A stretch of DNA of 64,000 nt. Source: Motilimonas sp. E26 (GTDB lineage: Bacteria > Pseudomonadota > Gammaproteobacteria > Enterobacterales > CBDFNC01). Positions 1 to 64,000 of the stretch are shown here, one piece after another (the first letter of the stretch is position 1; every line of letters starts with the position of its first letter). Location of the stretch: contig NZ_JAIBHJ010000009.1 in assembly GCF_021278025.1 (NCBI RefSeq), positions 1 to 64,000 on the forward strand, given 5' to 3'. A program made the translations under genes and the position numbers. Below the pieces are notes generated by a model that saw only the letters and a list, made by a program, of their open reading frames with translations, was not told where the DNA came from and searched no databases.

Positions 1-29
1 TTCATTAGATCATACGGAAAGATGCCATT

Positions 30-1292
30 CTACTTAAATTTATGATTTTTAATGAAATCATCAGGGGATTCCTCAGTGCCGAGCACGCCATTCATAGGAG
101 TCCGAATTTCATGACTCATGGCGGCAAGAAATTCACTCTTGGCTTGGGCGCTAGCCTCTGCTTTCTTGTTGGCTATTTCTAATTCTTGGGTGCGAGCTAA
201 AATTCTGTCATCTAAGGTTTGCTTTTCGTACTCTAGTTGAGCCTTTGAGTAGGCTAAGCTTTCTGCTAAATGGTTGAAAGCACTTCCGAGCTTGCCTAGT
301 TCATCTTGGCCCAAATTAGGTAGCCGATAACCAAAATCTCCTTGTTCTAACAGTTCTGTGCCTTGGTGTAAAATGGCTATTCTATTAAATAAGTAACGTT
401 GTAAGCCCCAGTACAAAGCTGTTATAAGCAGGATGGTCATGCCGGCAACCATACTGAGCATTAACTGCTCAGTATGAGCAAAGACAGCGTTAAGCTGTGC
501 TTTATCATGGAGCAGATAAATATTCATTGACTGGTTAGCCACCTGTATCGGTTGACTAATAACATGTATGTCGTCACTGGCTAAAAAGGGCTTACCTTCT
601 TGGGAAGGGGTAGAGCTAACAATAACAATGTTGCTCTGATTGGTGATCAGGGCGTCAATGATTGCTGAGCCTCGGCTATTTTGCTCTTTTGTTAGCTGTA
701 ATAAAGTGTCTTCGCTGGCGGTTTGCCAATCAAATGACAATACGACCCAGCCAAGTTGGTCGCCTTTTTGTATCACCGGTGCCATGATCCATTGTTGCAG
801 TGTGTTTTGTTGTGATAGCCAAGGATCGACATTAGGGTTACTTATGAGGGGTTGGTGGGCTGAACTATTGGGAAATAAAGGGTGGCTTAAGCTACTTTTC
901 CCTAGCCAGGTGACGGTGTTAAAAACGGAGCCAGAACTATCTCGATTACTTGCAGCAAGAATATCGGCATCCATGTCTAACACTAAAATGTAAGTTAAGT
1001 AAGGATACAGGGCGACAATATTATTGAGTTGGGTGGAGATATTTTGCGGTTGATGACGTTGCAGGGCATCTTGTACGTTGGGGTTTTGCGCAGTAACAAT
1101 GGCGTTGTGTATTAAAAACTCAGCTCGATCGTTAAATCGTGCTTCAGCCAAACTTAAGTAACTGTGCAATAACTGTTGCACTTGTTTATTATCGACCTTT
1201 TTTACATTCTGAATAATGTAAAAGCCCATAATAAGCATCACCGAAAGCACAACTGCGCTAATCAGCAACAATAATTTAGTGACTAAAGACAT
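30..1292 (-). pseudogene. Truncated membrane sensor histidine kinase (sensor, HAMP and H box only)
   Basis: The 420-residue product starts at an ATG preceded by AAGGA. It has an N-terminal membrane segment (about residues 5-27), a periplasmic sensor region of about 240 residues, a second membrane segment (about 275-295), a HAMP-like linker, a coiled coil and a perfect HisKA phospho-acceptor box ([14 protein letters not shown]). Immediately after the box the reading frame changes character ([15 protein letters not shown]) and stops. The rest of the dimerisation domain and the whole ATPase domain are missing, so the protein cannot autophosphorylate. Hybrid kinases of this type normally exceed 700 residues. 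The junction lies near position 75 and suggests an insertion, deletion or rearrangement whose other side is outside the window. The sensor part could still be made as a membrane protein. Confidence 0.75.
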
Positions 1293-1433
1293 ATATTCCT
1301 TTTATTCATGGATAAATAATTCGGTAGGAATATCGAAAAGGATCGATTTAATAAATAGTTAGAATTATTGTAGTTGAGATTTTTGGCGCTGTGGAAGTGG
1401 TGGCTTATATAAACAAATAATAAATTGGAAGCG

Positions 1434-1522
1434 GCTCACTTGTCATAATTATTGGCGCTCAATAAGGATGCGACCCTTATCCCCATAAGCGCGAATCCTT
1501 AACCGATTATGAGCAAGTGAGC
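1434..1522. repeat. Cruciform-like inverted repeat with nested hairpins
   Basis: The arm at 1434-1449 (GCTCACTTGTCATAAT) pairs with 1506-1522 (ATTATGAGCAAGTGAGC) with a single bulged base. Inside, GCGCT 1455-1459 can pair with AGCGC 1488-1492, and ATAAGG 1462-1467 with CCTTAT 1475-1480, giving a multi-stem fold. It lies in the 553-bp gap between the truncated kinase and ubiE. It has no T-tract, so it is not a simple terminator. It could be a structured RNA, a palindromic repeat unit or a mobile-element remnant. I do not recognise the family. Confidence 0.55.
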
Positions 1523-1657
1523 TCTATTTACATCGCAGCAGAGAGTAACCGTAAAATCTCTCTGTTTGTCAAAATCCAGTGTAGCTGAGAAAAGTAGAAT
1601 ATCTGTCGTTTTTATTGATGTTTCACTTGTCTGTTAATTTTTATCCCTTTGTTTTAG

Positions 1658-1688
1658 TTGCTTTTATTCTTTTTTCATTAACTATAAT
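1658..1688 (+). promoter_or_regulatory. Candidate sigma-70 promoter for the ubiE operon
   Basis: A perfect TATAAT at 1683-1688 lies about 160 bp upstream of ubiE. The best -35-like hexamer, TTGCTT at 1658-1663, gives a long 19-bp spacer, so only the -10 box is convincing. The rest of the gap up to 1845 holds no convincing gene. Confidence 0.35.
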
Positions 1689-1845
1689 TCATACATAATT
1701 CATGCTGAATCAATCTAATCGCTATTCTTATTGGGGTTGCATGGCATTTGGTTGTTTCTTTTGCCTGTTGCTATCTGTGGGTAATTGCTGGAGTGGTGGC
1801 GCGGCATCAAGTAAACTAGCTGCCTAGTCAGGAATTTAAGGATAC

Positions 1846-2634
1846 ATGATGACGGAGCAGGTTGATCAAGCGGCCCATGATAACGCTAAGCATGACGAAA
1901 CGACGCATTTTGGTTACCGAACCATAGCCAAGGCTGAAAAAGCCGATAAAGTTGCTGAGGTGTTTCATTCAGTGGCGACCAAGTACGATATTATGAACGA
2001 CTTTATGTCATTTGGCATTCATCGTATTTGGAAGCGTTTTGCTATTGACTGCTCAGGCATTCGTCCTGGCCAAAAGGTACTTGACTTGGCAGGTGGTACT
2101 GGTGATTTAACGGCTAAATTTTCTCGCGTGGTGGGAGAGCAGGGCCATGTTGTACTCGCTGACATTAATGATTCAATGTTAAAGGTGGGGCGGGCCAAGC
2201 TACGTGATCTTGGTATTGAAGGTAATGTTGAGTATGTGCAAGCAAATGCAGAAGCGTTGCCTTTCCCTGATAACCATTTTGACTTGATCACTATCGCCTT
2301 TGGTTTACGCAATGTCACCGACAAAGATAAAGCTATTCGCTCTATGTTCCGCGTGTTAAAACCGGGTGGGCGTTTGTTAGTTTTAGAGTTTTCTAAAACA
2401 GACCAGCCAATACTCAGTAAGCTCTACGATTTTTATTCCTTCAACTTTCTTCCTGCTATGGGCAAGCTGGTGGCTAATGATGCTGACAGTTATCGTTATT
2501 TAGCCGAAAGTATTCGTATGCATCCTGACCAAGAGACCTTGAAAGGAATGATGGAAGACGCTGGTTTCGAAGGCGTTGAATATTTTAATATGACTGGCGG
2601 CATTGTTGCCTTGCACCGCGGTTATAAGTTCTAG
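1846..2634 (+). CDS. ubiE: Ubiquinone/menaquinone biosynthesis C-methyltransferase UbiE
   Basis: SAM-dependent methyltransferase that C-methylates the benzoquinol ring in ubiquinone synthesis and demethylmenaquinol in menaquinone synthesis, in the cytoplasm at the membrane face. The 262-residue product has the SAM-binding motif [16 protein letters not shown] (about residues 73-87), the post-motif [10 protein letters not shown] and the family ending [12 protein letters not shown]. Length matches the enterobacterial enzyme (about 251) plus a slightly longer N-terminus. Two in-frame ATGs (1846 and 1849) follow AAGGA at 1838-1842; 1849 has the better spacing. It is the first gene of ubiE-ubiJ-ubiB, with only 9 bp before ubiJ. 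Confidence 0.97.
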
Positions 2635-2643
2635 GAGTAAGCT

Positions 2644-3258
2644 ATGCCTTTATTAAGCCTGATCAGTGCCGGTGTTGAAACCGGTATTAATTCACTGCAA
2701 TTATTGGATCGGCAAGGGCAAGCTCGGCGAAAAAAACTCGCAGGTAAGGTATTTTCTATAGAGTTGAAAGAGTTACCTAGCCCTTTCTACTTTGTTATTA
2801 GCTTGCAACAAGTTGATGTGCTGGGTGAATATGAAGGCCAGCCAGATGTGCTGGTTAAGCTTTCAATTTCGGCATTGGATGAGTTAAAAGACAGCGCTAA
2901 AACCACTTCGCTCATTAAGCAAGAAAAACTCGAAGTTGAAGGTGATATTCAGTTATTGCAGCAGTTTGCGCAGTTGTTGACAGAAATGGACATTGACTGG
3001 GAAGACGAGTTATCACGTTATTTGGGTGATGTTTTCGCGCACAAACTTTGTTATGGGCTGTTGCAAGTTAAACGCTTAGCTGGCCAGCAACTTTGCCGAT
3101 TACAGCATAATATTGGTGAAATCATTACGGAAGAATACCGGTTGGCACCGGGACCACTCGAAGTGGCTTATTTTTGTGATGAAGTAAGCGCCCTTGAAAA
3201 ACGCACTCATGCTACCTCGGCACGGCTAGCGCAATTGGCAGAGCAAGTAACTAAATGA
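2644..3258 (+). CDS. ubiJ: Ubiquinone biosynthesis accessory factor UbiJ (SCP2 domain)
   Basis: UbiJ is a lipid-binding accessory protein that helps organise the soluble Ubi enzyme complex and binds ubiquinone intermediates through its SCP2 sterol-carrier-like fold. The 204-residue product has the expected hydrophobic, helix-rich N-terminal SCP2-like region and a C-terminal coiled-coil segment ending [13 protein letters not shown]. The call rests mainly on position between ubiE and ubiB, on length (the family is about 200 residues) and on overall character. Its TGA stop overlaps the ATG of ubiB by four bases, indicating translational coupling. Confidence 0.93.
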
Positions 3259-4892
3259 TGAAGTTTGCAGAGATAGGTCGTTTTTATGCGATCGCTAAAA
3301 CTTTTTTAAAATATGGTTTAGATGAGTTAGTCCCCTACGAGCACCTACCTTTAGGCAGCCGTTTTGGTCGCAAGGCTTTGTTTTGGATTGAGAATGAATT
3401 TCCAGACATGGCGCTGCCGGAACGCTGTCGCTTAGCGCTGCAAGAACTCGGCCCCGTTTATATTAAGCTTGGCCAAATGCTGTCTACTCGGCGTGACTTA
3501 TTACCGCCTGAGTTTGCCGAGCAGTTAGCTTTACTACAAGATCAAGTGAAGCCCTTTTGCGGCGATCTGGCTATTGAGCAGATTGAGCGCTATTTAGGTG
3601 ACAAAGTTGAGAATATTTTTGATGACTTTGATGCCACTCCCTTGGCTTCAGCTTCCATTGCTCAAGTACATACTGCCACCTTAAAACAGGATGGCCGCGC
3701 GGTGGTGGTGAAAGTTATTCGCCCTGGCATCGGTCAAATTATTAAGGCGGATGTGCAATTAATGAAGTTACTGGCACAGATTGTTGCCAAATATGCCCCT
3801 GAAGCAGATCGCTTACGTCCGGTTGAGGTGGTTGAAGAATACGAAAAAACCATCATAGATGAACTGGACTTGATGCGTGAAGGCGCTAATGCTATTCAGT
3901 TACGGCGTAATTTTGAGGGCTCGAAAGAATTGTATGTGCCTGAAATATACAGTGATTACTGCACTCATAAAGTGTTGGTGATGGAGCGAATTTACGGTAT
4001 TCCTGTTTCAGATATCGCGGCACTGGAAGCGCAAGGCACTAACATGAAGTTATTGGCCGAGCGCGGTGTTGAGACCTTTTTTGCACAAGTGTTTCGTGAC
4101 AGTTTTTTTCATGCAGATATGCACCCAGGGAACGTTTTCGTTTCGCGTGAACATCCCGAAGACCCGATGTGGATAGGCATTGATTGCGGTATTGTTGGCA
4201 CACTCAATAAAGAAGACCAACGCTATTTAGCGGAAAATTTCTTGGCCTTTTTTAATCGTGATTACCGTAAAGTGGCTCAACTACATGTTGATTCAGGTTG
4301 GGTACCCATCGAAACTAAAGTAGAAGAGTTTGAATTTGCGATCCGCGCCGTGTGTGAGCCGATTTTTGAAAAACCGTTATCAGAAATCTCATTTGGTCAT
4401 GTATTACTTAACTTATTTAATACTGCGCGTCGTTTTAATATGAAAGTGCAACCGCAATTAGTGTTGTTGCAAAAAACGTTATTGTATATCGAAGGCTTAG
4501 GCCGTCAGCTTTATCCTCAGCTTGATTTATGGAAAACAGCTAAACCATTTCTGGAAAACTGGATGATGGAGCAGGTAGGCCCTAAATCTGTTATTAACGC
4601 GGTGAAAGATAAAGCACCATTTTGGGCTGAGAAGTTACCTGAATTTCCCGAGCTAATTTATGACGGGCTAAAACAGTTTAGAAACCAGCAACATCAATTA
4701 AACAAAATGCAGCGAGCTTTTCATCAACATAGCCGTAACATGGCAAAAAGTCGATTTTGGGGCATATTGGGCGGCGCATTATTAGTGGCTGGGGCTGTGC
4801 TATATGGTGAGCAAGATACACTGGCAAAAATAGCGGCCGTCTTAGGGGGGCTGGCTTGTGTTAAAGCTTATTTACACACCGCAAAAGAGTAA
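3255..4892 (+). CDS. ubiB: Atypical kinase/ATPase UbiB for ubiquinone biosynthesis
   Basis: ABC1/ADCK-family protein-kinase-like ATPase required for the hydroxylation stages of ubiquinone synthesis, probably extracting lipid intermediates from the membrane. The 545-residue product carries the family KxGQ signature ([11 protein letters not shown], about residues 72-82), the Ala-rich nucleotide loop [10 protein letters not shown], the catalytic-loop-like [12 protein letters not shown] and the metal-binding IGIDCGIVG. Two closely spaced C-terminal hydrophobic segments (about 500-540) anchor it in the inner membrane. Length matches E. coli UbiB (546). It overlaps ubiJ by four bases and is followed by 104 bp before tatA. 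Confidence 0.97.
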
Positions 4893-4996
4893 CATTGTTT
4901 GGTGCAACTTTAGAGTAAACTAAGCATAAGAGAGCGTTATTGCTCAGTGGTTTTAAACTTATATTAATCATCTAACTTTATAAACGGGATAACATT

Positions 4997-5236
4997 ATGG
5001 GTGGCATTAGCATTTGGCAGTTACTGATCATTGCGGCAATAGTGATTTTATTATTTGGCACAAAAAAATTGCGTAACATGGGTGGCGATATTGGCGGGGC
5101 GGTAAAGGGCTTTAAAAAAGCCATGAGCGATGATGACTCTGCAGATAGCACCAAAAATTTGGCTGATCCAGCACAAAAGAAACAAGCAGATTTGGATCCA
5201 AAAGACGAAAAAAGCAAACAAAAAGAGCAGGATTAA
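4997..5236 (+). CDS. tatA: Twin-arginine translocase subunit TatA
   Basis: TatA oligomerises to form the protein-conducting element of the Tat pathway, which exports folded proteins with an SRRxFLK-type signal. The 79-residue product has the short N-terminal membrane helix ([20 protein letters not shown], residues 2-21), the FGTKKL hinge, the amphipathic helix [18 protein letters not shown] and a charged Lys/Asp-rich tail. It starts the tatABC-tatD run, with 6 bp to tatB. Part of the transcript probably continues from ubiB, since no terminator is seen between them. Confidence 0.97.
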
Positions 5237-5242
5237 CCCGCT

Positions 5243-5629
5243 ATGTTTGATATCGGTTTTTGGGAAATCGTCCTTATTTCAGTGATTGGTTTGATTGTAT
5301 TAGGCCCTGAGCGTTTACCTGTTGCGATACGAACGGTGTTGCATTGGGTTCGCACCGTGAAAGGGACTGCCAATACAATGAAGAATGAGCTTTCCCAAGA
5401 GTTGAAGATTCATGAGTTACATGAAAATTTGCGTAAGGCTGAGCAACAGGGGTTGAAAGATATTTCACCCGAGTTACATGAATCAGTAGAAAGCTTAAAA
5501 CAAGCGGCAGAGTCAGTCACTCGACCTTATGCTAAAAATCCAGCTGCTTCGGATCCTGAGTCGAGTGTGGTAAATAATGATGTCCCCCCGTCTGTTGACA
5601 TAAAGGGCGACGAGCAGGAAAAGAAATAA
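5243..5629 (+). CDS. tatB: Sec-independent translocase subunit TatB
   Basis: TatB pairs with TatC to form the Tat signal-peptide receptor in the inner membrane. The 128-residue product has the diagnostic N-terminus [20 protein letters not shown] followed by the conserved [11 protein letters not shown] hinge and a long amphipathic helix. The variable charged tail (about residues 80-128) is typical. It is longer than TatA and carries the conserved membrane Glu in FWEIVL. Its stop codon abuts the ATG of tatC with no gap, consistent with coupled translation. Confidence 0.97.
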
Positions 5630-6388
5630 ATGTCTGACGTAAAACCAGAGCAATCTGCGGCGCCATTAATTAGTCATTTAATGGAGCTGCGTAACCGCTT
5701 GTTACGCGCTGTGATGGCGGTGGCGGTGATTTTTCTTGGCCTAGTCTACTTTGCCAATGATATTTACTATTTTGTTGCTGAGCCTCTGACCAGTCGCCTT
5801 CCTGAAGGCACCAGTATGATAGCAACGGATGTTGCGACACCTTTTTTCACGCCCATTAAATTAACCATAGTGCTAAGTATCTTCTTAGCAATGCCGTATT
5901 TGTTGTATCAAGCTTGGGGATTTATTGCGCCAGGTTTATATCAACACGAAAAAAAGCTGGTCGCCCCGTTAGTATTTTTTAGTGCGGTGCTATTTTATGG
6001 TGGTATAGCGTTTGCTTACTATGTGGTTTTCCCCCTTGCGTTTCAATTCTTTACCTCGGTAGCGCCCGAAGGCGTCACCATTGCTACCGATATTAGTAGT
6101 TATTTAGATTTTGTTCTTAAATTATTTTTTGCTTTTGGCCTAGCATTTGAAATCCCAATTGCAACCTTGTTACTTTGTTGGACTGGGGCCACGACGCCAG
6201 CCCAACTTAAAGCTAAGCGACCTTATATTGTGGTGGCTGCGTTTGTGATTGGTATGTTATTGACGCCGCCAGATATCATTTCACAAACCATGCTAGCGAT
6301 TCCTATGCTGTTGTTATTTGAGTTAGGCTTGCTGTTTTCTCGTTTTTATGTGAAAGCACCAGCAGATGATGGGAGTGAATCTGCATGA
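5630..6388 (+). CDS. tatC: Sec-independent translocase subunit TatC
   Basis: TatC is the multi-spanning receptor that recognises the twin-arginine motif. The 252-residue product has six predicted membrane segments and family motifs including [15 protein letters not shown] near the N-terminus and [15 protein letters not shown] near the C-terminus. Length matches the family (about 250). The TGA stop overlaps the tatD ATG by four bases. With tatA and tatB it forms a complete Tat system. Confidence 0.97.
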
Positions 6389-7164
6389 TCGATATCGGTA
6401 TTAATTTAACCAACAAGCGCTTTGATAAAGACCGGGGGCAAGTTATCGCACAAGCCCAAGATGCGGGCGTAACAGGAATGATAGTTACCGGTACTAATTT
6501 AGCCGAAAGCCAAGCCGCAGCTGAGCTTGCTGCTGAATATCCCGGTTATCTTTATGCCACGGCAGGGGTGCACCCGCATGATGCAAAAAGTGTGTCTGAA
6601 TCAACATGGGCATCGTTACGTGAATTATGGGCCTTGCCTCAAGTTAAAGCGGTGGGGGAGTGTGGCTTAGACTACAATCGAGATTTTTCACCTCGACCAG
6701 TGCAAGATAAAGTATTTGAGCAGCAGCTTGAGTTAGCGGTCGAGCTGCAATTACCGGTGTTTATGCATGAGCGTGATGCAAGGGCTCGATTTATTGATAT
6801 TCTCAAACTTTATCGGGATCGCTTACCTGCTGCCGTATTGCACTGCTTTACAGGTGAATTAGATGATTTAAAAGCTTACCTCGATCTTGATTTACATATT
6901 GGCATCACCGGCTGGATTTGTGATGAGCGCCGTGGCTTACATTTACATCAAGCAGTTAAACTCATCCCAGGTAACCGCTTGATGATAGAAACAGATAGCC
7001 CGTATTTATTGCCGCGCACGTTGCGTCCTAAGCCAAAATCGAGCCGTAACCTACCGCAATATCTGCCTCATATTGCGCAAACTATCGCAGATGCTCGAGG
7101 ACAGAATATAGCTGAATTGATTAAACAAGCCACAGCGACCAGCGAGCAGTTTTTCTCTCTTTAA
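6385..7164 (+). CDS. tatD: TatD family metal-dependent DNase
   Basis: TatD is a metal-dependent TIM-barrel hydrolase with 3'-5' exonuclease activity; it sits in the tat operon but is not part of the translocon. The 259-residue product shows the amidohydrolase metal ligands in order: the N-terminal MIDIGINL (its usual HxH is reduced to DIGIN, as in E. coli TatD), [31 protein letters not shown] and [11 protein letters not shown]. It overlaps tatC by four bases. Its stop lies 37 bp from the end of the convergent chemoreceptor gene, with no clear terminator between. Confidence 0.95.
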
Positions 7165-7201
7165 GTTTTCGTTTACTGCTTGAATAAGTGTAAAGCCATA
7201 G

Positions 7202-8836
7202 TTAATGCTCTGATTTAAGCTTAAACTCGCCGACCTGAGAGCGCATGTTAACAGCAACCTCATTTAGTTGACCCACCGATATTTCTAATTCTTGTGCTGC
7301 GGTACTGGCTGTTTTTGCGATATCACTGATAGCTATTATGCTTTGGTTAATGGCTTCGGCAACGCTACTTTGCTCTTCTGCCGCCGTCGCGATATGGGTG
7401 TTCATGTCGCTGATGACATCAACCGAGTTAACAATTTTAATTAAAGCATCTCCTGCTTGAATGGTATGATCATTGGCATCTTTAACATCATGAGTGCCAA
7501 GCTCCATTGCCGTGACAGCCTCTTGTACTCCTGATTGTAATTTTTCAATCATAGATTCAATTTCTAACGTCGATTTTTGTGTACGTTGTGCCAGCGTTCT
7601 TACTTCATCAGCTACAACTGCAAAACCTCTGCCTTGTTCACCGGCACGGGCGGCTTCAATTGCAGCGTTAAGAGCCAGTAAGTTAGTTTGTTCAGCAATA
7701 CCTTTTATTACTTCAAGTACCTGCCCGATATTTTGGCTCTCTACATTCAACCGATTGATGACGACGGATGTTTGCTCAATTTGTGCTGATAATTTTGACA
7801 TGCTTTGGATGGATTTTTGTACTATCTCGTTACCGGAAGTGGCCGTGTTATCAGCCTCTCTTGCCGAGTCTGCTGCCGAGTTGGCACTTTGTGCGACTTC
7901 TTGCACTGTGGCCGTCATTTGGTTCATTGCGGTGGCTGTCTGTTCGGTTTCATTTTGTTGCAATGACATTCGTTCGTTAGTTTGTTGAGTAAAGCGGCTC
8001 AGCTCATCACTTGACTCATTGATGGTCATTGCGGCTTGGCTAATGCCGTTTAAAATTTTACCTAGATGTTGGATTACCCCAGTCAGATCTTTTGAGATTT
8101 GGCCTAATTCATCATTGTTATAGACCTTAAAATCGACCCTAAGGTCGAGCTCTTCTCTGACTGTTTTAAGTGTACTTAAAATGTTGGTGATAGGCTTCAT
8201 TACGCTACGGTTAACCCAAATCCCCAGTATAATACTGGCTAATAATGCGCAAATAGTCAGTGTGATAAACCATTTAGTTGAGGTGATGTAAGCCTGATGC
8301 GCAGCTCCTCTTTCTTCTTTTGCCACATGAAGTTGTAGGCTAATTAATTCAGATATTTTACTGCTTATGGGATCGATGACTTGGTATAAAGGCATAATAT
8401 CTTGAGTGAGCTGTCCGGAAAGGTTGCCATTGAATGAGGCCAGTTTACTGTGGAGGTGTGTTATCGCATTGTTGGCTGGTGTAAACAACTTATCGGCTTC
8501 TTGTGCGAGTTGCTGCTCTTTGGTTGTTAGTGTTGTTGATAGGTATTTTTCCCAGCGTTGTTCAATTGTACGTGTTGCTTTTTGTAGGGCGAGAGCGGCT
8601 TCTTGTGCACTTATGCCCCCTGCGTTGGCTTTGTTAATGGCATCGATAACCGAAACGGCATATTCATCAGCAATGATTTTTAAGTCTTCGAGAGGCACAA
8701 CTCTGTCGTTATATAAACTATTCAGGCTATGGTCTATTTTTCCCATTACATTAACCGCTAGTATGCTGATAGAAGCGAGCAATAATAATGGCACGAGTAA
8801 GGCCAAAATCATTTTGTGTTTAATTTGTAGATCCAT
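7202..8836 (-). CDS. Methyl-accepting chemotaxis protein with four-helix-bundle sensor
   Basis: Transmembrane chemoreceptor that controls CheA through CheW. The 544-residue product has an N-terminal membrane helix (about residues 10-30), a periplasmic 4HB_MCP-type helical sensor (about 35-185), a second membrane helix (about 190-210), a HAMP domain and the cytoplasmic hairpin with the near-invariant tip [20 protein letters not shown]. It lacks a C-terminal CheR/CheB tether pentapeptide (ends FKLKSEH). The ATG is preceded by GGGAGAAAGAGC, an unusually good ribosome site. It stands alone and is convergent with tatD. The ligand is not predictable. Confidence 0.95.
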
Positions 8837-9010
8837 GCTCTTTCTCCCTGGCAGGCAAGTTGCCTCTGTTTGTTGAGTATAGCGATGTTCATTTTTTTTA
8901 TGCGAATTGGCGTCTGTTTGCTGCTGGGAGGTTGGGGGATTTTTGGGTTGATTAATATTTAAGATTTTGATTTTTTTTGTTTTTTATGTTCGCGTTATAT
9001 CAATCATAAT

Positions 9011-9301
9011 TTAGTCATTTTTATATGGCGCTAAGTTTATCCAGTCTTGCGGGAGGCTGATTTCGGCAAACTTAAATTTACTAATGCTATCAAGTCGAAA
9101 CGCTTGAGGATGACCATTTTCTTCGGCTTCTAGCCACTCGCCTCGATCCGACTTAATGCGTAGCGTGTGAGGAATCACAAGGTGACAACTTTGATCTATC
9201 AGCACCAAGTGTAAAGGTTGTTGTTTAAGGCACGCCAGCTCGAGGTAGTCATACTTATCACATGCAATGGGCTGGTAAGGATTGAGTTCACTCATTGACA
9301 C
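9011..9301 (-). CDS. rof: Rho-binding antiterminator Rof (YaeO family)
   Basis: Rof binds the RNA-binding face of Rho and inhibits Rho-dependent termination. The 96-residue product matches E. coli Rof in its N-terminal half: MSM..YQPIACDKYDYLELACL aligns with the signature YQPI-CD-YD-LELAC, and the C-terminal half keeps the FRLDSISKF strand (E. coli: LRLDKITSF). The protein is about ten residues longer than the E. coli form. The target gene rho lies about 14 kb away in this same window. It is a single gene, well separated from ppiC. Confidence 0.88.
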   Translation of the reverse strand: MSMSELNPYQPIACDKYDYLELACLKQQPLHLVLIDQSCHLVIPHTLRIKSDRGEWLEAEENGHPQAFRLDSISKFKFAEISLPQDWINLAPYKND

Positions 9302-9425
9302 GTCCTCTATCTCATCGTCACTTAAAGCTTGATTCGCGCCTAAGTATAGCGGCTTCTAAGCTAGAAAGTGTATGGGAGTTGTTGGTGGATGCACCTATTT
9401 TACAGCTTAGCTGGGTAATAAGCTA

Positions 9426-9701
9426 TCAACTACGATAGAGGATCTTAATTAGGTGAAAGCCAAATTTGGTTTTGATTGGGCCGTGCACTTTGTAGAGCTC
9501 TTGCTTAAAGACAACATCATCAAAGGCTTTAACCATAGTGCCTTTACGGAATTCGCCTAAAAATCCTCCTTTTTTGCCTGAAGGGCAAACAGAGTGAAGT
9601 TTGGCGAGTTTGGCGAAATCGGCACCTTTGTCGAGCTGTTGTTTCAGCTTTTCACATTTATCACGTTGCTTAACTAAGATATGGACGGCGCTGGCTTTCA
9701 T
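9426..9701 (-). CDS. ppiC: Parvulin-type peptidyl-prolyl isomerase PpiC
   Basis: Small single-domain parvulin catalysing cis-trans isomerisation of peptidyl-prolyl bonds in the cytoplasm. The 91-residue product matches E. coli PpiC (93 residues): ASAVHILVK at the start, GADFAKLAKLHSVCPSGKKGG in the middle (the family HSICPSGKRGG loop) and TKFGFHLIKILYRS at the end. I chose the internal ATG at 9701, which has AGGA 9 bp upstream and gives the family length; a longer frame reaches 9734 but adds eleven residues unlike the family. Confidence 0.94.
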   Translation of the reverse strand: MKASAVHILVKQRDKCEKLKQQLDKGADFAKLAKLHSVCPSGKKGGFLGEFRKGTMVKAFDDVVFKQELYKVHGPIKTKFGFHLIKILYRS

Positions 9702-9759
9702 GCTGGTGTTCCTGATATGAGTGGAAGTGTGCATGTTACCTTAGCTAGGTAGGGAGGAA

Positions 9760-9793
9760 AAGCTCACCTAAAGGGATAAGGGTAGGTGAGCTT
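9760..9793 (-). terminator. Rho-independent terminator of the PHO-box secreted-protein gene
   Basis: A perfect 11-bp inverted repeat (AAGCTCACCTA at 9760-9770 and TAGGTGAGCTT at 9783-9793) with a 12-base loop. On the minus strand it is followed by TTTTCC. It lies downstream of the gene ending at 9880. Confidence 0.65.
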
Positions 9794-9879
9794 AGTGATA
9801 TTAATAAGATCAAGATAATAGCGCGGCGGTGATTTTTATTGGGTCGCGATAGCTAGTATCTCAATAGTGTGGGTTCTTT

Positions 9880-10872
9880 CTATTCCACTTCTAGTTCAAA
9901 TGAGAAGAACTCGCTAGTACCGTCATCGTTATCGCTAACAAGTGCGCCAGAGATTTCCTCTTTGTCACTTTCTACAATAGCAATAGACTCAACTTTGGTG
10001 ATGATTGGCTCACCTATTTCGTTTAGCAATGGTACAGAGGTAGCGGTTAAATCAATGTTTTGCTGCTCTTTTTTGAATGCTTTTAATGGAATAAGGCCGA
10101 TAAAGCTACCCAGAATTTCACCATCGTTATAAGCATCACCTGTTGCTTCAACTGAGGCTGTGTAGACAAGTGATTTACCTTCAACCCAGAATTCGCCACC
10201 AGATAGCCCAGCTTCAAAACCTGCCACGGTCGGTAGCGTTACGTTAAAGGTTTTTAGCTCAGTTACTTGAGTGATTTTACCAACCATGTAATCAACTAGC
10301 TCTGCTTTATCTAGCATAAAGATCAAATTGCCGCCTGAGTTGCCACGGTTAAAGATGAACGCTTTGTCTTTGGCAATGGCTAAGCCTTCGATGTTCAACT
10401 CTTGGTCACCACTAAAACCACCTGCTTGGTATAATTGAGCGTATAAAGGCGCAAGTGATGTCTCAATCTGTTGCTTGGTGTTTTTGGCGATCATGTAACC
10501 CCATTCACGCACCTCCGCTTTGCTGCCTGAGCCCAAAACAAGGAACCAGTCTTTTAACTCGTGCTCTACCATTGCCATTGCTTCATAGTCAGGCTTAACT
10601 GCTTTGACAATGCGGCCGTCTTCGGTCATTGGATAGTCTTTGATTAGGTGTTTATCTTTAATATTAAAGCGTTGGTTGAGTTTAAATAACCAAGGTGAGT
10701 CATCACCTACCGCATATAGTGCTTTACCGTGAGAAACTAAACCAGAAGCAGAGGATAGTTCGGTATTGAGCACAGATGGGCCTAATTCTAGTGACAGGTT
10801 ATCCATTGATTTGGCATTAACTTGTGCCATAGCACCTACTGCTAACATAGCAACAACAATCTTGTTAAACAT
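9880..10872 (-). CDS. Secreted beta-propeller-like protein, probable Pho regulon member
   Basis: The 330-residue product begins with a clear signal peptide (MFNKIVVAMLAVGAMAQVNA, cleavage after residue 20). The mature part is rich in short beta-strand patterns such as SGLVSHGKALYAVGDDSPWLFKLN, NIEGLAIAKDKAFIFNRGN and YTASVEATGDAYNDGEILG. These resemble six-bladed propellers of the phytase-like/DUF6929 kind, with a recurring E(G/A)(L/M)A element. I cannot name the reaction. A 7-4-7 PHO box lies about 49 bp upstream, so expression under phosphate starvation and a role in organic phosphate use are inferred. It has its own terminator. Confidence 0.8.
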   Translation of the reverse strand: MFNKIVVAMLAVGAMAQVNAKSMDNLSLELGPSVLNTELSSASGLVSHGKALYAVGDDSPWLFKLNQRFNIKDKHLIKDYPMTEDGRIVKAVKPDYEAMAMVEHELKDWFLVLGSGSKAEVREWGYMIAKNTKQQIETSLAPLYAQLYQAGGFSGDQELNIEGLAIAKDKAFIFNRGNSGGNLIFMLDKAELVDYMVGKITQVTELKTFNVTLPTVAGFEAGLSGGEFWVEGKSLVYTASVEATGDAYNDGEILGSFIGLIPLKAFKKEQQNIDLTATSVPLLNEIGEPIITKVESIAIVESDKEEISGALVSDNDDGTSEFFSFELEVE

Positions 10873-10920
10873 TACAACTCCTTGATTAATATGAGGCGAA
10901 AAATTATTAAATAGTCTTTT

Positions 10921-10938
10921 GTGACACTTTTATGACAA
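10921..10938 (-). promoter_or_regulatory. PHO box (PhoB site) upstream of the secreted propeller gene
   Basis: Read on the minus strand the site is TTGTCAT AAAA GTGTCAC: two 7-bp repeats close to CTGTCAT/CTGTCAC separated by 4 bp, the known PhoB arrangement. It points towards the gene starting at 10872. An AT-rich -10-like stretch (TATTTAATAAT) follows about 8 bp further on. Confidence 0.75.
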
Positions 10939-11304
10939 AATAAATTCTAAACTGAATGTATCTTCCCGTTGCCATAGGGTCAATTTCAATTTTACTAGAA
11001 TGAGATCTATCGCATTCAAATGGGATTAAATTCCCAAATATTGTCGGGGTTTTTCTCTTGAATAGCAGCAGTTTAAGTATGGAGCACGGCAAGTCATGGC
11101 AAGGGAATTGTGGTCGTTGATAGTATTAGCTGGGTAGAAACGCGAGTGATTGATGCTTGTAACATTAATCCTATGGGCTGTCAGTTCACCACTATGGTTG
11201 GATAAATTTAAGCCGTTTTTCATCTCTGCGCTGAAGTTTTCGAAAATACGTTGGCCGCTCAGTTTGCTTAGGTAACTCAGCTTTTTAGTCGGCGTATGAT
11301 TTAC
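10939..11304. other. Gap without recognised gene
   Basis: The 366 bp between the PHO box and the L,D-transpeptidase stop contain only short frames. A 65-codon minus-strand frame at 11026-11223 has neither a convincing ribosome site nor a recognisable product. I see no terminator with a T-tract and no repeat shared with the rest of the window. Confidence 0.5.
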
Positions 11305-12999
11305 TTATAGTCGTTTTAGTAGTAGGTCATCGCGTTGATATAGATCGTGATGAAAGCTAACCGTTTCACCACTTACGCTCACGGTCCAGTACATTAGAAA
11401 TACATCGATGGGCCGTTTAATGTTAACTCGTGTCCGCTTTTCACTGGCGACAACATGGGCAATGTTTTGTGCTGACCAATTAGCATCATCATTGAGTAAT
11501 AGTCGCGCTAGCTCCATGGGGTTTTCAACTCGAATACAACCATGGCTAAATGAGCGTTGTGCTGAGTTAAACAAACGTTTTTGCGGAGTATCGTGTAAAA
11601 AAACAGAGTGCCGATTAGGGAAAATAAACTTCACTTGTCCCAGGGCGTTATTTTTCCAAGGTTGCTGCACTAAGTGATAGGGAAAATTTCGTGCCGTATA
11701 GGCCTCCCAGTCAATTTCTGTTAACTCAACGGGACGGCCATTATTTTGCACCACTTGGTACTGTTGCTTTATTAGGTAATCAGGTTCATTAAGAATCTTA
11801 TGCCACATTTCTTTTAAAATACTGCGCGGTACTGTCCAAGTCGGGTTGAACTCAAGATATTGCAGCTGCGATTTAAATACTGGAGTGGCATTGAGTGGAG
11901 TGCCTACCATTACTTTAGTTTGCCAGTTTAATTGACCGCTTTGATAAAAAAATAATTCAAATCCGGCTATATTGACGATGATAAACTCTTGGCTGAGATC
12001 AGTTGCCAGCCAGCGTGCTCGCTCTAAATTGATTTTGATCTTTTCTGCTCGCTGTTGATAGGGGATATTTAATGCCGCTAATGTCGCGGGGCCAATCACA
12101 CCATCTGTGTCGAGATCATGGTGCTGCTGGAATTGCTTGATCGTTTCTACCCATGCAAGGTGATACGTTTGTTCACGTTCTAGGGCGCTTTCAAAGGCTT
12201 CATTAGTGATTTCGGGAAAGGAATAACCAAGTTGCTGCAAACGTTTTTTAAGCAGCGGGATGGCAGGGTGAAGCATTCCAGGCTTGATTGATTTTATGTC
12301 AATTGTGATCACTTCAAATGGATAGCGCTCAGCGATGGCACGGTAGCGTGCTAATGCCTGCTTAAGTTGACCGTATAAATCATATTGTGGGCGTTGCTGC
12401 TCGAATAGTTCGGCAATGGTTTGCTGTTGAATATGCTGCAATAGTTGCACCGAAGTCGCATTATGCTCAAGTGCGGCTGGATCATAATTCCAAGTAGGGT
12501 CAAGCTCTGCTGGGTTGAGTTTGCCATTATGGAGGTGATGGGCAAACGTCAGTACGGCATCGCTGAGCAATATATCAAATTGCGCTGCGCTGCTTTGGTC
12601 GTTGGGCTCGAGTGCTTGTTGATTCGCTTGTTGTAAATTTAAGTGCAAAGATTGCAGTGTGGCGAGATGATAGTCGTTAGGGTTTAACCCGTCTTGGTCA
12701 GCTTGCGCAAGTAGTTGGATCACTTGACCTGCGTATTGCTTATCGCGCCAGAGTATTTGGTATTGCTGTGTTTGATAAATAAAAGTGAGCAGGGGCATTT
12801 GACCGAGGGACTGGCCTAGCAGTTGGGGATTGGCGGCCTCTAACAAAGGGTTGATCAAACCAGCAATAGGTGTCGTCGGTATCTCGGTAGGTATTAAGGC
12901 TGCAGGTGTTTGATAGATTTGCTCTGTAGCCTCAACATGATTAGAAAAAACGAGAAAAGCCAAAATACTGAGTGACAGTTTTCTGCTGATACCTTTCAT
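11305..12999 (-). CDS. L,D-transpeptidase of the YcbB (LdtD) type
   Basis: Periplasmic enzyme expected to form 3-3 crosslinks in peptidoglycan through a catalytic cysteine. The 564-residue product has a signal peptide (MKGISRKLSLSILAFLVFSNHVEA), a large N-terminal scaffold domain, a peptidoglycan-binding segment (QFQQHHDLDTDGVIGPATLAALN) and a YkuD catalytic domain with SHGCIRVENP carrying the active Cys and HDTPQKRLF just before it. The start at 12999 is preceded by GAGG and places the signal peptide correctly; an upstream ATG at 13068 would overlap the neighbouring gene. It lies 25 bp behind the interrupted Omp85-like gene, so the two probably formed one operon for the cell envelope. Confidence 0.93.
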   Translation of the reverse strand: MKGISRKLSLSILAFLVFSNHVEATEQIYQTPAALIPTEIPTTPIAGLINPLLEAANPQLLGQSLGQMPLLTFIYQTQQYQILWRDKQYAGQVIQLLAQADQDGLNPNDYHLATLQSLHLNLQQANQQALEPNDQSSAAQFDILLSDAVLTFAHHLHNGKLNPAELDPTWNYDPAALEHNATSVQLLQHIQQQTIAELFEQQRPQYDLYGQLKQALARYRAIAERYPFEVITIDIKSIKPGMLHPAIPLLKKRLQQLGYSFPEITNEAFESALEREQTYHLAWVETIKQFQQHHDLDTDGVIGPATLAALNIPYQQRAEKIKINLERARWLATDLSQEFIIVNIAGFELFFYQSGQLNWQTKVMVGTPLNATPVFKSQLQYLEFNPTWTVPRSILKEMWHKILNEPDYLIKQQYQVVQNNGRPVELTEIDWEAYTARNFPYHLVQQPWKNNALGQVKFIFPNRHSVFLHDTPQKRLFNSAQRSFSHGCIRVENPMELARLLLNDDANWSAQNIAHVVASEKRTRVNIKRPIDVFLMYWTVSVSGETVSFHHDLYQRDDLLLKRL

Positions 13000-13024
13000 T
13001 GTTGACCTCGACAGCTGAAAAGAT

Positions 13025-14430
13025 CTAAAACGCCTCGGTGACCGACAAGTACACAGCATCATCGTCATTAGATTTTGCGTAATCCACGCGTAAATTAATT
13101 CGTTGTGATTCTAACACCATGTAGCGAATTCCTACGCCATAGCTTGCAATAGCATCATGCTCACCAAGGCTGTTAATGGTTTTGGCATGCTCGCCAGCGC
13201 CAGCAAAACCAACAAATCCTAAGTTCTTCCAAGCACGCCATCGTAATTCAGCTTGGCTGGAAACACTGGTTTTATCAAGGTAGTTGGTGGCAGAAAATCC
13301 TCTTAGGCCGATGGTGCAGTAATCCCACAGCGGGGCATTACCTTTTTTGTTACAGCCTCTTGCTTCGAATGCAAAAATTAATGGCGTGAGTAATTGCTTA
13401 TAAAAACGATAGCGTATTTGGTAGGACTGGTATGTATTGGTGCTACCAAGGGCTTGGTCGTTAAACATGGCGTCCAGTTCAAAGCGCTGACCATTATAAG
13501 CGTTGGTTTGATTATCGCGGCTGTCGTATTGTAGTAGTGCACCCGCTCCAATGGACTGCGTTTGTGATGCAAATAGCCAATCTTGGCGGTCTAATGAGGT
13601 AGAGAAAGTTTGCTCGTTCTCAATCCATTTCGCTTGTATGCCGAGGTACCAATTATCAGCAACACTGCGAAGTAGCTGAGTCTTGGCAAAGACACCATTG
13701 ATTTGCCAACCCACTTTAAAGGGGATATTGGCAATGTTTTCATCAAGTAGGTCAAGCTGTAGGTCGGCATAAGCCAAGGTAGCGTTAAAGCGCCATTTAT
13801 CTTGTTGCCAATAATTCTGTTGGTTAATACCAATGCCATAGCTTTTGTTGTTGGTGTACATGCTAAATAATTGTGTCACGTTTGGCGGCTGCTGTTCTTT
13901 TTCTTGTTCAGTTTGTCCATAGTAATAAGCCGCAACGCCAACAATACCTGAGCCTAATGTAGGGTCTGACAGCGGGATTGGAACCGCGATAAAGTCTCCT
14001 TTTTGCACTTTTAGTTTGTATTTTGATTCACGTGCGTTCTCAGCCCATTCTGGCGTAAAGGAATCAAGCCCATAGCAATATACCCAATCAACTTGAAGAT
14101 GCATGTTTCAGAGTGCCACCGTGTTTTCAATACTAGGCACGCTAATGCAAGAATGTAGGCACCTTTTAAATTAGCGTAACAACGTAGTGAAAGCACGGTG
14201 GTGCTCCCAAAGGGCAAGTTTTACAGGCGTTTATGCCGCGTGATTGATTTTGATAAGGGGAAGCCATTACCTGCAATCAATACCTTGCCTAAACGCCTGT
14301 AAACACTTGCTGAAATCAAGCATCTCCAGGTTGATTGGGTATAAGTATTACTGTTGTCTTCGATAGCCCAAGCTGGACGGCTGAGGATGGATAAGGTGAC
14401 AACGAGCTGGGTGATGAGATTAAAGCGCAA
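13025..14430 (-). pseudogene. Omp85/BamA-like outer-membrane barrel gene split by a 265-bp element
   Basis: The 5' piece (14430-14341) starts at a TTG preceded by AAGGA and encodes a signal peptide (LRFNLITQLVVTLSILSRPA then WA). The 3' piece (14080-13025) encodes about 350 residues of a surface-antigen/D15-type barrel with the lid-loop motif GLRGFSATNYLDKTS and a terminal strand ending YLSVTEAF. There are no POTRA domains, so it is a short barrel-only family member of about 380 residues. The inverted-repeat element between the pieces introduces stops. Removing it with one TA copy rejoins both pieces in frame as NSNTY-CYGLDSF. An ATG inside the element's terminus (14104) could initiate the barrel without a signal peptide, which would not reach the outer membrane. 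Confidence 0.82.
14079..14343. mobile_element. MITE-like element with 24-bp terminal inverted repeats
   Basis: The left end TATACCCAATCAACTTGAAG (14079 on) is mirrored at the right end, where the reverse complement of 14320-14343 reads TATACCCAATCAACCTGGAG and onward, with two mismatches over 24 bp. TA is present on both sides, as expected for TA-targeting transposition of the IS630/Tc1-mariner class. The interior encodes no transposase. Related ends occur at 15098-15132, 25879-25972 and 58296-58330. Confidence 0.8.
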
Positions 14431-14614
14431 ATGACATTCCTTGAAATACGAGCTCCGAGGGTGAATAAGCAATATACCTAAGCAACTTTAAGGCGGGTCT
14501 ATTGGCTGGTATTAGGAATATCATAACGCTCTAGAGTGAAACAAGTTTTATCACGTGGTTAATGAGATTGGTGGGATATTTATTTTTACTCGGATTAGAG
14601 TCACTCCATATCGT

Positions 14615-14890
14615 CTACAGTAAGCTCGCTATTTTTCGATACAAGGCAATGGCTTGTTGCTCAGTGAGGGAGCCTTGCGCCGAGCTTTGCCCGGTGGATG
14701 CGCTGACTTTGACTGAATCGGTCGCGCTGGTTTGATTTTGTTGTGCTAGACGCTCAGCCTCTTGGGAGAGAGCTAAAAATTCTTTTTGTGGTGAAGGCGC
14801 TAAGGTTTTTGACGCGACTTGGCTTGCTGCTGCAGGTTGCACCCCTGAAGCAGGAGATATATTCAGACTTTGTACGTTATCTATCTGCAT
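14615..14890 (-). CDS. Small Ala/Ser/Gln-rich protein of unknown function
   Basis: A 91-residue product starting MQIDNVQSLNISPASG. It is low in hydrophobic residues over residues 15-70 (many Ala, Ser and Gln) and ends with a short amphipathic helix LTEQQAIALYRKIASLL. No signal peptide or membrane segment is visible. Similar short proteins with the same C-terminal helix occur as unnamed conserved proteins in marine gammaproteobacteria as far as I recall; I cannot give a function. It is a single gene between the interrupted barrel gene and the divergent amino-acid exporter. Confidence 0.6.
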   Translation of the reverse strand: MQIDNVQSLNISPASGVQPAAASQVASKTLAPSPQKEFLALSQEAERLAQQNQTSATDSVKVSASTGQSSAQGSLTEQQAIALYRKIASLL

Positions 14891-15237
14891 GTCTCAGCCT
14901 CCACACTTTATTATAGCCTGAAAATGCTCGTTGCAAATGTATGGGTCGATTTTCTTACTGCGATGCTAACACTGGATACACAGAACTGGAGGCTGGGCTA
15001 TGTGAGCGGTGGCAAAATTCTCATATTAGTGGCAACTAAAGCCCATCAGGCTAGACGGGCTTAATTTCAGCATGCATTGATACGCGTTTAGGTAAGGCTC
15101 TGAAGCATCCAGCTGCTAGTTGATCGGCTATATACTACGAGCTAAAAATTATACTAGGGTTAAGGGTTTACAGTGGGCTAATTGACATATCAGGAATTTA
15201 TTAGCACACTGATTTTTTAACGTTTTAAGCGAAGTGT
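14891..15237. other. Non-coding gap before the amino-acid exporter
   Basis: 347 bp without a convincing gene. It contains a weak hairpin (AAGCCC 15039-15044 with GGGCTT 15057-15062) and the degenerate repeat end described separately at 15098-15132. Confidence 0.5.
15098..15132. repeat. Degenerate copy of the MITE terminus
   Basis: CTCTGAAGCATCCAGCTGCT followed by AGTTGATCGGCTATA aligns without gaps to the end of the 14079 element (CTCTGAAACATGCATCTTCA then AGTTGATTGGGTATA), with about eight mismatches. Only this end is recognisable. Confidence 0.55.
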
Positions 15238-16500
15238 ATGTCAAAACAGCATGGCAATATTAGCGTTATTCAGGGAGCCGGCATGCTGTTGGCTACGTTA
15301 CTGGGCTCGGGAGTATTATTGGTGCCGGCGCTAGTGGCGACTGAATCGGGTGTTTATTCTTTGTTGGCTTGGCTGTTAATGGCGTTTGCCATCTTACCTA
15401 TCGTGTTTACTTTTGCAGCCCTAGGTAAGCGTTATGCGAATCAAGGCGGCACTGCACACTTTGTGAAATTGGCATTTGGCACTAAAGCGTCAGCGAGCTT
15501 AGCTTGGTTATACGTCTCTATTGCGCCGATTGGGCCGCCCGTTGTGCTGATCACTGGGGCGGCATACTTAACTCAGTTATTTAATTGGTCACTCGCGACA
15601 AGCATATTGATTGAGCTGCTAATGTTAGTGGTTATTCTGTTGCTTAATGTATTGAAGTTAACCACTTCGGTGCGTTTTCAAACCCTGCTTAGCTTTATTG
15701 TTACAGCGATTATTATTGCCATTTGTGGTGTGGCGTTGTGGCAGTCAGAACAGCCGTTACCTGAGGGAGAATTAATGCCATGGCAATTAGGGCAATCAAT
15801 GGCAACGATCTTTTGGTGCTTTGTCGGCATTGAAGCTATTTGCCATGTTTCTAATGATTTTAAACGGTCTGAAGTTGATTTCCCACGTGCGGTTTTTCTG
15901 GGGGTGCTCATGGCTGGATCTATCTATTTTGTGCTCAGTATTGCTGTGCTTAAATATAGCGCTTATGGCTCTGAAGCTAAAAACCTGCTCTCTGTCTTAT
16001 TTGTTGCGCAATCCGCGTTGGGTGATTGGGGCCATAGATTAATGGCTTTAGTGGGCTTTATTGCGTGTTTTTGTGCGGTTAACTTATACGTGTTGAGTTT
16101 TGCTAGAATGCTCGCAAGTATGGCCGAACAGGGCTATGTCCCTAAACGGCTGGGACAAACTAATGCAAATTCAAGCCCAGCACTTGCCGTGTTAGTGGTG
16201 GTATTGCTGATTGCTGCTGTACTGGGATTGCGCGCATGGCTAGACTGGTCGTTTGCTAGTTTACTGGCGTATGCTAATGCTGTTTTTGTCTTGATTTATT
16301 TAGCGGCGGGGCTAGCGGCCATTAAATTATTATCAGGGATAGGGCGATATTGGGCTTGGTTCACCACCTTGTTTTGTGGTGGCGTTGCGTTGTTGATGGG
16401 CGTGGATGTGCTGTATGGTTTGGCCGTATTTTTTCTGACTTTTGTCGGTTACCACTTGCAGCAAAAGCGCCTCGCACGTAAACCGGCGACCGCCTTGTAA
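15238..16500 (+). CDS. yjeH: APC-family amino-acid exporter, YjeH-like
   Basis: Inner-membrane transporter of the amino acid-polyamine-organocation superfamily; E. coli YjeH exports methionine and branched-chain amino acids. The 420-residue product has about 12 hydrophobic segments. It matches YjeH at the N-terminus (GAGMLLATLLGSGVLLVPAL), at FAALGKRYANQGGTAHFVKLAFG and at FWCFVGIEAICHVSNDFK followed by DFPRA. Length matches (418). No strong ribosome site precedes the ATG. It is a single gene upstream of hemB. Substrate assignment is by family only. Confidence 0.85.
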   Translation: MSKQHGNISVIQGAGMLLATLLGSGVLLVPALVATESGVYSLLAWLLMAFAILPIVFTFAALGKRYANQGGTAHFVKLAFGTKASASLAWLYVSIAPIGPPVVLITGAAYLTQLFNWSLATSILIELLMLVVILLLNVLKLTTSVRFQTLLSFIVTAIIIAICGVALWQSEQPLPEGELMPWQLGQSMATIFWCFVGIEAICHVSNDFKRSEVDFPRAVFLGVLMAGSIYFVLSIAVLKYSAYGSEAKNLLSVLFVAQSALGDWGHRLMALVGFIACFCAVNLYVLSFARMLASMAEQGYVPKRLGQTNANSSPALAVLVVVLLIAAVLGLRAWLDWSFASLLAYANAVFVLIYLAAGLAAIKLLSGIGRYWAWFTTLFCGGVALLMGVDVLYGLAVFFLTFVGYHLQQKRLARKPATAL

Positions 16501-16547
16501 TCACTGATAAAATCCTGCCTTTATGATAATGTGTCGGTATTATTTAG

Positions 16548-17609
<1,062 letters not shown>

Positions 17610-17617
17610 GCTAACAG

Positions 17618-18496
17618 ATGAACTTAGCCCAAGTTGAAATCTTCTGCCGTGTGGCAGAGTTAGGCTCCATTGCTGAAGCGGCGCGTTTACTTAACAGTAA
17701 CCGTACCCGCCTAAGCATGGCGTTAAAAAGCCTAGAGAAAGACTTGGGCGTTGAGTTGTTCATTCGCTCCGGTAATCGCTTGGAGCTAAGTGAAGCGGGC
17801 AAAACGATTTTGCGTGATTGCGAAAACTTAGTCTCCACCGCCGATCGTATAAAAAATATGTGCCGCGCGAAAGAAGATACCTTTGCTGCCGAAATCTGGA
17901 TCGCTCGTGATGATTCATTGCCCGGTGATTTTTGGCGTGATACTTCCTTAGCGTTAAGTAAAAAGTATCCCGCCACCTCATTCAGTCTAGTGCAAGCTTC
18001 TAGTGGTGATTTGGCGTCGATGATCGAGCTTAAGCAGGTAGATTATGCTTTTGGCATTGACTACGTGTTAGATGATATGCCGAGCTTGAAATATCAGCGC
18101 TTAGGCAAAATACGCATGATGTCGGTGTGTCGCAGTGAGCACAAGCTGGCAAAAATGCGTCGAGTGGAAGACTTTGACTTACGCCGTGAACTGCAAGTTT
18201 GTTTGGCCTATTTGAACCTTAAAGAAAACCCCGAATTAGCACCGATGGCAAGTCGCTTTATCGGCTTTAATAGCTTTGAACACATGCTGGATGCGATTTT
18301 ACGAGAGTCGGCTTGGGGCGTGTTGCCCGAGCCTTTAATTAAGTCGTATTTGCGCGAAGAACAGTTAGGTGTCATTCGTCACTCTTATGGTTTGGTACAA
18401 GAGGAATTTTGTTTATTAACCCCTGATTTTAGCCAAACCCACCCAGCAATGGAGTGGTTAGCAGAGCAAGTTACGGAATACCTATTTTCTTACTAA
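17618..18496 (+). CDS. LysR-family transcriptional regulator
   Basis: DNA-binding regulator with an N-terminal winged helix (NLAQVEIFCRVAELGSIAEA, then ALKSLEKDLGVELFIRSGNR) and a C-terminal periplasmic-binding-like effector domain (about residues 90-292). The 292-residue length is normal. It is unusual in that the recognition helix region reads LNSNRTRLSMALKSLE, richer in Arg/Asn than most family members. It lies 8 bp behind hemB on the same strand and may be co-transcribed. Its target is not visible; no divergent partner gene is present. Confidence 0.9.
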   Translation: MNLAQVEIFCRVAELGSIAEAARLLNSNRTRLSMALKSLEKDLGVELFIRSGNRLELSEAGKTILRDCENLVSTADRIKNMCRAKEDTFAAEIWIARDDSLPGDFWRDTSLALSKKYPATSFSLVQASSGDLASMIELKQVDYAFGIDYVLDDMPSLKYQRLGKIRMMSVCRSEHKLAKMRRVEDFDLRRELQVCLAYLNLKENPELAPMASRFIGFNSFEHMLDAILRESAWGVLPEPLIKSYLREEQLGVIRHSYGLVQEEFCLLTPDFSQTHPAMEWLAEQVTEYLFSY

Positions 18497-18780
18497 TTAC
18501 ACGAAATACACACATCTAATTGATTTTATTTACTTATTTTATAAGGTAGAGCTGTGCTCTCTTTATTTCAATTCTGACACAATTAACCTTAATAAATCGC
18601 CCGTAAAAAATGCTGTCACTCAGCGTCAAATATATTGACTCTATTTTTATTGGTTAAGCTTTTGATTTATATGTATTAATTTCAATGCTGTGTTCTTCGT
18701 GTGGATTTTTTCTATTTCTCCTTTTGAAAAAAAACACATTTGAGCAGACACTCATGTCATCTTATGGTTTCGGGGGTTAT

Positions 18781-19674
18781 ATGAGTAACAGCGCAAATAA
18801 AGAGCGAAGTTTGCTGGTTTTATCGGCATGGTTGGCGGCTTTTTTTGCAATCTTGTCTATTGTGTTTGGTCTAATGCTGGGTTCTTTGGTTATTGCATTC
18901 GATGGTTTTTATTCCTTAGTCAGTGTTGCATTAACATTATTATCTGTACTAGCTGTCAGAATTATTGACGCTCCTCGAGACAAGGCTTTTCCTTTCGGCC
19001 GTGCCATTTTTGAACCTTTAGTGCTGATCATCAAGGGCAGTGTCATTTTTATCTTATGTGCCTATGCTTTTTACGGTGCTATGGTGTCTCTTTTCGCCGG
19101 TGGTCGTTTAATTGATGTCAATATTTCACTGCTAATTGGTGTGATCAACACGATAGGCTGTTTTGTTATTTTTGCTTATATGAGCCGAGCTTCTAAAGCA
19201 GAAGAGTCAGGTTTACTTGAAGCTGAAAATGCCCAGTGGAAAATGGATGGTTACTTGAGCTTAGCTGTATTGATTGGCTTTGTTATTTCAGCTTTACTGC
19301 AGTCATCGCCCTTTGCTAAGTGGGCCGTTTACGCTGATCCGGTGATGATGTTAATGGTAAGTTGTTACTTTATACGTATGCCCCTGAATATGGTGCAAGG
19401 TGCGGTACGTGAAATATTGCACATGAAAGCGGACGATAGTTTAGAGAAACAAGTTGACCAATGTGTGCACAGTTTAGATGCAAAAAGCCCAGTGAAGTTT
19501 CGTTTGGCTGGTTTAACTAAAGTGGGACGTGAATTACACATTCAACTTGAGTTGGATGAGCAAAAAACCAGTCCAGGTTTGCAGTTACAGCAAATTCAAA
19601 TGGCGCAGCTAGAGCTGGAAAAAAAGTTAGAGCGATTGCCATTTCGTTCGCAATTGAATTTAGCGTTAACTTAA
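18781..19674 (+). CDS. Cation diffusion facilitator-like membrane transporter
   Basis: The 297-residue product has six hydrophobic segments and a C-terminal cytoplasmic domain, the layout of CDF metal/proton antiporters such as FieF. The transport-site ligands look incomplete. Helix 2 has AFDGFYSLVSV, where the second acidic residue of DxxxD is Ser. Helix 5 has AQWKMDGYLSL, where the His of HxxxD is Gln. Metal specificity may therefore differ, or the substrate may not be a metal. I chose the ATG at 18781 (GGGGG upstream); earlier in-frame ATGs at 18685 and 18754 would extend it by up to 32 residues. A bidirectional terminator follows. Confidence 0.8.
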   Translation: MSNSANKERSLLVLSAWLAAFFAILSIVFGLMLGSLVIAFDGFYSLVSVALTLLSVLAVRIIDAPRDKAFPFGRAIFEPLVLIIKGSVIFILCAYAFYGAMVSLFAGGRLIDVNISLLIGVINTIGCFVIFAYMSRASKAEESGLLEAENAQWKMDGYLSLAVLIGFVISALLQSSPFAKWAVYADPVMMLMVSCYFIRMPLNMVQGAVREILHMKADDSLEKQVDQCVHSLDAKSPVKFRLAGLTKVGRELHIQLELDEQKTSPGLQLQQIQMAQLELEKKLERLPFRSQLNLALT

Positions 19675-19691
19675 TACTAAATCTGAGCGAT

Positions 19692-19719
19692 AAAAAAACC
19701 TGCTGCGGCAGGTTTTTTT
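19692..19719. terminator. Bidirectional rho-independent terminator (CDF gene / gppA)
   Basis: A perfect hairpin: A-tract plus CCTGC (19692-19703), loop TGCG, GCAGG plus T-tract (19708-19719). It lies between two convergent genes and has T-tracts in both directions. Confidence 0.9.
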
Positions 19720-19746
19720 ATGTCTGAGTAAATCAAGCAAGCGAGT

Positions 19747-21255
19747 TTAAAAGGGCTGTTCAACGAGTGTTAATTGTAACCCTGCTTTTAATTCTTGCTC
19801 TACTTCTATCTCTAACTCTGCTGCTCGTAATGCGTGCTCTGCTAGCCAACCTGAAGGTAAGCTAAGAGTCCATGCGCCATCATCATCACTTAAGGTGAAA
19901 TTGGGGATAGAGCCCTTGGTGCGACGCATGCAAAGAATGATGGCAAGCCTGAGTAATCGACATAAACTGACGGCCTGGCTTAAGTCTAGGGCATTTTGCT
20001 GAGCAAACATGTCGAGCGCCAACTTGCCTCTTTGGTTAAAGAGTAAAGCTGCAAGCAACTGTTTTTGTGCAGGGGTAAAACCGGGTAAATCGATATTATC
20101 AATTATGTAAGCAGCGTGCTGTGGTGCTTTTTTATACTCAATACATAGGCCTATTTCGTACAAGGTCGCTGCACTCGTTAGCATGGGTAACGCCACTTCA
20201 TCGTCTAATTCGATGACTTTAGTGATGGCTTTATAAAGTTGCACAGCCGTCTTTTTAACATGTAGTGCTTGTTTTTGATCGATTTGATAACGACTTATTA
20301 GGCTTTTTAAGGTGCGTTCACGCACGCCTTGATATTGAGATTCACCGATCATTGAGTAGACCAAACCTTCACGCAGCGCACCGCCAGCTAAGGTCATCGA
20401 ATCAATATCAAGATATTCAAAAATAGCGATTAAAATGGCTAGTCCGCTTGGAAATACGGCTAAGCGCTCACTGGATAACCCTTGTAACTTTAACTTGCCG
20501 AGTGAGCCGCATTCAATGCTTTGTTGTTTCAGTTCAAGTAGCTTGTCTAAGGTGACTTGTTCATTAAGCCCTTGGGCTTTTAAAATGTTTTGCAGTGACT
20601 GCACGGTACCAGAAGCGCCGACACAGTTTTGCCAACCGAGATTAAGGTAATCTTGTGCGACATCTTTTAGTACTTGTTTAGCGCCGTTGATCGCAGCGTT
20701 AAAGTTAGTGTCGTTTAATTTTTGATCTGGGAAGTAACGTTTTAGCCAAGTAACGCAGCCCATGTTAACACTGTTAAGCAGTAAGGCATCACAGGCTGCC
20801 CCTATCACTAACTCGGTACTGGCACCGCCAATATCAATGACTAAACGATTACCTTCACCACAGCTAGTCTGTGCCACGCCTTGGTAGATGGTGGCAGCTT
20901 CTTCTAGTCCAGAAATAATATCAATTTTATGGTTGAGTATGGTTTCGGCTTGTTCAAGAAAGGTGTTCACGTTTTTGGCTAAGCGTAAAGTGGCAGTACC
21001 GACAATGCGAATATTTTCAGCTGGGATATCTTGCAGTTGTTCGGCAAATAAACTCAAGCATTGCCAACCTCTTACCATCGCGTCATGGCTTAGGTTAAAG
21101 TCATCATCTAGGCCTTCAGCTAAGCGTACTTTACGTTTTACTTTGGCTATGGTGCGAATGGCATCTTCGACTTCGCGAACCACCAACATGTGAAAACTAT
21201 TTGAGCCAAGATCAATGGCTGCGTAAAGAGGAGATTTACTGCTCACTTTGTTCAC
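19747..21255 (-). CDS. gppA: pppGpp 5'-phosphohydrolase / exopolyphosphatase GppA
   Basis: Converts pppGpp to ppGpp and can degrade polyphosphate. The 502-residue product has the actin/Hsp70-like phosphate motifs AAIDLGSNSFHMLVV at the start, GTATLRLAKN and DIGGASTELVIG, then a helical HD-like C-terminal domain. The N-terminus matches E. coli GppA closely (LYAAIDLGSNSFHMLVVREV). Synteny with rhlB, trxA and rho supports gppA rather than ppx. It follows rhlB on the same strand after about 70 bp containing a hairpin. Confidence 0.93.
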   Translation of the reverse strand: MNKVSSKSPLYAAIDLGSNSFHMLVVREVEDAIRTIAKVKRKVRLAEGLDDDFNLSHDAMVRGWQCLSLFAEQLQDIPAENIRIVGTATLRLAKNVNTFLEQAETILNHKIDIISGLEEAATIYQGVAQTSCGEGNRLVIDIGGASTELVIGAACDALLLNSVNMGCVTWLKRYFPDQKLNDTNFNAAINGAKQVLKDVAQDYLNLGWQNCVGASGTVQSLQNILKAQGLNEQVTLDKLLELKQQSIECGSLGKLKLQGLSSERLAVFPSGLAILIAIFEYLDIDSMTLAGGALREGLVYSMIGESQYQGVRERTLKSLISRYQIDQKQALHVKKTAVQLYKAITKVIELDDEVALPMLTSAATLYEIGLCIEYKKAPQHAAYIIDNIDLPGFTPAQKQLLAALLFNQRGKLALDMFAQQNALDLSQAVSLCRLLRLAIILCMRRTKGSIPNFTLSDDDGAWTLSLPSGWLAEHALRAAELEIEVEQELKAGLQLTLVEQPF

Positions 21256-21266
21256 CTACAAAATAG

Positions 21267-21290
21267 GCTGGCTTAAGCTTATAAGCCAGC
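21267..21290 (-). terminator. Hairpin between rhlB and gppA (possible weak terminator)
   Basis: GCTGGCTTA (21267-21275) pairs with TAAGCCAGC (21282-21290). On the minus strand it is followed by CTATTTTG, so it could partly terminate rhlB transcripts before gppA. Confidence 0.45.
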
Positions 21291-21326
21291 AATGGGCAAA
21301 CTCAGGGTTTAGGCCTTAGGTTTACC

Positions 21327-22604
<1,278 letters not shown>

Positions 22605-22714
22605 GTGCGTTAGCATATCAGGTAAAGCTTGCAATAAGAAACAGGATCTATTCAAATAAGACGACTCTTTGTGGATAAAAATCCATCAGAAGCTAAATTT
22701 TTTTGGAGTAAGAA

Positions 22715-23041
22715 ATGAGTGACAAGATAGTTCAACTGACAGACGCAAGTTTTGATGCAGATGTTGTAAATGCCAACGGACCGGTATTGGTTGACTTTTG
22801 GGCAGAGTGGTGTGGCCCATGTAAAATGATCGCGCCGATCTTAGACGAGATTGCCACTGAGTACGAAGGCAAACTGACTGTTGGTAAATTAAACATTGAC
22901 CAAAACAGCGCAACTCCACCTAAGTTTGGTATTCGTGGTATCCCCACGTTGTTATTATTTAAAGATGGTGCGGTAGCGGCAACAAAAGTAGGCGCACTAT
23001 CAAAAACTCAGTTAAAAGAGTTTCTTGAGCAAAATATCTAA
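22715..23041 (+). CDS. trxA: Thioredoxin 1
   Basis: General cytoplasmic disulfide reductant. The 108-residue product has the canonical WCGPC active site (Cys33, Cys36), the cis-Pro loop RGIPTLLLF and the standard length. TrxA also serves as reductant for ribonucleotide reductase and methionine sulfoxide reductases. The start has GGAG 8 bp upstream. The gene is divergent from rhlB and followed by a hairpin before rho, the same order as in enterobacteria. Confidence 0.97.
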
Positions 23042-23114
23042 GGCTTATTAGGCCTGCTTTAAACACTTTAGTAGCTTGTTTTATATGCGCTTAATAGTGT
23101 TTTTAGTGTGATAT

Positions 23115-23138
23115 GGGGCACGCGGTGCCCCCTATTTT
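23115..23138 (+). terminator. Terminator/attenuator between trxA and rho
   Basis: GGGGCAC (23115-23121) and GTGCCCC (23125-23131) form a 7-bp GC-rich stem with a 3-base loop, followed by CTATTTTTG. It ends trxA transcripts and could also be part of the rho leader, which in enterobacteria is autoregulated by attenuation. Confidence 0.75.
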
Positions 23139-23276
23139 TGGTGAATTAGTAGACGCATTGCCGTTTTAGTGCTAATTTATTCAGCGTTAGAAAAATTCCA
23201 AACAGCTATTCTCATACGCAATAACCTGTTTATTAACCCCTTAATTCAAGTTTCTCACATTGAAAACCCCACAACT

Positions 23277-24542
23277 ATGAATCTTACCGACTTAAAACAT
23301 ACCCCCGTACCTGAGTTAATTAAACTTGGTGAATCGATGGGGCTAGAAAACCTAGCTCGTTTACGTAAACAAGACATTATTTTCTCGATTCTCAAAGCGC
23401 ATGCAAAAAGTGGCGAAGACATTTTTGGCGACGGTGTGTTAGAAATCTTGCAAGACGGTTTTGGCTTTTTGCGTAGTGCAGACAGCTCTTATCTTGCTGG
23501 CCCAGATGATATCTATGTTTCTCCAAGCCAAATTCGCCGTTTTAATCTGCGTACCGGTGATACGGTAGCAGGAAAAATCAGACCACCTAAAGAAGGTGAG
23601 CGTTACTTTGCTCTGTTAAAAATTAACGAAGTAAACTACGACAAGCCTGAAAATGCCCGTAACAAGGTATTATTTGAAAACTTAACGCCAATTCACCCCA
23701 ATGCGCGTTTGCGTATGGAGCGTGGTAACGGCAGTACCGAAGACATTACCGCTCGTATTCTTGATTTGGCATCGCCTATCGGTAAAGGCCAGCGTGGCTT
23801 AGTGGTTGCACCGCCAAAAGCGGGTAAAACCATGTTGCTGCAAAATATTGCGCAGAGCATTGCTTTTAACCACCCTGACGCTGTGTTAATGGTGCTTTTA
23901 ATTGACGAACGTCCTGAAGAAGTAACGGAAATGCAACGCCTAGTGCGCGGTGAAGTGGTTGCTTCTACCTTTGATGAGCCTGCTAGTCGTCACGTGCAAG
24001 TGGCTGAAATGGTTATTGAAAAGGCTAAACGTCTGGTTGAGCACAAAAAAGATGTGATCATCTTACTTGACTCAGTAACGCGTTTGGCTCGTGCATATAA
24101 CACCGTTATTCCTAGCTCTGGCAAGGTATTAACTGGTGGTGTTGACGCCAATGCATTACATCGTCCCAAGCGTTTCTTTGGTGCGGCGCGTAATGTTGAA
24201 GAAGGCGGTAGCTTAACTATCATTGCAACAGCCTTGATCGACACGGGCTCTAAAATGGATGAAGTTATCTACGAAGAGTTTAAAGGTACTGGTAACCTAG
24301 AGTTACATCTGAACCGTAAGATTGCTGAAAAACGCGTTTATCCTGCCATTGATATTACTCGCAGTGGCACGCGTCGTGAAGAATTACTGACCACTGCTGA
24401 TGAACTTCAGAAAATGTGGATATTACGTAAAATTGTTCATCCTATGGGTGACATTGATGCGATGGAATTCTTAATCGATAAGCTTTCGATGACTAAATCT
24501 AACGATGAATTCTTTGATGCGATGAAGCGTCAGAAATCGTAA
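23277..24542 (+). CDS. rho: Transcription termination factor Rho
   Basis: Hexameric RNA-dependent ATPase helicase. The 421-residue product starts [20 protein letters not shown] and is nearly collinear with E. coli Rho (419). It has the N-terminal RNA-binding fold ([20 protein letters not shown]), P-loop APPKAGKT, the Walker B-like [17 protein letters not shown] and the Q-loop/R-loop [19 protein letters not shown] chose the ATG at 23277 by homology; the frame is open further upstream to 23169, but those residues are not family-like. No good ribosome site is visible before it. A partner inhibitor, rof, lies at 9.0 kb. Confidence 0.97.
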
Positions 24543-24550
24543 TCGTTAAT

Positions 24551-24580
24551 AGGGAGGTTACCTTTGTGACCTCCCTTCTA
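24551..24580 (+). terminator. Rho-gene terminator hairpin
   Basis: AGGGAGGT (24551-24558) pairs with ACCTCCCT (24569-24576); the stem can extend by AC/GT. The tail TTCTAAAA is only weakly T-rich. Confidence 0.6.
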
Positions 24581-24668
24581 AAATGGCTTTTTAACTGCGG
24601 CCAAAATTTGTAATTCGTTTATTTTAAGCGCACACTCAAATGGTAAATGCCAAAGTAGGATGTGTTTA

Positions 24669-25784
24669 ATGGCCTTCGCCAAATGGATGCGGCTGACGGT
24701 CTGGTTGTTTAGCTTCCCCGTAATTGCTCAATCCAGCAACTTCACCGACAATAACGACGAGACCTTTGTCATTGATGAGCGTCACGTTGCTTTAATTGAA
24801 CAAAGCTATCAACTGAAAGATCGCTTTAATTCTCTATTGCCTTTGTTACTGCAAGGTGATTTAGACACAGTAAATGCTAACTTAATTACCCTACCTCGCG
24901 CGCAATACGAATACCTACTCTTGCTTATCTGCCAACAAGCGATGGTGACAGACCATATCGACGAGAAAATTCGTAATTGGCTAGTCGAGCTGTCGCAATC
25001 TCGGCCGCACGTATTACTCGAAAAACGTAACGAAGATTTTATTGTTAGCGAGCCTGCGTTCGATTATCCCGCACTGGCTCGGGCTGCGCTGCGTGGCTGG
25101 CGAGTCAAAAACCAGCATTTAGAGTTTAAACGTCAGTTAAGTCAAGGCTTGCTGGACGTGAAGGCCATTTTTAACAGTAATAACCCCTACATTGAAGACC
25201 AACAAGAGTCGCTGGTGAAAGTGTTGCCAATGCAAAACCCAAAGCGACTACAATGGTTAGAGCGAGAGCTTGAGAGCAAACATGTATTTTTTCCTGACAA
25301 TTTAGTGATAGCCAATATTGCGATGTTAAATGGCAGTGAGGCTTTTTATCGGCGTCTTTGGCAACGTCCTGTGGATCAACACAGTATGAAAGCCGCTTGG
25401 TGGGTTAAACATAATTATCCTTCGGAGCATGCATTTGAGTTGCTTTGGATTGCAGCGCAAAACGAAGAGTTAACAGAGCATGCTTGGCAATTAATGGCAG
25501 AGTTAAAGCCGATGCCTCCCCAGGCGGAATCGTATTTGATGGCGGCTTTATCCAGTGAAGACATGGGTGAAGTAGCGGCACAAGTGTTGGCGCAACTCAC
25601 CGATCATAATATTTTGTCTCGTCTGGTGCAGTTAGTAACCGAGGGCGACCCCGCCAATACTGATACCCAAAATGCCTGGCTTAGTTTATTTCTCAATACT
25701 TCCCCTGAAGCAAAACGCCTTATTAAACAGCTGTTTGAACTAGATGAAATCCGCAAAAACTATGGCCCTGTACCACAGCGCTAG
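24669..25784 (+). CDS. Exported helical protein of unknown function
   Basis: The 371-residue product has a signal peptide (MAFAKWMRLTVWLFSFPVIA, cleavage near QSS) and an otherwise almost purely helical sequence. Leucine- and alanine-rich repeats such as ELLWIAAQNEELTEHAWQLM and AAQVLAQLTDHNILSRLVQL suggest a HEAT/TPR-like solenoid. No catalytic motif is recognised. The start at 24669 has AGGA at 24657 with good spacing; an ATG at 24660 lies on top of that ribosome site. It stands alone between rho and ubiD. It could be an assembly or adaptor protein in the periplasm. Confidence 0.65.
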   Translation: MAFAKWMRLTVWLFSFPVIAQSSNFTDNNDETFVIDERHVALIEQSYQLKDRFNSLLPLLLQGDLDTVNANLITLPRAQYEYLLLLICQQAMVTDHIDEKIRNWLVELSQSRPHVLLEKRNEDFIVSEPAFDYPALARAALRGWRVKNQHLEFKRQLSQGLLDVKAIFNSNNPYIEDQQESLVKVLPMQNPKRLQWLERELESKHVFFPDNLVIANIAMLNGSEAFYRRLWQRPVDQHSMKAAWWVKHNYPSEHAFELLWIAAQNEELTEHAWQLMAELKPMPPQAESYLMAALSSEDMGEVAAQVLAQLTDHNILSRLVQLVTEGDPANTDTQNAWLSLFLNTSPEAKRLIKQLFELDEIRKNYGPVPQR

Positions 25785-25878
25785 TCGCCAGCTTTTTCTT
25801 TTCAAGTAAAGCAGACTATTTACGCCGTTGAATCGTACTAGGCTGCTTATCTCAAAGCATGATGAATGTTTCTCCGTT

Positions 25879-25972
25879 CGCATCTTGAAGGCCTAGGTTG
25901 CTGCGTTAGCTTGCTTAGTACTGAAAACACGGCGGCGCTCTGAAACATGCATCTTCAAGTGGATTGAGTATA
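25879..25972. repeat. Partial copy of the MITE family upstream of ubiD
   Basis: GTTAGCTTGCTTAGTACTGA, then AAACACGGCGGCGCTCTGAA and ACATGCATCTTCAAGTGGAT matches one end of the 14079 element read in the opposite direction, with few mismatches, ending GAGTATA. The other terminus is missing. It lies 30 bp before the ubiD start and could affect its expression. Confidence 0.65.
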
Positions 25973-26004
25973 ATACCCGTCTCTGACAAACAGGTTTGCC
26001 CCAT

Positions 26005-27489
26005 ATGAAATATAAAGACTTACGTGATTTTATTGCTTTATTAGAGCAACAAGGCCTATTGAAGCGGATCAGCCAGCCAATCGACCCTAATCTTGAGATG
26101 ACTGAAATAGCGGATCGTACGTTAAAGGGAGGCGGCCCAGCATTATTGTTTGAGAACCCAATTGGTTACGATATGCCTGTATTGGCGAATTTATTTGGCA
26201 CCACTGAGCGGGTTGCCTTGGGCATGGGGCAAAAAGATGTTACCGCATTGCGTGATGTCGGCACTTGGTTGTCTTATTTAAAAGAGCCAGAGCCACCAAA
26301 AGGGCTAAGAGAGCTATGGGAGAAAATCCCAATTTTTAAGCAAGTGCTTAACATGCCGGTGAAAAAGCTCTCTAAAGCACCTTGCCAACAAATCGTATTA
26401 ACGGGCGACGATGTTGATTTAACCAAAATACCTGTGATGCGCTGTTGGCCTGGCGACGTGGCACCCTTGGTGACATGGGGTTTAACCATTACCCGAGGAC
26501 CAAATAAAAAACGTCAAAACTTAGGTATCTACCGTCAGCAAGTATTAGGTAAGAACAAACTGATTATGCGTTGGTTGTCCCATCGTGGTGGGGCGCTGGA
26601 TTTTCGTGAATTTCAGCAGCAAAACCCCGGTCAGCCTTACCCTGTGTCAGTGGCTTTAGGTGCCGATCCTGCCACCATCCTAGGTGCGGTTACACCAGTG
26701 CCTGATACCTTGAGTGAATATGCTTTTGCAGGCTTATTGCGCGGAGGCCGCACCGAAGTAGTTAAAAGTATTTCAAATGATCTAGAGGTTCCCGCCAGTG
26801 CTGAGATAGTGCTAGAGGGATACTTATACCCTGACGAAATGGCGCCAGAAGGGCCCTATGGCGATCATACGGGTTATTACAATGAAGTGGATGAGTTCCC
26901 GGTCTTTACCGTTACCCATATCACGATGCGAGAAAATCCGATTTATCACAGCACCTACACCGGTCGTCCGCCCGATGAGCCGGCAATTTTAGGGGTGGCA
27001 TTGAATGAGGTGTTTGTTCCTATTATTCAAAAGCAATTTCCTGAAATTGTGGACTTTTATTTACCGCCTGAAGGTTGCTCATATCGCATGGCGATAGTGA
27101 CAATTAAGAAGCAATATCCTGGTCATGCTAAGCGAGTGATGCTAGGCGTTTGGTCATTCTTACGTCAGTTTATGTACACTAAGTTTGTGATTGTTTGTGA
27201 TGATGATGTCAACGCTCGTGATTGGAACGATGTGATTTGGGCAATTACCACGCGGATGGATCCGACGCGCGATACCACGCTTATTGATCATACGCCGATT
27301 GATTATCTTGATTTCGCCTCACCTGTGTCTGGCCTAGGTTCAAAAATGGGCTTAGATGCCACTAACAAATGGCCGGGTGAAACCAATCGAGAATGGGGTG
27401 AGCCCATCGTCATGGACCCGAAAGTCACAAAGCGCATTGACGACATCTGGCATGAGTTAGAAATCGACACGCCGTTAAAGCGTGATTAA
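26005..27489 (+). CDS. ubiD: 3-octaprenyl-4-hydroxybenzoate decarboxylase UbiD
   Basis: Prenylated-FMN-dependent decarboxylase of ubiquinone synthesis, partner of the flavin prenyltransferase UbiX, which is not in the window. The 494-residue product is collinear with E. coli Ubi[21 protein letters not shown] start, [40 protein letters not shown] with the catalytic region [16 protein letters not shown] (Arg/Glu/Asp network), and [20 protein letters not shown]. The ATG at 26005 matches the family start better than an upstream TTG at 25996. A ferredoxin gene follows after 17 bp. Confidence 0.97.
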
Positions 27490-27506
27490 TTTTATGAGAT
27501 TGTTAA

Positions 27507-27770
27507 ATGTTTAAAGCCAGATTGCTGCCTGATGGGGTAGAATTTGATATCAACGAGCATGAAACCATCTTAGCGGCGGCCATTCGCCAGCAGATCCCGT
27601 TTCCCTATCGTTGTCGCACGGGCGGCTGTCAAAGTTGTTTGTGCCAACGCACTAAGGGCGAGGTGGAATACGGTGCCATGGAGCCTTGGCTAACAGATGC
27701 AGAGCAAGCCAAAGGCTGGACTTATGCCTGTTTGGCTAAGCCATTAACGGATTTAGAAATAAAGCTTTAA
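27507..27770 (+). CDS. Plant-type [2Fe-2S] ferredoxin
   Basis: The 87-residue product has the ligand spacing of plant-type ferredoxins: Cys36, Cys41, Cys44 (CRTGGCQSC) and Cys75 (YACLAK), with an extra Cys46. It starts FKARLLPDGVEFDINEHETI, like the ferredoxin domains fused to class-I-type reductases. It lies between ubiD and fre, with 15 bp to fre, and likely exchanges electrons with the Fre-like flavoprotein. That partnership is inferred from the operon and from the fused version at 30640. Confidence 0.9.
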   Translation: MFKARLLPDGVEFDINEHETILAAAIRQQIPFPYRCRTGGCQSCLCQRTKGEVEYGAMEPWLTDAEQAKGWTYACLAKPLTDLEIKL

Positions 27771-27785
27771 GCTTTAGGAAATGTT

Positions 27786-28481
27786 ATGAAATCATATAGT
27801 TGTAAATTGGTAGAACTGTCACAGTTCACTGACTTTGTTTATAAGCTGGTATTAAAAACCACTGAGCCAGCTGAATTTATTGCAGGCCAATATTTGACAG
27901 TGGTGATGGGTGAAAAGGACAAACGCCCTTTTTCAATTGCTAACAGCCCAACAACTGGCTTAATTGAGTTGCACATCGGTGCCTCTGAGCATAACCCTTA
28001 TGCGATGGAAGTGATTGAAAAAGTAAAACAAACAGGTGAGCTAACAGTAGAAATTGCGGCAGGTAAAGCTTACTACCGAGAAGAATCTACACGTCCAGCA
28101 ATCTTAATTGCCGGTGGCACAGGCTTTTCTTACGCTAAATCAATTTTGGAATACAGCCTAACCACCGCCAATAAACAGCCGATGTTTATTTATTGGGGCG
28201 CGCAGCAGCCAGAGCACCTTTATTATCATCAAGAGCTAGCAGCATTAGCAGCGCAACATGAACATCTGACCTATATCCCTGTAGTAGAAAATGGCGCAGT
28301 TGCAGGTGGCAAAACCGGCCTAGTACATAAAGCCGTTCTTGAAGACTTTGTTAGTTTAGAAGGTTATGACGTTTATATTGCTGGCCGCTTTGAAATGTCA
28401 GGCGCAGCACGTGAAGACTTCCGCCAACAAGGTATTGAAGAGGCGCATCTGTACGGTGATGCGTTTGAATTTATTAAATAA
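27786..28481 (+). CDS. fre: NAD(P)H-flavin reductase Fre
   Basis: Reduces free flavins with NAD(P)H and belongs to the ferredoxin-NADP reductase superfamily. The 231-residue product has the flavin motif RPFSIANSP (the RxYS-type site), the nucleotide motif LIAGGTGFSYAKSILEY and the C-terminal IAGRFEMSGAAREDF and GDAFEFI, matching E. coli Fre throughout. In E. coli fre is also the neighbour of ubiD. Here a ferredoxin is inserted between them. A terminator follows directly. Confidence 0.95.
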   Translation: MKSYSCKLVELSQFTDFVYKLVLKTTEPAEFIAGQYLTVVMGEKDKRPFSIANSPTTGLIELHIGASEHNPYAMEVIEKVKQTGELTVEIAAGKAYYREESTRPAILIAGGTGFSYAKSILEYSLTTANKQPMFIYWGAQQPEHLYYHQELAALAAQHEHLTYIPVVENGAVAGGKTGLVHKAVLEDFVSLEGYDVYIAGRFEMSGAAREDFRQQGIEEAHLYGDAFEFIK

Positions 28482-28503
28482 TATTTTCTCTTCTTAAACA
28501 TCT

Positions 28504-28541
28504 AAAACCGAGCAGATCTAGCTAAGATTGCTCGGTTTTTT
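28504..28541 (+). terminator. Rho-independent terminator after fre
   Basis: AAAACCGAGCA (28504 on) pairs with TGCTCGGTTTT (ending about 28539) around an inner AGATCT-like stem, followed by a T-run. It overlaps the start of the PHO box of the next gene. Confidence 0.85.
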
Positions 28542-28557
28542 GTCACATTACTGTCAC
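28540..28557 (+). promoter_or_regulatory. PHO box (PhoB site) upstream of the choice-of-anchor I gene
   Basis: TTGTCAC ATTA CTGTCAC is a 7-4-7 direct repeat nearly identical to the PhoB consensus, about 77 bp before the ATG at 28635. It is of the same design and orientation as the site at 10921-10938. Confidence 0.78.
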
Positions 28558-28634
28558 AAAAAGTGAAACTTAATGTAAACTGTTTTCCTTAGCATTAGCG
28601 CTATTTTATTATTATCACTATAAAAAGGAAAACC

Positions 28635-30428
28635 ATGAACTTTAAGGGCACCACAACATTATTAGCTAGCAGCCTGGTTTTGGCATTTCAAGCAACGGCG
28701 GCAGCTCCCACTGAAGTTTCTCTTGACTCCGCGCCTAAGCCAGCACTAATAGCACGTCACGCTTCTGGTGTGTTTGATGCTAGCGCTGCTGAAATTGTTA
28801 GCTTTGACAAGCTCAGCCAACAAATTTTTGTGGTCAATGCACAAAGCGGTGCAATTGATGTATTTGATGCCAGCAAGTTATCGAGCCAAGCTAAAGTGGC
28901 TGATGAGCTGACCTTAAACAATCTACCTAAAGTGGCTACATTAGATGTTAAGCATGATGTGGCTAATAAATTGGCAGGCGCTGCAAACAGTGTGGCTGTT
29001 TCAGGCGACTTACTCGCAGTTGCGATTGAAGCAGGTGACGGTAAGGGCAATAAGCGTCAAGGTCGTGGTTATGCGGCGTTTTATAAAATTGGCAGCGATA
29101 AGAAAATCACTTTTATCAAAGCTGTTAGAGTGGGTTTTTTACCCGATATGATCACCTTTACCCCAGATGGCAAAGCCGCTTTAGTGGCTAATGAGGGAGA
29201 ACCGTCTGGTGATTATAATGTCGATCCTGAAGGCTCTATATCGTTGATTAAAGTTAATAATGGTCAGCCAAGTGAAGCCCTTGAGCTGGCCTTTACTGAC
29301 TTTAATCAAGGCGGTAAGCGTGCTGCTGAAGTACCAGCTGATTTAAATGTGTACGGTAAAAGCATGAAAGGTGTGGCATCGAGCTTGGCGCAAGATCTTG
29401 AGCCTGAATATATTTCGGTGACCAAAGACAGCAGCACGGCTTTTGTCTCACTGCAAGAAAACAATGGATTAGCGGTGGTTGATGTAGCCAACGGCAAAAT
29501 CAAGCAACTGATTAGCTTAGGCTACAAAGATTATAGCCAAGCAGAAAATGCCCTAGACTTGAATGATCGCGATAATATTGAGTCAATCAAAGGTACGGTT
29601 CTTGCAAACGGTAAAGCCAAAATCAATATCCAGCCTTGGCCGCATGTGGTGGGGATGTATCAACCCGATTCCGTGGCCAGCTACACCGTTAATGGTCAGC
29701 ACTTTGTGGTGACCGCTAACGAAGGTGATGCGCGTGAATATTTCTTTGATGCCACTAAAGAAGAATGTGAAGCCCAAGGCGGATTGGACTGGGATGAAGA
29801 TGACGGTTGTTTATCATTCAATGAAGAAGTTCGCGTTGAAGACTTAGTTGGCAAAGCACAGTTTAGCCCTGAGCTAGCCAAAATGACAGGAGAAGAGCAG
29901 TTAGGTCGTTTAAAGATCACTAATACCTTAGGTAAAAATAGCCAAGGCCAATACGACACTTTCTACTCTTACGGCGCCCGTTCGTTTTCAATTTGGACTG
30001 CAGATGGTAAGCAAGTGTTCGACTCAGGCAGCGACTTTGAGCGTATTACTGCCGAGCGTGTGGGTGAAAACTTCAACGCCAGTAATGACCGCGCGCAAAA
30101 TCATAAGAAAAATGACCGCTCAAGCGCCAAAGGACCTGAGCCTGAAGCACTGACGTTAGGTGAAATTAATGGCCGCACTTATGCCTTTATTGGGTTGGAG
30201 CGTGTTGGTGGCTTTATGATTTACGATATTACCACGCCAGCAGAAGCAAAATTTGTTAGCTATACCCTTAACCGTGACTTCACTAAGAATCCAACAAAAG
30301 AAGCGGCGGGCGATGTTGGGCCAGAAGGCATGGCGTTTGTTAGCAAAGGTGATAGCCCAACTGGCAAACCATTGCTAATTATAGGCAATGAAGTTAGTGG
30401 TTCGACCTCTGTTTACGAACTGAGATAA
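28635..30428 (+). CDS. Secreted choice-of-anchor I / phytase-like beta-propeller protein
   Basis: The 597-residue product has a signal peptide (MNFKGTTTLLASSLVLAFQATAAA) and repeated propeller blades with the family signatures DMITFTPDGKAALVANEGEP, YTVNGQHFVVTANEGDAREY, FYSYGARSFSIW and GPEPEALTLGEINGRTYAFIG. Members are often labelled alkaline-phosphatase-like or choice-of-anchor I; the reaction is not firmly known. A PHO box upstream supports a role under phosphate limitation, in parallel with the gene at 9880. It has no C-terminal anchor, so it is probably periplasmic or secreted. It is a single gene with its own terminator. Confidence 0.85.
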   Translation: MNFKGTTTLLASSLVLAFQATAAAPTEVSLDSAPKPALIARHASGVFDASAAEIVSFDKLSQQIFVVNAQSGAIDVFDASKLSSQAKVADELTLNNLPKVATLDVKHDVANKLAGAANSVAVSGDLLAVAIEAGDGKGNKRQGRGYAAFYKIGSDKKITFIKAVRVGFLPDMITFTPDGKAALVANEGEPSGDYNVDPEGSISLIKVNNGQPSEALELAFTDFNQGGKRAAEVPADLNVYGKSMKGVASSLAQDLEPEYISVTKDSSTAFVSLQENNGLAVVDVANGKIKQLISLGYKDYSQAENALDLNDRDNIESIKGTVLANGKAKINIQPWPHVVGMYQPDSVASYTVNGQHFVVTANEGDAREYFFDATKEECEAQGGLDWDEDDGCLSFNEEVRVEDLVGKAQFSPELAKMTGEEQLGRLKITNTLGKNSQGQYDTFYSYGARSFSIWTADGKQVFDSGSDFERITAERVGENFNASNDRAQNHKKNDRSSAKGPEPEALTLGEINGRTYAFIGLERVGGFMIYDITTPAEAKFVSYTLNRDFTKNPTKEAAGDVGPEGMAFVSKGDSPTGKPLLIIGNEVSGSTSVYELR

Positions 30429-30464
30429 GCCTCTGAATTTGCGAGTAAGCTTAAAAAAGACGTC

Positions 30465-30494
30465 AAGCCACCTTAAAACAGGGTGGCTTTTTGT
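30465..30494 (+). terminator. Terminator after the choice-of-anchor I gene
   Basis: AAGCCACC (30465-30472) pairs with GGTGGCTT (30482-30489), followed by TTTGTT. Confidence 0.8.
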
Positions 30495-30639
30495 TATTAA
30501 TTTGACTTTTTTGTCTCGCTCAAGGCGAGTTTATCCCCTATACCTTAAGTCACAACTGAATAAAGGAATGTACGCATTCATACTGCTCGGTTTGCTATTT
30601 AAAAGCTGATTGGAGTGATGTTGTTGCTTAAGGTTTCCG

Positions 30640-31656
30640 ATGAAAAAAATAATCTTTAACGGCCAGACCTATCCGCTCGATCCTAGTCATTCTGTATTGG
30701 ATAACCTGCTAGCTGCTGGGTTAAAGATCCCTCATTCTTGCAGAACGGGCATTTGCCAAAGCTGTATTCTCCAAAAAATATCTGGAGAAGTAGATAGTGA
30801 AGCTCGACAGGGTTTAAGAGAGGCGCTTGCAATGCAAGACTATTTTAAAACCTGTTGTGCATTTTGCGATACAGATATTGAAGTCACTTCTGGTAAGCGT
30901 GCAGATTTTCTCGGGCGAGCGGTGATAACGCAAAAACGTCTACTCAACAATAAGGTGTGTTTGTTAGAGATTGAGCCTGCCAATCCTATTTATTACCACG
31001 CAGGGCAGTTTTTGAATATTCGTCGTGATGACGGCGAAACACGCAGTTATTCCATTGCTAGCCTGCCTTCACGAGCAGGTGCATTGGAATTTCATATTGA
31101 ACGAATGAAAAACGGTACCCTTAGTAATTGGCTATTTGATGAAGCTCAAGTGGGCGACTGTTTGGAAATTCAAGGGCCTTATGGTCGTTCTTTTTATCGC
31201 ACTACCCCCAATAACATGAACATCTTACTGGTGGCCAATGATTGTGCTTTGGCTCCCGCTTTAGGTGTCATTAGAGATGCTCTTGATTCTGGCTTTAAGG
31301 GACAAGTGTACCTTTACCATGGCAGTCATAACCTTGATGGTCTGTATTTTCATGAGCAGTTAATGACCATGGATGAAGCGGTCGATAATTTTCATTATCG
31401 AGCCTGTATTGATGATCAGACTCGGGTTAGGGATGAGCTACCAGCAGGCTATTTTCAAGGTAATATGGCACAATTAGCTTTGTCGCGCTTTGCCCATTTA
31501 CAGGCGTTTAAGGTATTTTTGTTTGGTGAGCCGACAATGGTTCGAGCAACCAAAGAAGCAGTGATAACAGCTGGCGCGTTGATTGAAAATGTATTTATTG
31601 ATCCCTTTGATTATCGAGATTTGAGAAAAATTAAGCGGCCAACTAAGGCCGCATAA
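30640..31656 (+). CDS. Ferredoxin-reductase fusion (2Fe-2S + FAD + NAD domains)
   Basis: The 338-residue product fuses an N-terminal plant-type ferredoxin (Cys34, Cys39, Cys42 in CRTGICQSC, fourth ligand Cys72 or Cys73 in KTCCAFC) to a ferredoxin-reductase module with the flavin motif RSYSIASLPS, a LEIQGPYGRSF loop and a weak nucleotide site (LLVANDCALAPALGVIRDAL). The domain order resembles the reductases of phenol hydroxylase or CDP-6-deoxyglucoseen reductase. The nucleotide loop lacks the usual GGTG, so NAD(P)H binding may be altered. No oxygenase partner is adjacent. Confidence 0.85.
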   Translation: MKKIIFNGQTYPLDPSHSVLDNLLAAGLKIPHSCRTGICQSCILQKISGEVDSEARQGLREALAMQDYFKTCCAFCDTDIEVTSGKRADFLGRAVITQKRLLNNKVCLLEIEPANPIYYHAGQFLNIRRDDGETRSYSIASLPSRAGALEFHIERMKNGTLSNWLFDEAQVGDCLEIQGPYGRSFYRTTPNNMNILLVANDCALAPALGVIRDALDSGFKGQVYLYHGSHNLDGLYFHEQLMTMDEAVDNFHYRACIDDQTRVRDELPAGYFQGNMAQLALSRFAHLQAFKVFLFGEPTMVRATKEAVITAGALIENVFIDPFDYRDLRKIKRPTKAA

Positions 31657-31697
31657 TTTAGTTAAACCCTGTTGGGCTCATTGTTTAAGTGTTCCAC

Positions 31698-33023
31698 TTA
31701 GTAGCGAATAATATCTTGCATTGGGTCATAGTCGCTGTTACTTAGACTGCGGCTATTTGGATTAATGGCCGAGCAGTAGCCAATTAATGGCAAGGTGGTC
31801 GGCGAGCCTAAGCGATTGAAAAAATCTTCTACTTCTATTAAGTCAGTGCCACTGGCATTGGCTAGTGCTTTTTTCACTACGGCCAGTGCGCGTGGGCGCA
31901 CTTCACTTGCTGCAATACGATTGCGTTGACCCCAACCGATAATGTAATCATCACATTTAGGGTCGGTGATGTCAGGAACCTCTAAATACGCAACATCACG
32001 ATCAACATTAAAGTGTTTTTTCATCATGCTTTCTTCAAATAGCATGGCAAAATCTTCTTCGGTTTTGTAGTAGGCGTATTGGTCATTAGCCCCTTCTCGC
32101 TCAAGTAATGAACCGACCTCTGCTGCGGTGTAGGTTAATATTCTTGCTTGTTGGTCTTTATCTTTAGATTCTTCCCCACCGTAGAGATTGAGAGAGATTG
32201 CCTGCATATCGGAATTGGTTAGTTTATAGGTGCTAACAAATACTTGGTCACTCATTTGGGGAGTGTCGCGGTCATGATAAATTTCTGACAACTTTTTATC
32301 GGAGGGGGTCAAAGTAACCATAAAAGAGTCATGATAAATATCACGGGCATGGGCTAACTCATGAAATAATAATCCCGCAAACTCAGGTAGCGCCGCACCT
32401 AAACTACGCTCCGTTTTATCACTTAATGAGCCTGGCGCAGAGATAGTTGTATTGTTAAAAACAAAACGCTCGGTGGCTAAAAATTGGAATTTTTTCGCAT
32501 ATGCTGCGCGATAATCATCCTCTTTCTTAATAGTGGCTTTTTCGGCATTGGTTAACCATAAATAGTCTGGATCAAGATAGATAGCGCCTGAGTAAGGAGT
32601 AAAATAAGATGGACGAACATCAGAGCTAATTACAATGGCGCGCACACTTTGGAACAGTGGCATGATGGTATTAGGCATATTGTTATCCGTTAACATATCG
32701 CGAAAACGGTTAATCATCCAATCATCAGACACGACTAGGCGATTCATTATGTCATCAATCGTCGGATTGGGGTTCTCGTTATAAATAAACGACAGCTCGT
32801 TAAGGGAGCATGAGTCCGCGCGGGTTTGTGCTTTAACACACTTTACTAACGTGCTGGCATGGGGGCTACTGGATATCGCTACTTTTAATTCGGCCGTTGG
32901 CTCGATGGGGGTAGTTGGATTGCCGCCATCAACAGGCTTACCTGATAAATTAATCGGATCTCCGCCACCGCATGCTGTGAGAGAAAGCGCTGCAAATAAC
33001 AGCCCAAATTGATAAATTTTCAT
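31698..33023 (-). CDS. Putative lipoprotein with zinc-protease motif
   Basis: The 441-residue product has a lipoprotein signal (MKIYQFGLLFAALSLTAC, lipobox LTAC before GGG), so it is expected to be lipid-anchored in the envelope. At about residues 221-225 it carries HELAH inside FAGLLFHELAHARDIYHD, a gluzincin-like HExxH zinc motif, and a downstream Glu-rich segment (EEDFAMLFEESMMKKHFN) could give the third ligand. I do not recognise the family. I chose the ATG at 33023, with AGGT 10 bp upstream, over a GTG two codons earlier. It is a single gene. Confidence 0.72.
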   Translation of the reverse strand: MKIYQFGLLFAALSLTACGGGDPINLSGKPVDGGNPTTPIEPTAELKVAISSSPHASTLVKCVKAQTRADSCSLNELSFIYNENPNPTIDDIMNRLVVSDDWMINRFRDMLTDNNMPNTIMPLFQSVRAIVISSDVRPSYFTPYSGAIYLDPDYLWLTNAEKATIKKEDDYRAAYAKKFQFLATERFVFNNTTISAPGSLSDKTERSLGAALPEFAGLLFHELAHARDIYHDSFMVTLTPSDKKLSEIYHDRDTPQMSDQVFVSTYKLTNSDMQAISLNLYGGEESKDKDQQARILTYTAAEVGSLLEREGANDQYAYYKTEEDFAMLFEESMMKKHFNVDRDVAYLEVPDITDPKCDDYIIGWGQRNRIAASEVRPRALAVVKKALANASGTDLIEVEDFFNRLGSPTTLPLIGYCSAINPNSRSLSNSDYDPMQDIIRY

Positions 33024-33147
33024 TGCCACGGATACCTGTGAATAATAAATAAAATTAACGTCATATTTTCAGGGTATTTGGCTCTCTGTCAACCAGTGGA
33101 AAGTGTTTTGATGAGGTAGAACAAGTTTCAGCAGTTTAGATAATAAA

Positions 33148-33174
33148 AAGCTCCGTCAGCGTGACGAAGCTTTG
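33148..33174. terminator. Terminator between the flavoprotein reductase and the lipoprotein gene
   Basis: AAAGCT(C)CGTCA, loop GCG, TGACG(A)AGCTTT. On the minus strand the stem is followed by TTATTATC after a T-run, so it ends the transcript of the gene at 33320-34768. Confidence 0.75.
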
Positions 33175-33186
33175 TGTAGCAATAAC

Positions 33187-33315
33187 TATATCCAAACTAC
33201 TTGGAGTTGCAGGTAGGCGGCAAGTGAGCAACTCCCATGAGCATAGATAAACTATGTGATTGAGGTGAACGAGCTTAGCCAACTCCGTTGCAGCTTCAAG
33301 TAGCAAGGGTATATA
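33187..33315. repeat. 129-bp palindromic intergenic repeat
   Basis: Ends TATATCCAAACTACTTGGAG (from 33187) and, read in reverse complement from 33315, TATATACCCTTGCTACTTGA are imperfect inverted repeats. The arms continue with GGCGGCAAGTGAG and a central GAGCATAGATAAACTATG. It resembles dispersed palindromic repeats of Vibrionales/Alteromonadales and is not related to the 14079 family. It carries no gene. Confidence 0.7.
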
Positions 33316-33319
33316 CGGG

Positions 33320-34768
33320 CTAACAGCCTGGGCCACATTCCATACACATTTGCGTCATTTCTGGTCCCAAATGTAATTTCGAGTTGAGGTCACGTAATGC
33401 CGTTCTTACGCCTTCTTCTATTACTGGGTGGTAGAAAGGCATATCGAGCATTTGTGCCACGGTCATTTTATTTTGATGAGCCCAAGCCAGTAGGTGTGCT
33501 AAATGTTCGGCATTAGGTCCGGTCATTTCCGCTCCTAAAAAACGCCCTGTACCGTTTTCGCCGTACACTTTTAATAGGCCTTTGTTTATTAACATCACGC
33601 GGCTACGGCCTTGGTTTTCAAAGCTCACTTCACCTGTGGTAAAGCAGCCACAACTGCCAAGGCGCTTTTCAATCTCACGGTAGCTTTCACCGACCATAGC
33701 AATTTGTGGGTCACTAAACACGGCAGCAATTGGCGTGCGACGAAGGCCGGCGCGAATATCTGGAAAAACACCGGCATTGTGGCCAGCAATTTTGCCTTGA
33801 TCGGCGGCTTCATGTAGCAATGGAATTTGATTGCTGGAATCGCCTGCGATAAAAATGTTCGGTATCGAGGTTTGCATGGTGTATTTATCAGCAAGCGGCA
33901 CGCCTTTTTCATCTAGTTGAATGTCGAGCTGATCCAGGCCTATTTTATCTACATTAGGGCGACGGCCCGTGGCTGCAACTAGGTAATCCACTAAGGTTTC
34001 TTGCTCGACCCCTTGCTTATCTGTGTATTTAATATAAACCTTGTCGCCTTCACGCTGCACTGTTGAAACGTTAGCATCAGCATCTAAGTAGAACTCATCG
34101 GCAAAGGTTTTATAGGCGTAAGCCATCACATCGGGATCGGTTAATGGGCCCACTTGGCCACCAACACCAAACATGATCACTTTCACGCCTAAGCGATGTA
34201 ATGCTTGGCCTAGCTCTAAGCCAATCACACCTGGACCAAACACGGCCACCGACTCAGGTAAATCGTCCCAATTGAATACGTCATCATTTACCACCAAACG
34301 ATCGCCCAAATCATTCCAAGGGGCCGGCCAGCTAGGGCGAGAGCCTGTTGCGATAACAATGCGTTTTGCTTTAATTTGTAAGTCATCACCTACTTGTAAG
34401 GTGTTTTCGTCGACAAACTTAGCGTAACCTTGAATTTTATCTGACTCGGGAATGCTATCAACGGATTCCAGTACAAAGCCAACAAAGCGGTCGCGTTCAT
34501 CGCGTACACGTTTCATTACTTCTTTACCGTTAATATTTGGCTTGCCTAAGTGAACACCAAAAGCGGCAGATTTTTCATATTGATGGGCATTTTCTGCTGC
34601 GGCAATCAATAGTTTACTTGGCATGCAGCCTACCCGCGCACAGGTTGTACCAAATGGACCGCCTTCAATAATGGCTACTGAATCTGTTGACTCTTTGGCT
34701 GAACGATAGGCTGCTAAACCTGCTGTGCCACCACCGATTATAGCTACATCTAACTGTTTAATTTTCAT
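33320..34768 (-). CDS. Dihydrolipoamide dehydrogenase-like flavoprotein with cysteine tail
   Basis: FAD/NAD-dependent disulfide reductase. The 482-residue product has the FAD motif DVAIIGGGTAGLAAYRSA, redox disulfide Cys43-Cys48 (TTCARVGCMPSK), NAD-binding GPGVIGLELGQALHRLG, the second FAD motif FIAGDSS and the dimer-interface His in FYHPVIEEGVRTAL. Its C-terminus ends MCMECGPGC, adding cysteines 475, 478 and 482 that lipoamide dehydrogenases lack. It lies just downstream of the peroxiredoxin-glutaredoxin gene, the same pairing I recall in Vibrio, so it is more likely a reductase for thiol or peroxide metabolism than a 2-oxoacid dehydrogenase subunit. Confidence 0.85.
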   Translation of the reverse strand: MKIKQLDVAIIGGGTAGLAAYRSAKESTDSVAIIEGGPFGTTCARVGCMPSKLLIAAAENAHQYEKSAAFGVHLGKPNINGKEVMKRVRDERDRFVGFVLESVDSIPESDKIQGYAKFVDENTLQVGDDLQIKAKRIVIATGSRPSWPAPWNDLGDRLVVNDDVFNWDDLPESVAVFGPGVIGLELGQALHRLGVKVIMFGVGGQVGPLTDPDVMAYAYKTFADEFYLDADANVSTVQREGDKVYIKYTDKQGVEQETLVDYLVAATGRRPNVDKIGLDQLDIQLDEKGVPLADKYTMQTSIPNIFIAGDSSNQIPLLHEAADQGKIAGHNAGVFPDIRAGLRRTPIAAVFSDPQIAMVGESYREIEKRLGSCGCFTTGEVSFENQGRSRVMLINKGLLKVYGENGTGRFLGAEMTGPNAEHLAHLLAWAHQNKMTVAQMLDMPFYHPVIEEGVRTALRDLNSKLHLGPEMTQMCMECGPGC

Positions 34769-34878
34769 AACAACCTCATAAGTGGAATTTGTTTGCCTGA
34801 ATTCACTGCCGATTAAATAAAATCAGGGAAAAAAGCTAGATTAGTAAAGGGCGGGTTTACCGCCCTAAGTGTTGCTGA

Positions 34879-35607
34879 TTAAGCGAAGTAAGTCGCTAGC
34901 TCATCACTCCCACCTATGTGTTTACCCGCGATAAACACTTGTGGCACTGTGGTGCGGCCACTGATGGCTTTTAGGGTGATGCTGCTAGCATCTTTACCCA
35001 ATACAATCTCTTCAAATACTAAGCCTTTTTCTTTTAATAGTGCCTTAGCCTTAGCACAGAAAGGACAACCTGGCTTAGTGATAACGCTGATGGCTTCTGG
35101 CGCTTTGGCATCGGCATTAATGTAGTTCAGCATAGTATCAGCGTCTGACACCTTGAACGGGTCGCCAGGCTCATTTGGCTCGATAAACATTTTGTCGATG
35201 ATGCCGTCTTTAACCAGCATCGAGTAACGCCAGCTGCGCTTACCGAAGCCAAGGTCATCTTTATCAACAAGCATGCCCATGCCAGCGCTGAATTCACCGT
35301 TGCCGTCTGGAATAACACGGATGTTTTCAGCCTCTTGGTCGGCTAACCATGCGTTCATGACGAATGTGTCGTTAACGCTAATACATACGATTTCGTCAAC
35401 GCCATTTTCTTTTAATACGCCCGCTAGCTCGTTGTAGCGTGGTAAATGCGTTGATGAACAAGTTGGCGTAAATGCACCTGGTAGTGCGAACACTGCCACT
35501 GTTTTGCCTTTGAAAATTTCGTCAGTAGTTACGTCAACCCAAGCATCGTTAGCACGAGTATGAAATGTAACTTGAGGTACTGATTGGCCTTCTTTATTGT
35601 CTAACAT
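34879..35607 (-). CDS. Hybrid peroxiredoxin-glutaredoxin (hyPrx5/PGdx)
   Basis: A peroxidase that reduces hydroperoxides using its own glutaredoxin domain. The 242-residue product has a Prx5-type domain (about residues 4-160; peroxidatic Cys50 in [16 protein letters not shown]) and a C-terminal glutaredoxin domain (about 170-242) with CPFC (Cys181, Cys184) and the [18 protein letters not shown] glutathione site. Length and fusion match the Haemophilus and Vibrio hybrid enzymes. It precedes the flavoprotein reductase gene by about 110 bp. Possible OxyR half-sites lie upstream. Confidence 0.95.
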
Positions 35608-35652
35608 ATTGTGTTCCTTGTATTTCGTAAAAGGTTTGTCGTTTTGATGAAG

Positions 35653-35720
35653 CTATTATGGATAATAGTTTGGTATTTGAGAAATGGTTTAGAACAATGG
35701 GTTTAATAGCTATTGGCTAT
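35653..35720. promoter_or_regulatory. Possible OxyR half-sites upstream of the hybrid peroxiredoxin
   Basis: ATAG-N7-CTAT at 35706-35720 matches half of the OxyR ATAG-N7-CTAT pattern. CTAT-N8-ATAG at 35653-35668 is a nearby palindrome with one base too many. Spacing between the two is not canonical, so this is only a hint of peroxide control. Confidence 0.3.
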
Positions 35721-35747
35721 TAACTTTAATTTTTCGATAGTTTTGTT

Positions 35748-38700
35748 TTATTGTTTGGCCAGTAGGACGCAATTACGATTGTGGCCCTTGGCTTGATAAA
35801 GGGCGTCATCGGCTTGTTGGTAAATAGTTTCTTGGTCAATATCTTGATCAAAATGAACAATATTTACTCCGACGGAGATAGTAATAATATCGTAAGGTTG
35901 GTTACGAACATGGGTAATTTGCAATGCTTCAACAGATTCCTTTAGGCGATAGGCAATGTCGGATATGTCGCTATCGAGAACGGCTCCAGAAACAATCACG
36001 GCAAACTCTTCGCCGCCAAGGCGAAAAACATAATCACAGGCACGGTGAAGATTGCTTTTTAGTGCTTTCGCCAAGTCGATCAATACTTGATCTCCTTTCG
36101 GGTGGCCATAAGTGTCATTAAAGGCTTTGAAATTATCAACATCGATGATCATAAATCCAAACAGCTTATTATCTCGCTTAGCTCTGGCTAACTCCTTTGG
36201 AAAAATCTCATTGAAATGACGGCGGTTAAATAAACCTGTGAGTTCATCAATGCGAGTGATGTTTTCAATGCGTTTTTTGTCAGTAATGTCTTGCTGGATA
36301 ACACTGAAACCGATCACTTGATGACCTCGTTTGAGTGGTGAGAGAAAGGTTTGGGTAGTGAGCTTTTGATTATTCTTATAACGGTAGCTGAATTCACCTT
36401 GCCAATGTTGCTGCTGCTGTATGGCGTTAAAAAAGCTGTCTTCTGTTTCTTCTGAATTGATGTTGTCGTATAACAACCTGAAGTCACTGTTTAACAGTTT
36501 ATATTTGGCGATACCTATGGTTTGGCAAAAGGCATCGCTGACATCAATAATATTTTGATTGGTATCAATTTTTAAATTGAGTACATGGTGGTCAATGATA
36601 TCCAAGTAGTTGTTTATTTTTCTGTTTAAGGCGCTTAGCTTGCGGTTCCAGTAGATGAATAAGCTCAGTAAAGCGAATAATGAGAGTGCAATAGGCCACA
36701 GCTTGCGATAGTCGCCTTCATATAGGTATTTAATATTAATCCATCGATTAAATATTTCGTCGTGCTCAGTGGGTTTGATATCGCGAGTTGCGATATCAAA
36801 TATCTCGCGCAGCAGTGGTTCATCATTACGGGTGGCGACGCCAATAGACCACTCTAAGCCTGTGGCTCCGTTGATCTTTACATTACTGATTTTACCTTGT
36901 TGAATTACATGGCTTACCGAGGCCACAGTATCCAAGAAAGCGAAAAGTTCGCCACTGGAGACCATCTCAATGCCTTTCTCCACATTACGGACCTCAACAA
37001 TGTTAGCCCTAGGGTACTTTTCTTTTACTAACTCAATAAGCGAGTAACCAGCAACAACCCCAATTGGCTCCCCCTCTATCTGCCCTAGGTTACCAATAAA
37101 GTAGGGCAGCTCACGGGTTACCACCACTACTGGTAGCTTCATAAACGCTTCGCCAAAATCTAAGTATTTAACTCTACTTGGTGTTTTAGCGGCAGCTGAA
37201 ATGATGTCACATTCTCGTTGTCTTGCTTTGGCTAATGTTTGCGTCCAGTTGCGCGAGGGTATCAACTTAAATTGCTTGCCAAGCTTTGCTTCATAAAGCT
37301 TGATAGTATCAGCCACGATACCTTGATGTTGTTGCTGTTGATCTATCCATTCAAAGGGAGCCCAGTCTGGGTCAACACACATGGTAATCCAAGGCTTATG
37401 GCTTAGATAAGCTTGCTGCTCTAAGGTAAATAGCTCGTTATTAAACTCAATATCTAAACCCGCTTTTAAGCTGTTCTCAATCAGCTGCGAGTTGTGTTGC
37501 GCATCATTGGTACTAAGCCACTGTTTACGTAGGGCTATGTGTTCCTCTGGTGCTATATTGATTAGCGCTTTGTTTATAATGCTCGTTAGTATAGGGTCTT
37601 TGTGGCCAATACCGACGCTGAAGTGGTTATTGAATGGAGTAAAGCCGTGCAAGCGTAAGTTTGCTAAACCTTGCGCTTGGATGTGATACAGGCTAACAAA
37701 CAACGTGCCTAAAGTAGCATCTACTTCGCCAGTAGCGGCTGCTACCAATCCTGCGCTCACATCTTTATAGCGTTTTATGTTTATTTCGGGGTAACTTCTG
37801 GTGATTTCTGCCTCATCCGAGTAGCCTTCAACGAGTGCCAATGTTTTACCATTGAGCTGCTCTAAGGTGAAATAGGGGGCATCACTTTGGCTAATGATAG
37901 CAACGGGGGAGCTAAGAAATGGCTGGCTAAAATTAAGGTAGTGCTGGCGTTGTGGGGTATTAATAATACCTGAAATAAGGTCGCAATTGCCTGCTTGAGC
38001 TTCATCAAGTGTTGCTTGCCAGCTATCTGTTGGTTTAAGAAGGATATCCAGCTTTAAGCGTTTACTGATCAATTGAATATAGTCGGCAAAAAGTCCCTGA
38101 TGTCGGCCTTGCTCATCAATTTTATCGTAGGGCATCCAGTCGGGATCTGCACATAACGAAAGAATACCTAATGTGCTTAAATAGTCTTGCTCTACTTGGG
38201 TTAAATTAAGGGCGTTTGCTTGGGATAGCTTATCGAATTCACCGAGCCATTTTTTTCTTAACGCGATCAGTTCACTTTCTTTTATCTCGGCCATCGCTTT
38301 ATTGATGATGCTATGGAGTAACGGCCAATCTTTACGCACCCCTATGTGTAGGGTCTCGGCTTTACCTTCAGAAACATCAACGCTGCCCGCGACAACTAAG
38401 CTTGCCAGTAAATGCTTTTCGATTAGGTAGTTGACCGTGGCTAAATTATCAATGTATGCATCAGCTTTATTGGTAGCCACTGCGCGTAAAGCTTCCACCG
38501 GAGAGGCGACGTTAAGCAGCTTAATATTCGGGTAGTGTTTAGCAATAAATTTAGTGGAGTAATAGCCCGAAATAACCGCTAAGGTTCTATCTTGTAGTGC
38601 GGCTAAATGAGATAGATGAGCGTTATTTGGGGAGGTAACAATGACGGAATGAAGCTCAAAATAAGGCTTGCTGAACAATAAAAAATCTTGCCGCTCAGGT

Positions 38701-39110
38701 AAATCGGCCACCACATGCATTAAATCGATTTCTTTCGCTTTGGCTTGTTCCAGTAATTGAAACCAGCTATAACCATTAACGTAGTCGAACTTAGCTCCAA
38801 TTTTATCGGCGATGATATCTAGATAATCAATGGAATAGCCTGCCGGGGTTTGATTATCCACAAAATCTAAAGGGGGCCAGTCGGTTTCGTTCGACACTCG
38901 GATCACTGGGTGTTCGGTCAGAAATGCTTCTTCTTCAGGTGTCAGTTTTAAATCATTAGCATAGCTAGCCGAGCTGCTAATAAAGCAACAAACTAGCAAG
39001 GTGAATTGAGTGAACCTGACTAAGTAAAACAATAAATAAGCACCTAAAAGGTAAAGTAAAAATAAACCGCGCTGATTATTCAATATACACACAATAATTG
39101 ATATAGACAA
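35748..39110 (-). CDS. Diguanylate cyclase with three periplasmic solute-binding sensor domains
   Basis: The 1120-residue product has an N-terminal hydrophobic leader, three tandem SBP_bac_3-type domains (about residues 60-310, 315-560 and 580-815; each with a CxDPDWxPFD-like or TDWPPLDF start), one membrane segment (about 822-842), a PAS-like domain and a C-terminal GGDEF domain. The catalytic GGEEF is intact, and an RxxD I-site (RACD) lies five residues before it, so c-di-GMP synthesis with product inhibition is expected. Amino-acid-like ligands are likely for the sensor domains, but none can be named. It is a single gene, divergent from epd. Confidence 0.9.
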   Translation of the reverse strand: MSISIIVCILNNQRGLFLLYLLGAYLLFYLVRFTQFTLLVCCFISSSASYANDLKLTPEEEAFLTEHPVIRVSNETDWPPLDFVDNQTPAGYSIDYLDIIADKIGAKFDYVNGYSWFQLLEQAKAKEIDLMHVVADLPERQDFLLFSKPYFELHSVIVTSPNNAHLSHLAALQDRTLAVISGYYSTKFIAKHYPNIKLLNVASPVEALRAVATNKADAYIDNLATVNYLIEKHLLASLVVAGSVDVSEGKAETLHIGVRKDWPLLHSIINKAMAEIKESELIALRKKWLGEFDKLSQANALNLTQVEQDYLSTLGILSLCADPDWMPYDKIDEQGRHQGLFADYIQLISKRLKLDILLKPTDSWQATLDEAQAGNCDLISGIINTPQRQHYLNFSQPFLSSPVAIISQSDAPYFTLEQLNGKTLALVEGYSDEAEITRSYPEINIKRYKDVSAGLVAAATGEVDATLGTLFVSLYHIQAQGLANLRLHGFTPFNNHFSVGIGHKDPILTSIINKALINIAPEEHIALRKQWLSTNDAQHNSQLIENSLKAGLDIEFNNELFTLEQQAYLSHKPWITMCVDPDWAPFEWIDQQQQHQGIVADTIKLYEAKLGKQFKLIPSRNWTQTLAKARQRECDIISAAAKTPSRVKYLDFGEAFMKLPVVVVTRELPYFIGNLGQIEGEPIGVVAGYSLIELVKEKYPRANIVEVRNVEKGIEMVSSGELFAFLDTVASVSHVIQQGKISNVKINGATGLEWSIGVATRNDEPLLREIFDIATRDIKPTEHDEIFNRWINIKYLYEGDYRKLWPIALSLFALLSLFIYWNRKLSALNRKINNYLDIIDHHVLNLKIDTNQNIIDVSDAFCQTIGIAKYKLLNSDFRLLYDNINSEETEDSFFNAIQQQQHWQGEFSYRYKNNQKLTTQTFLSPLKRGHQVIGFSVIQQDITDKKRIENITRIDELTGLFNRRHFNEIFPKELARAKRDNKLFGFMIIDVDNFKAFNDTYGHPKGDQVLIDLAKALKSNLHRACDYVFRLGGEEFAVIVSGAVLDSDISDIAYRLKESVEALQITHVRNQPYDIITISVGVNIVHFDQDIDQETIYQQADDALYQAKGHNRNCVLLAKQ

Positions 39111-39186
39111 AGTTCACACTTTATTGTGACAAGTAGATTAAGTAAGGTGTGCTGGCGAGTTGCGTTTGATTAGTTAAGGTAGGGGA

Positions 39187-40221
39187 ATGTTAAAAATAGC
39201 GATAAATGGTTTTGGCCGTATTGGACGTAGTGTATTAAGGGCGTTATATGAAAATAATTATACCCAGCAAGTTCAAATCGTCGCGATAAATGAATTGGCT
39301 ACACCAGCAGCGATGGCTCATTTGCTGCAATATGACTCCAGCCATGGCCGTTTTGAGCAGTCAGTCGACTTTGATCAACAACATCTTTATGTTGCAGAAC
39401 ATTCGATAGCTATCTTTCATCAAGCCGATATTCAGCTACTACCATGGCACGATTTAGACGTTGATATTGTGCTCGATTGTACTGGTAAATTTGGCAGCCG
39501 CGCCGATGGTTTAGCGCACATTCATGCGGGGGCAGGCAAGGTGTTATTTTCACATCCTGGGGCGGCAGACTTAGATCACACCATTATTTATGGCGTGAAT
39601 CATCAAAGCTTAACCCAAGCCGACCGCATCGTGTCTAATGGCTCGTGTACCACAAACTGTATTGTGCCAGTGATCAATTTACTGCATCAAGCCTTTGGCA
39701 TTGAGTCAGGCACTATCACTACTATTCATTCGGCAATGAACGACCAGCAAGTAATTGATGCTTACCACTCTGATTTGCGTCTCGCACGTGCTGCCAGTAG
39801 TTCAATTATTCCTGTTAATACCAAGCTAGCTAGGGGAATTGAGCGTATTCTGCCTGAGTTTGCCGATAAATTTGAAGCGATTGCAGTGCGGGTGCCTACT
39901 ATAAATGTCACCGCGATGGATCTGAGTGTTAGCTTAAAAACACAAGTAGACGTTAACGCGGTAAATCAGCTGTTGCAGCAGCAAACCAGCTCGTTTTATA
40001 AAGGTATTGTTGATTATAGCGAAGCTGAGCTGGTCTCCGTTGACTTTAATCATGACTCTCACAGTGCCATTATTGATGGCACTCAAACTCGCGTAAGTAA
40101 CGGTAATTTATTGAAAACATTGGTTTGGTGTGACAATGAATGGGGCTTTGCAAATCGTATGCTAGACACCGCGCTGGCGATGCACTTTTCGCCATTGAGT
40201 GTAAATGAAACCATAGTTTGA
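39187..40221 (+). CDS. epd: D-erythrose-4-phosphate dehydrogenase
   Basis: Oxidises erythrose-4-phosphate to 4-phosphoerythronate in pyridoxal phosphate synthesis. The 344-residue product has the NAD fold start [20 protein letters not shown], the E4PDH-specific INELA (GAPDH has ND there), catalytic Cys in [15 protein letters not shown], and [20 protein letters not shown] like E. coli Epd. In most gammaproteobacteria epd is followed by pgk and fbaA. Here it is followed by a 455-bp gap and an accessory block, so the operon is broken or this is a detached copy. Confidence 0.94.
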
Positions 40222-40676
40222 CATAAATAAACCATGCAGTGACATAAATAAATTAGCCCTTAAACGCCATCGATTAAGGCACTATATTTATTGAATATAA
40301 AAAGTGCCCGTCTTGTTAGTCTATTCAAAACTCGATAGTGGTTGGTGCAGGTTGCTCTTGTGGTAATAAGAAACAATCGCGAGTGGAATATTCAGAACAG
40401 CTTCATCCTTAAAATCTTGAGGATAGCTTTTATGTGATTTTTTTCAGGCTCATATCATTTCCTTAATCTATTGACGATATTGTCTTAAAATTAAGTGTCC
40501 GATGGGATTAGACCAGAACAACATCACCCAGTATCAGGAGTTGACGGCCTGTGCAATTGCATAATGAAAATATAAATTCTATGTGTTTATATCCATAATA
40601 TATATTGATATTTAACTTTTTTCATCTATCACGATCCTTATAATAACGCGCTCCCTAAAATCAAGAGCCGATACCA
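40222..40676. other. Gap at the left edge of the peptide-export block
   Basis: 455 bp, becoming AT-rich towards the right. It contains two copies of GACATAAATAAA about 20 bp apart just after epd. No gene is supported; a 20-codon ATG frame at 40502-40564 lacks a ribosome site. No inverted repeats marking an insertion sequence were found. Confidence 0.45.
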
Positions 40677-41558
40677 ATGGATGGAAGAAAACTCTACGAC
40701 TTTTTCTCTTTAACGGCCCCGGAAAGAGATAAAGCCTTTGAGCAAGTCATTAAGGAAAATTTTAGTTTTAATGCGTCACTTAACTTCAATCAACTGTCAC
40801 GGGATGTGGCACAAACAGTAGGTGTTAACCTTAAAAGCACCCGCAAACTAAGAGGTTTTAAGACCTCAAGTGCGCTGGCAAAACGACTCAATATACTGCC
40901 CAGTAAACTCAACGCGTGGGAGATTGGTAAAGCCAAAGTGCCTGCCCATGAGATAGCACGCTGGAATGTCATTTTTGCTGTGCATCCCTATCTGCTATTT
41001 AAGAACACGGCCTATCAGCCACTTATAAAGCTGGATGTGATATCCGATGAAAAATCTCTCAAGCTGCAAAATGGATTGAGCAAACTCGGCTTTTCCAGTT
41101 TTGAAAAGCTGGCTAAGTATGCACAAAAGCATGCAGAATCCTCTAACCAGTTGCCTATGTGTCACCTCGCGTTAGTAGAGAAACGACTGGATAACTATAG
41201 TGAACTGGATATTGAAGCTGAGATCCTAGAAAGATTCTATGCTGCATACGGCGCAAACCTGAAGCGGCTAAGAGGATGTATTGGGCTAAGTCAGAAGCGC
41301 TTAGCAGACACTCTTTTCATTGGTGAAGAAAGGTACAGGCGGATTGAAAAAGCACAAAACACACCTAAATTTGAGCATGAACTGGTGCTTCGTACTCAGC
41401 TAATTTCTAATATCGTCCCCGTTATCTTAATGCATGACACCTTGTACGGTGAGTACTGTGTCCGTTTTTTAAGCCGCTATGCCTATATAAAAAGGCTGGC
41501 TCCTAGTGATATGGTGCTAAACGATTTACTAATTATGATCGATGATTTTTTATCGTGA
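40677..41558 (+). CDS. Regulator with two HTH-like segments
   Basis: The 293-residue product has an HTH-like segment near residues 52-88 (LKSTRKLRGFKTSSALAKRL then AWEIGKAKVP) and a second, XRE/Cro-type HTH near 196-230 (LKRLRGCIGLSQKRLADTLF then RRIEKAQNTP). It has no membrane segment and no known effector domain. It is cytoplasmic and probably binds DNA with two HTH units. Its position next to the GG-leader peptide gene, separated by a strong bidirectional terminator, suggests it controls that cluster. The start has only a weak AAGAG upstream. Confidence 0.7.
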   Translation: MDGRKLYDFFSLTAPERDKAFEQVIKENFSFNASLNFNQLSRDVAQTVGVNLKSTRKLRGFKTSSALAKRLNILPSKLNAWEIGKAKVPAHEIARWNVIFAVHPYLLFKNTAYQPLIKLDVISDEKSLKLQNGLSKLGFSSFEKLAKYAQKHAESSNQLPMCHLALVEKRLDNYSELDIEAEILERFYAAYGANLKRLRGCIGLSQKRLADTLFIGEERYRRIEKAQNTPKFEHELVLRTQLISNIVPVILMHDTLYGEYCVRFLSRYAYIKRLAPSDMVLNDLLIMIDDFLS

Positions 41559-41607
41559 TAGGTTTTAGTGGTGTAAAAAATAGTCAATATTTACAAACAT
41601 CATTAAG

Positions 41608-41655
41608 GTAAAATTCGAGCTTTATATGTATAAAGGTATAAGGCTCGAATTTTAC
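41608..41655. terminator. Strong bidirectional terminator (regulator / GG-leader peptide)
   Basis: A perfect 13-bp stem: GTAAAATTCGAGC (41608-41620) with GCTCGAATTTTAC (41643-41655), with an inner CTTTATA/TATAAAG stem. A and T runs within the arms serve both directions. It lies between convergent genes. Confidence 0.85.
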
Positions 41656-41677
41656 TATTTAATAGTCTCTATGGAAC

Positions 41678-41917
41678 TTAGCCATTTTGCTTATCTTCAG
41701 CTTCCTTATTCTGCTTTTCCGGACTACAACCGATAGAAGCGTCCCATTTATCCTTTCCATCAGCGCCAGGATCATTACGGTTGTTGTTTTCCACATGTCT
41801 GTCAGCTTCTTTTTTATCAGCTACGCAATATCCACTACTATTAGTGTCATCTTTTCTGTGTACCCACCAGCCACCACCATTAACCACTTCTAGTTGCGTT
41901 TCGTTTAAAACTTTCAT
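41678..41917 (-). CDS. Double-glycine leader peptide, putative microcin-like secreted peptide
   Basis: A 79-residue product. Residues 1-15 (MKVLNETQLEVVNGG) have the double-glycine leader form of class II microcins (microcin V leader: MRTLTLNELDSVSGG). Cleavage after Gly15 would leave about 64 residues starting GWWVHRKDD. The mature part is strongly hydrophilic (many Asp, Glu, Lys, Asn) with only Cys31 and Cys64, compatible with one disulfide. It is unlike the hydrophobic, glycine-rich pore-forming microcins. The start has GGAG 5 bp upstream. It lies 82 bp downstream of the exporter gene on the same strand. Antibacterial activity is inferred; a signal or other secreted role is possible. Confidence 0.8.
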   Translation of the reverse strand: MKVLNETQLEVVNGGGWWVHRKDDTNSSGYCVADKKEADRHVENNNRNDPGADGKDKWDASIGCSPEKQNKEAEDKQNG

Positions 41918-41999
41918 TGTATCTCCAAATTTAACTATATTAGCCCCATCACTTTTTAAATACCGCCTGGAGCATTAAGCGATATCAATAACTACTCAA

Positions 42000-44117
42000 T
42001 TAGGTGTTTGTTTCAGCAGACTTCTTACATAAAGCAATAAAATCAATTTTTCGGTCTGCAGAAGCAATCGTCTCCGGCCTGTGGGCTACTATCACTCGGG
42101 TAATATTCAACCCTTTTATGTTAGTGTTCACTTTCTCTTCATTATTTATATCAAGATGACTGGTCGCCTCATCCATGAACAATATTCTTGGTTTACGATA
42201 GAGGGCTCTTGCCAGAATAATCCGTTGTTTCTGACCGCCACTTAAACTTGATCCCATATCACCCACCAGAGTGTTATATTGCATGGGCAGATTCATAATT
42301 TCGTCATGCACTGCTGCCAGAAAAGCACTTTCCTGTACTCGTGCTATGTCAGTCTCAGCATCGAAGCAGGCTATATTTTCAGCTATGCTGCCAGCAAATA
42401 ATTGGTCTTCCTGCATAACGGCCGCAATTTGTTGCCGATATCCAGGTAGCTGATGTAAGGGGGTACCATCTATTAATATTTCCCCTGCACTGGGAGTAAA
42501 CAACCCCATCAGACACTTAATAAGAGTGCTTTTTCCACACCCAGATGAACCTGTAATTGCGACAGTCTCACCCGATTTAATATCAAGGCTGACATTGCTA
42601 AACACGGGCTGATCCATTTCACCATACGAAAAGCTCAGATTTTTTACCGAAATATCACCTTTAATTTCTGACTTATCCTGCATAAGGAGCTGATTACCCC
42701 TCTCTTTTTCAGAGTAAGCAATGTCAGCGAGACGCTCTAGGTGTAGGCCTAGCATTTTGAAGTTAATAAATTGATTTATAATGCCATCCATGCGGTCAAC
42801 AAACTGGTTTTTATAGGTTAAAAAGGCGTATAACATGCCCAGTGACATCGTATTTTCCATCACAGCCATCGCGGCGAGATAAATCACCAAAAAATTTTCC
42901 AAACCAAATAACACGGAGTTAATATTTCCATAAGTGATATTCCATTTGGCAATACGTATATCGGCATTCATCGAATCTGCCAGACGGTTCTGCCAGAGAT
43001 TTTGCCTGTCCCCCTCTTTTTGAAATAGCTTAATGGTTTGTATACCGCGTATTGACTCCATAAAAACCGAGTCATGCTTTGCACCAGCATTGATAGACTC
43101 TTCAGTCAGGTTTCTTAGGGGACGATAAAGCAATGCCCGTATTGCGCCATAAATCGCCACTACCAGTAATACAACTAGCGCTAGCTTTGGGCTGTAGACA
43201 AACATGGCTGTCAGGGTAATAACGGCCATCAGACCGTCGATAAAGGCAGAAACAAGCCCACTGGTAAGCATGCTTCTGATAGCCTGCAACGAACCAAAAC
43301 GGGAAACAACATCGCCAATATGTCGCTTTTCGAAATAATCCAGCGGTAGAAAAATAAGATGGCGAAAAAGGTTAGCTGCCATTTGAATATTCAACTGACT
43401 AGAAAGGCGCAATATTACAATCTGACGTATCCAGCTGGTTGATATCCTAATTAACATCATCAGCACAAAACCTAATGTAAGCACCAGCAGGAGATTACTA
43501 TCACTTCTCAGGATCACATCATCGACTACCGTTTGCATATAAAAAGGTGCGATTATGATAAAACCCTGAAGGAAAATAGACAGACATAGCACCTGTACCA
43601 AATTTCGTTTTATGCCTGTTATACTGCTCCAAAACTGAGAGATGGTGAGTTTCTTCTTTTCCTTTATCTGTTTAAATTCTGAAGTTGGCGAAAGCTCCAT
43701 AGCAATCCCGGTAAAATGTTTACCCACATCTGCCAATGCTATTTTTCGTTTTCCTGCTGCCGGATCATGAACCGTTATACTGCTTCTCCCTACCTTCGCT
43801 AGTACAATAAAATGGTTCATATCCCAATGCAGAACACAGGGTAACTGAAGCTCCTTTAGCTCACTTAACTCTAGGGTTAATGCCCGACAAGATAATCCTA
43901 TAGTTCTTGCCATTTCCATAAGTTGTTTAAGATTTAAACCATGAGTTGAAACACTGAACTGACGGCGCATAGATATAAGATCTTTATCGTAACCATAATA
44001 GGCCGCTATCATTGTCAGAGATGCCAATCCGCATTCTGCAGCTTCAGTCTGGCGCACAACTGAAAGTCGTGAGTGACCAGATAGCTTCAGCTTATCAAGT
44101 GCAGATTTAGCAAACAT
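42000..44117 (-). CDS. Peptidase-containing ABC transporter (CvaB-like, C39 protease)
   Basis: Exports GG-leader peptides and removes the leader. The 705-residue product has an N-terminal C39 peptidase domain with Gln23, Cys29 (QTEAAECGLASL), His102 (WDMNHFIVL) and Asp118 (VHDP), then membrane segments (about 165-430) and an ATPase domain with Walker A GSSGCGKST, signature LSGGQKQR, Walker B ILFMDEATSHLD and H-loop VAHR. All catalytic elements are intact, unlike the degenerate HlyB-type domains. Length matches CvaB (698). The start has GGGAG upstream. It is divergent from the adaptor gene across a 332-bp AT-rich region. Confidence 0.95.
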   Translation of the reverse strand: MFAKSALDKLKLSGHSRLSVVRQTEAAECGLASLTMIAAYYGYDKDLISMRRQFSVSTHGLNLKQLMEMARTIGLSCRALTLELSELKELQLPCVLHWDMNHFIVLAKVGRSSITVHDPAAGKRKIALADVGKHFTGIAMELSPTSEFKQIKEKKKLTISQFWSSITGIKRNLVQVLCLSIFLQGFIIIAPFYMQTVVDDVILRSDSNLLLVLTLGFVLMMLIRISTSWIRQIVILRLSSQLNIQMAANLFRHLIFLPLDYFEKRHIGDVVSRFGSLQAIRSMLTSGLVSAFIDGLMAVITLTAMFVYSPKLALVVLLVVAIYGAIRALLYRPLRNLTEESINAGAKHDSVFMESIRGIQTIKLFQKEGDRQNLWQNRLADSMNADIRIAKWNITYGNINSVLFGLENFLVIYLAAMAVMENTMSLGMLYAFLTYKNQFVDRMDGIINQFINFKMLGLHLERLADIAYSEKERGNQLLMQDKSEIKGDISVKNLSFSYGEMDQPVFSNVSLDIKSGETVAITGSSGCGKSTLIKCLMGLFTPSAGEILIDGTPLHQLPGYRQQIAAVMQEDQLFAGSIAENIACFDAETDIARVQESAFLAAVHDEIMNLPMQYNTLVGDMGSSLSGGQKQRIILARALYRKPRILFMDEATSHLDINNEEKVNTNIKGLNITRVIVAHRPETIASADRKIDFIALCKKSAETNT

Positions 44118-44449
44118 TTAATAAAACTCCCTATTTAAGACCGGAAAGATAATTAACCAAACGAATAATGTATAAAACCCTCAATTTTTGTATTTTTTAA
44201 GAAGATACTAATAAGGAAAAAGTTTTTATACCTAAGTATCGTTAAATAAAAAGTATATTTGATTAAATGTTAAATAATTATCAAAATAAAGCTCAGTAAA
44301 AATCTATTAATTAGAATAAAAAACCAAATAGGTGAAAATTTATTATCAAGGAAAAAAGCATTAGAATCCTACCTAATAAAAACCTATGAAAAGCATAGAT
44401 TTAACAAAACCAACTTAGTGGTAACACTGAATGCACTATGGGAATAACT
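44118..44449. promoter_or_regulatory. AT-rich divergent intergenic region of the exporter and adaptor genes
   Basis: A 332-bp strongly AT-rich region between two divergent genes. It must hold both promoters, but no -35/-10 pair stands out and no small frame with a ribosome site, such as an immunity gene, is visible. Confidence 0.5.
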
Positions 44450-45688
44450 ATGTTCAGAGAAAAAGCAGTTCAGCACGCCTCCCATCGCTTGCATGGTGAT
44501 GTGGTCGTGTTACCCACAATTTCTTCATTACTTCTTACTTTCGTTATTTTGCTCTTTCTAATTGCTATCGTTTTGTTTCTGGCGAATGGCACCTACCCAA
44601 GGAAAGTGACTGCTTTTGGTGTTATTGAGCCTGATGAGGGCTTAAGTAAGGTTTATGCTGAGCGCACAGGCACTGTTCGAGAAGTGAAGGTCAGGATTGG
44701 TGACTTTATCGATGAAAACAGCCCACTAATATTAATAAACGGCGATCAGTATTTAGGTGACGGGAGAGCATTGACAGAAAGCCTGCTCACATCACTCAGA
44801 GAAGAACGAAAGAGCGTTATTGCCTCCATAGAAAGGGCCAGAGTTCGACACCCAATAGAAATATCCAATATAGACAATGACATTTTGTCTATTCAGTCTG
44901 AACTGATGTTTATTGAGGAGCAAATCGCCGCACTTGATCAAAGATACAAGATTACTCACAAGCTTTACCAAAGTGCAGCCAGCCTCGAGAAAAAGGGCCA
45001 CATATCTACTGAAGCCCTCTCTCTGCAACAGGAAAAAGTTTCGATGATCCGAAGCGATTTAGCGGCACTAAAACGCTCTAAATCGGTCAGAGAGTTTGAG
45101 CTTACAGAGCTGAAGGGGAAGCGTCAGCTGATGCCCGGCACACAGGAAGATAAAATAGCAGCCCTGCTGCAACAGCAACGAGATATTGACGAAGAAATTT
45201 TAAAACAGGAAGCTATACAGAGTTATACACTCAAAGCCCCGATTGCTGGGATTGTCACGGGGTTACAGGTAAAACCCGGTCAAAAACCCCCATTAAATAG
45301 CCCTTTGGTAACGATTATTCCTTCTGACACTACCTACTCTGCACAAATTTTTGTTCCTGTAAGAAATGCCGGTTTTTTGAAAAAAGGGAAGGACGTCTCA
45401 ATTCGATATGATGCTTATCCGTTTCAGAAATTTGGTATTTACGACGGCAAAATTGAGAGTATTGAGCGAACCGTAATCATGCCAGAAGAAGCTAGAAAGC
45501 ACTCAGTACTATTAAATGAACCTGTCTATAGGGTTCAAGTAAAGCTGGCCCAACAATGGGTTGACACCTTTGGCGAACAAACCATGCTAATGCCAGGAAT
45601 GACGCTCGAAACGGATATCAAGCTGGAAGAGCGTAGCTTGTTGGAGTGGCTGCTTGAGCCTATTTTTAGCTTGAAAGGGAGACTTTAG
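44450..45688 (+). CDS. HlyD/CvaA-type membrane fusion protein
   Basis: Periplasmic adaptor linking the C39 exporter to an outer-membrane channel (TolC expected, not in this window). The 412-residue product has one N-terminal membrane helix (about residues 25-50), a biotinyl-lipoyl half (GTVREVKVRIGDFIDENSPL), a long coiled-coil hairpin (about 90-215) and the second lipoyl half and beta barrel (YTLKAPIAGIVTGLQVKPGQ). The start at 44450 (MFREKAVQHASHRL) matches CvaA (MFRQDAL..., 413 residues) and has GGGA upstream; an ATG at 44438 would add four residues. It is transcribed away from the exporter gene. Confidence 0.92.
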   Translation: MFREKAVQHASHRLHGDVVVLPTISSLLLTFVILLFLIAIVLFLANGTYPRKVTAFGVIEPDEGLSKVYAERTGTVREVKVRIGDFIDENSPLILINGDQYLGDGRALTESLLTSLREERKSVIASIERARVRHPIEISNIDNDILSIQSELMFIEEQIAALDQRYKITHKLYQSAASLEKKGHISTEALSLQQEKVSMIRSDLAALKRSKSVREFELTELKGKRQLMPGTQEDKIAALLQQQRDIDEEILKQEAIQSYTLKAPIAGIVTGLQVKPGQKPPLNSPLVTIIPSDTTYSAQIFVPVRNAGFLKKGKDVSIRYDAYPFQKFGIYDGKIESIERTVIMPEEARKHSVLLNEPVYRVQVKLAQQWVDTFGEQTMLMPGMTLETDIKLEERSLLEWLLEPIFSLKGRL

Positions 45689-45863
45689 GTTCGGGTGACA
45701 AAACACAACAGTGTGTGGCTCTCACAAAGGGCACAATAACGACCCGAACAGTAACTCAGGTAGCAAATGTAAAGTCCGTCAAGGAATGAATTGTCAGTCG
45801 CGAAAACCCATCTAGGCAATAGGTTCATATTATCCCTGGTTACACGCGTCTGACAAACTGGTA

Positions 45864-46196
45864 CTACTGTACTTTTCTCTCGCCCGCCACGCTATTTGCC
45901 CTAGTTTCAACGATGAACATATTGTTGTTGGTATACTTGAGTTCCAACCTAGCCTGCTGGTGATGCAATTGCTTAGTCTGCATTGGGGAGAAGTTAAAAC
46001 GGTTCATATCCGCTTGGTGCTCACCCGCAAACTCCAGTGGCTGTGAAGAAAATGAAGAATGGCTAACCACCTTGTGACCTGCAGCATTATCGAGAGCAAT
46101 GGTTACCTGTGCCGATAGTGGCTCCCTTTGGCCCAGAATACCGATACTATTCAGTGTGCGGTATAACTGTAATAAAATTACAGTCTCATTATTTTG
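45864..46196 (-). pseudogene. Orphan coding fragment, probably the C-terminus of a lost gene
   Basis: An open frame of 110 codons without a start near its 5' end; a stop codon at 46197-46199 bounds it. Its product reads like folded protein: TVILLQLYRTLNSIGILGQR, then LSAQVTIALDNAAGHKVVSH and ARLELKYTNNNMFIVETRAN before the end. A first Met occurs only inside at MNRFNFSP. I do not recognise the family. It suggests that a gene was truncated at the right edge of the peptide-export block. The flanking 45689-45863 and 46200-46387 hold nothing I can name. Confidence 0.45.
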
Positions 46197-46387
46197 TTAA
46201 GCGGTTAGCGTTCGTTATGTCACTCTATGGTTACATTTTATGTCATCGTATGGTTGCTAAATTTACGTAACCTATTGATCTTAAAGGTTGGCTTATGACG
46301 CTCCTTGGCTCATCACCTATCCATACAGCTTCAAATGTTGTGAAGCTCGCATTTTGAAGTTGCGGTTATATCGTATCTCAACGGGAA

Positions 46388-48391
46388 TTAAGTGCTGACC
46401 CGTGCGGAATGGGGTTGCTTTAATTTAAACAGCTGGGTGACGCTTTCCAGCTCACCGGCAAGTTGCGCTAAATTACTACTGGCTTCAGATGTTTGTAGTG
46501 CGCCTTGACTACTTTGCTCTGCCGCAACGCCAATATTGCTGATGCTACGGGCAATATCGGCGGTGACTTGCGATTGCTGCTCGGCAGCGACGGCGGTTTG
46601 CATGGCATGCTCATTAATTTGGTTCATGGTTTTCGCCACTTCACTTAATGCCTGCTGCATTTCTTTGGCTTTACTAAAGGTGTGCTCTGACTGGCTGGCA
46701 CTGGCGCGCATTGAGTTCGATACACTGGATGCTTGGTTGTTTAACTCGCCAATGACCACTTCGATATCTTTAGTGGAAATCTGTACTTTTTTCGCTAACT
46801 CTCTCACTTCATCGGCCACCACAGAAAAGCCCCGTCCTTGCTCGCCGGCTCTGGCCGCTTCAATGGCGGCATTTAGCGCAAGTAGGTTAGTTTGTTCAGC
46901 GATGGTTTGGATCACTTCTAGTACTTGGCCAATTTTTTGGCTGTGCAAATTGAGATGTTCCATATCATCAGCTGTATCGGTATTTAGTTTTAAGGAGTCA
47001 GCCATTGAGGCTAGTGTGTCATTAATCGCTTGATCGACATCGTTGAGATGGCGGTTGATATCGCTAATTTCTTCTGCGGCCAAATTAGCATGATGATTGA
47101 TCTCATTGGCTGCCGCATTCATTTCTTCCATTGCAGTAGCCATCATCTCAATTTCTTTAGTTTGTTCTGCTGCTGAAATGCGAGTTTGATTTGATACCAC
47201 TGATGTTTCTTCGGCTTTTTCTGACATTGTTTTACTGGCGATAGCTATTTTACTGAGTAAGTCAGACAGGTTTTGCTGCATTTTTCCTAGGCCGGAGTAA
47301 ACACTGCTATCTTGCGGATTAAAGGTAAAATTATAAGTGAGATCGCCATTGGATATATTGCTGGTTAAGTGCAACATATCACTGGGCTCGCCGCCCAGTG
47401 GCCGAGTAATGCTGCGTGTGGTTAACCAAGCAACCAATAAAATAATTAGGCTTGATAGGCCCATAATGTAATAGGTACTGTTGGTAAGTTTGGCTACAGC
47501 AGCCATCGCTTCTGCTTCATCGATCTCGGCTAATAAAGCCCATTGGATTTCACCAAAACGCACATCTCCATAAGCAGATAAAACCGCGTTTTGATTGTAA
47601 TCTTGGATCACCGCGAAACCTTGCTCTCCGCGAAAGCTGGCTTGGGTTGCTGCGGTGTTAACGCCATTGTTGGCAACGGTTCCAGCAAATGACGCTTTAA
47701 TGCTGCGGTTTGTAGGATCGAGGAAAGAATCGGATCGCATTAAATTATCTGGGCCGACTAGGTAGGTTTCTCCCGTGTCGCCTAGTCCTTCACGCAGCTG
47801 CATGATGCTATTTATTTCATCAATAGAAAGCTGTAGCGCTAGCACATATGGTTGATTGTTAAGCGTAACTTGAGTTGCAATAAAAGAGGCTGGCTCATTA
47901 TTGCTTGGGCTATAGGGAGCAAAATCAACAATCTGAAAGCTTTTCTGTTGGGTGGCCTTATTAAAAACCTGTGCTAAGCCAGAGGTGCTATAGGGCCCGT
48001 TGCGCATATTTGTCTGGTAGTCGGCTTCTTTTGTGACCGAATAAAAAACTAGGCCTTGCTGATCAATGAGGAATAAGTCGTAGTAATGTTTCTTGAGTAT
48101 AAAAATTTCAAGTAACGCATGATAGCGGTTGATGTACTCTTGTGCACTTTGACCTTGGTTTTCTTTTTGTAGATTACTCAATAGGCTACTAAGTACGGCA
48201 AGATCATTCTGCTTATTATCGAAGTAATTTTTTAACTGTACTTGTTTGATTTTCCAAAGCCCAGATAGCTGTTCATGAGCTTGTGTTTTTAGGGCTTTAG
48301 CTGCAATTTGCTCGACGATGAAACTGCTTAAAATAGCAGGGATCAAACCAATGGCTATAAACAGCAAGCCTAGTTTATATTTGAGCTGCAT
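46388..48391 (-). CDS. Methyl-accepting chemotaxis protein with dCache-type sensor
   Basis: The 667-residue product has membrane helices near residues 5-25 and 325-345 flanking a large periplasmic region (about 300 residues, dCache-like: [24 protein letters not shown]-type ligand segment [20 protein letters not shown]), a HAMP-like linker and a chemoreceptor hairpin with [20 protein letters not shown]. There is no C-terminal tether motif. The start at 48391 has AGGA 9 bp upstream; a longer frame to 48436 adds 15 residues without a better site. It is a single gene at the right edge of the accessory block. dCache receptors often sense amino acids, but the ligand is unknown. Confidence 0.94.
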
Positions 48392-48570
48392 ATTCTTTGT
48401 CCTGAATTGATCAAACCTTTGTAACTTTAGTATCAATTTTGTTGTTCGTTTAGCTTAATTCGATTAAATCCTACTGATAGAAATAAAGTGTTTTAACAAT
48501 AATAGGTTAGGCTTAATTTATTTTTTCGGTGTGAGTATCGAACAGGGGGAATTGAGCCTCATTTGAATTG

Positions 48571-48624
48571 GCTGAGTCGCTTCCAAAGGTTGTTTATGTA
48601 TCGGTTTTATTGGTTCGACTCAGC
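48571..48624. repeat. Inverted repeat upstream of the CsrB-like RNA
   Basis: GCTGAGTCG (48571-48579) and CGACTCAGC (48616-48624) are perfect inverted copies 36 bp apart. They could be a protein-binding site pair or a hairpin; function unknown. Confidence 0.4.
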
Positions 48625-48650
48625 TGTGTCAAAATGGGTCTATTTATGGC

Positions 48651-48671
48651 TGTGAGAGATCGGCTATTACA
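48651..48671 (+). promoter_or_regulatory. Possible UvrY/GacA upstream activating site
   Basis: TGTGAGAGATCGGCTATTAC plus A resembles the UvrY site TGTGAGAGATCTCTTACA with a 3-bp insertion, about 185 bp upstream of the expected start of the CsrB-like RNA, where such sites occur in enterobacteria. Confidence 0.35.
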
Positions 48672-48837
48672 ATTGTGATTTTTTACCTTTTATAGCTAGG
48701 GTTATTTCGTTTTGTGTAGATGGTGATAACTGGCGTTTTCTTGTAAGGTGTTGTTTTTTAATCATATTATTTTTTATTTTGGGTGTAGCGTTATTACATT
48801 GTAATTTTTGTTTGGTATTTATAGGTATTTTAACTGG

Positions 48838-49138
48838 GGTTTTCCCTTATATTTAGCCTCGCAGGAAGCAAAAAGATGTTTAACAGGATGTTGAACGTCG
48901 ATGTCGGACAGGATGTTTGACAATCAAGGAAGAAGTAAGGACAACTGCAGGATGCAGTAAGGGACACCTCCAGGATGGAGAGAGAAAGCAAATCAGGATG
49001 ATTTGTTAGGTTATGGATAACCGAGAAATGCAACCAAAGGATAGGCTGCTAACATAGTCAAAGTGCAGGGAGCACCATACATCACGGAGTAGATGTTATG
49101 ACTATCAGGGGCGATGTTGAAAAACATCGCCCCTTTTC
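48838..49138 (+). ncRNA. csrB: CsrB-type regulatory RNA (CsrA/RsmA sponge)
   Basis: About 300 bases with repeated CsrA-binding GGA motifs, many as CAGGATG or AGGA in loops: GGA at about 48864, 48886, 48906, 48911, 48928, 48939, 48949, 48962, 48973, 48996, 49015 and 49039. The stretch GGGACACCTCCAGGATGGAG and then TCAGGATGATTTG matches E. coli CsrB almost base for base. It ends in a strong terminator. The RNA should sequester CsrA and so antagonise it in carbon storage, motility and biofilm control. The 5' end is estimated; the promoter is not clear. No gene is seen between 48392 and the RNA. Confidence 0.88.
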
Positions 49139-49140
49139 TT
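49108..49140 (+). terminator. Terminator of the CsrB-type RNA
   Basis: GGGGCGATGTT (49108-49118), loop GAAA, AACATCGCCCC (49123-49133), then TTTTCTT. A perfect 11-bp stem. Confidence 0.92.
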
Positions 49141-49150
49141 TGCCTGAAAT

Positions 49151-49176
49151 AGGCAGCTTTGATACTAAAGCTGCCT
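49151..49176 (-). terminator. Terminator of the DUF3010 gene
   Basis: AGGCAGCTTT (49151-49160) pairs with AAAGCTGCCT (49167-49176). On the minus strand it lies just after the stop codon and is followed by ATTTC. Confidence 0.7.
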
Positions 49177-49188
49177 TGTCGCCACAAG

Positions 49189-49629
49189 TTAATCTTTGCT
49201 ATACATACTTTCGGTCATGTTAGCGTAAGCGGCTGTGAATGCAGCTTCCTGAAATTTTTTCAGGCCCGTTACGGCAAAGTCGATAGCAATTGGGTTACGC
49301 TTTATTTGTTCTTTGATAGTGTTACCGTTAATAAACTCAACGGTTAAGCCATCAATAAGTTGGATCGCTGCTTCAATTTTAAAACCGACAGCGCCGCCAG
49401 CAAACTTGCCTTTTTGCGGGCGAGATTTAATCACCACTTTCTCAATCTTGTAGTCTTCGACTAGTTTTGCAAAATCAAACTGAAACTTTTTAAATAGTGC
49501 CTGATCAGCATCGTCTTTTAGTAAAAATTTACGTGTGCGACATTCCGGTAGCTCAAATAGCCCCTTATCGAGTGCCAATAGTGAAATAACAGCTTCGCTG
49601 CCCTGAATTTCAACGCCACAAACTCTCAT
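49189..49629 (-). CDS. DUF3010 family protein
   Basis: The 146-residue product begins MRVCGVEIQGSEAVISLLAL and has the RNase H-like strand pattern of this family, with a C-terminal GLKKFQEAAFTAAYANM helix. KVVIKSRPQKGKFAGGAVGF is a likely conserved loop. The family is common in Vibrio and Shewanella, and its function is unknown. An early acidic residue in GVEIQG together with the RNase H-like outline suggests a nuclease-like fold, but this is inference. Single gene, convergent with the CsrB-like RNA. Confidence 0.8.
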   Translation of the reverse strand: MRVCGVEIQGSEAVISLLALDKGLFELPECRTRKFLLKDDADQALFKKFQFDFAKLVEDYKIEKVVIKSRPQKGKFAGGAVGFKIEAAIQLIDGLTVEFINGNTIKEQIKRNPIAIDFAVTGLKKFQEAAFTAAYANMTESMYSKD

Positions 49630-49781
49630 TTGGATACCCCTTAATAATTTTCGTCTTCATTATACTCAAATATCATGCAAATGCGCGATTTCAGCTTGGT
49701 TGTTTATGTCTTAAAGGTCGGTAGCGATAGGGGTCTTAGCGAGTAAACCTAAGAGCTCGGCGGAAAAGATAAAAATAACAG

Positions 49782-49810
49782 TTGCAAATGATAATTAATA
49801 TCATTAGTAT
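49782..49810 (+). promoter_or_regulatory. Fur-box promoter of the first RyhB-type RNA
   Basis: -35 TTGCAA (49782-49787), a 17-bp spacer and -10 TAGTAT (49805-49810). The spacer contains TGATAAT-T-AATATCA (49789-49803), a 7-1-7 Fur box, so Fur-Fe would block polymerase directly. Confidence 0.78.
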
Positions 49811-49816
49811 CTATCT

Positions 49817-49935
49817 CGTTGTCCAAGCACTCCTAAAGCGACGAGCTAATCATGGCTTAATGTTCTAGGCAAATGGCACGACATTGCTCACATTGCTTCC
49901 AGTTTGCCGACTATTCTTATAGTCGGCTTTTTTTT
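49817..49935 (+). ncRNA. ryhB: RyhB-type iron-responsive sRNA, copy 1
   Basis: Contains GCACGACATTGCTCACATTG plus CTTCCAG (49876-49902), identical to the pairing core of enterobacterial RyhB. It is followed by the terminator GCCGACTAT-TCTT-ATAGTCGGC (49906-49927) and eight T. The Fur box in the promoter fits synthesis under iron limitation, when RyhB represses iron-using proteins and frees siderophore genes. About 119 nt, longer than the 90-nt E. coli form because of extra 5' sequence. The start is inferred from the promoter. Confidence 0.88.
49906..49935 (+). terminator. Terminator of RyhB copy 1
   Basis: GCCGACTAT (49906-49914), loop TCTT, ATAGTCGGC (49919-49927), then eight T. Confidence 0.9.
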
Positions 49936-49985
49936 ACTTAAATTTCAAATACAAAGAAAGTATCTAAAGTTATTTACTTTGTAAA

Positions 49986-50000
49986 TGATATTTATTATCA
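49986..50000. promoter_or_regulatory. Second Fur box
   Basis: TGATATT-T-ATTATCA, a 7-1-7 Fur box with one mismatch to the inverted-repeat consensus, between the two RyhB-type cores. TTGTAA (49979-49984) and TTGGCA (50010-50015, with AAATAT at 50033-50038 after 17 bp) are possible -35 boxes. Confidence 0.7.
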
Positions 50001-50044
50001 TTTGATTTGTTGGCACGGCAGATTTTTTTAACAAATATCTTTTA

Positions 50045-50122
50045 CAGGTTTTTGTATCGCTTTCTGTTTTAGTGCAAGCACGACATTGCTCACATTGCTT
50101 TTTCTCAGCGTTTCGTTGAGTT
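50045..50122 (+). ncRNA. RyhB-type sRNA, copy 2 (possibly decayed)
   Basis: The same 20-base core GCACGACATTGCTCACATTG (from 50078) recurs here, about 200 bp after copy 1. It is followed by CTCAGCG-TTT-CGTTGAG (50104-50120), a 7-bp hairpin with one G-U pair, but the T-tract is short (TTT then GGGGG). The upstream Fur box is good and the promoter weaker than for copy 1. Either a second functional paralogue, as in Salmonella RyhB-1/RyhB-2, or a decaying duplicate. Ends are estimates. Confidence 0.6.
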
Positions 50123-50550
50123 TGGGGGCTACTTGCATGATGGCTTCTGTCATTCACTATCCAGCCAGAGTGTAAGTAGTGCCCACCTCTTTTCTTTCTG
50201 TCATTTATTCCACGATATATCTCACTTTAAAACCGCCTTCACTTTAGATTTTTCAGCTGAATTTTAATGAGTTTTACAGAGTTTGAAAAAATTCAAGAAA
50301 TCTTTTCCACAATTATTATATTTTTATGCTTTATTTTAGGAAGTAACTTTAAAGGTTATTATTTTTATTTTTCAGTCACTTATCTTTTTGTACTAGTACT
50401 TTATTATGTAAATGTTACAGATGAGACGTTTTTGTGAACAGAGATATCCACAGGCTATCGCTATTGAAAATAAAAAAAACAGGTTCAAACATAGAGCCTA
50501 GGCGGGGCTTGTGGCATCCTAGCAACATCATTTTTCAATAGACGCTTTTT
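50123..50550. other. AT-rich leader region upstream of polA
   Basis: 428 bp without a supported gene. Two DnaA-box-like sequences with one mismatch each (TTTTCCACA near 50305, ATATCCACA near 50449) are too few and isolated to claim an origin. Confidence 0.4.
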
Positions 50551-53310
50551 ATGCCGCAGATACCTGAAAATCCTTTCATCCTTGTTGATGGTTCTTCTTA
50601 CCTTTATCGCGCTTTTTATGCGCCGCCTCATTTAACAAATTCAGCCGGTGAACCAACCGGGGCGGTATATGGTGTGGTGAATATGCTGCGCAGTTTATTG
50701 AACCAATTTTCGCCCAGTCATATTGCGGTTGTGTTTGATGCGAAAGGTAAAACATTTCGCGATGAAATGTTTGCCGAATATAAGGCGCAGCGGCCATCGA
50801 TGCCAGATGATCTGCGCTCTCAAGTTGAGCCTTTGCATGACATTATTCGCGCTTTAGGCCTACCTATCATCATCCATGAAGGGGTTGAAGCGGACGATGT
50901 GATTGGCACATTGGCGCGCCAAGCCAGTGCAAAAGGCATCAATACCTTGATCAGTACCGGCGATAAAGACATGGCGCAATTGGTGGATGATCATGTGCTA
51001 TTGATTAATACCATGACCAATACCGTGCTTGATCGTGACGGTGTGGTGGAAAAGTTTGGTGTCGGCCCAGATTTGATCATCGACTATCTCGCGTTAATGG
51101 GCGATAAGGTAGATAACATACCAGGAGTGCCGGGGGTGGGTGAGAAGACGGCCATCGCTATGCTGCAAGGTATAGGTAGCATGGATGAAATTTATGAACG
51201 CTTAGATGAGCTGCCCGCTCTGGGCTTTCGCGGCTCAAAATCGATGCCAGAGAAAATGCGTGTAAATGAAGCAGAAGCACGTATGTCTTATACCTTAGCA
51301 ACCATTAAAACGGATGTTGAACTGGCTGAGCGTTATGAAGATCTCAGTGCCAAGCCTGCCGATAAAGATAAATTGATTGAGCTTTACGGAAAAATGGAAT
51401 TTAAGCGCTGGTTAGCGGAAGTGCTTGATGGGCCTGTGGTATCAAATTCGGCAACGCCAGCAGAAGTTGAAGAGCTGGTTTCTGCGGCTACTTTAGATAG
51501 CTCAAAATATGAAACAATTTTAACTCAAACTCAGCTTGATACATGGCTAGCTAAATTACAGCAAGCCCCCCTATTTGCCTTTGATACAGAAACCACCAGT
51601 GTTAACTACATGCTCGCTGAGCTAGTTGGGTTTTCATTTGCTGTCGCCCCCGGTGACGCCGCTTATCTTCCGGTGGCACATGATTATCCCGATGCGCCAG
51701 AGCAGTTAACACTGGATCAGGTGTTGTCGCAACTTAAGCCCATCTTGGAAGATGCAAGTAAAGCAAAAGTGCTGCAAAACTTAAAGTACGATGCCAGTGT
51801 GTTGGCGCGATACGATGTGACTTTACGCGGTGCTGATTTTGACACTATGTTGGAATCTTATGTATTTAACAGTGTGTCTAATCGCCATGACATGGATAGC
51901 CTTGCACTGAAATATTTAGGCCATAAAGCCATTAGCTTTGAAGATGTAGCGGGCAAGGGCGCGAAACAGCTCACTTTTAATCAAGTGCCATTGGAAACCG
52001 CTGCGGTGTATGCTGCAGAGGATGCTGATGTTACTTTACAGTTACACCAAACCTTATGGCCTAAGTTAGAGCAGCAGCCATCACTGGCCAAACTATTTCA
52101 TGAGGTGGAATTACCACTGGCCAATGTGCTATCGACCATTGAGCGCACGGGGGTGTTGATTGATTCTGATTTATTAAACAAGCAAAGCCATGAATTAGGT
52201 GAAAAAATTATCGCCCTTGAAGCCAAGGCTCATGCTATTGCCGAGCAACCGTTTAACTTAGGCTCGCCGAAACAGCTACAAGAAATTTTATTTGAGAAAA
52301 TGAAATTACCGGTGGTGAAAAAAACCCCAAAAGGGGCGCCTTCTACGGCGGAAGAAGTATTGCAAGAACTCGCATACGACTACCCACTGCCAGCGGTTAT
52401 TTTAGAGTATCGTAGTTTAAGTAAACTGAAATCTACTTATGCCGACAAGTTACCTAAAATGGTCAATTCTGCAACGGGACGAGTACATACGTCTTACCAT
52501 CAAGCTATCACCGCGACTGGCCGTTTATCGTCGAGCGATCCTAACTTACAAAATATCCCGATTCGTAATGAAGAAGGTCGCCGCATCCGTGAAGCCTTTA
52601 TTGCTAAGCCTGGCTTTAAGGTAGTGGCAATCGATTACAGTCAAATTGAACTGCGGATCATGGCGCACTTATCCCAAGATGCTGGCCTGCTGAGTGCTTT
52701 TGCTGATGGTAAAGATATTCATAAAGCAACCGCTGCCGAGGTGTTTTCGGTGTCGTTGGATGATGTAACCACTGAACAGCGTCGCAGTGCTAAAGCGATT
52801 AATTTTGGCTTAATCTATGGCATGAGTGCGTTTGGTTTAGCTAAGCAGCTAAATATCGGTCGCGCCGAAGCGCAAACGTACATGGATCTCTATTTTGAAC
52901 GCTACCCTGGTGTCTTACGTTATATGGAAACCACGCGCGCTAATGCGATGGAAGATGGTTTTGTGGAAACCTTATTAGGTCGACGCTTGCATTTGCCTGA
53001 TATTAAAGCACGCAATGCGATGCGTAAAAAAGCCGCTGAACGTGCAGCAATCAATGCGCCGATGCAAGGGACTGCGGCTGATATTATCAAGTTAGCCATG
53101 ATCCACGTCGCTGATTGGATTGAGCAGCAATCTGACAACTCCATTCAAATGATCATGCAAGTACACGATGAATTGGTGTTTGAAATTGCAGAAGATAAAT
53201 TGGAGCAATATGTTCCAACATTACAACAGCTAATGGAGCAAGCGATGACCCTCGATGTGCCTTTAGTGGCGGAAGCTGGCATAGGTGATAACTGGAATCA
53301 GGCACACTAA
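50551..53310 (+). CDS. polA: DNA polymerase I
   Basis: Removes RNA primers and fills gaps. The 919-residue product has the 5'-3' exonuclease domain (residues 1-290; [37 protein letters not shown] helix-hairpin-helix), an active-looking 3'-5' exonuclease domain (Asp345 and Glu347 in FAFDTETTS) and the polymerase domain with motif [19 protein letters not shown], the O-helix [19 protein letters not shown] and motif [13 protein letters not shown]. Length and motifs match E. coli Pol I (928). Spot 42 follows, as in enterobacteria. Confidence 0.98.
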
Positions 53311-53441
53311 TAAACGCTCAGTTCGCTAACGCTGGTTGGCGAACTTGAAGTTGTGATTGGGTGCGGGTGAAATTTAATGTTTTAGATCAAGTGATGTAAA
53401 TAAATTACAAATTAGCGCTTTAAATGTTCAACCCCTTTAAC

Positions 53442-53447
53442 TATAGT
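53442..53447 (+). promoter_or_regulatory. -10 box of the Spot 42 promoter
   Basis: TATAGT 8 bp before the expected Spot 42 start at 53455. The -35 region (TTTAAA at 53419-53424) is weak. No convincing CRP site was seen, although Spot 42 is CRP-repressed in E. coli. Confidence 0.6.
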
Positions 53448-53454
53448 TTTAGCT

Positions 53455-53581
53455 GTAGGGTACAGAGGGAAAGGTAGTCAATCTAAGATGCTTATCTAAG
53501 ATTTTATCTTTCAGACCTTTTATTTCACTTATTGAATAAAGCTATATTAAGCGCCTTGGTAATTTACCAAGGCTTTTTTTT
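53455..53581 (+). ncRNA. spf: Spot 42 RNA
   Basis: GTAGGGTACAGAGG at the 5' end, ATCTTTCAGACCTTTTA in the middle and a strong terminator correspond to E. coli Spot 42, which also lies between polA and yihA (engB). Spot 42 base-pairs with mRNAs such as galK to tune catabolite responses with Hfq. This copy is about 127 nt (E. coli 109); the extra bases are AGTCAATCTAAGATG-like sequence in the 5' half, where AAGATGCTTATCT repeats an AAGAT motif. Confidence 0.9.
53553..53581 (+). terminator. Terminator of Spot 42
   Basis: GCCTTGGT (53553-53560), loop AATTT, ACCAAGGC (53566-53573), then eight T. Confidence 0.92.
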
Positions 53582-53734
53582 GCCTAGAAATTAGCTTTAT
53601 CTGCATTCAGGCAGATCATTTGTTCACTCAAAACGGTGTTAAAGATACGGTATTGTTAAATAATTACAGTCTTATCGAAATAAGACTGTCGTTATTCTGA
53701 TGATCAAAAACCAGTATTCGCGCAGGGCAAACGC

Positions 53735-53905
53735 ATGAATGATTTTGCAACGATAAGTGACGTTTTTAGACGAATATCTGCCGCAGGGAAGCGGCAGTTA
53801 AGCCATCAACAGCTTTTGAAGGATGATTTCACGGCGTTTCGTATAATAAAATGTGACTTGTTTAAGGATGTGCTCAAATATTGTACATTCATGTGTCCGG
53901 CCTAA
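53735..53905 (+). CDS. Possible small protein of 56 residues
   Basis: ATG with AGGG 8 bp upstream. The product MNDFATISDVFRRISAAGKR and onward (56 residues) ends CTFMCPA and has the mixed amphipathic character of a real small protein (LSHQQLLKDDFTAFRIIKCD). It is not recognised. It lies between Spot 42 and the convergent engB stop at 53918. Only codon composition and the ribosome site argue for it; it may be chance. The rest of 53582-53734 holds nothing else. Confidence 0.33.
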   Translation: MNDFATISDVFRRISAAGKRQLSHQQLLKDDFTAFRIIKCDLFKDVLKYCTFMCPA

Positions 53906-53917
53906 GTATTAGCGGAT

Positions 53918-54562
53918 TTATTCTGCGTCTTTGAGCTCTGGCTCTGCATCTTCAATGGCCGGGCAGTACCATTGATTGAGCTTAATCATTAATTTTTCTA
54001 AGCCGATACCTTTGGTTGAAGAAAATGCTTCAACTTCTACATCACCTTCAAATGTTTTTGCTTCTTCACGCATCCGTTTTAACGTGGTTTTTCTTAGGCC
54101 TTGTTTGAGCTTATCGGCTTTGGTCAACAAACAAAGTACTGGTAAGTTACTATCAACAGCCCAGTAAATTAAATCTTGGTCAGAATCTTTAAAAGGGTGG
54201 CGAATATCCATTAACACCACTAAACCTTTAAGTGACTCGCGTTTTTGTAAGTACTCCCCCAGTGCTTTTTGCCAGTTTTTTTTCATATCTTCTGGTACTT
54301 TCGCGTAACCGTAGCCGGGTAAGTCGATAATACGTTTGTTTTCAGCTAGTTCGAAGACGTTAATTAACTGAGTACGGCCCGGAGTTTTACTGGTGCGCGC
54401 TAAGGTTTTCTGTCTGGTTAGGGTGTTCAGCGCGCTGGATTTACCTGCGTTAGAGCGACCAGCAAAGGCGACCTCGATACCAATATCGTCGGGCATTTGG
54501 CGAATATCAGGCGCACTTGTAATAAAGTGGGCAAGGTTGTAGTTCATGGTTTGCTTGGTCAA
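53918..54562 (-). CDS. engB: Ribosome-biogenesis GTPase EngB (YihA/YsxC)
   Basis: Essential-type TRAFAC GTPase acting in large ribosomal subunit assembly. The 214-residue product has G1 [10 protein letters not shown]2/G3 region [12 protein letters not shown] and [10 protein letters not shown], and G4 TKADKL, with the EngB-specific [20 protein letters not shown]. Length is typical (about 210). It is convergent with the small frame at 53735 and divergent from the cytochrome c4 gene, with 143 bp between starts. Synteny with polA and Spot 42 matches enterobacteria, where the gene is yihA. Confidence 0.96.
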
Positions 54563-54705
54563 AATGCTTACTCCAGCGGGAAAGTTTTACGTATTGATTA
54601 CTTTTTTTTAAAATTGTGTAAAATATGCGTGTTCATAAAAATAATGATTGTAGCATGCACGGATAAGCATGTGATCTGGAAGCTTAATAATAAAATTGGA
54701 TTGCC

Positions 54706-55329
54706 ATGAAAAACATAGCGCTAGCTCTAGTAGCAATGATCGGGTTCAGCGGTGCCGCTTTAGCACAAGGTGATGCTGCTGCAGGAGAAACTAAATCAGC
54801 AACATGTGTTGCTTGTCACGGGGCTGATGGTAACTCACCAACAGATATGTACCCTAAATTGGCAGGCCAGCATCCCAAGTACCTTGAAAAGCAGCTTAAA
54901 GAATTTAAGCTGGCAATGGAAACGGGCGGTGAAAAAGGCCGTAATAACGCCATTATGGGTGGTATGGTTGCTGGCTTAACCGAGCAAGATATGGCTGACT
55001 TAGCTGCTTATTATGGCGGTAAAAGTATGTCTCCAGCGACCACGCCTGAAGAGGTAGTTGAAGCAGGACAAAAATTATACATGGGCGGTGATGCTGCTCG
55101 TGGTATTCCTGCTTGTACTGCTTGTCATGGCCCTCGTGGTGAAGGTACTGAATTGTCTGGTTTCCCGAAAATTTCAAGCCAGCATCCTGCTTATATCAAA
55201 TCACAGCTTGAGCTATTTCGCAGTGGTGAGCGTAATAACGATATGAATGGTATGATGGGCGACATCGCGAAAAAGTTAACAGACGAAGATATTGCTATCT
55301 TGTCTAAATATATCGCAGGTCTGCACTAG
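54706..55329 (+). CDS. Dihaem cytochrome c4
   Basis: Periplasmic dihaem electron carrier, often a donor to cytochrome oxidases. The 207-residue product has a signal peptide (MKNIALALVAMIGFSGAALA, cleavage before QGDAAAG) and two haem-binding CxxCH sites: CVACH (34-38) and CTACH (137-141), in two homologous halves (KLAGQHPKYLEKQLKEFKLA and KISSQHPAYIKSQLELFRSG). Met ligands are likely in NNAIMGGMV and NDMNGMMGD. Length matches the family. It is followed by a terminator and lies next to engB as in Shewanella. Confidence 0.96.
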   Translation: MKNIALALVAMIGFSGAALAQGDAAAGETKSATCVACHGADGNSPTDMYPKLAGQHPKYLEKQLKEFKLAMETGGEKGRNNAIMGGMVAGLTEQDMADLAAYYGGKSMSPATTPEEVVEAGQKLYMGGDAARGIPACTACHGPRGEGTELSGFPKISSQHPAYIKSQLELFRSGERNNDMNGMMGDIAKKLTDEDIAILSKYIAGLH

Positions 55330-55386
55330 GCAATTGTCACGGGCCAAGTGATTGGCCGTTAGTGAATGCAATTAGCCGCACTATTA

Positions 55387-55420
55387 ACTGTACCAGCCTT
55401 GTTGCTTGTACAGTTTTTTG
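55387..55420 (+). terminator. Terminator of the cytochrome c4 gene
   Basis: AACTGTAC (55387-55394) pairs with GTACAGTT (55409-55416), followed by TTTT. Beyond it, 55421-55671 holds only leader sequence before yihI. Confidence 0.82.
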
Positions 55421-55671
55421 TGTTTCTGGGGTTTAATATTTTTGAATTGAGTTTGCGTTGCTTAAGGCTTTCTATTTGTTACTTTTTAGTAGATGCAAAA
55501 CCTGTTTAAAGTCGGTGTTATTTTGTTTCAGCAAAACGAGAAGGTAGCTTACGACTGCCATATTAGCTTTTATAGCCAATAAAACCATGTGTTGGATTGC
55601 CAAGCAATGCAACTAACCAGCTAGAATTTTATGATGCAGCCGTGATGCTGCTTCAAAGTAGAGAATAAAAT

Positions 55672-56250
55672 ATGTCACGTCAGAAGAAGACCCGTAAAGT
55701 AAACGCTAATGGCCCAAAAATGGGTGAGCGAATTAAAGTCAATCAAGAAGAAGCAAGGTTACAAAAGAAGCTGCAAAAGCGTAAAGGATTAAAAGCTGGT
55801 AACCGTAACGCAGAAGAGAAGAAAGCGGTCACATCCGCTCAAACAAAAGAGCCAATCGACCCTCGTGCCGGCAGTAAAAAGCCAATTGCTTTAACGCCTG
55901 AGCAAGCCGTTGAGTTAGCGCCAGTAAAACTAGCTCAGCATCAACCAAAAGCAAAATTGGTCAAAGCTAAGCCTAAAACAACCCTTTCTCCTGAGAAAGA
56001 GCTGGCTAGACTTGAAGCTGACGAACGCTTAGGTAGCTTGCTTGATAAAATAGACGAAGGTGAAAAAGTCAGTAGCAAAGATCTGGCTTGGGTAAACCAG
56101 CAAATGGAGCGTCACCAAGTGCTACTAAAGCAACTTGGCTTGCTAGACGAAGATGACTCATCGCGGGATGAAGATGAAATGTTAGATGCGTTCAGCAATT
56201 TAGATGATAGCTGGCTGCAAGATGTTAAAAATGAAAGAGAAAAGGACTAA
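55672..56250 (+). CDS. yihI: Der GTPase-activating protein YihI
   Basis: YihI stimulates GTP hydrolysis by Der and slows 50S ribosome assembly. The 192-residue product has a highly basic N-terminus (MSRQKKTRKVNANGPKMGER), a Lys/Ala-rich middle and a C-terminal helical acidic domain (LARLEADERLGSLLDKIDEG, LGLLDEDDSSRDEDEML). Length is close to the family (about 170-190). With engB next door this locus groups two ribosome-assembly factors. A DUF2489 gene follows after 3 bp. Confidence 0.88.
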   Translation: MSRQKKTRKVNANGPKMGERIKVNQEEARLQKKLQKRKGLKAGNRNAEEKKAVTSAQTKEPIDPRAGSKKPIALTPEQAVELAPVKLAQHQPKAKLVKAKPKTTLSPEKELARLEADERLGSLLDKIDEGEKVSSKDLAWVNQQMERHQVLLKQLGLLDEDDSSRDEDEMLDAFSNLDDSWLQDVKNEREKD

Positions 56251-56253
56251 ATA

Positions 56254-56700
56254 ATGTTGTGGTGGATCCTTGCTGGTATTGGCTTAATCGTCATCATTGG
56301 TTTATCAGCTTATGCCGGTATTTTATTACGCAAAGTAAAAGATCAGCAGTTAGCCTTAGCTAAGGCTGTTGAAAAACGAAATAACACGTTAATGGACAGT
56401 ATTACCTTAATCGCTAAGGCCATGGTGCAAGGGCAGTGTAATTTGTCAGAAGGCGCTATTAGATTGACCGTATTACTTGGCGAGTTGAAGTTAGCCAAGC
56501 CGATCGATTTTGATCAGCAATATCCAGCGTTAAATAAGTTGTACCAAGTGGTTAAAGACATGCCAACCCATGAAGTACGTAAAGAGCGCAGTAAAAAAGA
56601 AATTCGCCAACTTGATGAAAAGCGCGAAAAAGCTGAGCAGCGCTTAGAGCAAGAGATTATGGCTGAGATGCAGCAGCTGCAAGAGTGGCAGCTACCCTAG
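56254..56700 (+). CDS. DUF2489 family membrane-anchored protein
   Basis: The 148-residue product has one N-terminal membrane helix (MLWWILAGIGLIVIIGLSAY, residues 1-20) and a charged, helical cytoplasmic part (about 30-148) ending in a long coiled coil (RKERSKKEIRQLDEKREKAE). The central motif DSITLIAKAMVQGQCNLSEG is typical of DUF2489. Function unknown. It is translationally close to yihI (3 bp), the same pairing as in Shewanella and Vibrio. A strong terminator follows. Confidence 0.85.
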   Translation: MLWWILAGIGLIVIIGLSAYAGILLRKVKDQQLALAKAVEKRNNTLMDSITLIAKAMVQGQCNLSEGAIRLTVLLGELKLAKPIDFDQQYPALNKLYQVVKDMPTHEVRKERSKKEIRQLDEKREKAEQRLEQEIMAEMQQLQEWQLP

Positions 56701-56726
56701 CAAGCTATCGTGGTTTTCAAAAAGAT

Positions 56727-56759
56727 AAAAACGGCAGTGGGGCCCTCACTGCCGTTTTT
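56727..56759 (+). terminator. Terminator after the yihI-DUF2489 operon
   Basis: AAAAACGGCAGTG, short GC-rich loop, CACTGCCGTTTTT. A-run before and T-run after. Confidence 0.92.
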
Positions 56760-56918
56760 GTATCTGTATACGCCATCACATAAAGGCTGACAGGATCTAG
56801 CTTCAGTAATTTATCTCTAAAGAGATAGGCCTTATCTACACTTTTTTGTTCTTGCTCAGCTTTGCGTTTAAGTGGCTATGCCATACTTTGTCACAGTTTT
56901 GCTAATAGGATGTAACAA

Positions 56919-58286
56919 GTGGAAAAATTGGTTTGGGATCAAGGGATCATCGAGAAATATAACTATAGCGGTCCGAGGTACACCTCATACCCAACAGCGC
57001 TCGAGTTTGATGAAGCATTTAGCCATGATGATTTATTACTCGCGGCGCAGCGCTATCCTACACGCCACTTATCCTTGTATGTGCATATCCCGTTTTGCCA
57101 TAAGCTTTGCTACTACTGTGGTTGCAACAAGGTCATTACACGTCACCAACATAAGGCCGATCAATACTTAGACTATCTTGAAAAAGAAATTCGTTTTCAA
57201 GCTCAGTACTTTAAAGATAGAAAGATCAGTCAGCTACACTGGGGGGGCGGTACGCCAACGTTTTTAAACCCAGCACAAATTAAACGATTGATGGCAATAT
57301 TGCGTAGTGAATTTACCTTTTTGCCTGACGCCGAAATGAGTATTGAAGTTGATCCTCGCGAAATTGAGTTGACCACCATTGATCTGTTAGCGCAACAAGG
57401 CTTTAATCGCCTGAGTTTAGGTATTCAAGACTTTGATAAAAAAGTACAGCAAGCCGTAAACCGTGAGCAAGACGAAGGCTTTATTTTTCAGTTGCTCGAA
57501 CGTGCCAAAGCGAATGGCTTTCGCTCAACCAATTTAGATTTGATTTATGGTTTGCCTTATCAAACCAAAGAGAGCTTTGCGCGCACATTAACTAAAGTGA
57601 TGGAAATTGAGCCTGCGCGCCTGACCACCTTTAATTATGCTCACTTGCCGAGTCGTTTTGCGGCGCAGCGTAAGTTAAAAGAAGCTGACATGCCTAGCGC
57701 GCAAGAAAAGCTGGATATTTTGCAATACACCATCGAATACCTAACAGGGCAAGGTTATGTTTTTATTGGCATGGACCACTTTGCCAAGCCTGATGATGAG
57801 CTTGCTCAAGCACAAAAGTCGGGTGTCTTGCATCGTAACTTTCAAGGTTATACCACCCAAGGCAATGCTGATTTATTGGGATTAGGCGTTTCATCAATCA
57901 GCCAAGTGGGCGACTGTTACTCACAAAATCAAAAAGACTTAAAGGCTTATTATCAGCAACTTGATGAACAGCAGCAGGCACAATGGAAAGGGGTTGCCCT
58001 GAGCCAAGATGATTTAATTCGTCGCGCGGTGATCAAACAATTGATATGTAATTTTAGTTTGTCGTTTGCCAGTATTGAGCAAGAATTTGCTATCGATTTC
58101 AAACAGTATTTTGCTGATGATATTAGGTTACTCACGCCTTTTATTGAGGACCATTTAGTGTCGGTGACTGATGCCGCGATAAAGGTTGAGGCTAAAGGGA
58201 TGTTGCTGATCCGCAATATTTGCATGTGTTTTGACCTTTATTTACGTCAGCGTGCTCGTCAGCAACAATTTTCTCGTGTTATCTAA
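56919..58286 (+). CDS. hemN: Oxygen-independent coproporphyrinogen III oxidase HemN
   Basis: Radical-SAM enzyme decarboxylating coproporphyrinogen III to protoporphyrinogen IX without oxygen. The 455-residue product has the cluster motif Cys60, Cys64, Cys67 (CHKLCYYC, with Cys69 next), the SAM-binding GGGTPTFL and HemN signatures SLGIQDFDKKVQQAVNR and LDLIYGLPYQTKESF. It starts GTG with AGGA 7 bp upstream. No FNR site (TTGAT-N4-ATCAA) is evident upstream, although hemN is FNR-linked in several relatives. The repeat copy at 58296 follows. Confidence 0.95.
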   Translation: MEKLVWDQGIIEKYNYSGPRYTSYPTALEFDEAFSHDDLLLAAQRYPTRHLSLYVHIPFCHKLCYYCGCNKVITRHQHKADQYLDYLEKEIRFQAQYFKDRKISQLHWGGGTPTFLNPAQIKRLMAILRSEFTFLPDAEMSIEVDPREIELTTIDLLAQQGFNRLSLGIQDFDKKVQQAVNREQDEGFIFQLLERAKANGFRSTNLDLIYGLPYQTKESFARTLTKVMEIEPARLTTFNYAHLPSRFAAQRKLKEADMPSAQEKLDILQYTIEYLTGQGYVFIGMDHFAKPDDELAQAQKSGVLHRNFQGYTTQGNADLLGLGVSSISQVGDCYSQNQKDLKAYYQQLDEQQQAQWKGVALSQDDLIRRAVIKQLICNFSLSFASIEQEFAIDFKQYFADDIRLLTPFIEDHLVSVTDAAIKVEAKGMLLIRNICMCFDLYLRQRARQQQFSRVI

Positions 58287-58295
58287 TCTGTAGAC

Positions 58296-58346
58296 TATAC
58301 CCAATCAACTTGAAGATGCATGTTTCAGAGCCAGTTTTCTGGCTCT
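58296..58346. repeat. MITE terminus fused to a transcription terminator
   Basis: TATACCCAATCAACTTGAAG and ATGCATGTTTCAGAG (58296-58330) match the end of the 14079 element exactly. It runs into AGAGCCAG-TTTT-CTGGCTCT (58327-58346) with a T-rich tail, so the repeat end provides half of the hemN terminator. Confidence 0.8.
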
Positions 58347-58427
58347 TATTTTTATCAAACAAAGCAATGCTTTCGTGCACTTTTATAGGCAAAGCCGTAA
58401 AATTGTTCCCTCGCTATCATTTTCTCA

Positions 58428-59630
58428 TTGAGCGCAATTGTGATTAAAAAATACTGCCGTTCGCTTTTTCCTAATAACCAAATTGATTCTGTTTCATTGG
58501 CTTTATTGTTTAGTTGCTTTGTCGTCGGGGTGGCTGGCTCATTCACTATTCCGACCATGAGTCTGTTTATGAACGATGAAGTTGGCGTGCGTCCGGCGTT
58601 GCTCGGTGGCTTTTTTGCAGCGCTGGCTATTTCTGGTGTGTTAGTAAGCCAAGGTATTGCATACTGGTCTGATAGTGGTATAGACCGGAAAAAGCTGATC
58701 CTCATATGTAACTTAATGGGGGTGATCGGCTTTTCCATTTTTGCTTTTAGTCGTGACTATTATGTGTTGCTTGCCAGTGCGATGTTATTTATGAGCACCT
58801 CTTCGGCCGCACTGCCACAAATGTTTGCTTTAGCGCGAGAAATTCTCGATCGCCGCAAACAAAATGCCGAAAAATTTAGCTCAGTATTAAGAGCGCAAAT
58901 AGCCCTAGCTTGGGTAGCGGGTCCGCCTTTAGCTTTTTTTATTGCCGATGGTTTTGGTTTTCGTTTCCTATTCTTACTCGCCGCCTTGATGTATGTCTTG
59001 TTGACATTGGTGGTGTTAGCTCGTTTACCGAGCCTTGAGCCTGTGCCCCCTAGTAGCCATGCAAGCGATAAAAAAATAAGTTTATGGCGTGATAAAGACT
59101 TGCTGTTGTTATCGGCTTCTTTTGTATTCATGTATGCCGCAAACAACATGTACTTAATTAGTATGCCGCTTTATATCGCTAAAGAGTTACAGTTGGCGCC
59201 TGAGTTAGCAGGCATGATGATGGGTGGTGCGGCGCTACTTGAAATTCCAGTTATGTTGATGGCGGGAACCTATGCATTACGTTTTGGCAAGCATAAGCTA
59301 ATTTGTTGCTCGGTGTTGGCGGGCACGGCTTTTTATATTGGCATTTTGCTAAATGAAAGCTTATGGGGATTTATCGCCTTACAGTGTTTTAACGGCATTT
59401 TTGTCGGCGTTACTTCCGCGCTTGGAATTTCTTATTTTCAAGATCTAAAGCCAGATAAAATCGGCCAAGTAACCACACTTTATGCTAATTCTATTAAAAC
59501 AGGTGGTGTTTTAAGTGGTGTGATGGCGGGTTTTATTGCTGATAGTTTTGGGTTCTACTCTGTTTTTATAGCTTGTACCTTGTTAACCTTGCTGGCGTTT
59601 TTCACTGTATTAAGGGTTAGGCATGTTTAA
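58428..59630 (+). CDS. MFS transporter of the sugar efflux (SetA/SetB-like) type
   Basis: The 400-residue product has about 12 hydrophobic segments and a loop with ALAREILDRRKQNAEKFSSV and ALAWVAGPPLAFFIADGFGF, characteristic of SetA/SetB sugar exporters (ARE and WxxGPP-like motifs). E. coli SetA and SetB export lactose and glucose analogues. The start is uncertain: TTG at 58428 has no clear ribosome site, and a GTG lies at 58440. Substrate not determined. It is a single gene behind the repeat. Confidence 0.78.
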   Translation: MSAIVIKKYCRSLFPNNQIDSVSLALLFSCFVVGVAGSFTIPTMSLFMNDEVGVRPALLGGFFAALAISGVLVSQGIAYWSDSGIDRKKLILICNLMGVIGFSIFAFSRDYYVLLASAMLFMSTSSAALPQMFALAREILDRRKQNAEKFSSVLRAQIALAWVAGPPLAFFIADGFGFRFLFLLAALMYVLLTLVVLARLPSLEPVPPSSHASDKKISLWRDKDLLLLSASFVFMYAANNMYLISMPLYIAKELQLAPELAGMMMGGAALLEIPVMLMAGTYALRFGKHKLICCSVLAGTAFYIGILLNESLWGFIALQCFNGIFVGVTSALGISYFQDLKPDKIGQVTTLYANSIKTGGVLSGVMAGFIADSFGFYSVFIACTLLTLLAFFTVLRVRHV

Positions 59631-59692
59631 ACACCTTGTGATCGATATACAGTCTATTGTATGTTGCGCCCTCGCCTGACAGGAAATATGCC

Positions 59693-60649
59693 ATGCCAAT
59701 TCTAGACAACAAGGATCTCGTTCACTCTGCTTATTTAGAGTTTACCCGCCAAAGCTGGGCTGAGTTGCGAGATAACGTTCCACTGACTTTGTCTGAGCAA
59801 GACTTGGCTAAGCTGAAAGGGATAAATGAAGATATTTCACTGCAAGAAGTAGTGGATATTTATTTACCTTTATCGCGATTACTCAACTTGTATGTTGAAG
59901 CGAGACAAAAGCGCAGCACGGTACAGGGGCAATTTCTTGGCGTAACCGATTTCCACGTGCCCTATATTATTGGTATTGCCGGTAGCGTGGCCGTTGGGAA
60001 AAGTACCACTGCACGTATTTTGCAGGCTTTGTTATCGTGTTGGAGTGATCATCCTAAAGTTGCGTTGGTCACCACTGATGGTTTCTTGCACTCAAACCAA
60101 GAGTTAGAGCAGCGTGGCTTGATGGCGAAAAAAGGCTTTCCTGCCAGTTATGATATTCGCAGTTTAGTTAAGTTTGTGTCTGACATTAAATCTGGTCAGC
60201 CGAAGGTGACAGCGCCGGTTTATTCCCATTTACAATACGACATTGTTCCGGGTGAATATCAAGTAGTTGAACAACCCGATATTTTGATTTTAGAAGGACT
60301 TAACGTGTTGCAAAGCGGCATGGATTATCCTGACCAGCTACACCGCGTATTTGTATCTGATTTTGTTGACTTTTCACTGTTTGTACATGCTGAACAAAAG
60401 CAGTTGAAAGATTGGTATATACAGCGTTTTCTGAAATTTAGAAGCGGTGCTTTTACCGACCCCAATGCATATTTCCATCATTATTCTAACCTTTCTGAGT
60501 CGGAAGCCAGCAAAACGGCGAGCCGGATTTGGGATGAGATCAATGGCGTTAACTTAGTTGAAAATATTAGTCCAACTCGTGAACGCGCCAACTTGATTTT
60601 GACCAAAGGTGAGGGGCATCAAGTTGAGAAAATTTGGCTGCGTAAATAG
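59693..60649 (+). CDS. coaA: Pantothenate kinase (type I)
   Basis: First step of coenzyme A synthesis, phosphorylating pantothenate. The 318-residue product has the P-loop [54 protein letters not shown] and the C-terminal [20 protein letters not shown]. Length matches E. coli CoaA (316). I chose the ATG at 59693 with AGGA 8 bp upstream; earlier starts would add 12 residues outside the family. The P-loop and YDVP-like region (YDIVPGE) are intact, and feedback by CoA is expected. Confidence 0.96.
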
Positions 60650-60877
60650 CCTAAGCTGAACGTGAGCTAGACGCCATTCTTGTAAAAAGTGCTTTTATCA
60701 CCGCACAGTTTTGACTTTTATCCTCTTTCGCTATCTTGCTGCTTGCAGCCTTTCTTGCTGTAATATTGGACTCAATTGTCATTAAAAAGTAAACGTCAGC
60801 AAGATATACTGCGCGTTTAATGGCGATATTTTGCCGTGTCACAACGGTTATTGTTTTAGACTGCAAGGAAGGTTGCT

Positions 60878-61339
60878 GTGAGTAATTCAGTTCAGTTTTT
60901 GGTTGATGCCAATGGCGTGCGTCAAGCTGTTGTTATTCCGATTGATTTGTACAATGAGCTGATTACCTTAAAGCAAGAAATAAAAACCCTCAAACCCGCA
61001 CAGCAAGAAAGTTATCACTTCCAAAGTAAAGATGCCCTCGCCAATGGCTACCCGAAAGGCCCTGTGACTAAGCCGAGTTTTGTCGTGTTACGTGGCTCTA
61101 CCGCTAACTTTTCAAATGTTGGCTCGTTACGACCCGCTATTAAAAAATTACGTGATGAGCTGCTCGCTCAGGGCACGGTGGTGCAACAAGGTGAGTTGTT
61201 ATTGTTTGATAAGGAAGTAGAGTTTACTAGCCCCAGTATGGCGGCTTGCTTTATTGCCGGTAACGCGCGCAGTGGGTTAGATGCTTGGGTTAATAGCCAG
61301 GGCAAAACATTAAAGCAATCTGGCTACGGTAAGAAGTAG
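60878..61339 (+). CDS. DUF4357 domain protein
   Basis: The 153-residue product has a C-terminal DUF4357-type domain (about residues 70-153): VLRGSTANFSNVGSLRPAIK, LFDKEVEFTSPSMAACFIAG and AWVNSQGKTLKQSG. The N-terminus VDANGVRQAVVIPIDLYNEL resembles the DNA-binding half of prevent-host-death-type proteins. DUF4357 is often appended to methyltransferases and nucleases; here it stands alone. GTG start with AAGGAAGG upstream. Function unknown, perhaps nucleic-acid binding. Confidence 0.75.
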   Translation: MSNSVQFLVDANGVRQAVVIPIDLYNELITLKQEIKTLKPAQQESYHFQSKDALANGYPKGPVTKPSFVVLRGSTANFSNVGSLRPAIKKLRDELLAQGTVVQQGELLLFDKEVEFTSPSMAACFIAGNARSGLDAWVNSQGKTLKQSGYGKK

Positions 61340-61351
61340 GCTCTTAGGGCA

Positions 61352-61933
61352 TTATTGTTTATAGCTTTGGAGCAGCTCTGCGAGTGCGCGCTGGTAATGG
61401 GCTTTTGCCGTCTCTGGCGCCAGCCAATCAAACCAGCAAACACCAAGATACAGGCTATTTATTTGATAAACAAAGTAATCTAAATCAAGGTCTGGTTTAA
61501 ATAAGCCGAGGTTAATTGCCTGCTGAGCGCATTGCTTAAGGTGATCGCCCCAAGTTTGCTGTTGTATTTTTAGCTCGTTTTCTATTGCCCCGCCGATATC
61601 ATCAAACCCAACCACAGCACCAATAAAGAAACAGCCGCCACTGAATCTATGGTTCCATTGGTACCAGTGCTCACAAATACTGATTAAGCGCTCGATAGGG
61701 TGCTCTAAGTGTCTTGTCGGTCTTATCACCCGTTCATTAAACACCAGTTGTGCATATTGCAGCAGATCGAGTTGCAGTTTTTGTTTTGATTGAAAGTGGG
61801 CATAAACCCCGCTTTTTGACATGCCGCGGGCTTTGGCTAGATTGCCTATGGTCAAGCAATTAAGGCCTTGTTGACTGGCAAGATCTAGCGCAGTGCGCAA
61901 AATGGCCATTCGAGTGACCGTGCCTTTTTTCAT
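61352..61933 (-). CDS. TetR-family transcriptional regulator
   Basis: The 193-residue product has an N-terminal TetR HTH (ILRTALDLASQQGLNCLTIG, NLAKARGMSKSGVYAHFQSK) and a helical ligand domain with SGGCFFIGAVVGFDDIGGAI. The latter resembles regulators in the TetR_C_6/YsiA-like group, where Cys-containing pockets sense small molecules. No target gene is adjacent: the neighbours are a DUF4357 gene (convergent) and a two-component system. It may act on a distant operon. Confidence 0.9.
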   Translation of the reverse strand: MKKGTVTRMAILRTALDLASQQGLNCLTIGNLAKARGMSKSGVYAHFQSKQKLQLDLLQYAQLVFNERVIRPTRHLEHPIERLISICEHWYQWNHRFSGGCFFIGAVVGFDDIGGAIENELKIQQQTWGDHLKQCAQQAINLGLFKPDLDLDYFVYQINSLYLGVCWFDWLAPETAKAHYQRALAELLQSYKQ

Positions 61934-62092
61934 CTATGCCCCTCAGTTGACTTAGTTGAACGCGTATTTTTTGGTGGCTAAAATTACGTAATGATTGTTA
62001 AGCAATGATTGTTAAGTAATAGTGCGTTCGTGCGCTTTTTTCAATAAGGCTTTGCAGTTTACATTTTGATTAACTGCGATGGCAGGGGCCGC

Positions 62093-63478
62093 TTAGCTTG
62101 TTTGCGAAAGCAGTACTTCAGGGGGGAAGATGATATCAATTTTTAGGCCCGGCTGATTGTCACTTAAATGGATTTGGCCTTGGTGCAAGCTAACAATGGC
62201 TTTTACAATTGATAACCCCATGCCAAAACCGCTACTGTTACGGCTCTTGTCTAAGCGGTATAAGCGTCTAAATACCCGATCAAATTCTTCTTCAGGGATG
62301 CCGTTGCCATTATCCGCTATGGTAATGCCGTTACTCGCAATCGTTACGTCGACTTGAGTTCCGTCGGGACCATACTTAACGGCGTTGTCGACGAGGTTAT
62401 AAATCGCCCTAAACAATAAATTAGGATCACCAGTGAGCTGGCAAGTGTCGTGGACTGTCAGGGTGATTTTTTGCTCTTTATCTTCAGCAATAGGTTGGAT
62501 CAAATCTTGTACATCTTGGCATATCGAGGCTAAATTACAGGTTTTATGTTCGGTGCCTGAGACGCCTTTCTCTAATCGCGACAGCTCTAACATGGCATTA
62601 AAGGTATCCATAATGTGATCAAGCTCTTGCAGTAATAAATTGCGCCACTCTAAGTCTTCGTCCGTTAACGATTGCTGGCTAAGGCTATCTTCGACACGGA
62701 TCCGAAGGCGCGACAGTGGGGTGCGCAAATCATGGGCAATGTTATCGGTCACACTCGATACCGAACCAATAAGTTCGTCTATTTCATCAAGCATTTGGTT
62801 GATTTGCATGGCGATATGATCAAATTCATCGGACTCATCGCTGATAGGCAAGCGTGCTTGTAAGCGGCCTGCTTTTACCTCTGCGGTTAAGCGGTTGATT
62901 TGCCTTACGCGGTGTAACACGCGTGAGTTAAAGATAAAACCAACCACTAAGGTAAAGATCATCCCCGCGCCAAGGGCGCTTAAACTAGCGGTGCTAAAGC
63001 TTTGATCTAGCGCATCTTGGCTATCATCTATCAGGCCAACCAGTAAGGTGCCAAAGGGGGTTTTTAATCGCGTGGCCATTACTTTCTTTAATTCCATTTC
63101 ACCTAAGTAATTGGTGGCAAGAATGGGAAAGTGTAAAACCGCAGGGTAGTGGGGAATATTTTGCGGCAAGTGGTTAAGGTTGCCAAATACTTGGTTGTTG
63201 CGCCTTAAGGCGAGTACCATATTATTGGTTTGTGAAGCACGCTCCACTACCGATTGAATAAAGCTTTGTGTGGTCATGCTGTTAGCATTTGCGAGGGAAA
63301 TAAAACCCTCTGCAGCTAATGTTAACCTTTGATTTTGCTCTCTTTGCTGTCCAGCAATGGAAAAGTGATAAACCATCGCCAAGATACCGCCACTGATAAA
63401 AAGCACCAGTAGGGTAAAGGCTAAGGTAAAGCGCCAAATAGAGGTGCGAGTAAAAATACTAAGGTGCTCGGACAACAT
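62093..63478 (-). CDS. Sensor histidine kinase of an OmpR-type two-component system
   Basis: The 461-residue product has membrane helices near residues 15-35 and 165-190 flanking a periplasmic sensor, a HAMP domain (RLTAEVKAGRLQARLPI region), HisKA (about 245-310; H box DNIAHDLRTPLSRL) and HATPase with N box NLVDNAVKYGPDG, G1 IADNGNGIPEEEF and G2 GFGMGLSIVKAIV. It is complete. The start at 63478 (MLSEHLSIF) overlaps the response regulator stop, indicating translational coupling; an ATG at 63487 is also possible. The signal is unknown. Confidence 0.93.
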   Translation of the reverse strand: MLSEHLSIFTRTSIWRFTLAFTLLVLFISGGILAMVYHFSIAGQQREQNQRLTLAAEGFISLANANSMTTQSFIQSVVERASQTNNMVLALRRNNQVFGNLNHLPQNIPHYPAVLHFPILATNYLGEMELKKVMATRLKTPFGTLLVGLIDDSQDALDQSFSTASLSALGAGMIFTLVVGFIFNSRVLHRVRQINRLTAEVKAGRLQARLPISDESDEFDHIAMQINQMLDEIDELIGSVSSVTDNIAHDLRTPLSRLRIRVEDSLSQQSLTDEDLEWRNLLLQELDHIMDTFNAMLELSRLEKGVSGTEHKTCNLASICQDVQDLIQPIAEDKEQKITLTVHDTCQLTGDPNLLFRAIYNLVDNAVKYGPDGTQVDVTIASNGITIADNGNGIPEEEFDRVFRRLYRLDKSRNSSGFGMGLSIVKAIVSLHQGQIHLSDNQPGLKIDIIFPPEVLLSQTS

Positions 63479-64000
63479 AGCCAGCACCGCGAACCGTATG
63501 GATCAGTTGGCTTTCACCTTCTTCTTCTAGCTTTTTACGCAATTTGGCGACATGTACGTCGATCACATTGGTTTTTGGATCAAAGTGGTAATCCCACACC
63601 GATTCAAATAATAAGGTGCGTGAAACCACCTGATCTTGATGCTCGAGTAAATAACGCAGTAGCTGAAACTCTTTCGGCTGCAGCTTTACTTCACGCTGAC
63701 CACGCATGACCTTGTGACCCACTAAATCCATCACTAGGTCTTCAATACTTAACTCAGTAATTTGTTGTGGCTGATGTTGCTTGCGTTGCATCAAGATTTC
63801 AGCGCGAACTAATAGCTCTTGAAAAGAAAAAGGTTTAGTTAGGTAATCATCACTGCCGGCTTTTAACCCTTTTATGCGCTCATCAACATGGCTTAAGGCA
63901 CTTAAAAATATAACCGGGGTTTGATCGCCTGTGGCACGTAAGGCTGACAGAAGCTTAAGTCCATCCATTTTTGGCAGCATGCGATCAAGTACAATTAAAT
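63459..64000 (-). CDS. OmpR/PhoB-family response regulator (partial at window edge)
   Basis: The reading frame stays open to the last base of the window. Visible sequence begins LIVLDRMLPKMDGLKLLSAL, so the phospho-acceptor Asp is present in IVLDRMLP. The receiver ends with the switch Lys in DDYLTKPFSFQEL, followed by a C-terminal winged-helix domain (KLQPKEFQLLRYLLEHQDQV, IDVHVAKLRKKLEEEG). The N-terminal 45 or so residues are outside the window. It is the upstream partner of the kinase and overlaps it by 20 bp. Confidence 0.95.
   Translation of the reverse strand, partial: LIVLDRMLPKMDGLKLLSALRATGDQTPVIFLSALSHVDERIKGLKAGSDDYLTKPFSFQELLVRAEILMQRKQHQPQQITELSIEDLVMDLVGHKVMRGQREVKLQPKEFQLLRYLLEHQDQVVSRTLLFESVWDYHFDPKTNVIDVHVAKLRKKLEEEGESQLIHTVRGAGYVVRAP

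Follow-up and report, generated by a model that had tools for sequence, protein, structure and literature searches.

Tandem ryhB genes were published for Shewanella amazonensis and likened there to the tandem sRNAs of Pseudomonas aeruginosa, and long RyhB forms are known from S. oneidensis (168 nt) and V. cholerae (215 nt) (PMC2964681). The sibling RNAs of Salmonella (RyhB-1 and RyhB-2, or RfrA and RfrB) and of Yersinia (RyhB1 and RyhB2) are encoded at distant chromosomal sites (PMC4211561). Here we describe a locus upstream of polA in Motilimonas sp. E26 that, judging from its sequence, likely encodes two sibling Fur-repressed, iron-sparing sRNAs with one seed, one of them short and the other long.

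Results

Two RyhB cores, each behind a Fur box

The window, which is the whole 64-kb stretch of DNA that was analyzed, comes from a 4.63-Mb genome (G000) that we compared with three congeners (G001, G002, and G003). The family is small, with four genomes in one genus, and belongs to the same order as Moritella. The first copy and the control region and core of the second are composed as follows.

49783 to 49811, + strand: promoter 1 as read from the sequence, TTGCAA, 17 nt, TAGTAT, with Fur box 1 inside the spacer
49789 to 49803, + strand: predicted Fur box 1, TGATAATTAATATCA, 13 of 14 positions, joint best 7-1-7 match in the window, kept in four genomes
49818 to 49936, + strand: short form of RyhB (copy 1), about 119 nt from its predicted start, RF00057 match, fold z -3.3
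49876 to 49895, + strand: RyhB core (seed) of copy 1, exact match
49906 to 49935, + strand: intrinsic terminator of copy 1, GC-rich 9-bp stem plus T8
49973 to 50001, + strand: putative promoter 2, TTTACT, 17 nt, TATCAT, weak, overlapping Fur box 2
49986 to 50000, + strand: predicted Fur box 2, TGATATTTATTATCA, 13 of 14 positions, joint best 7-1-7 match in the window
50078 to 50097, + strand: RyhB core (seed) of copy 2, exact at 20 of 20 positions, extended core 22 of 23 against G002

A preliminary description of the locus had placed a 20-base RyhB core, GCACGACATTGCTCACATTG, twice on the same strand about 200 bp apart, each behind its own 7-1-7 Fur box. We found that both cores are exact and lie 202 bp apart on the + strand. 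Even with three mismatches allowed, 0.01 matches would be expected by chance in the window, and no further core within two mismatches was found elsewhere in the 4.63-Mb genome. When the whole window was scored at the 14 informative positions of the 7-1-7 consensus, TGATAATNATTATCA, the two predicted Fur boxes were the top two matches, and both are conserved in relatives, which bore out the description on these points. The genome carries one high-scoring Fur-family gene plus one weaker paralogue.

The promoters were less clear-cut. A promoter-consensus scan of the region gave 4 matches against 3.1 expected, which is no better than chance. Of the strong promoter and terminator that had been ascribed to copy 1, the terminator stood; the promoter consensus is at chance level, yet TTGCAA and a TANTAT -10 element are conserved in all four genus genomes, with small changes in the -10. 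The promoter of copy 2 had been called weaker, and its consensus is indeed weak. The match itself is likewise at chance level, and what points to a promoter here is conservation in the alignment: the elements TTTACW and TATCRT are present in G001 and G002, and the segment with promoter and Fur box 2 is 78% identical to G002 versus 53% in the adjacent spacer.

The weak consensus of promoter 2 and the position of both copies on the same strand, about 200 bp apart, could also mean that copy 2 is mainly a read-through product of copy 1, contained in a single transcript of about 380 nt that carries both seeds, as PrrH arises from PrrF1-PrrF2 in Pseudomonas aeruginosa (PMC4211561). We consider this quite improbable: the terminator of copy 1 is strong, and the combination of a spacer at background identity between G000 and G002 with a conserved Fur box 2 argues for separate starts. 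The conserved unique spacer by which a PrrF/PrrH-type locus is recognized was not seen, conservation of the spacer being at background.

Two further elements flank the pair. A CsrB/RsmB RNA gene at 48861-49144 (+ strand; Rfam, 110.4 bits) is located about 700 bp 5' of RyhB copy 1, and such a gene adjoins RyhB also in G001 and G002 (L003 and L004). The stretch 50430-50455, upstream of polA, contains GTGAACAGAGATATCCACA, which is DnaA-box-like and largely kept in all four genus genomes.

A standard short copy and a diverged long copy

Copy 1 has the standard short form of RyhB. A covariance-model search with the RyhB family had been proposed for both copies, and membership in this family (RF00057) was judged by its gathering cut-off of 55 bits. 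Copy 1 scored 60.4 bits at 49872-49932 and passed, and its terminator has the U-run looked for as an Hfq docking site. Copy 2 scored only 24.1 bits and failed, and it has the conserved seed of RyhB despite this sub-threshold score. Its extent and 3' features are as follows.

50009 to 50198, + strand: long form of RyhB (copy 2), about 190 nt between two predicted ends, same predicted architecture in three genomes
50104 to 50120, + strand: small hairpin, CTCAGCG-TTT-CGTTGAG, innermost pair G-C replaced by A-U in G002, outermost pair broken there
50123 to 50185, + strand: long 3' hairpin, identified by fold z and a covarying stem
50146 to 50162, + strand: 17-nt loop, TCTGTCATTCACTATCC, identical at 17 of 17 positions in G002, where the flanking stems keep 48-57%
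50186 to 50198, + strand: pyrimidine tract, CTCTTTTCTTTCT, 12 of 13 positions in G002, possible 3' end

The fold of 50009-50200 had a z of -3.85, and that of 50100-50200 had a z of -5.7. The predicted order in three genomes is a 5' stem-loop, an open seed, the small hairpin, and the long hairpin with its 17-nt loop. The preliminary description had given copy 2 a hairpin without a good T-run. The small hairpin is present as described, but the RNA is not expected to end there, as the larger conserved hairpin that follows had been missed. A few bases 3' of the long hairpin, the pyrimidine tract takes the place of a canonical T-run; the 3' end given for copy 2 is a guess because a canonical terminator is lacking.

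When the common structure was imposed on the alignment, which amounts to two independent sequences given how little G000 and G001 differ in this part, 98.6% of cells were paired, with 5 doubly compensated pairs. As good a result was obtained in 2 of 500 shuffles, and sliding the partners lowered pairing to 31-44%. Helices 2 and 3 of the long hairpin had 100% of cells paired and 4 doubly compensated pairs. The 3' domain of copy 2 probably stabilizes the RNA or adds a second contact.

On the other hand, the long hairpin may be separate from copy 2, either as a polA leader or as an independent sRNA, with the copy 2 RNA ending at the small hairpin near 50121. A TTT follows the small hairpin, the loop is far better conserved than its stems, and polA begins about 370 bp downstream. 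We regard this reading as rather unlikely, since the alignment from the core to the pyrimidine tract is gap-free in three genomes, each genome of the genus has either both the element and copy 2 or neither, and RyhB of Moritella likewise has a long hairpin 3' of its core (z, -6.3).

Copy 2 within the genus

The preliminary description had named absence of the second core from relatives as a ground for rejecting the pair. Copy 2 was found at the same place in two of the three congeners (G001 and G002), where Fur box, core, and 3' part are all kept. G003 has neither copy 2 nor the long hairpin, and copy 2 is dispensable in that it is absent from this genome. Between G000 and G002, identity was 93% in the segment with promoter and Fur box 1, 100% in core 1, 96% in core 2, 100% in the loop, and 92% in the pyrimidine tract, against a background of 53-55% in the spacer and downstream sequence. 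In a sample of 394 genomes of the order, the loop motif occurred only in the three genomes that carry copy 2. A covariance model of the copy 2 3' domain clearly recovered only the three known copies, all other hits being at or below 19.9 bits and mostly on RyhB cores. This pattern of sequence conservation favors the view that copy 2 is a functional unit whose gain or loss took place within the genus.

Its absence from G003, its sub-threshold Rfam score, and its weak promoter would also fit a decaying duplicate without function, with an unrelated hairpin at its 3' side. This is highly improbable, as the extended core, the loop, and the pyrimidine tract are kept in G002 where neighboring sequence is only about 50-55% identical, the 3' structure shows compensatory changes, and the loop motif is confined to the genomes having copy 2.

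Predicted targets of the seed and the loop

The seed has an 8-bp perfect match, GAGCAAUG, to the sodB leader, where it covers the ribosome site (predicted energy, -17.9 kcal/mol; 3% of shuffles were as good). For the start of sdhC, the predicted energy was -23.2 kcal/mol, and 0.6% of shuffles were as good.

The complement of the copy 2 loop had 29 matches in G000 versus 35 for the reversed control pattern, showing no excess. The best start-codon match in G000 was katG, a gene for a haem enzyme (-15.9 kcal/mol), which was the top candidate in G001 as well; katG of G002 reached only -11.0 kcal/mol despite an identical loop. Because G002 katG is without the site, we claim no loop target. Other start-codon matches (rsxA-like and alkyltransferase-like, named from their translations) were limited to G000 and G001, and the strongest match in G002 (L205) was without a clear gene. 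Small proteins encoded across the loop were rejected, as the short frames on the + strand (ATGATGGCT...) and the - strand (ATGACAGAA...) lose their start or terminate early in G002. A mobile repeat was also rejected, the loop motif being single copy in each genome.

Tandem RyhB arrays in other genera

A position upstream of polA is shared by RyhB of Moritella and of some other families. In Moritella, tandem arrays of two to three cores precede polA at a spacing of 359-379 bp, with three copies in L042 and L043 and two copies in each of L044 to L047. Over aligned bases, most of the units share 85-95% identity, and all Moritella copies scanned were below the RF00057 cut-off. In Photobacterium halotolerans, we found a pair of cores at a spacing of 283 bp.

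In one Moritella (L052, near 2553, reverse strand) and in P. halotolerans (L079, 2893-2926), the RyhB seed is expanded by 9-base repeats (CACATTGCT), forming seeds that comprise two and three overlapping units.

The preliminary description had considered a tandem pair unusual. Enterobacterial siblings are indeed distal, but the arrangement is not exceptional, given S. amazonensis (PMC2964681), the Moritella arrays, and the Photobacterium pair. The tandem arrangement is thus already known, though not in the enterobacteria that the description had in mind. Tandem RyhB genes are probably underreported because the Rfam RyhB cut-off misses both copy 2 and the Moritella arrays.

Discussion

Our working model of two sibling RNAs builds on what is established for the RyhB pathway. 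With ample iron, Fe-Fur would occupy both operators and both RNAs would be silent. Under iron shortage, each promoter would fire separately, copy 1 being transcribed into about 119 nt up to the standard terminator and copy 2 into about 190 nt, in which a structured 3' domain is added to the shared seed. Through their seeds, both RNAs would base-pair at the translation starts of target mRNAs that encode iron-using proteins, sodB and sdhC among them, and would reduce their expression together with Hfq.

Tentatively, copy 2 could be bifunctional, with the seed acting in iron sparing and the invariant loop acting as a second pairing or protein-binding site with a regulon of its own. If so, one iron signal would turn on a general and a specialized RNA. 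The novelty of the locus is modest and lies in the long form of copy 2, diverged from copy 1 and equipped with a conserved 3' hairpin, which goes unrecognized in current databases. The locus is a clear natural example of sibling sRNAs in which seed and trigger are kept and the rest of the RNA has diverged.

The pair resembles RyhB of RF00057 (E. coli, Vibrio, and Shewanella) in its core, its upstream Fur box, and its predicted sodB and sdhC pairing. Unlike those RNAs, copy 2 scores below the cut-off and has, in place of the standard terminator hairpin, a covarying 3' hairpin of its own whose loop is invariant. PrrF1, PrrF2, and PrrH of Pseudomonas aeruginosa are likewise tandem, Fur-regulated, iron-sparing sRNAs with duplicated seeds, but PrrF belongs to another Rfam family (RF00444), and the spacer here is without the conservation that would suggest a PrrH. 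The seed is shared between siblings as in Salmonella and Yersinia, whose copies are at distant sites. As in S. amazonensis, Moritella, and Photobacterium halotolerans, at least two cores follow one another on a single strand, and a Fur-box-like site accompanies each. In contrast to Moritella, where similar units recur at 359-379 bp in up to three copies, the two copies here, about 200 bp apart, have clearly diverged, one being short and the other long.
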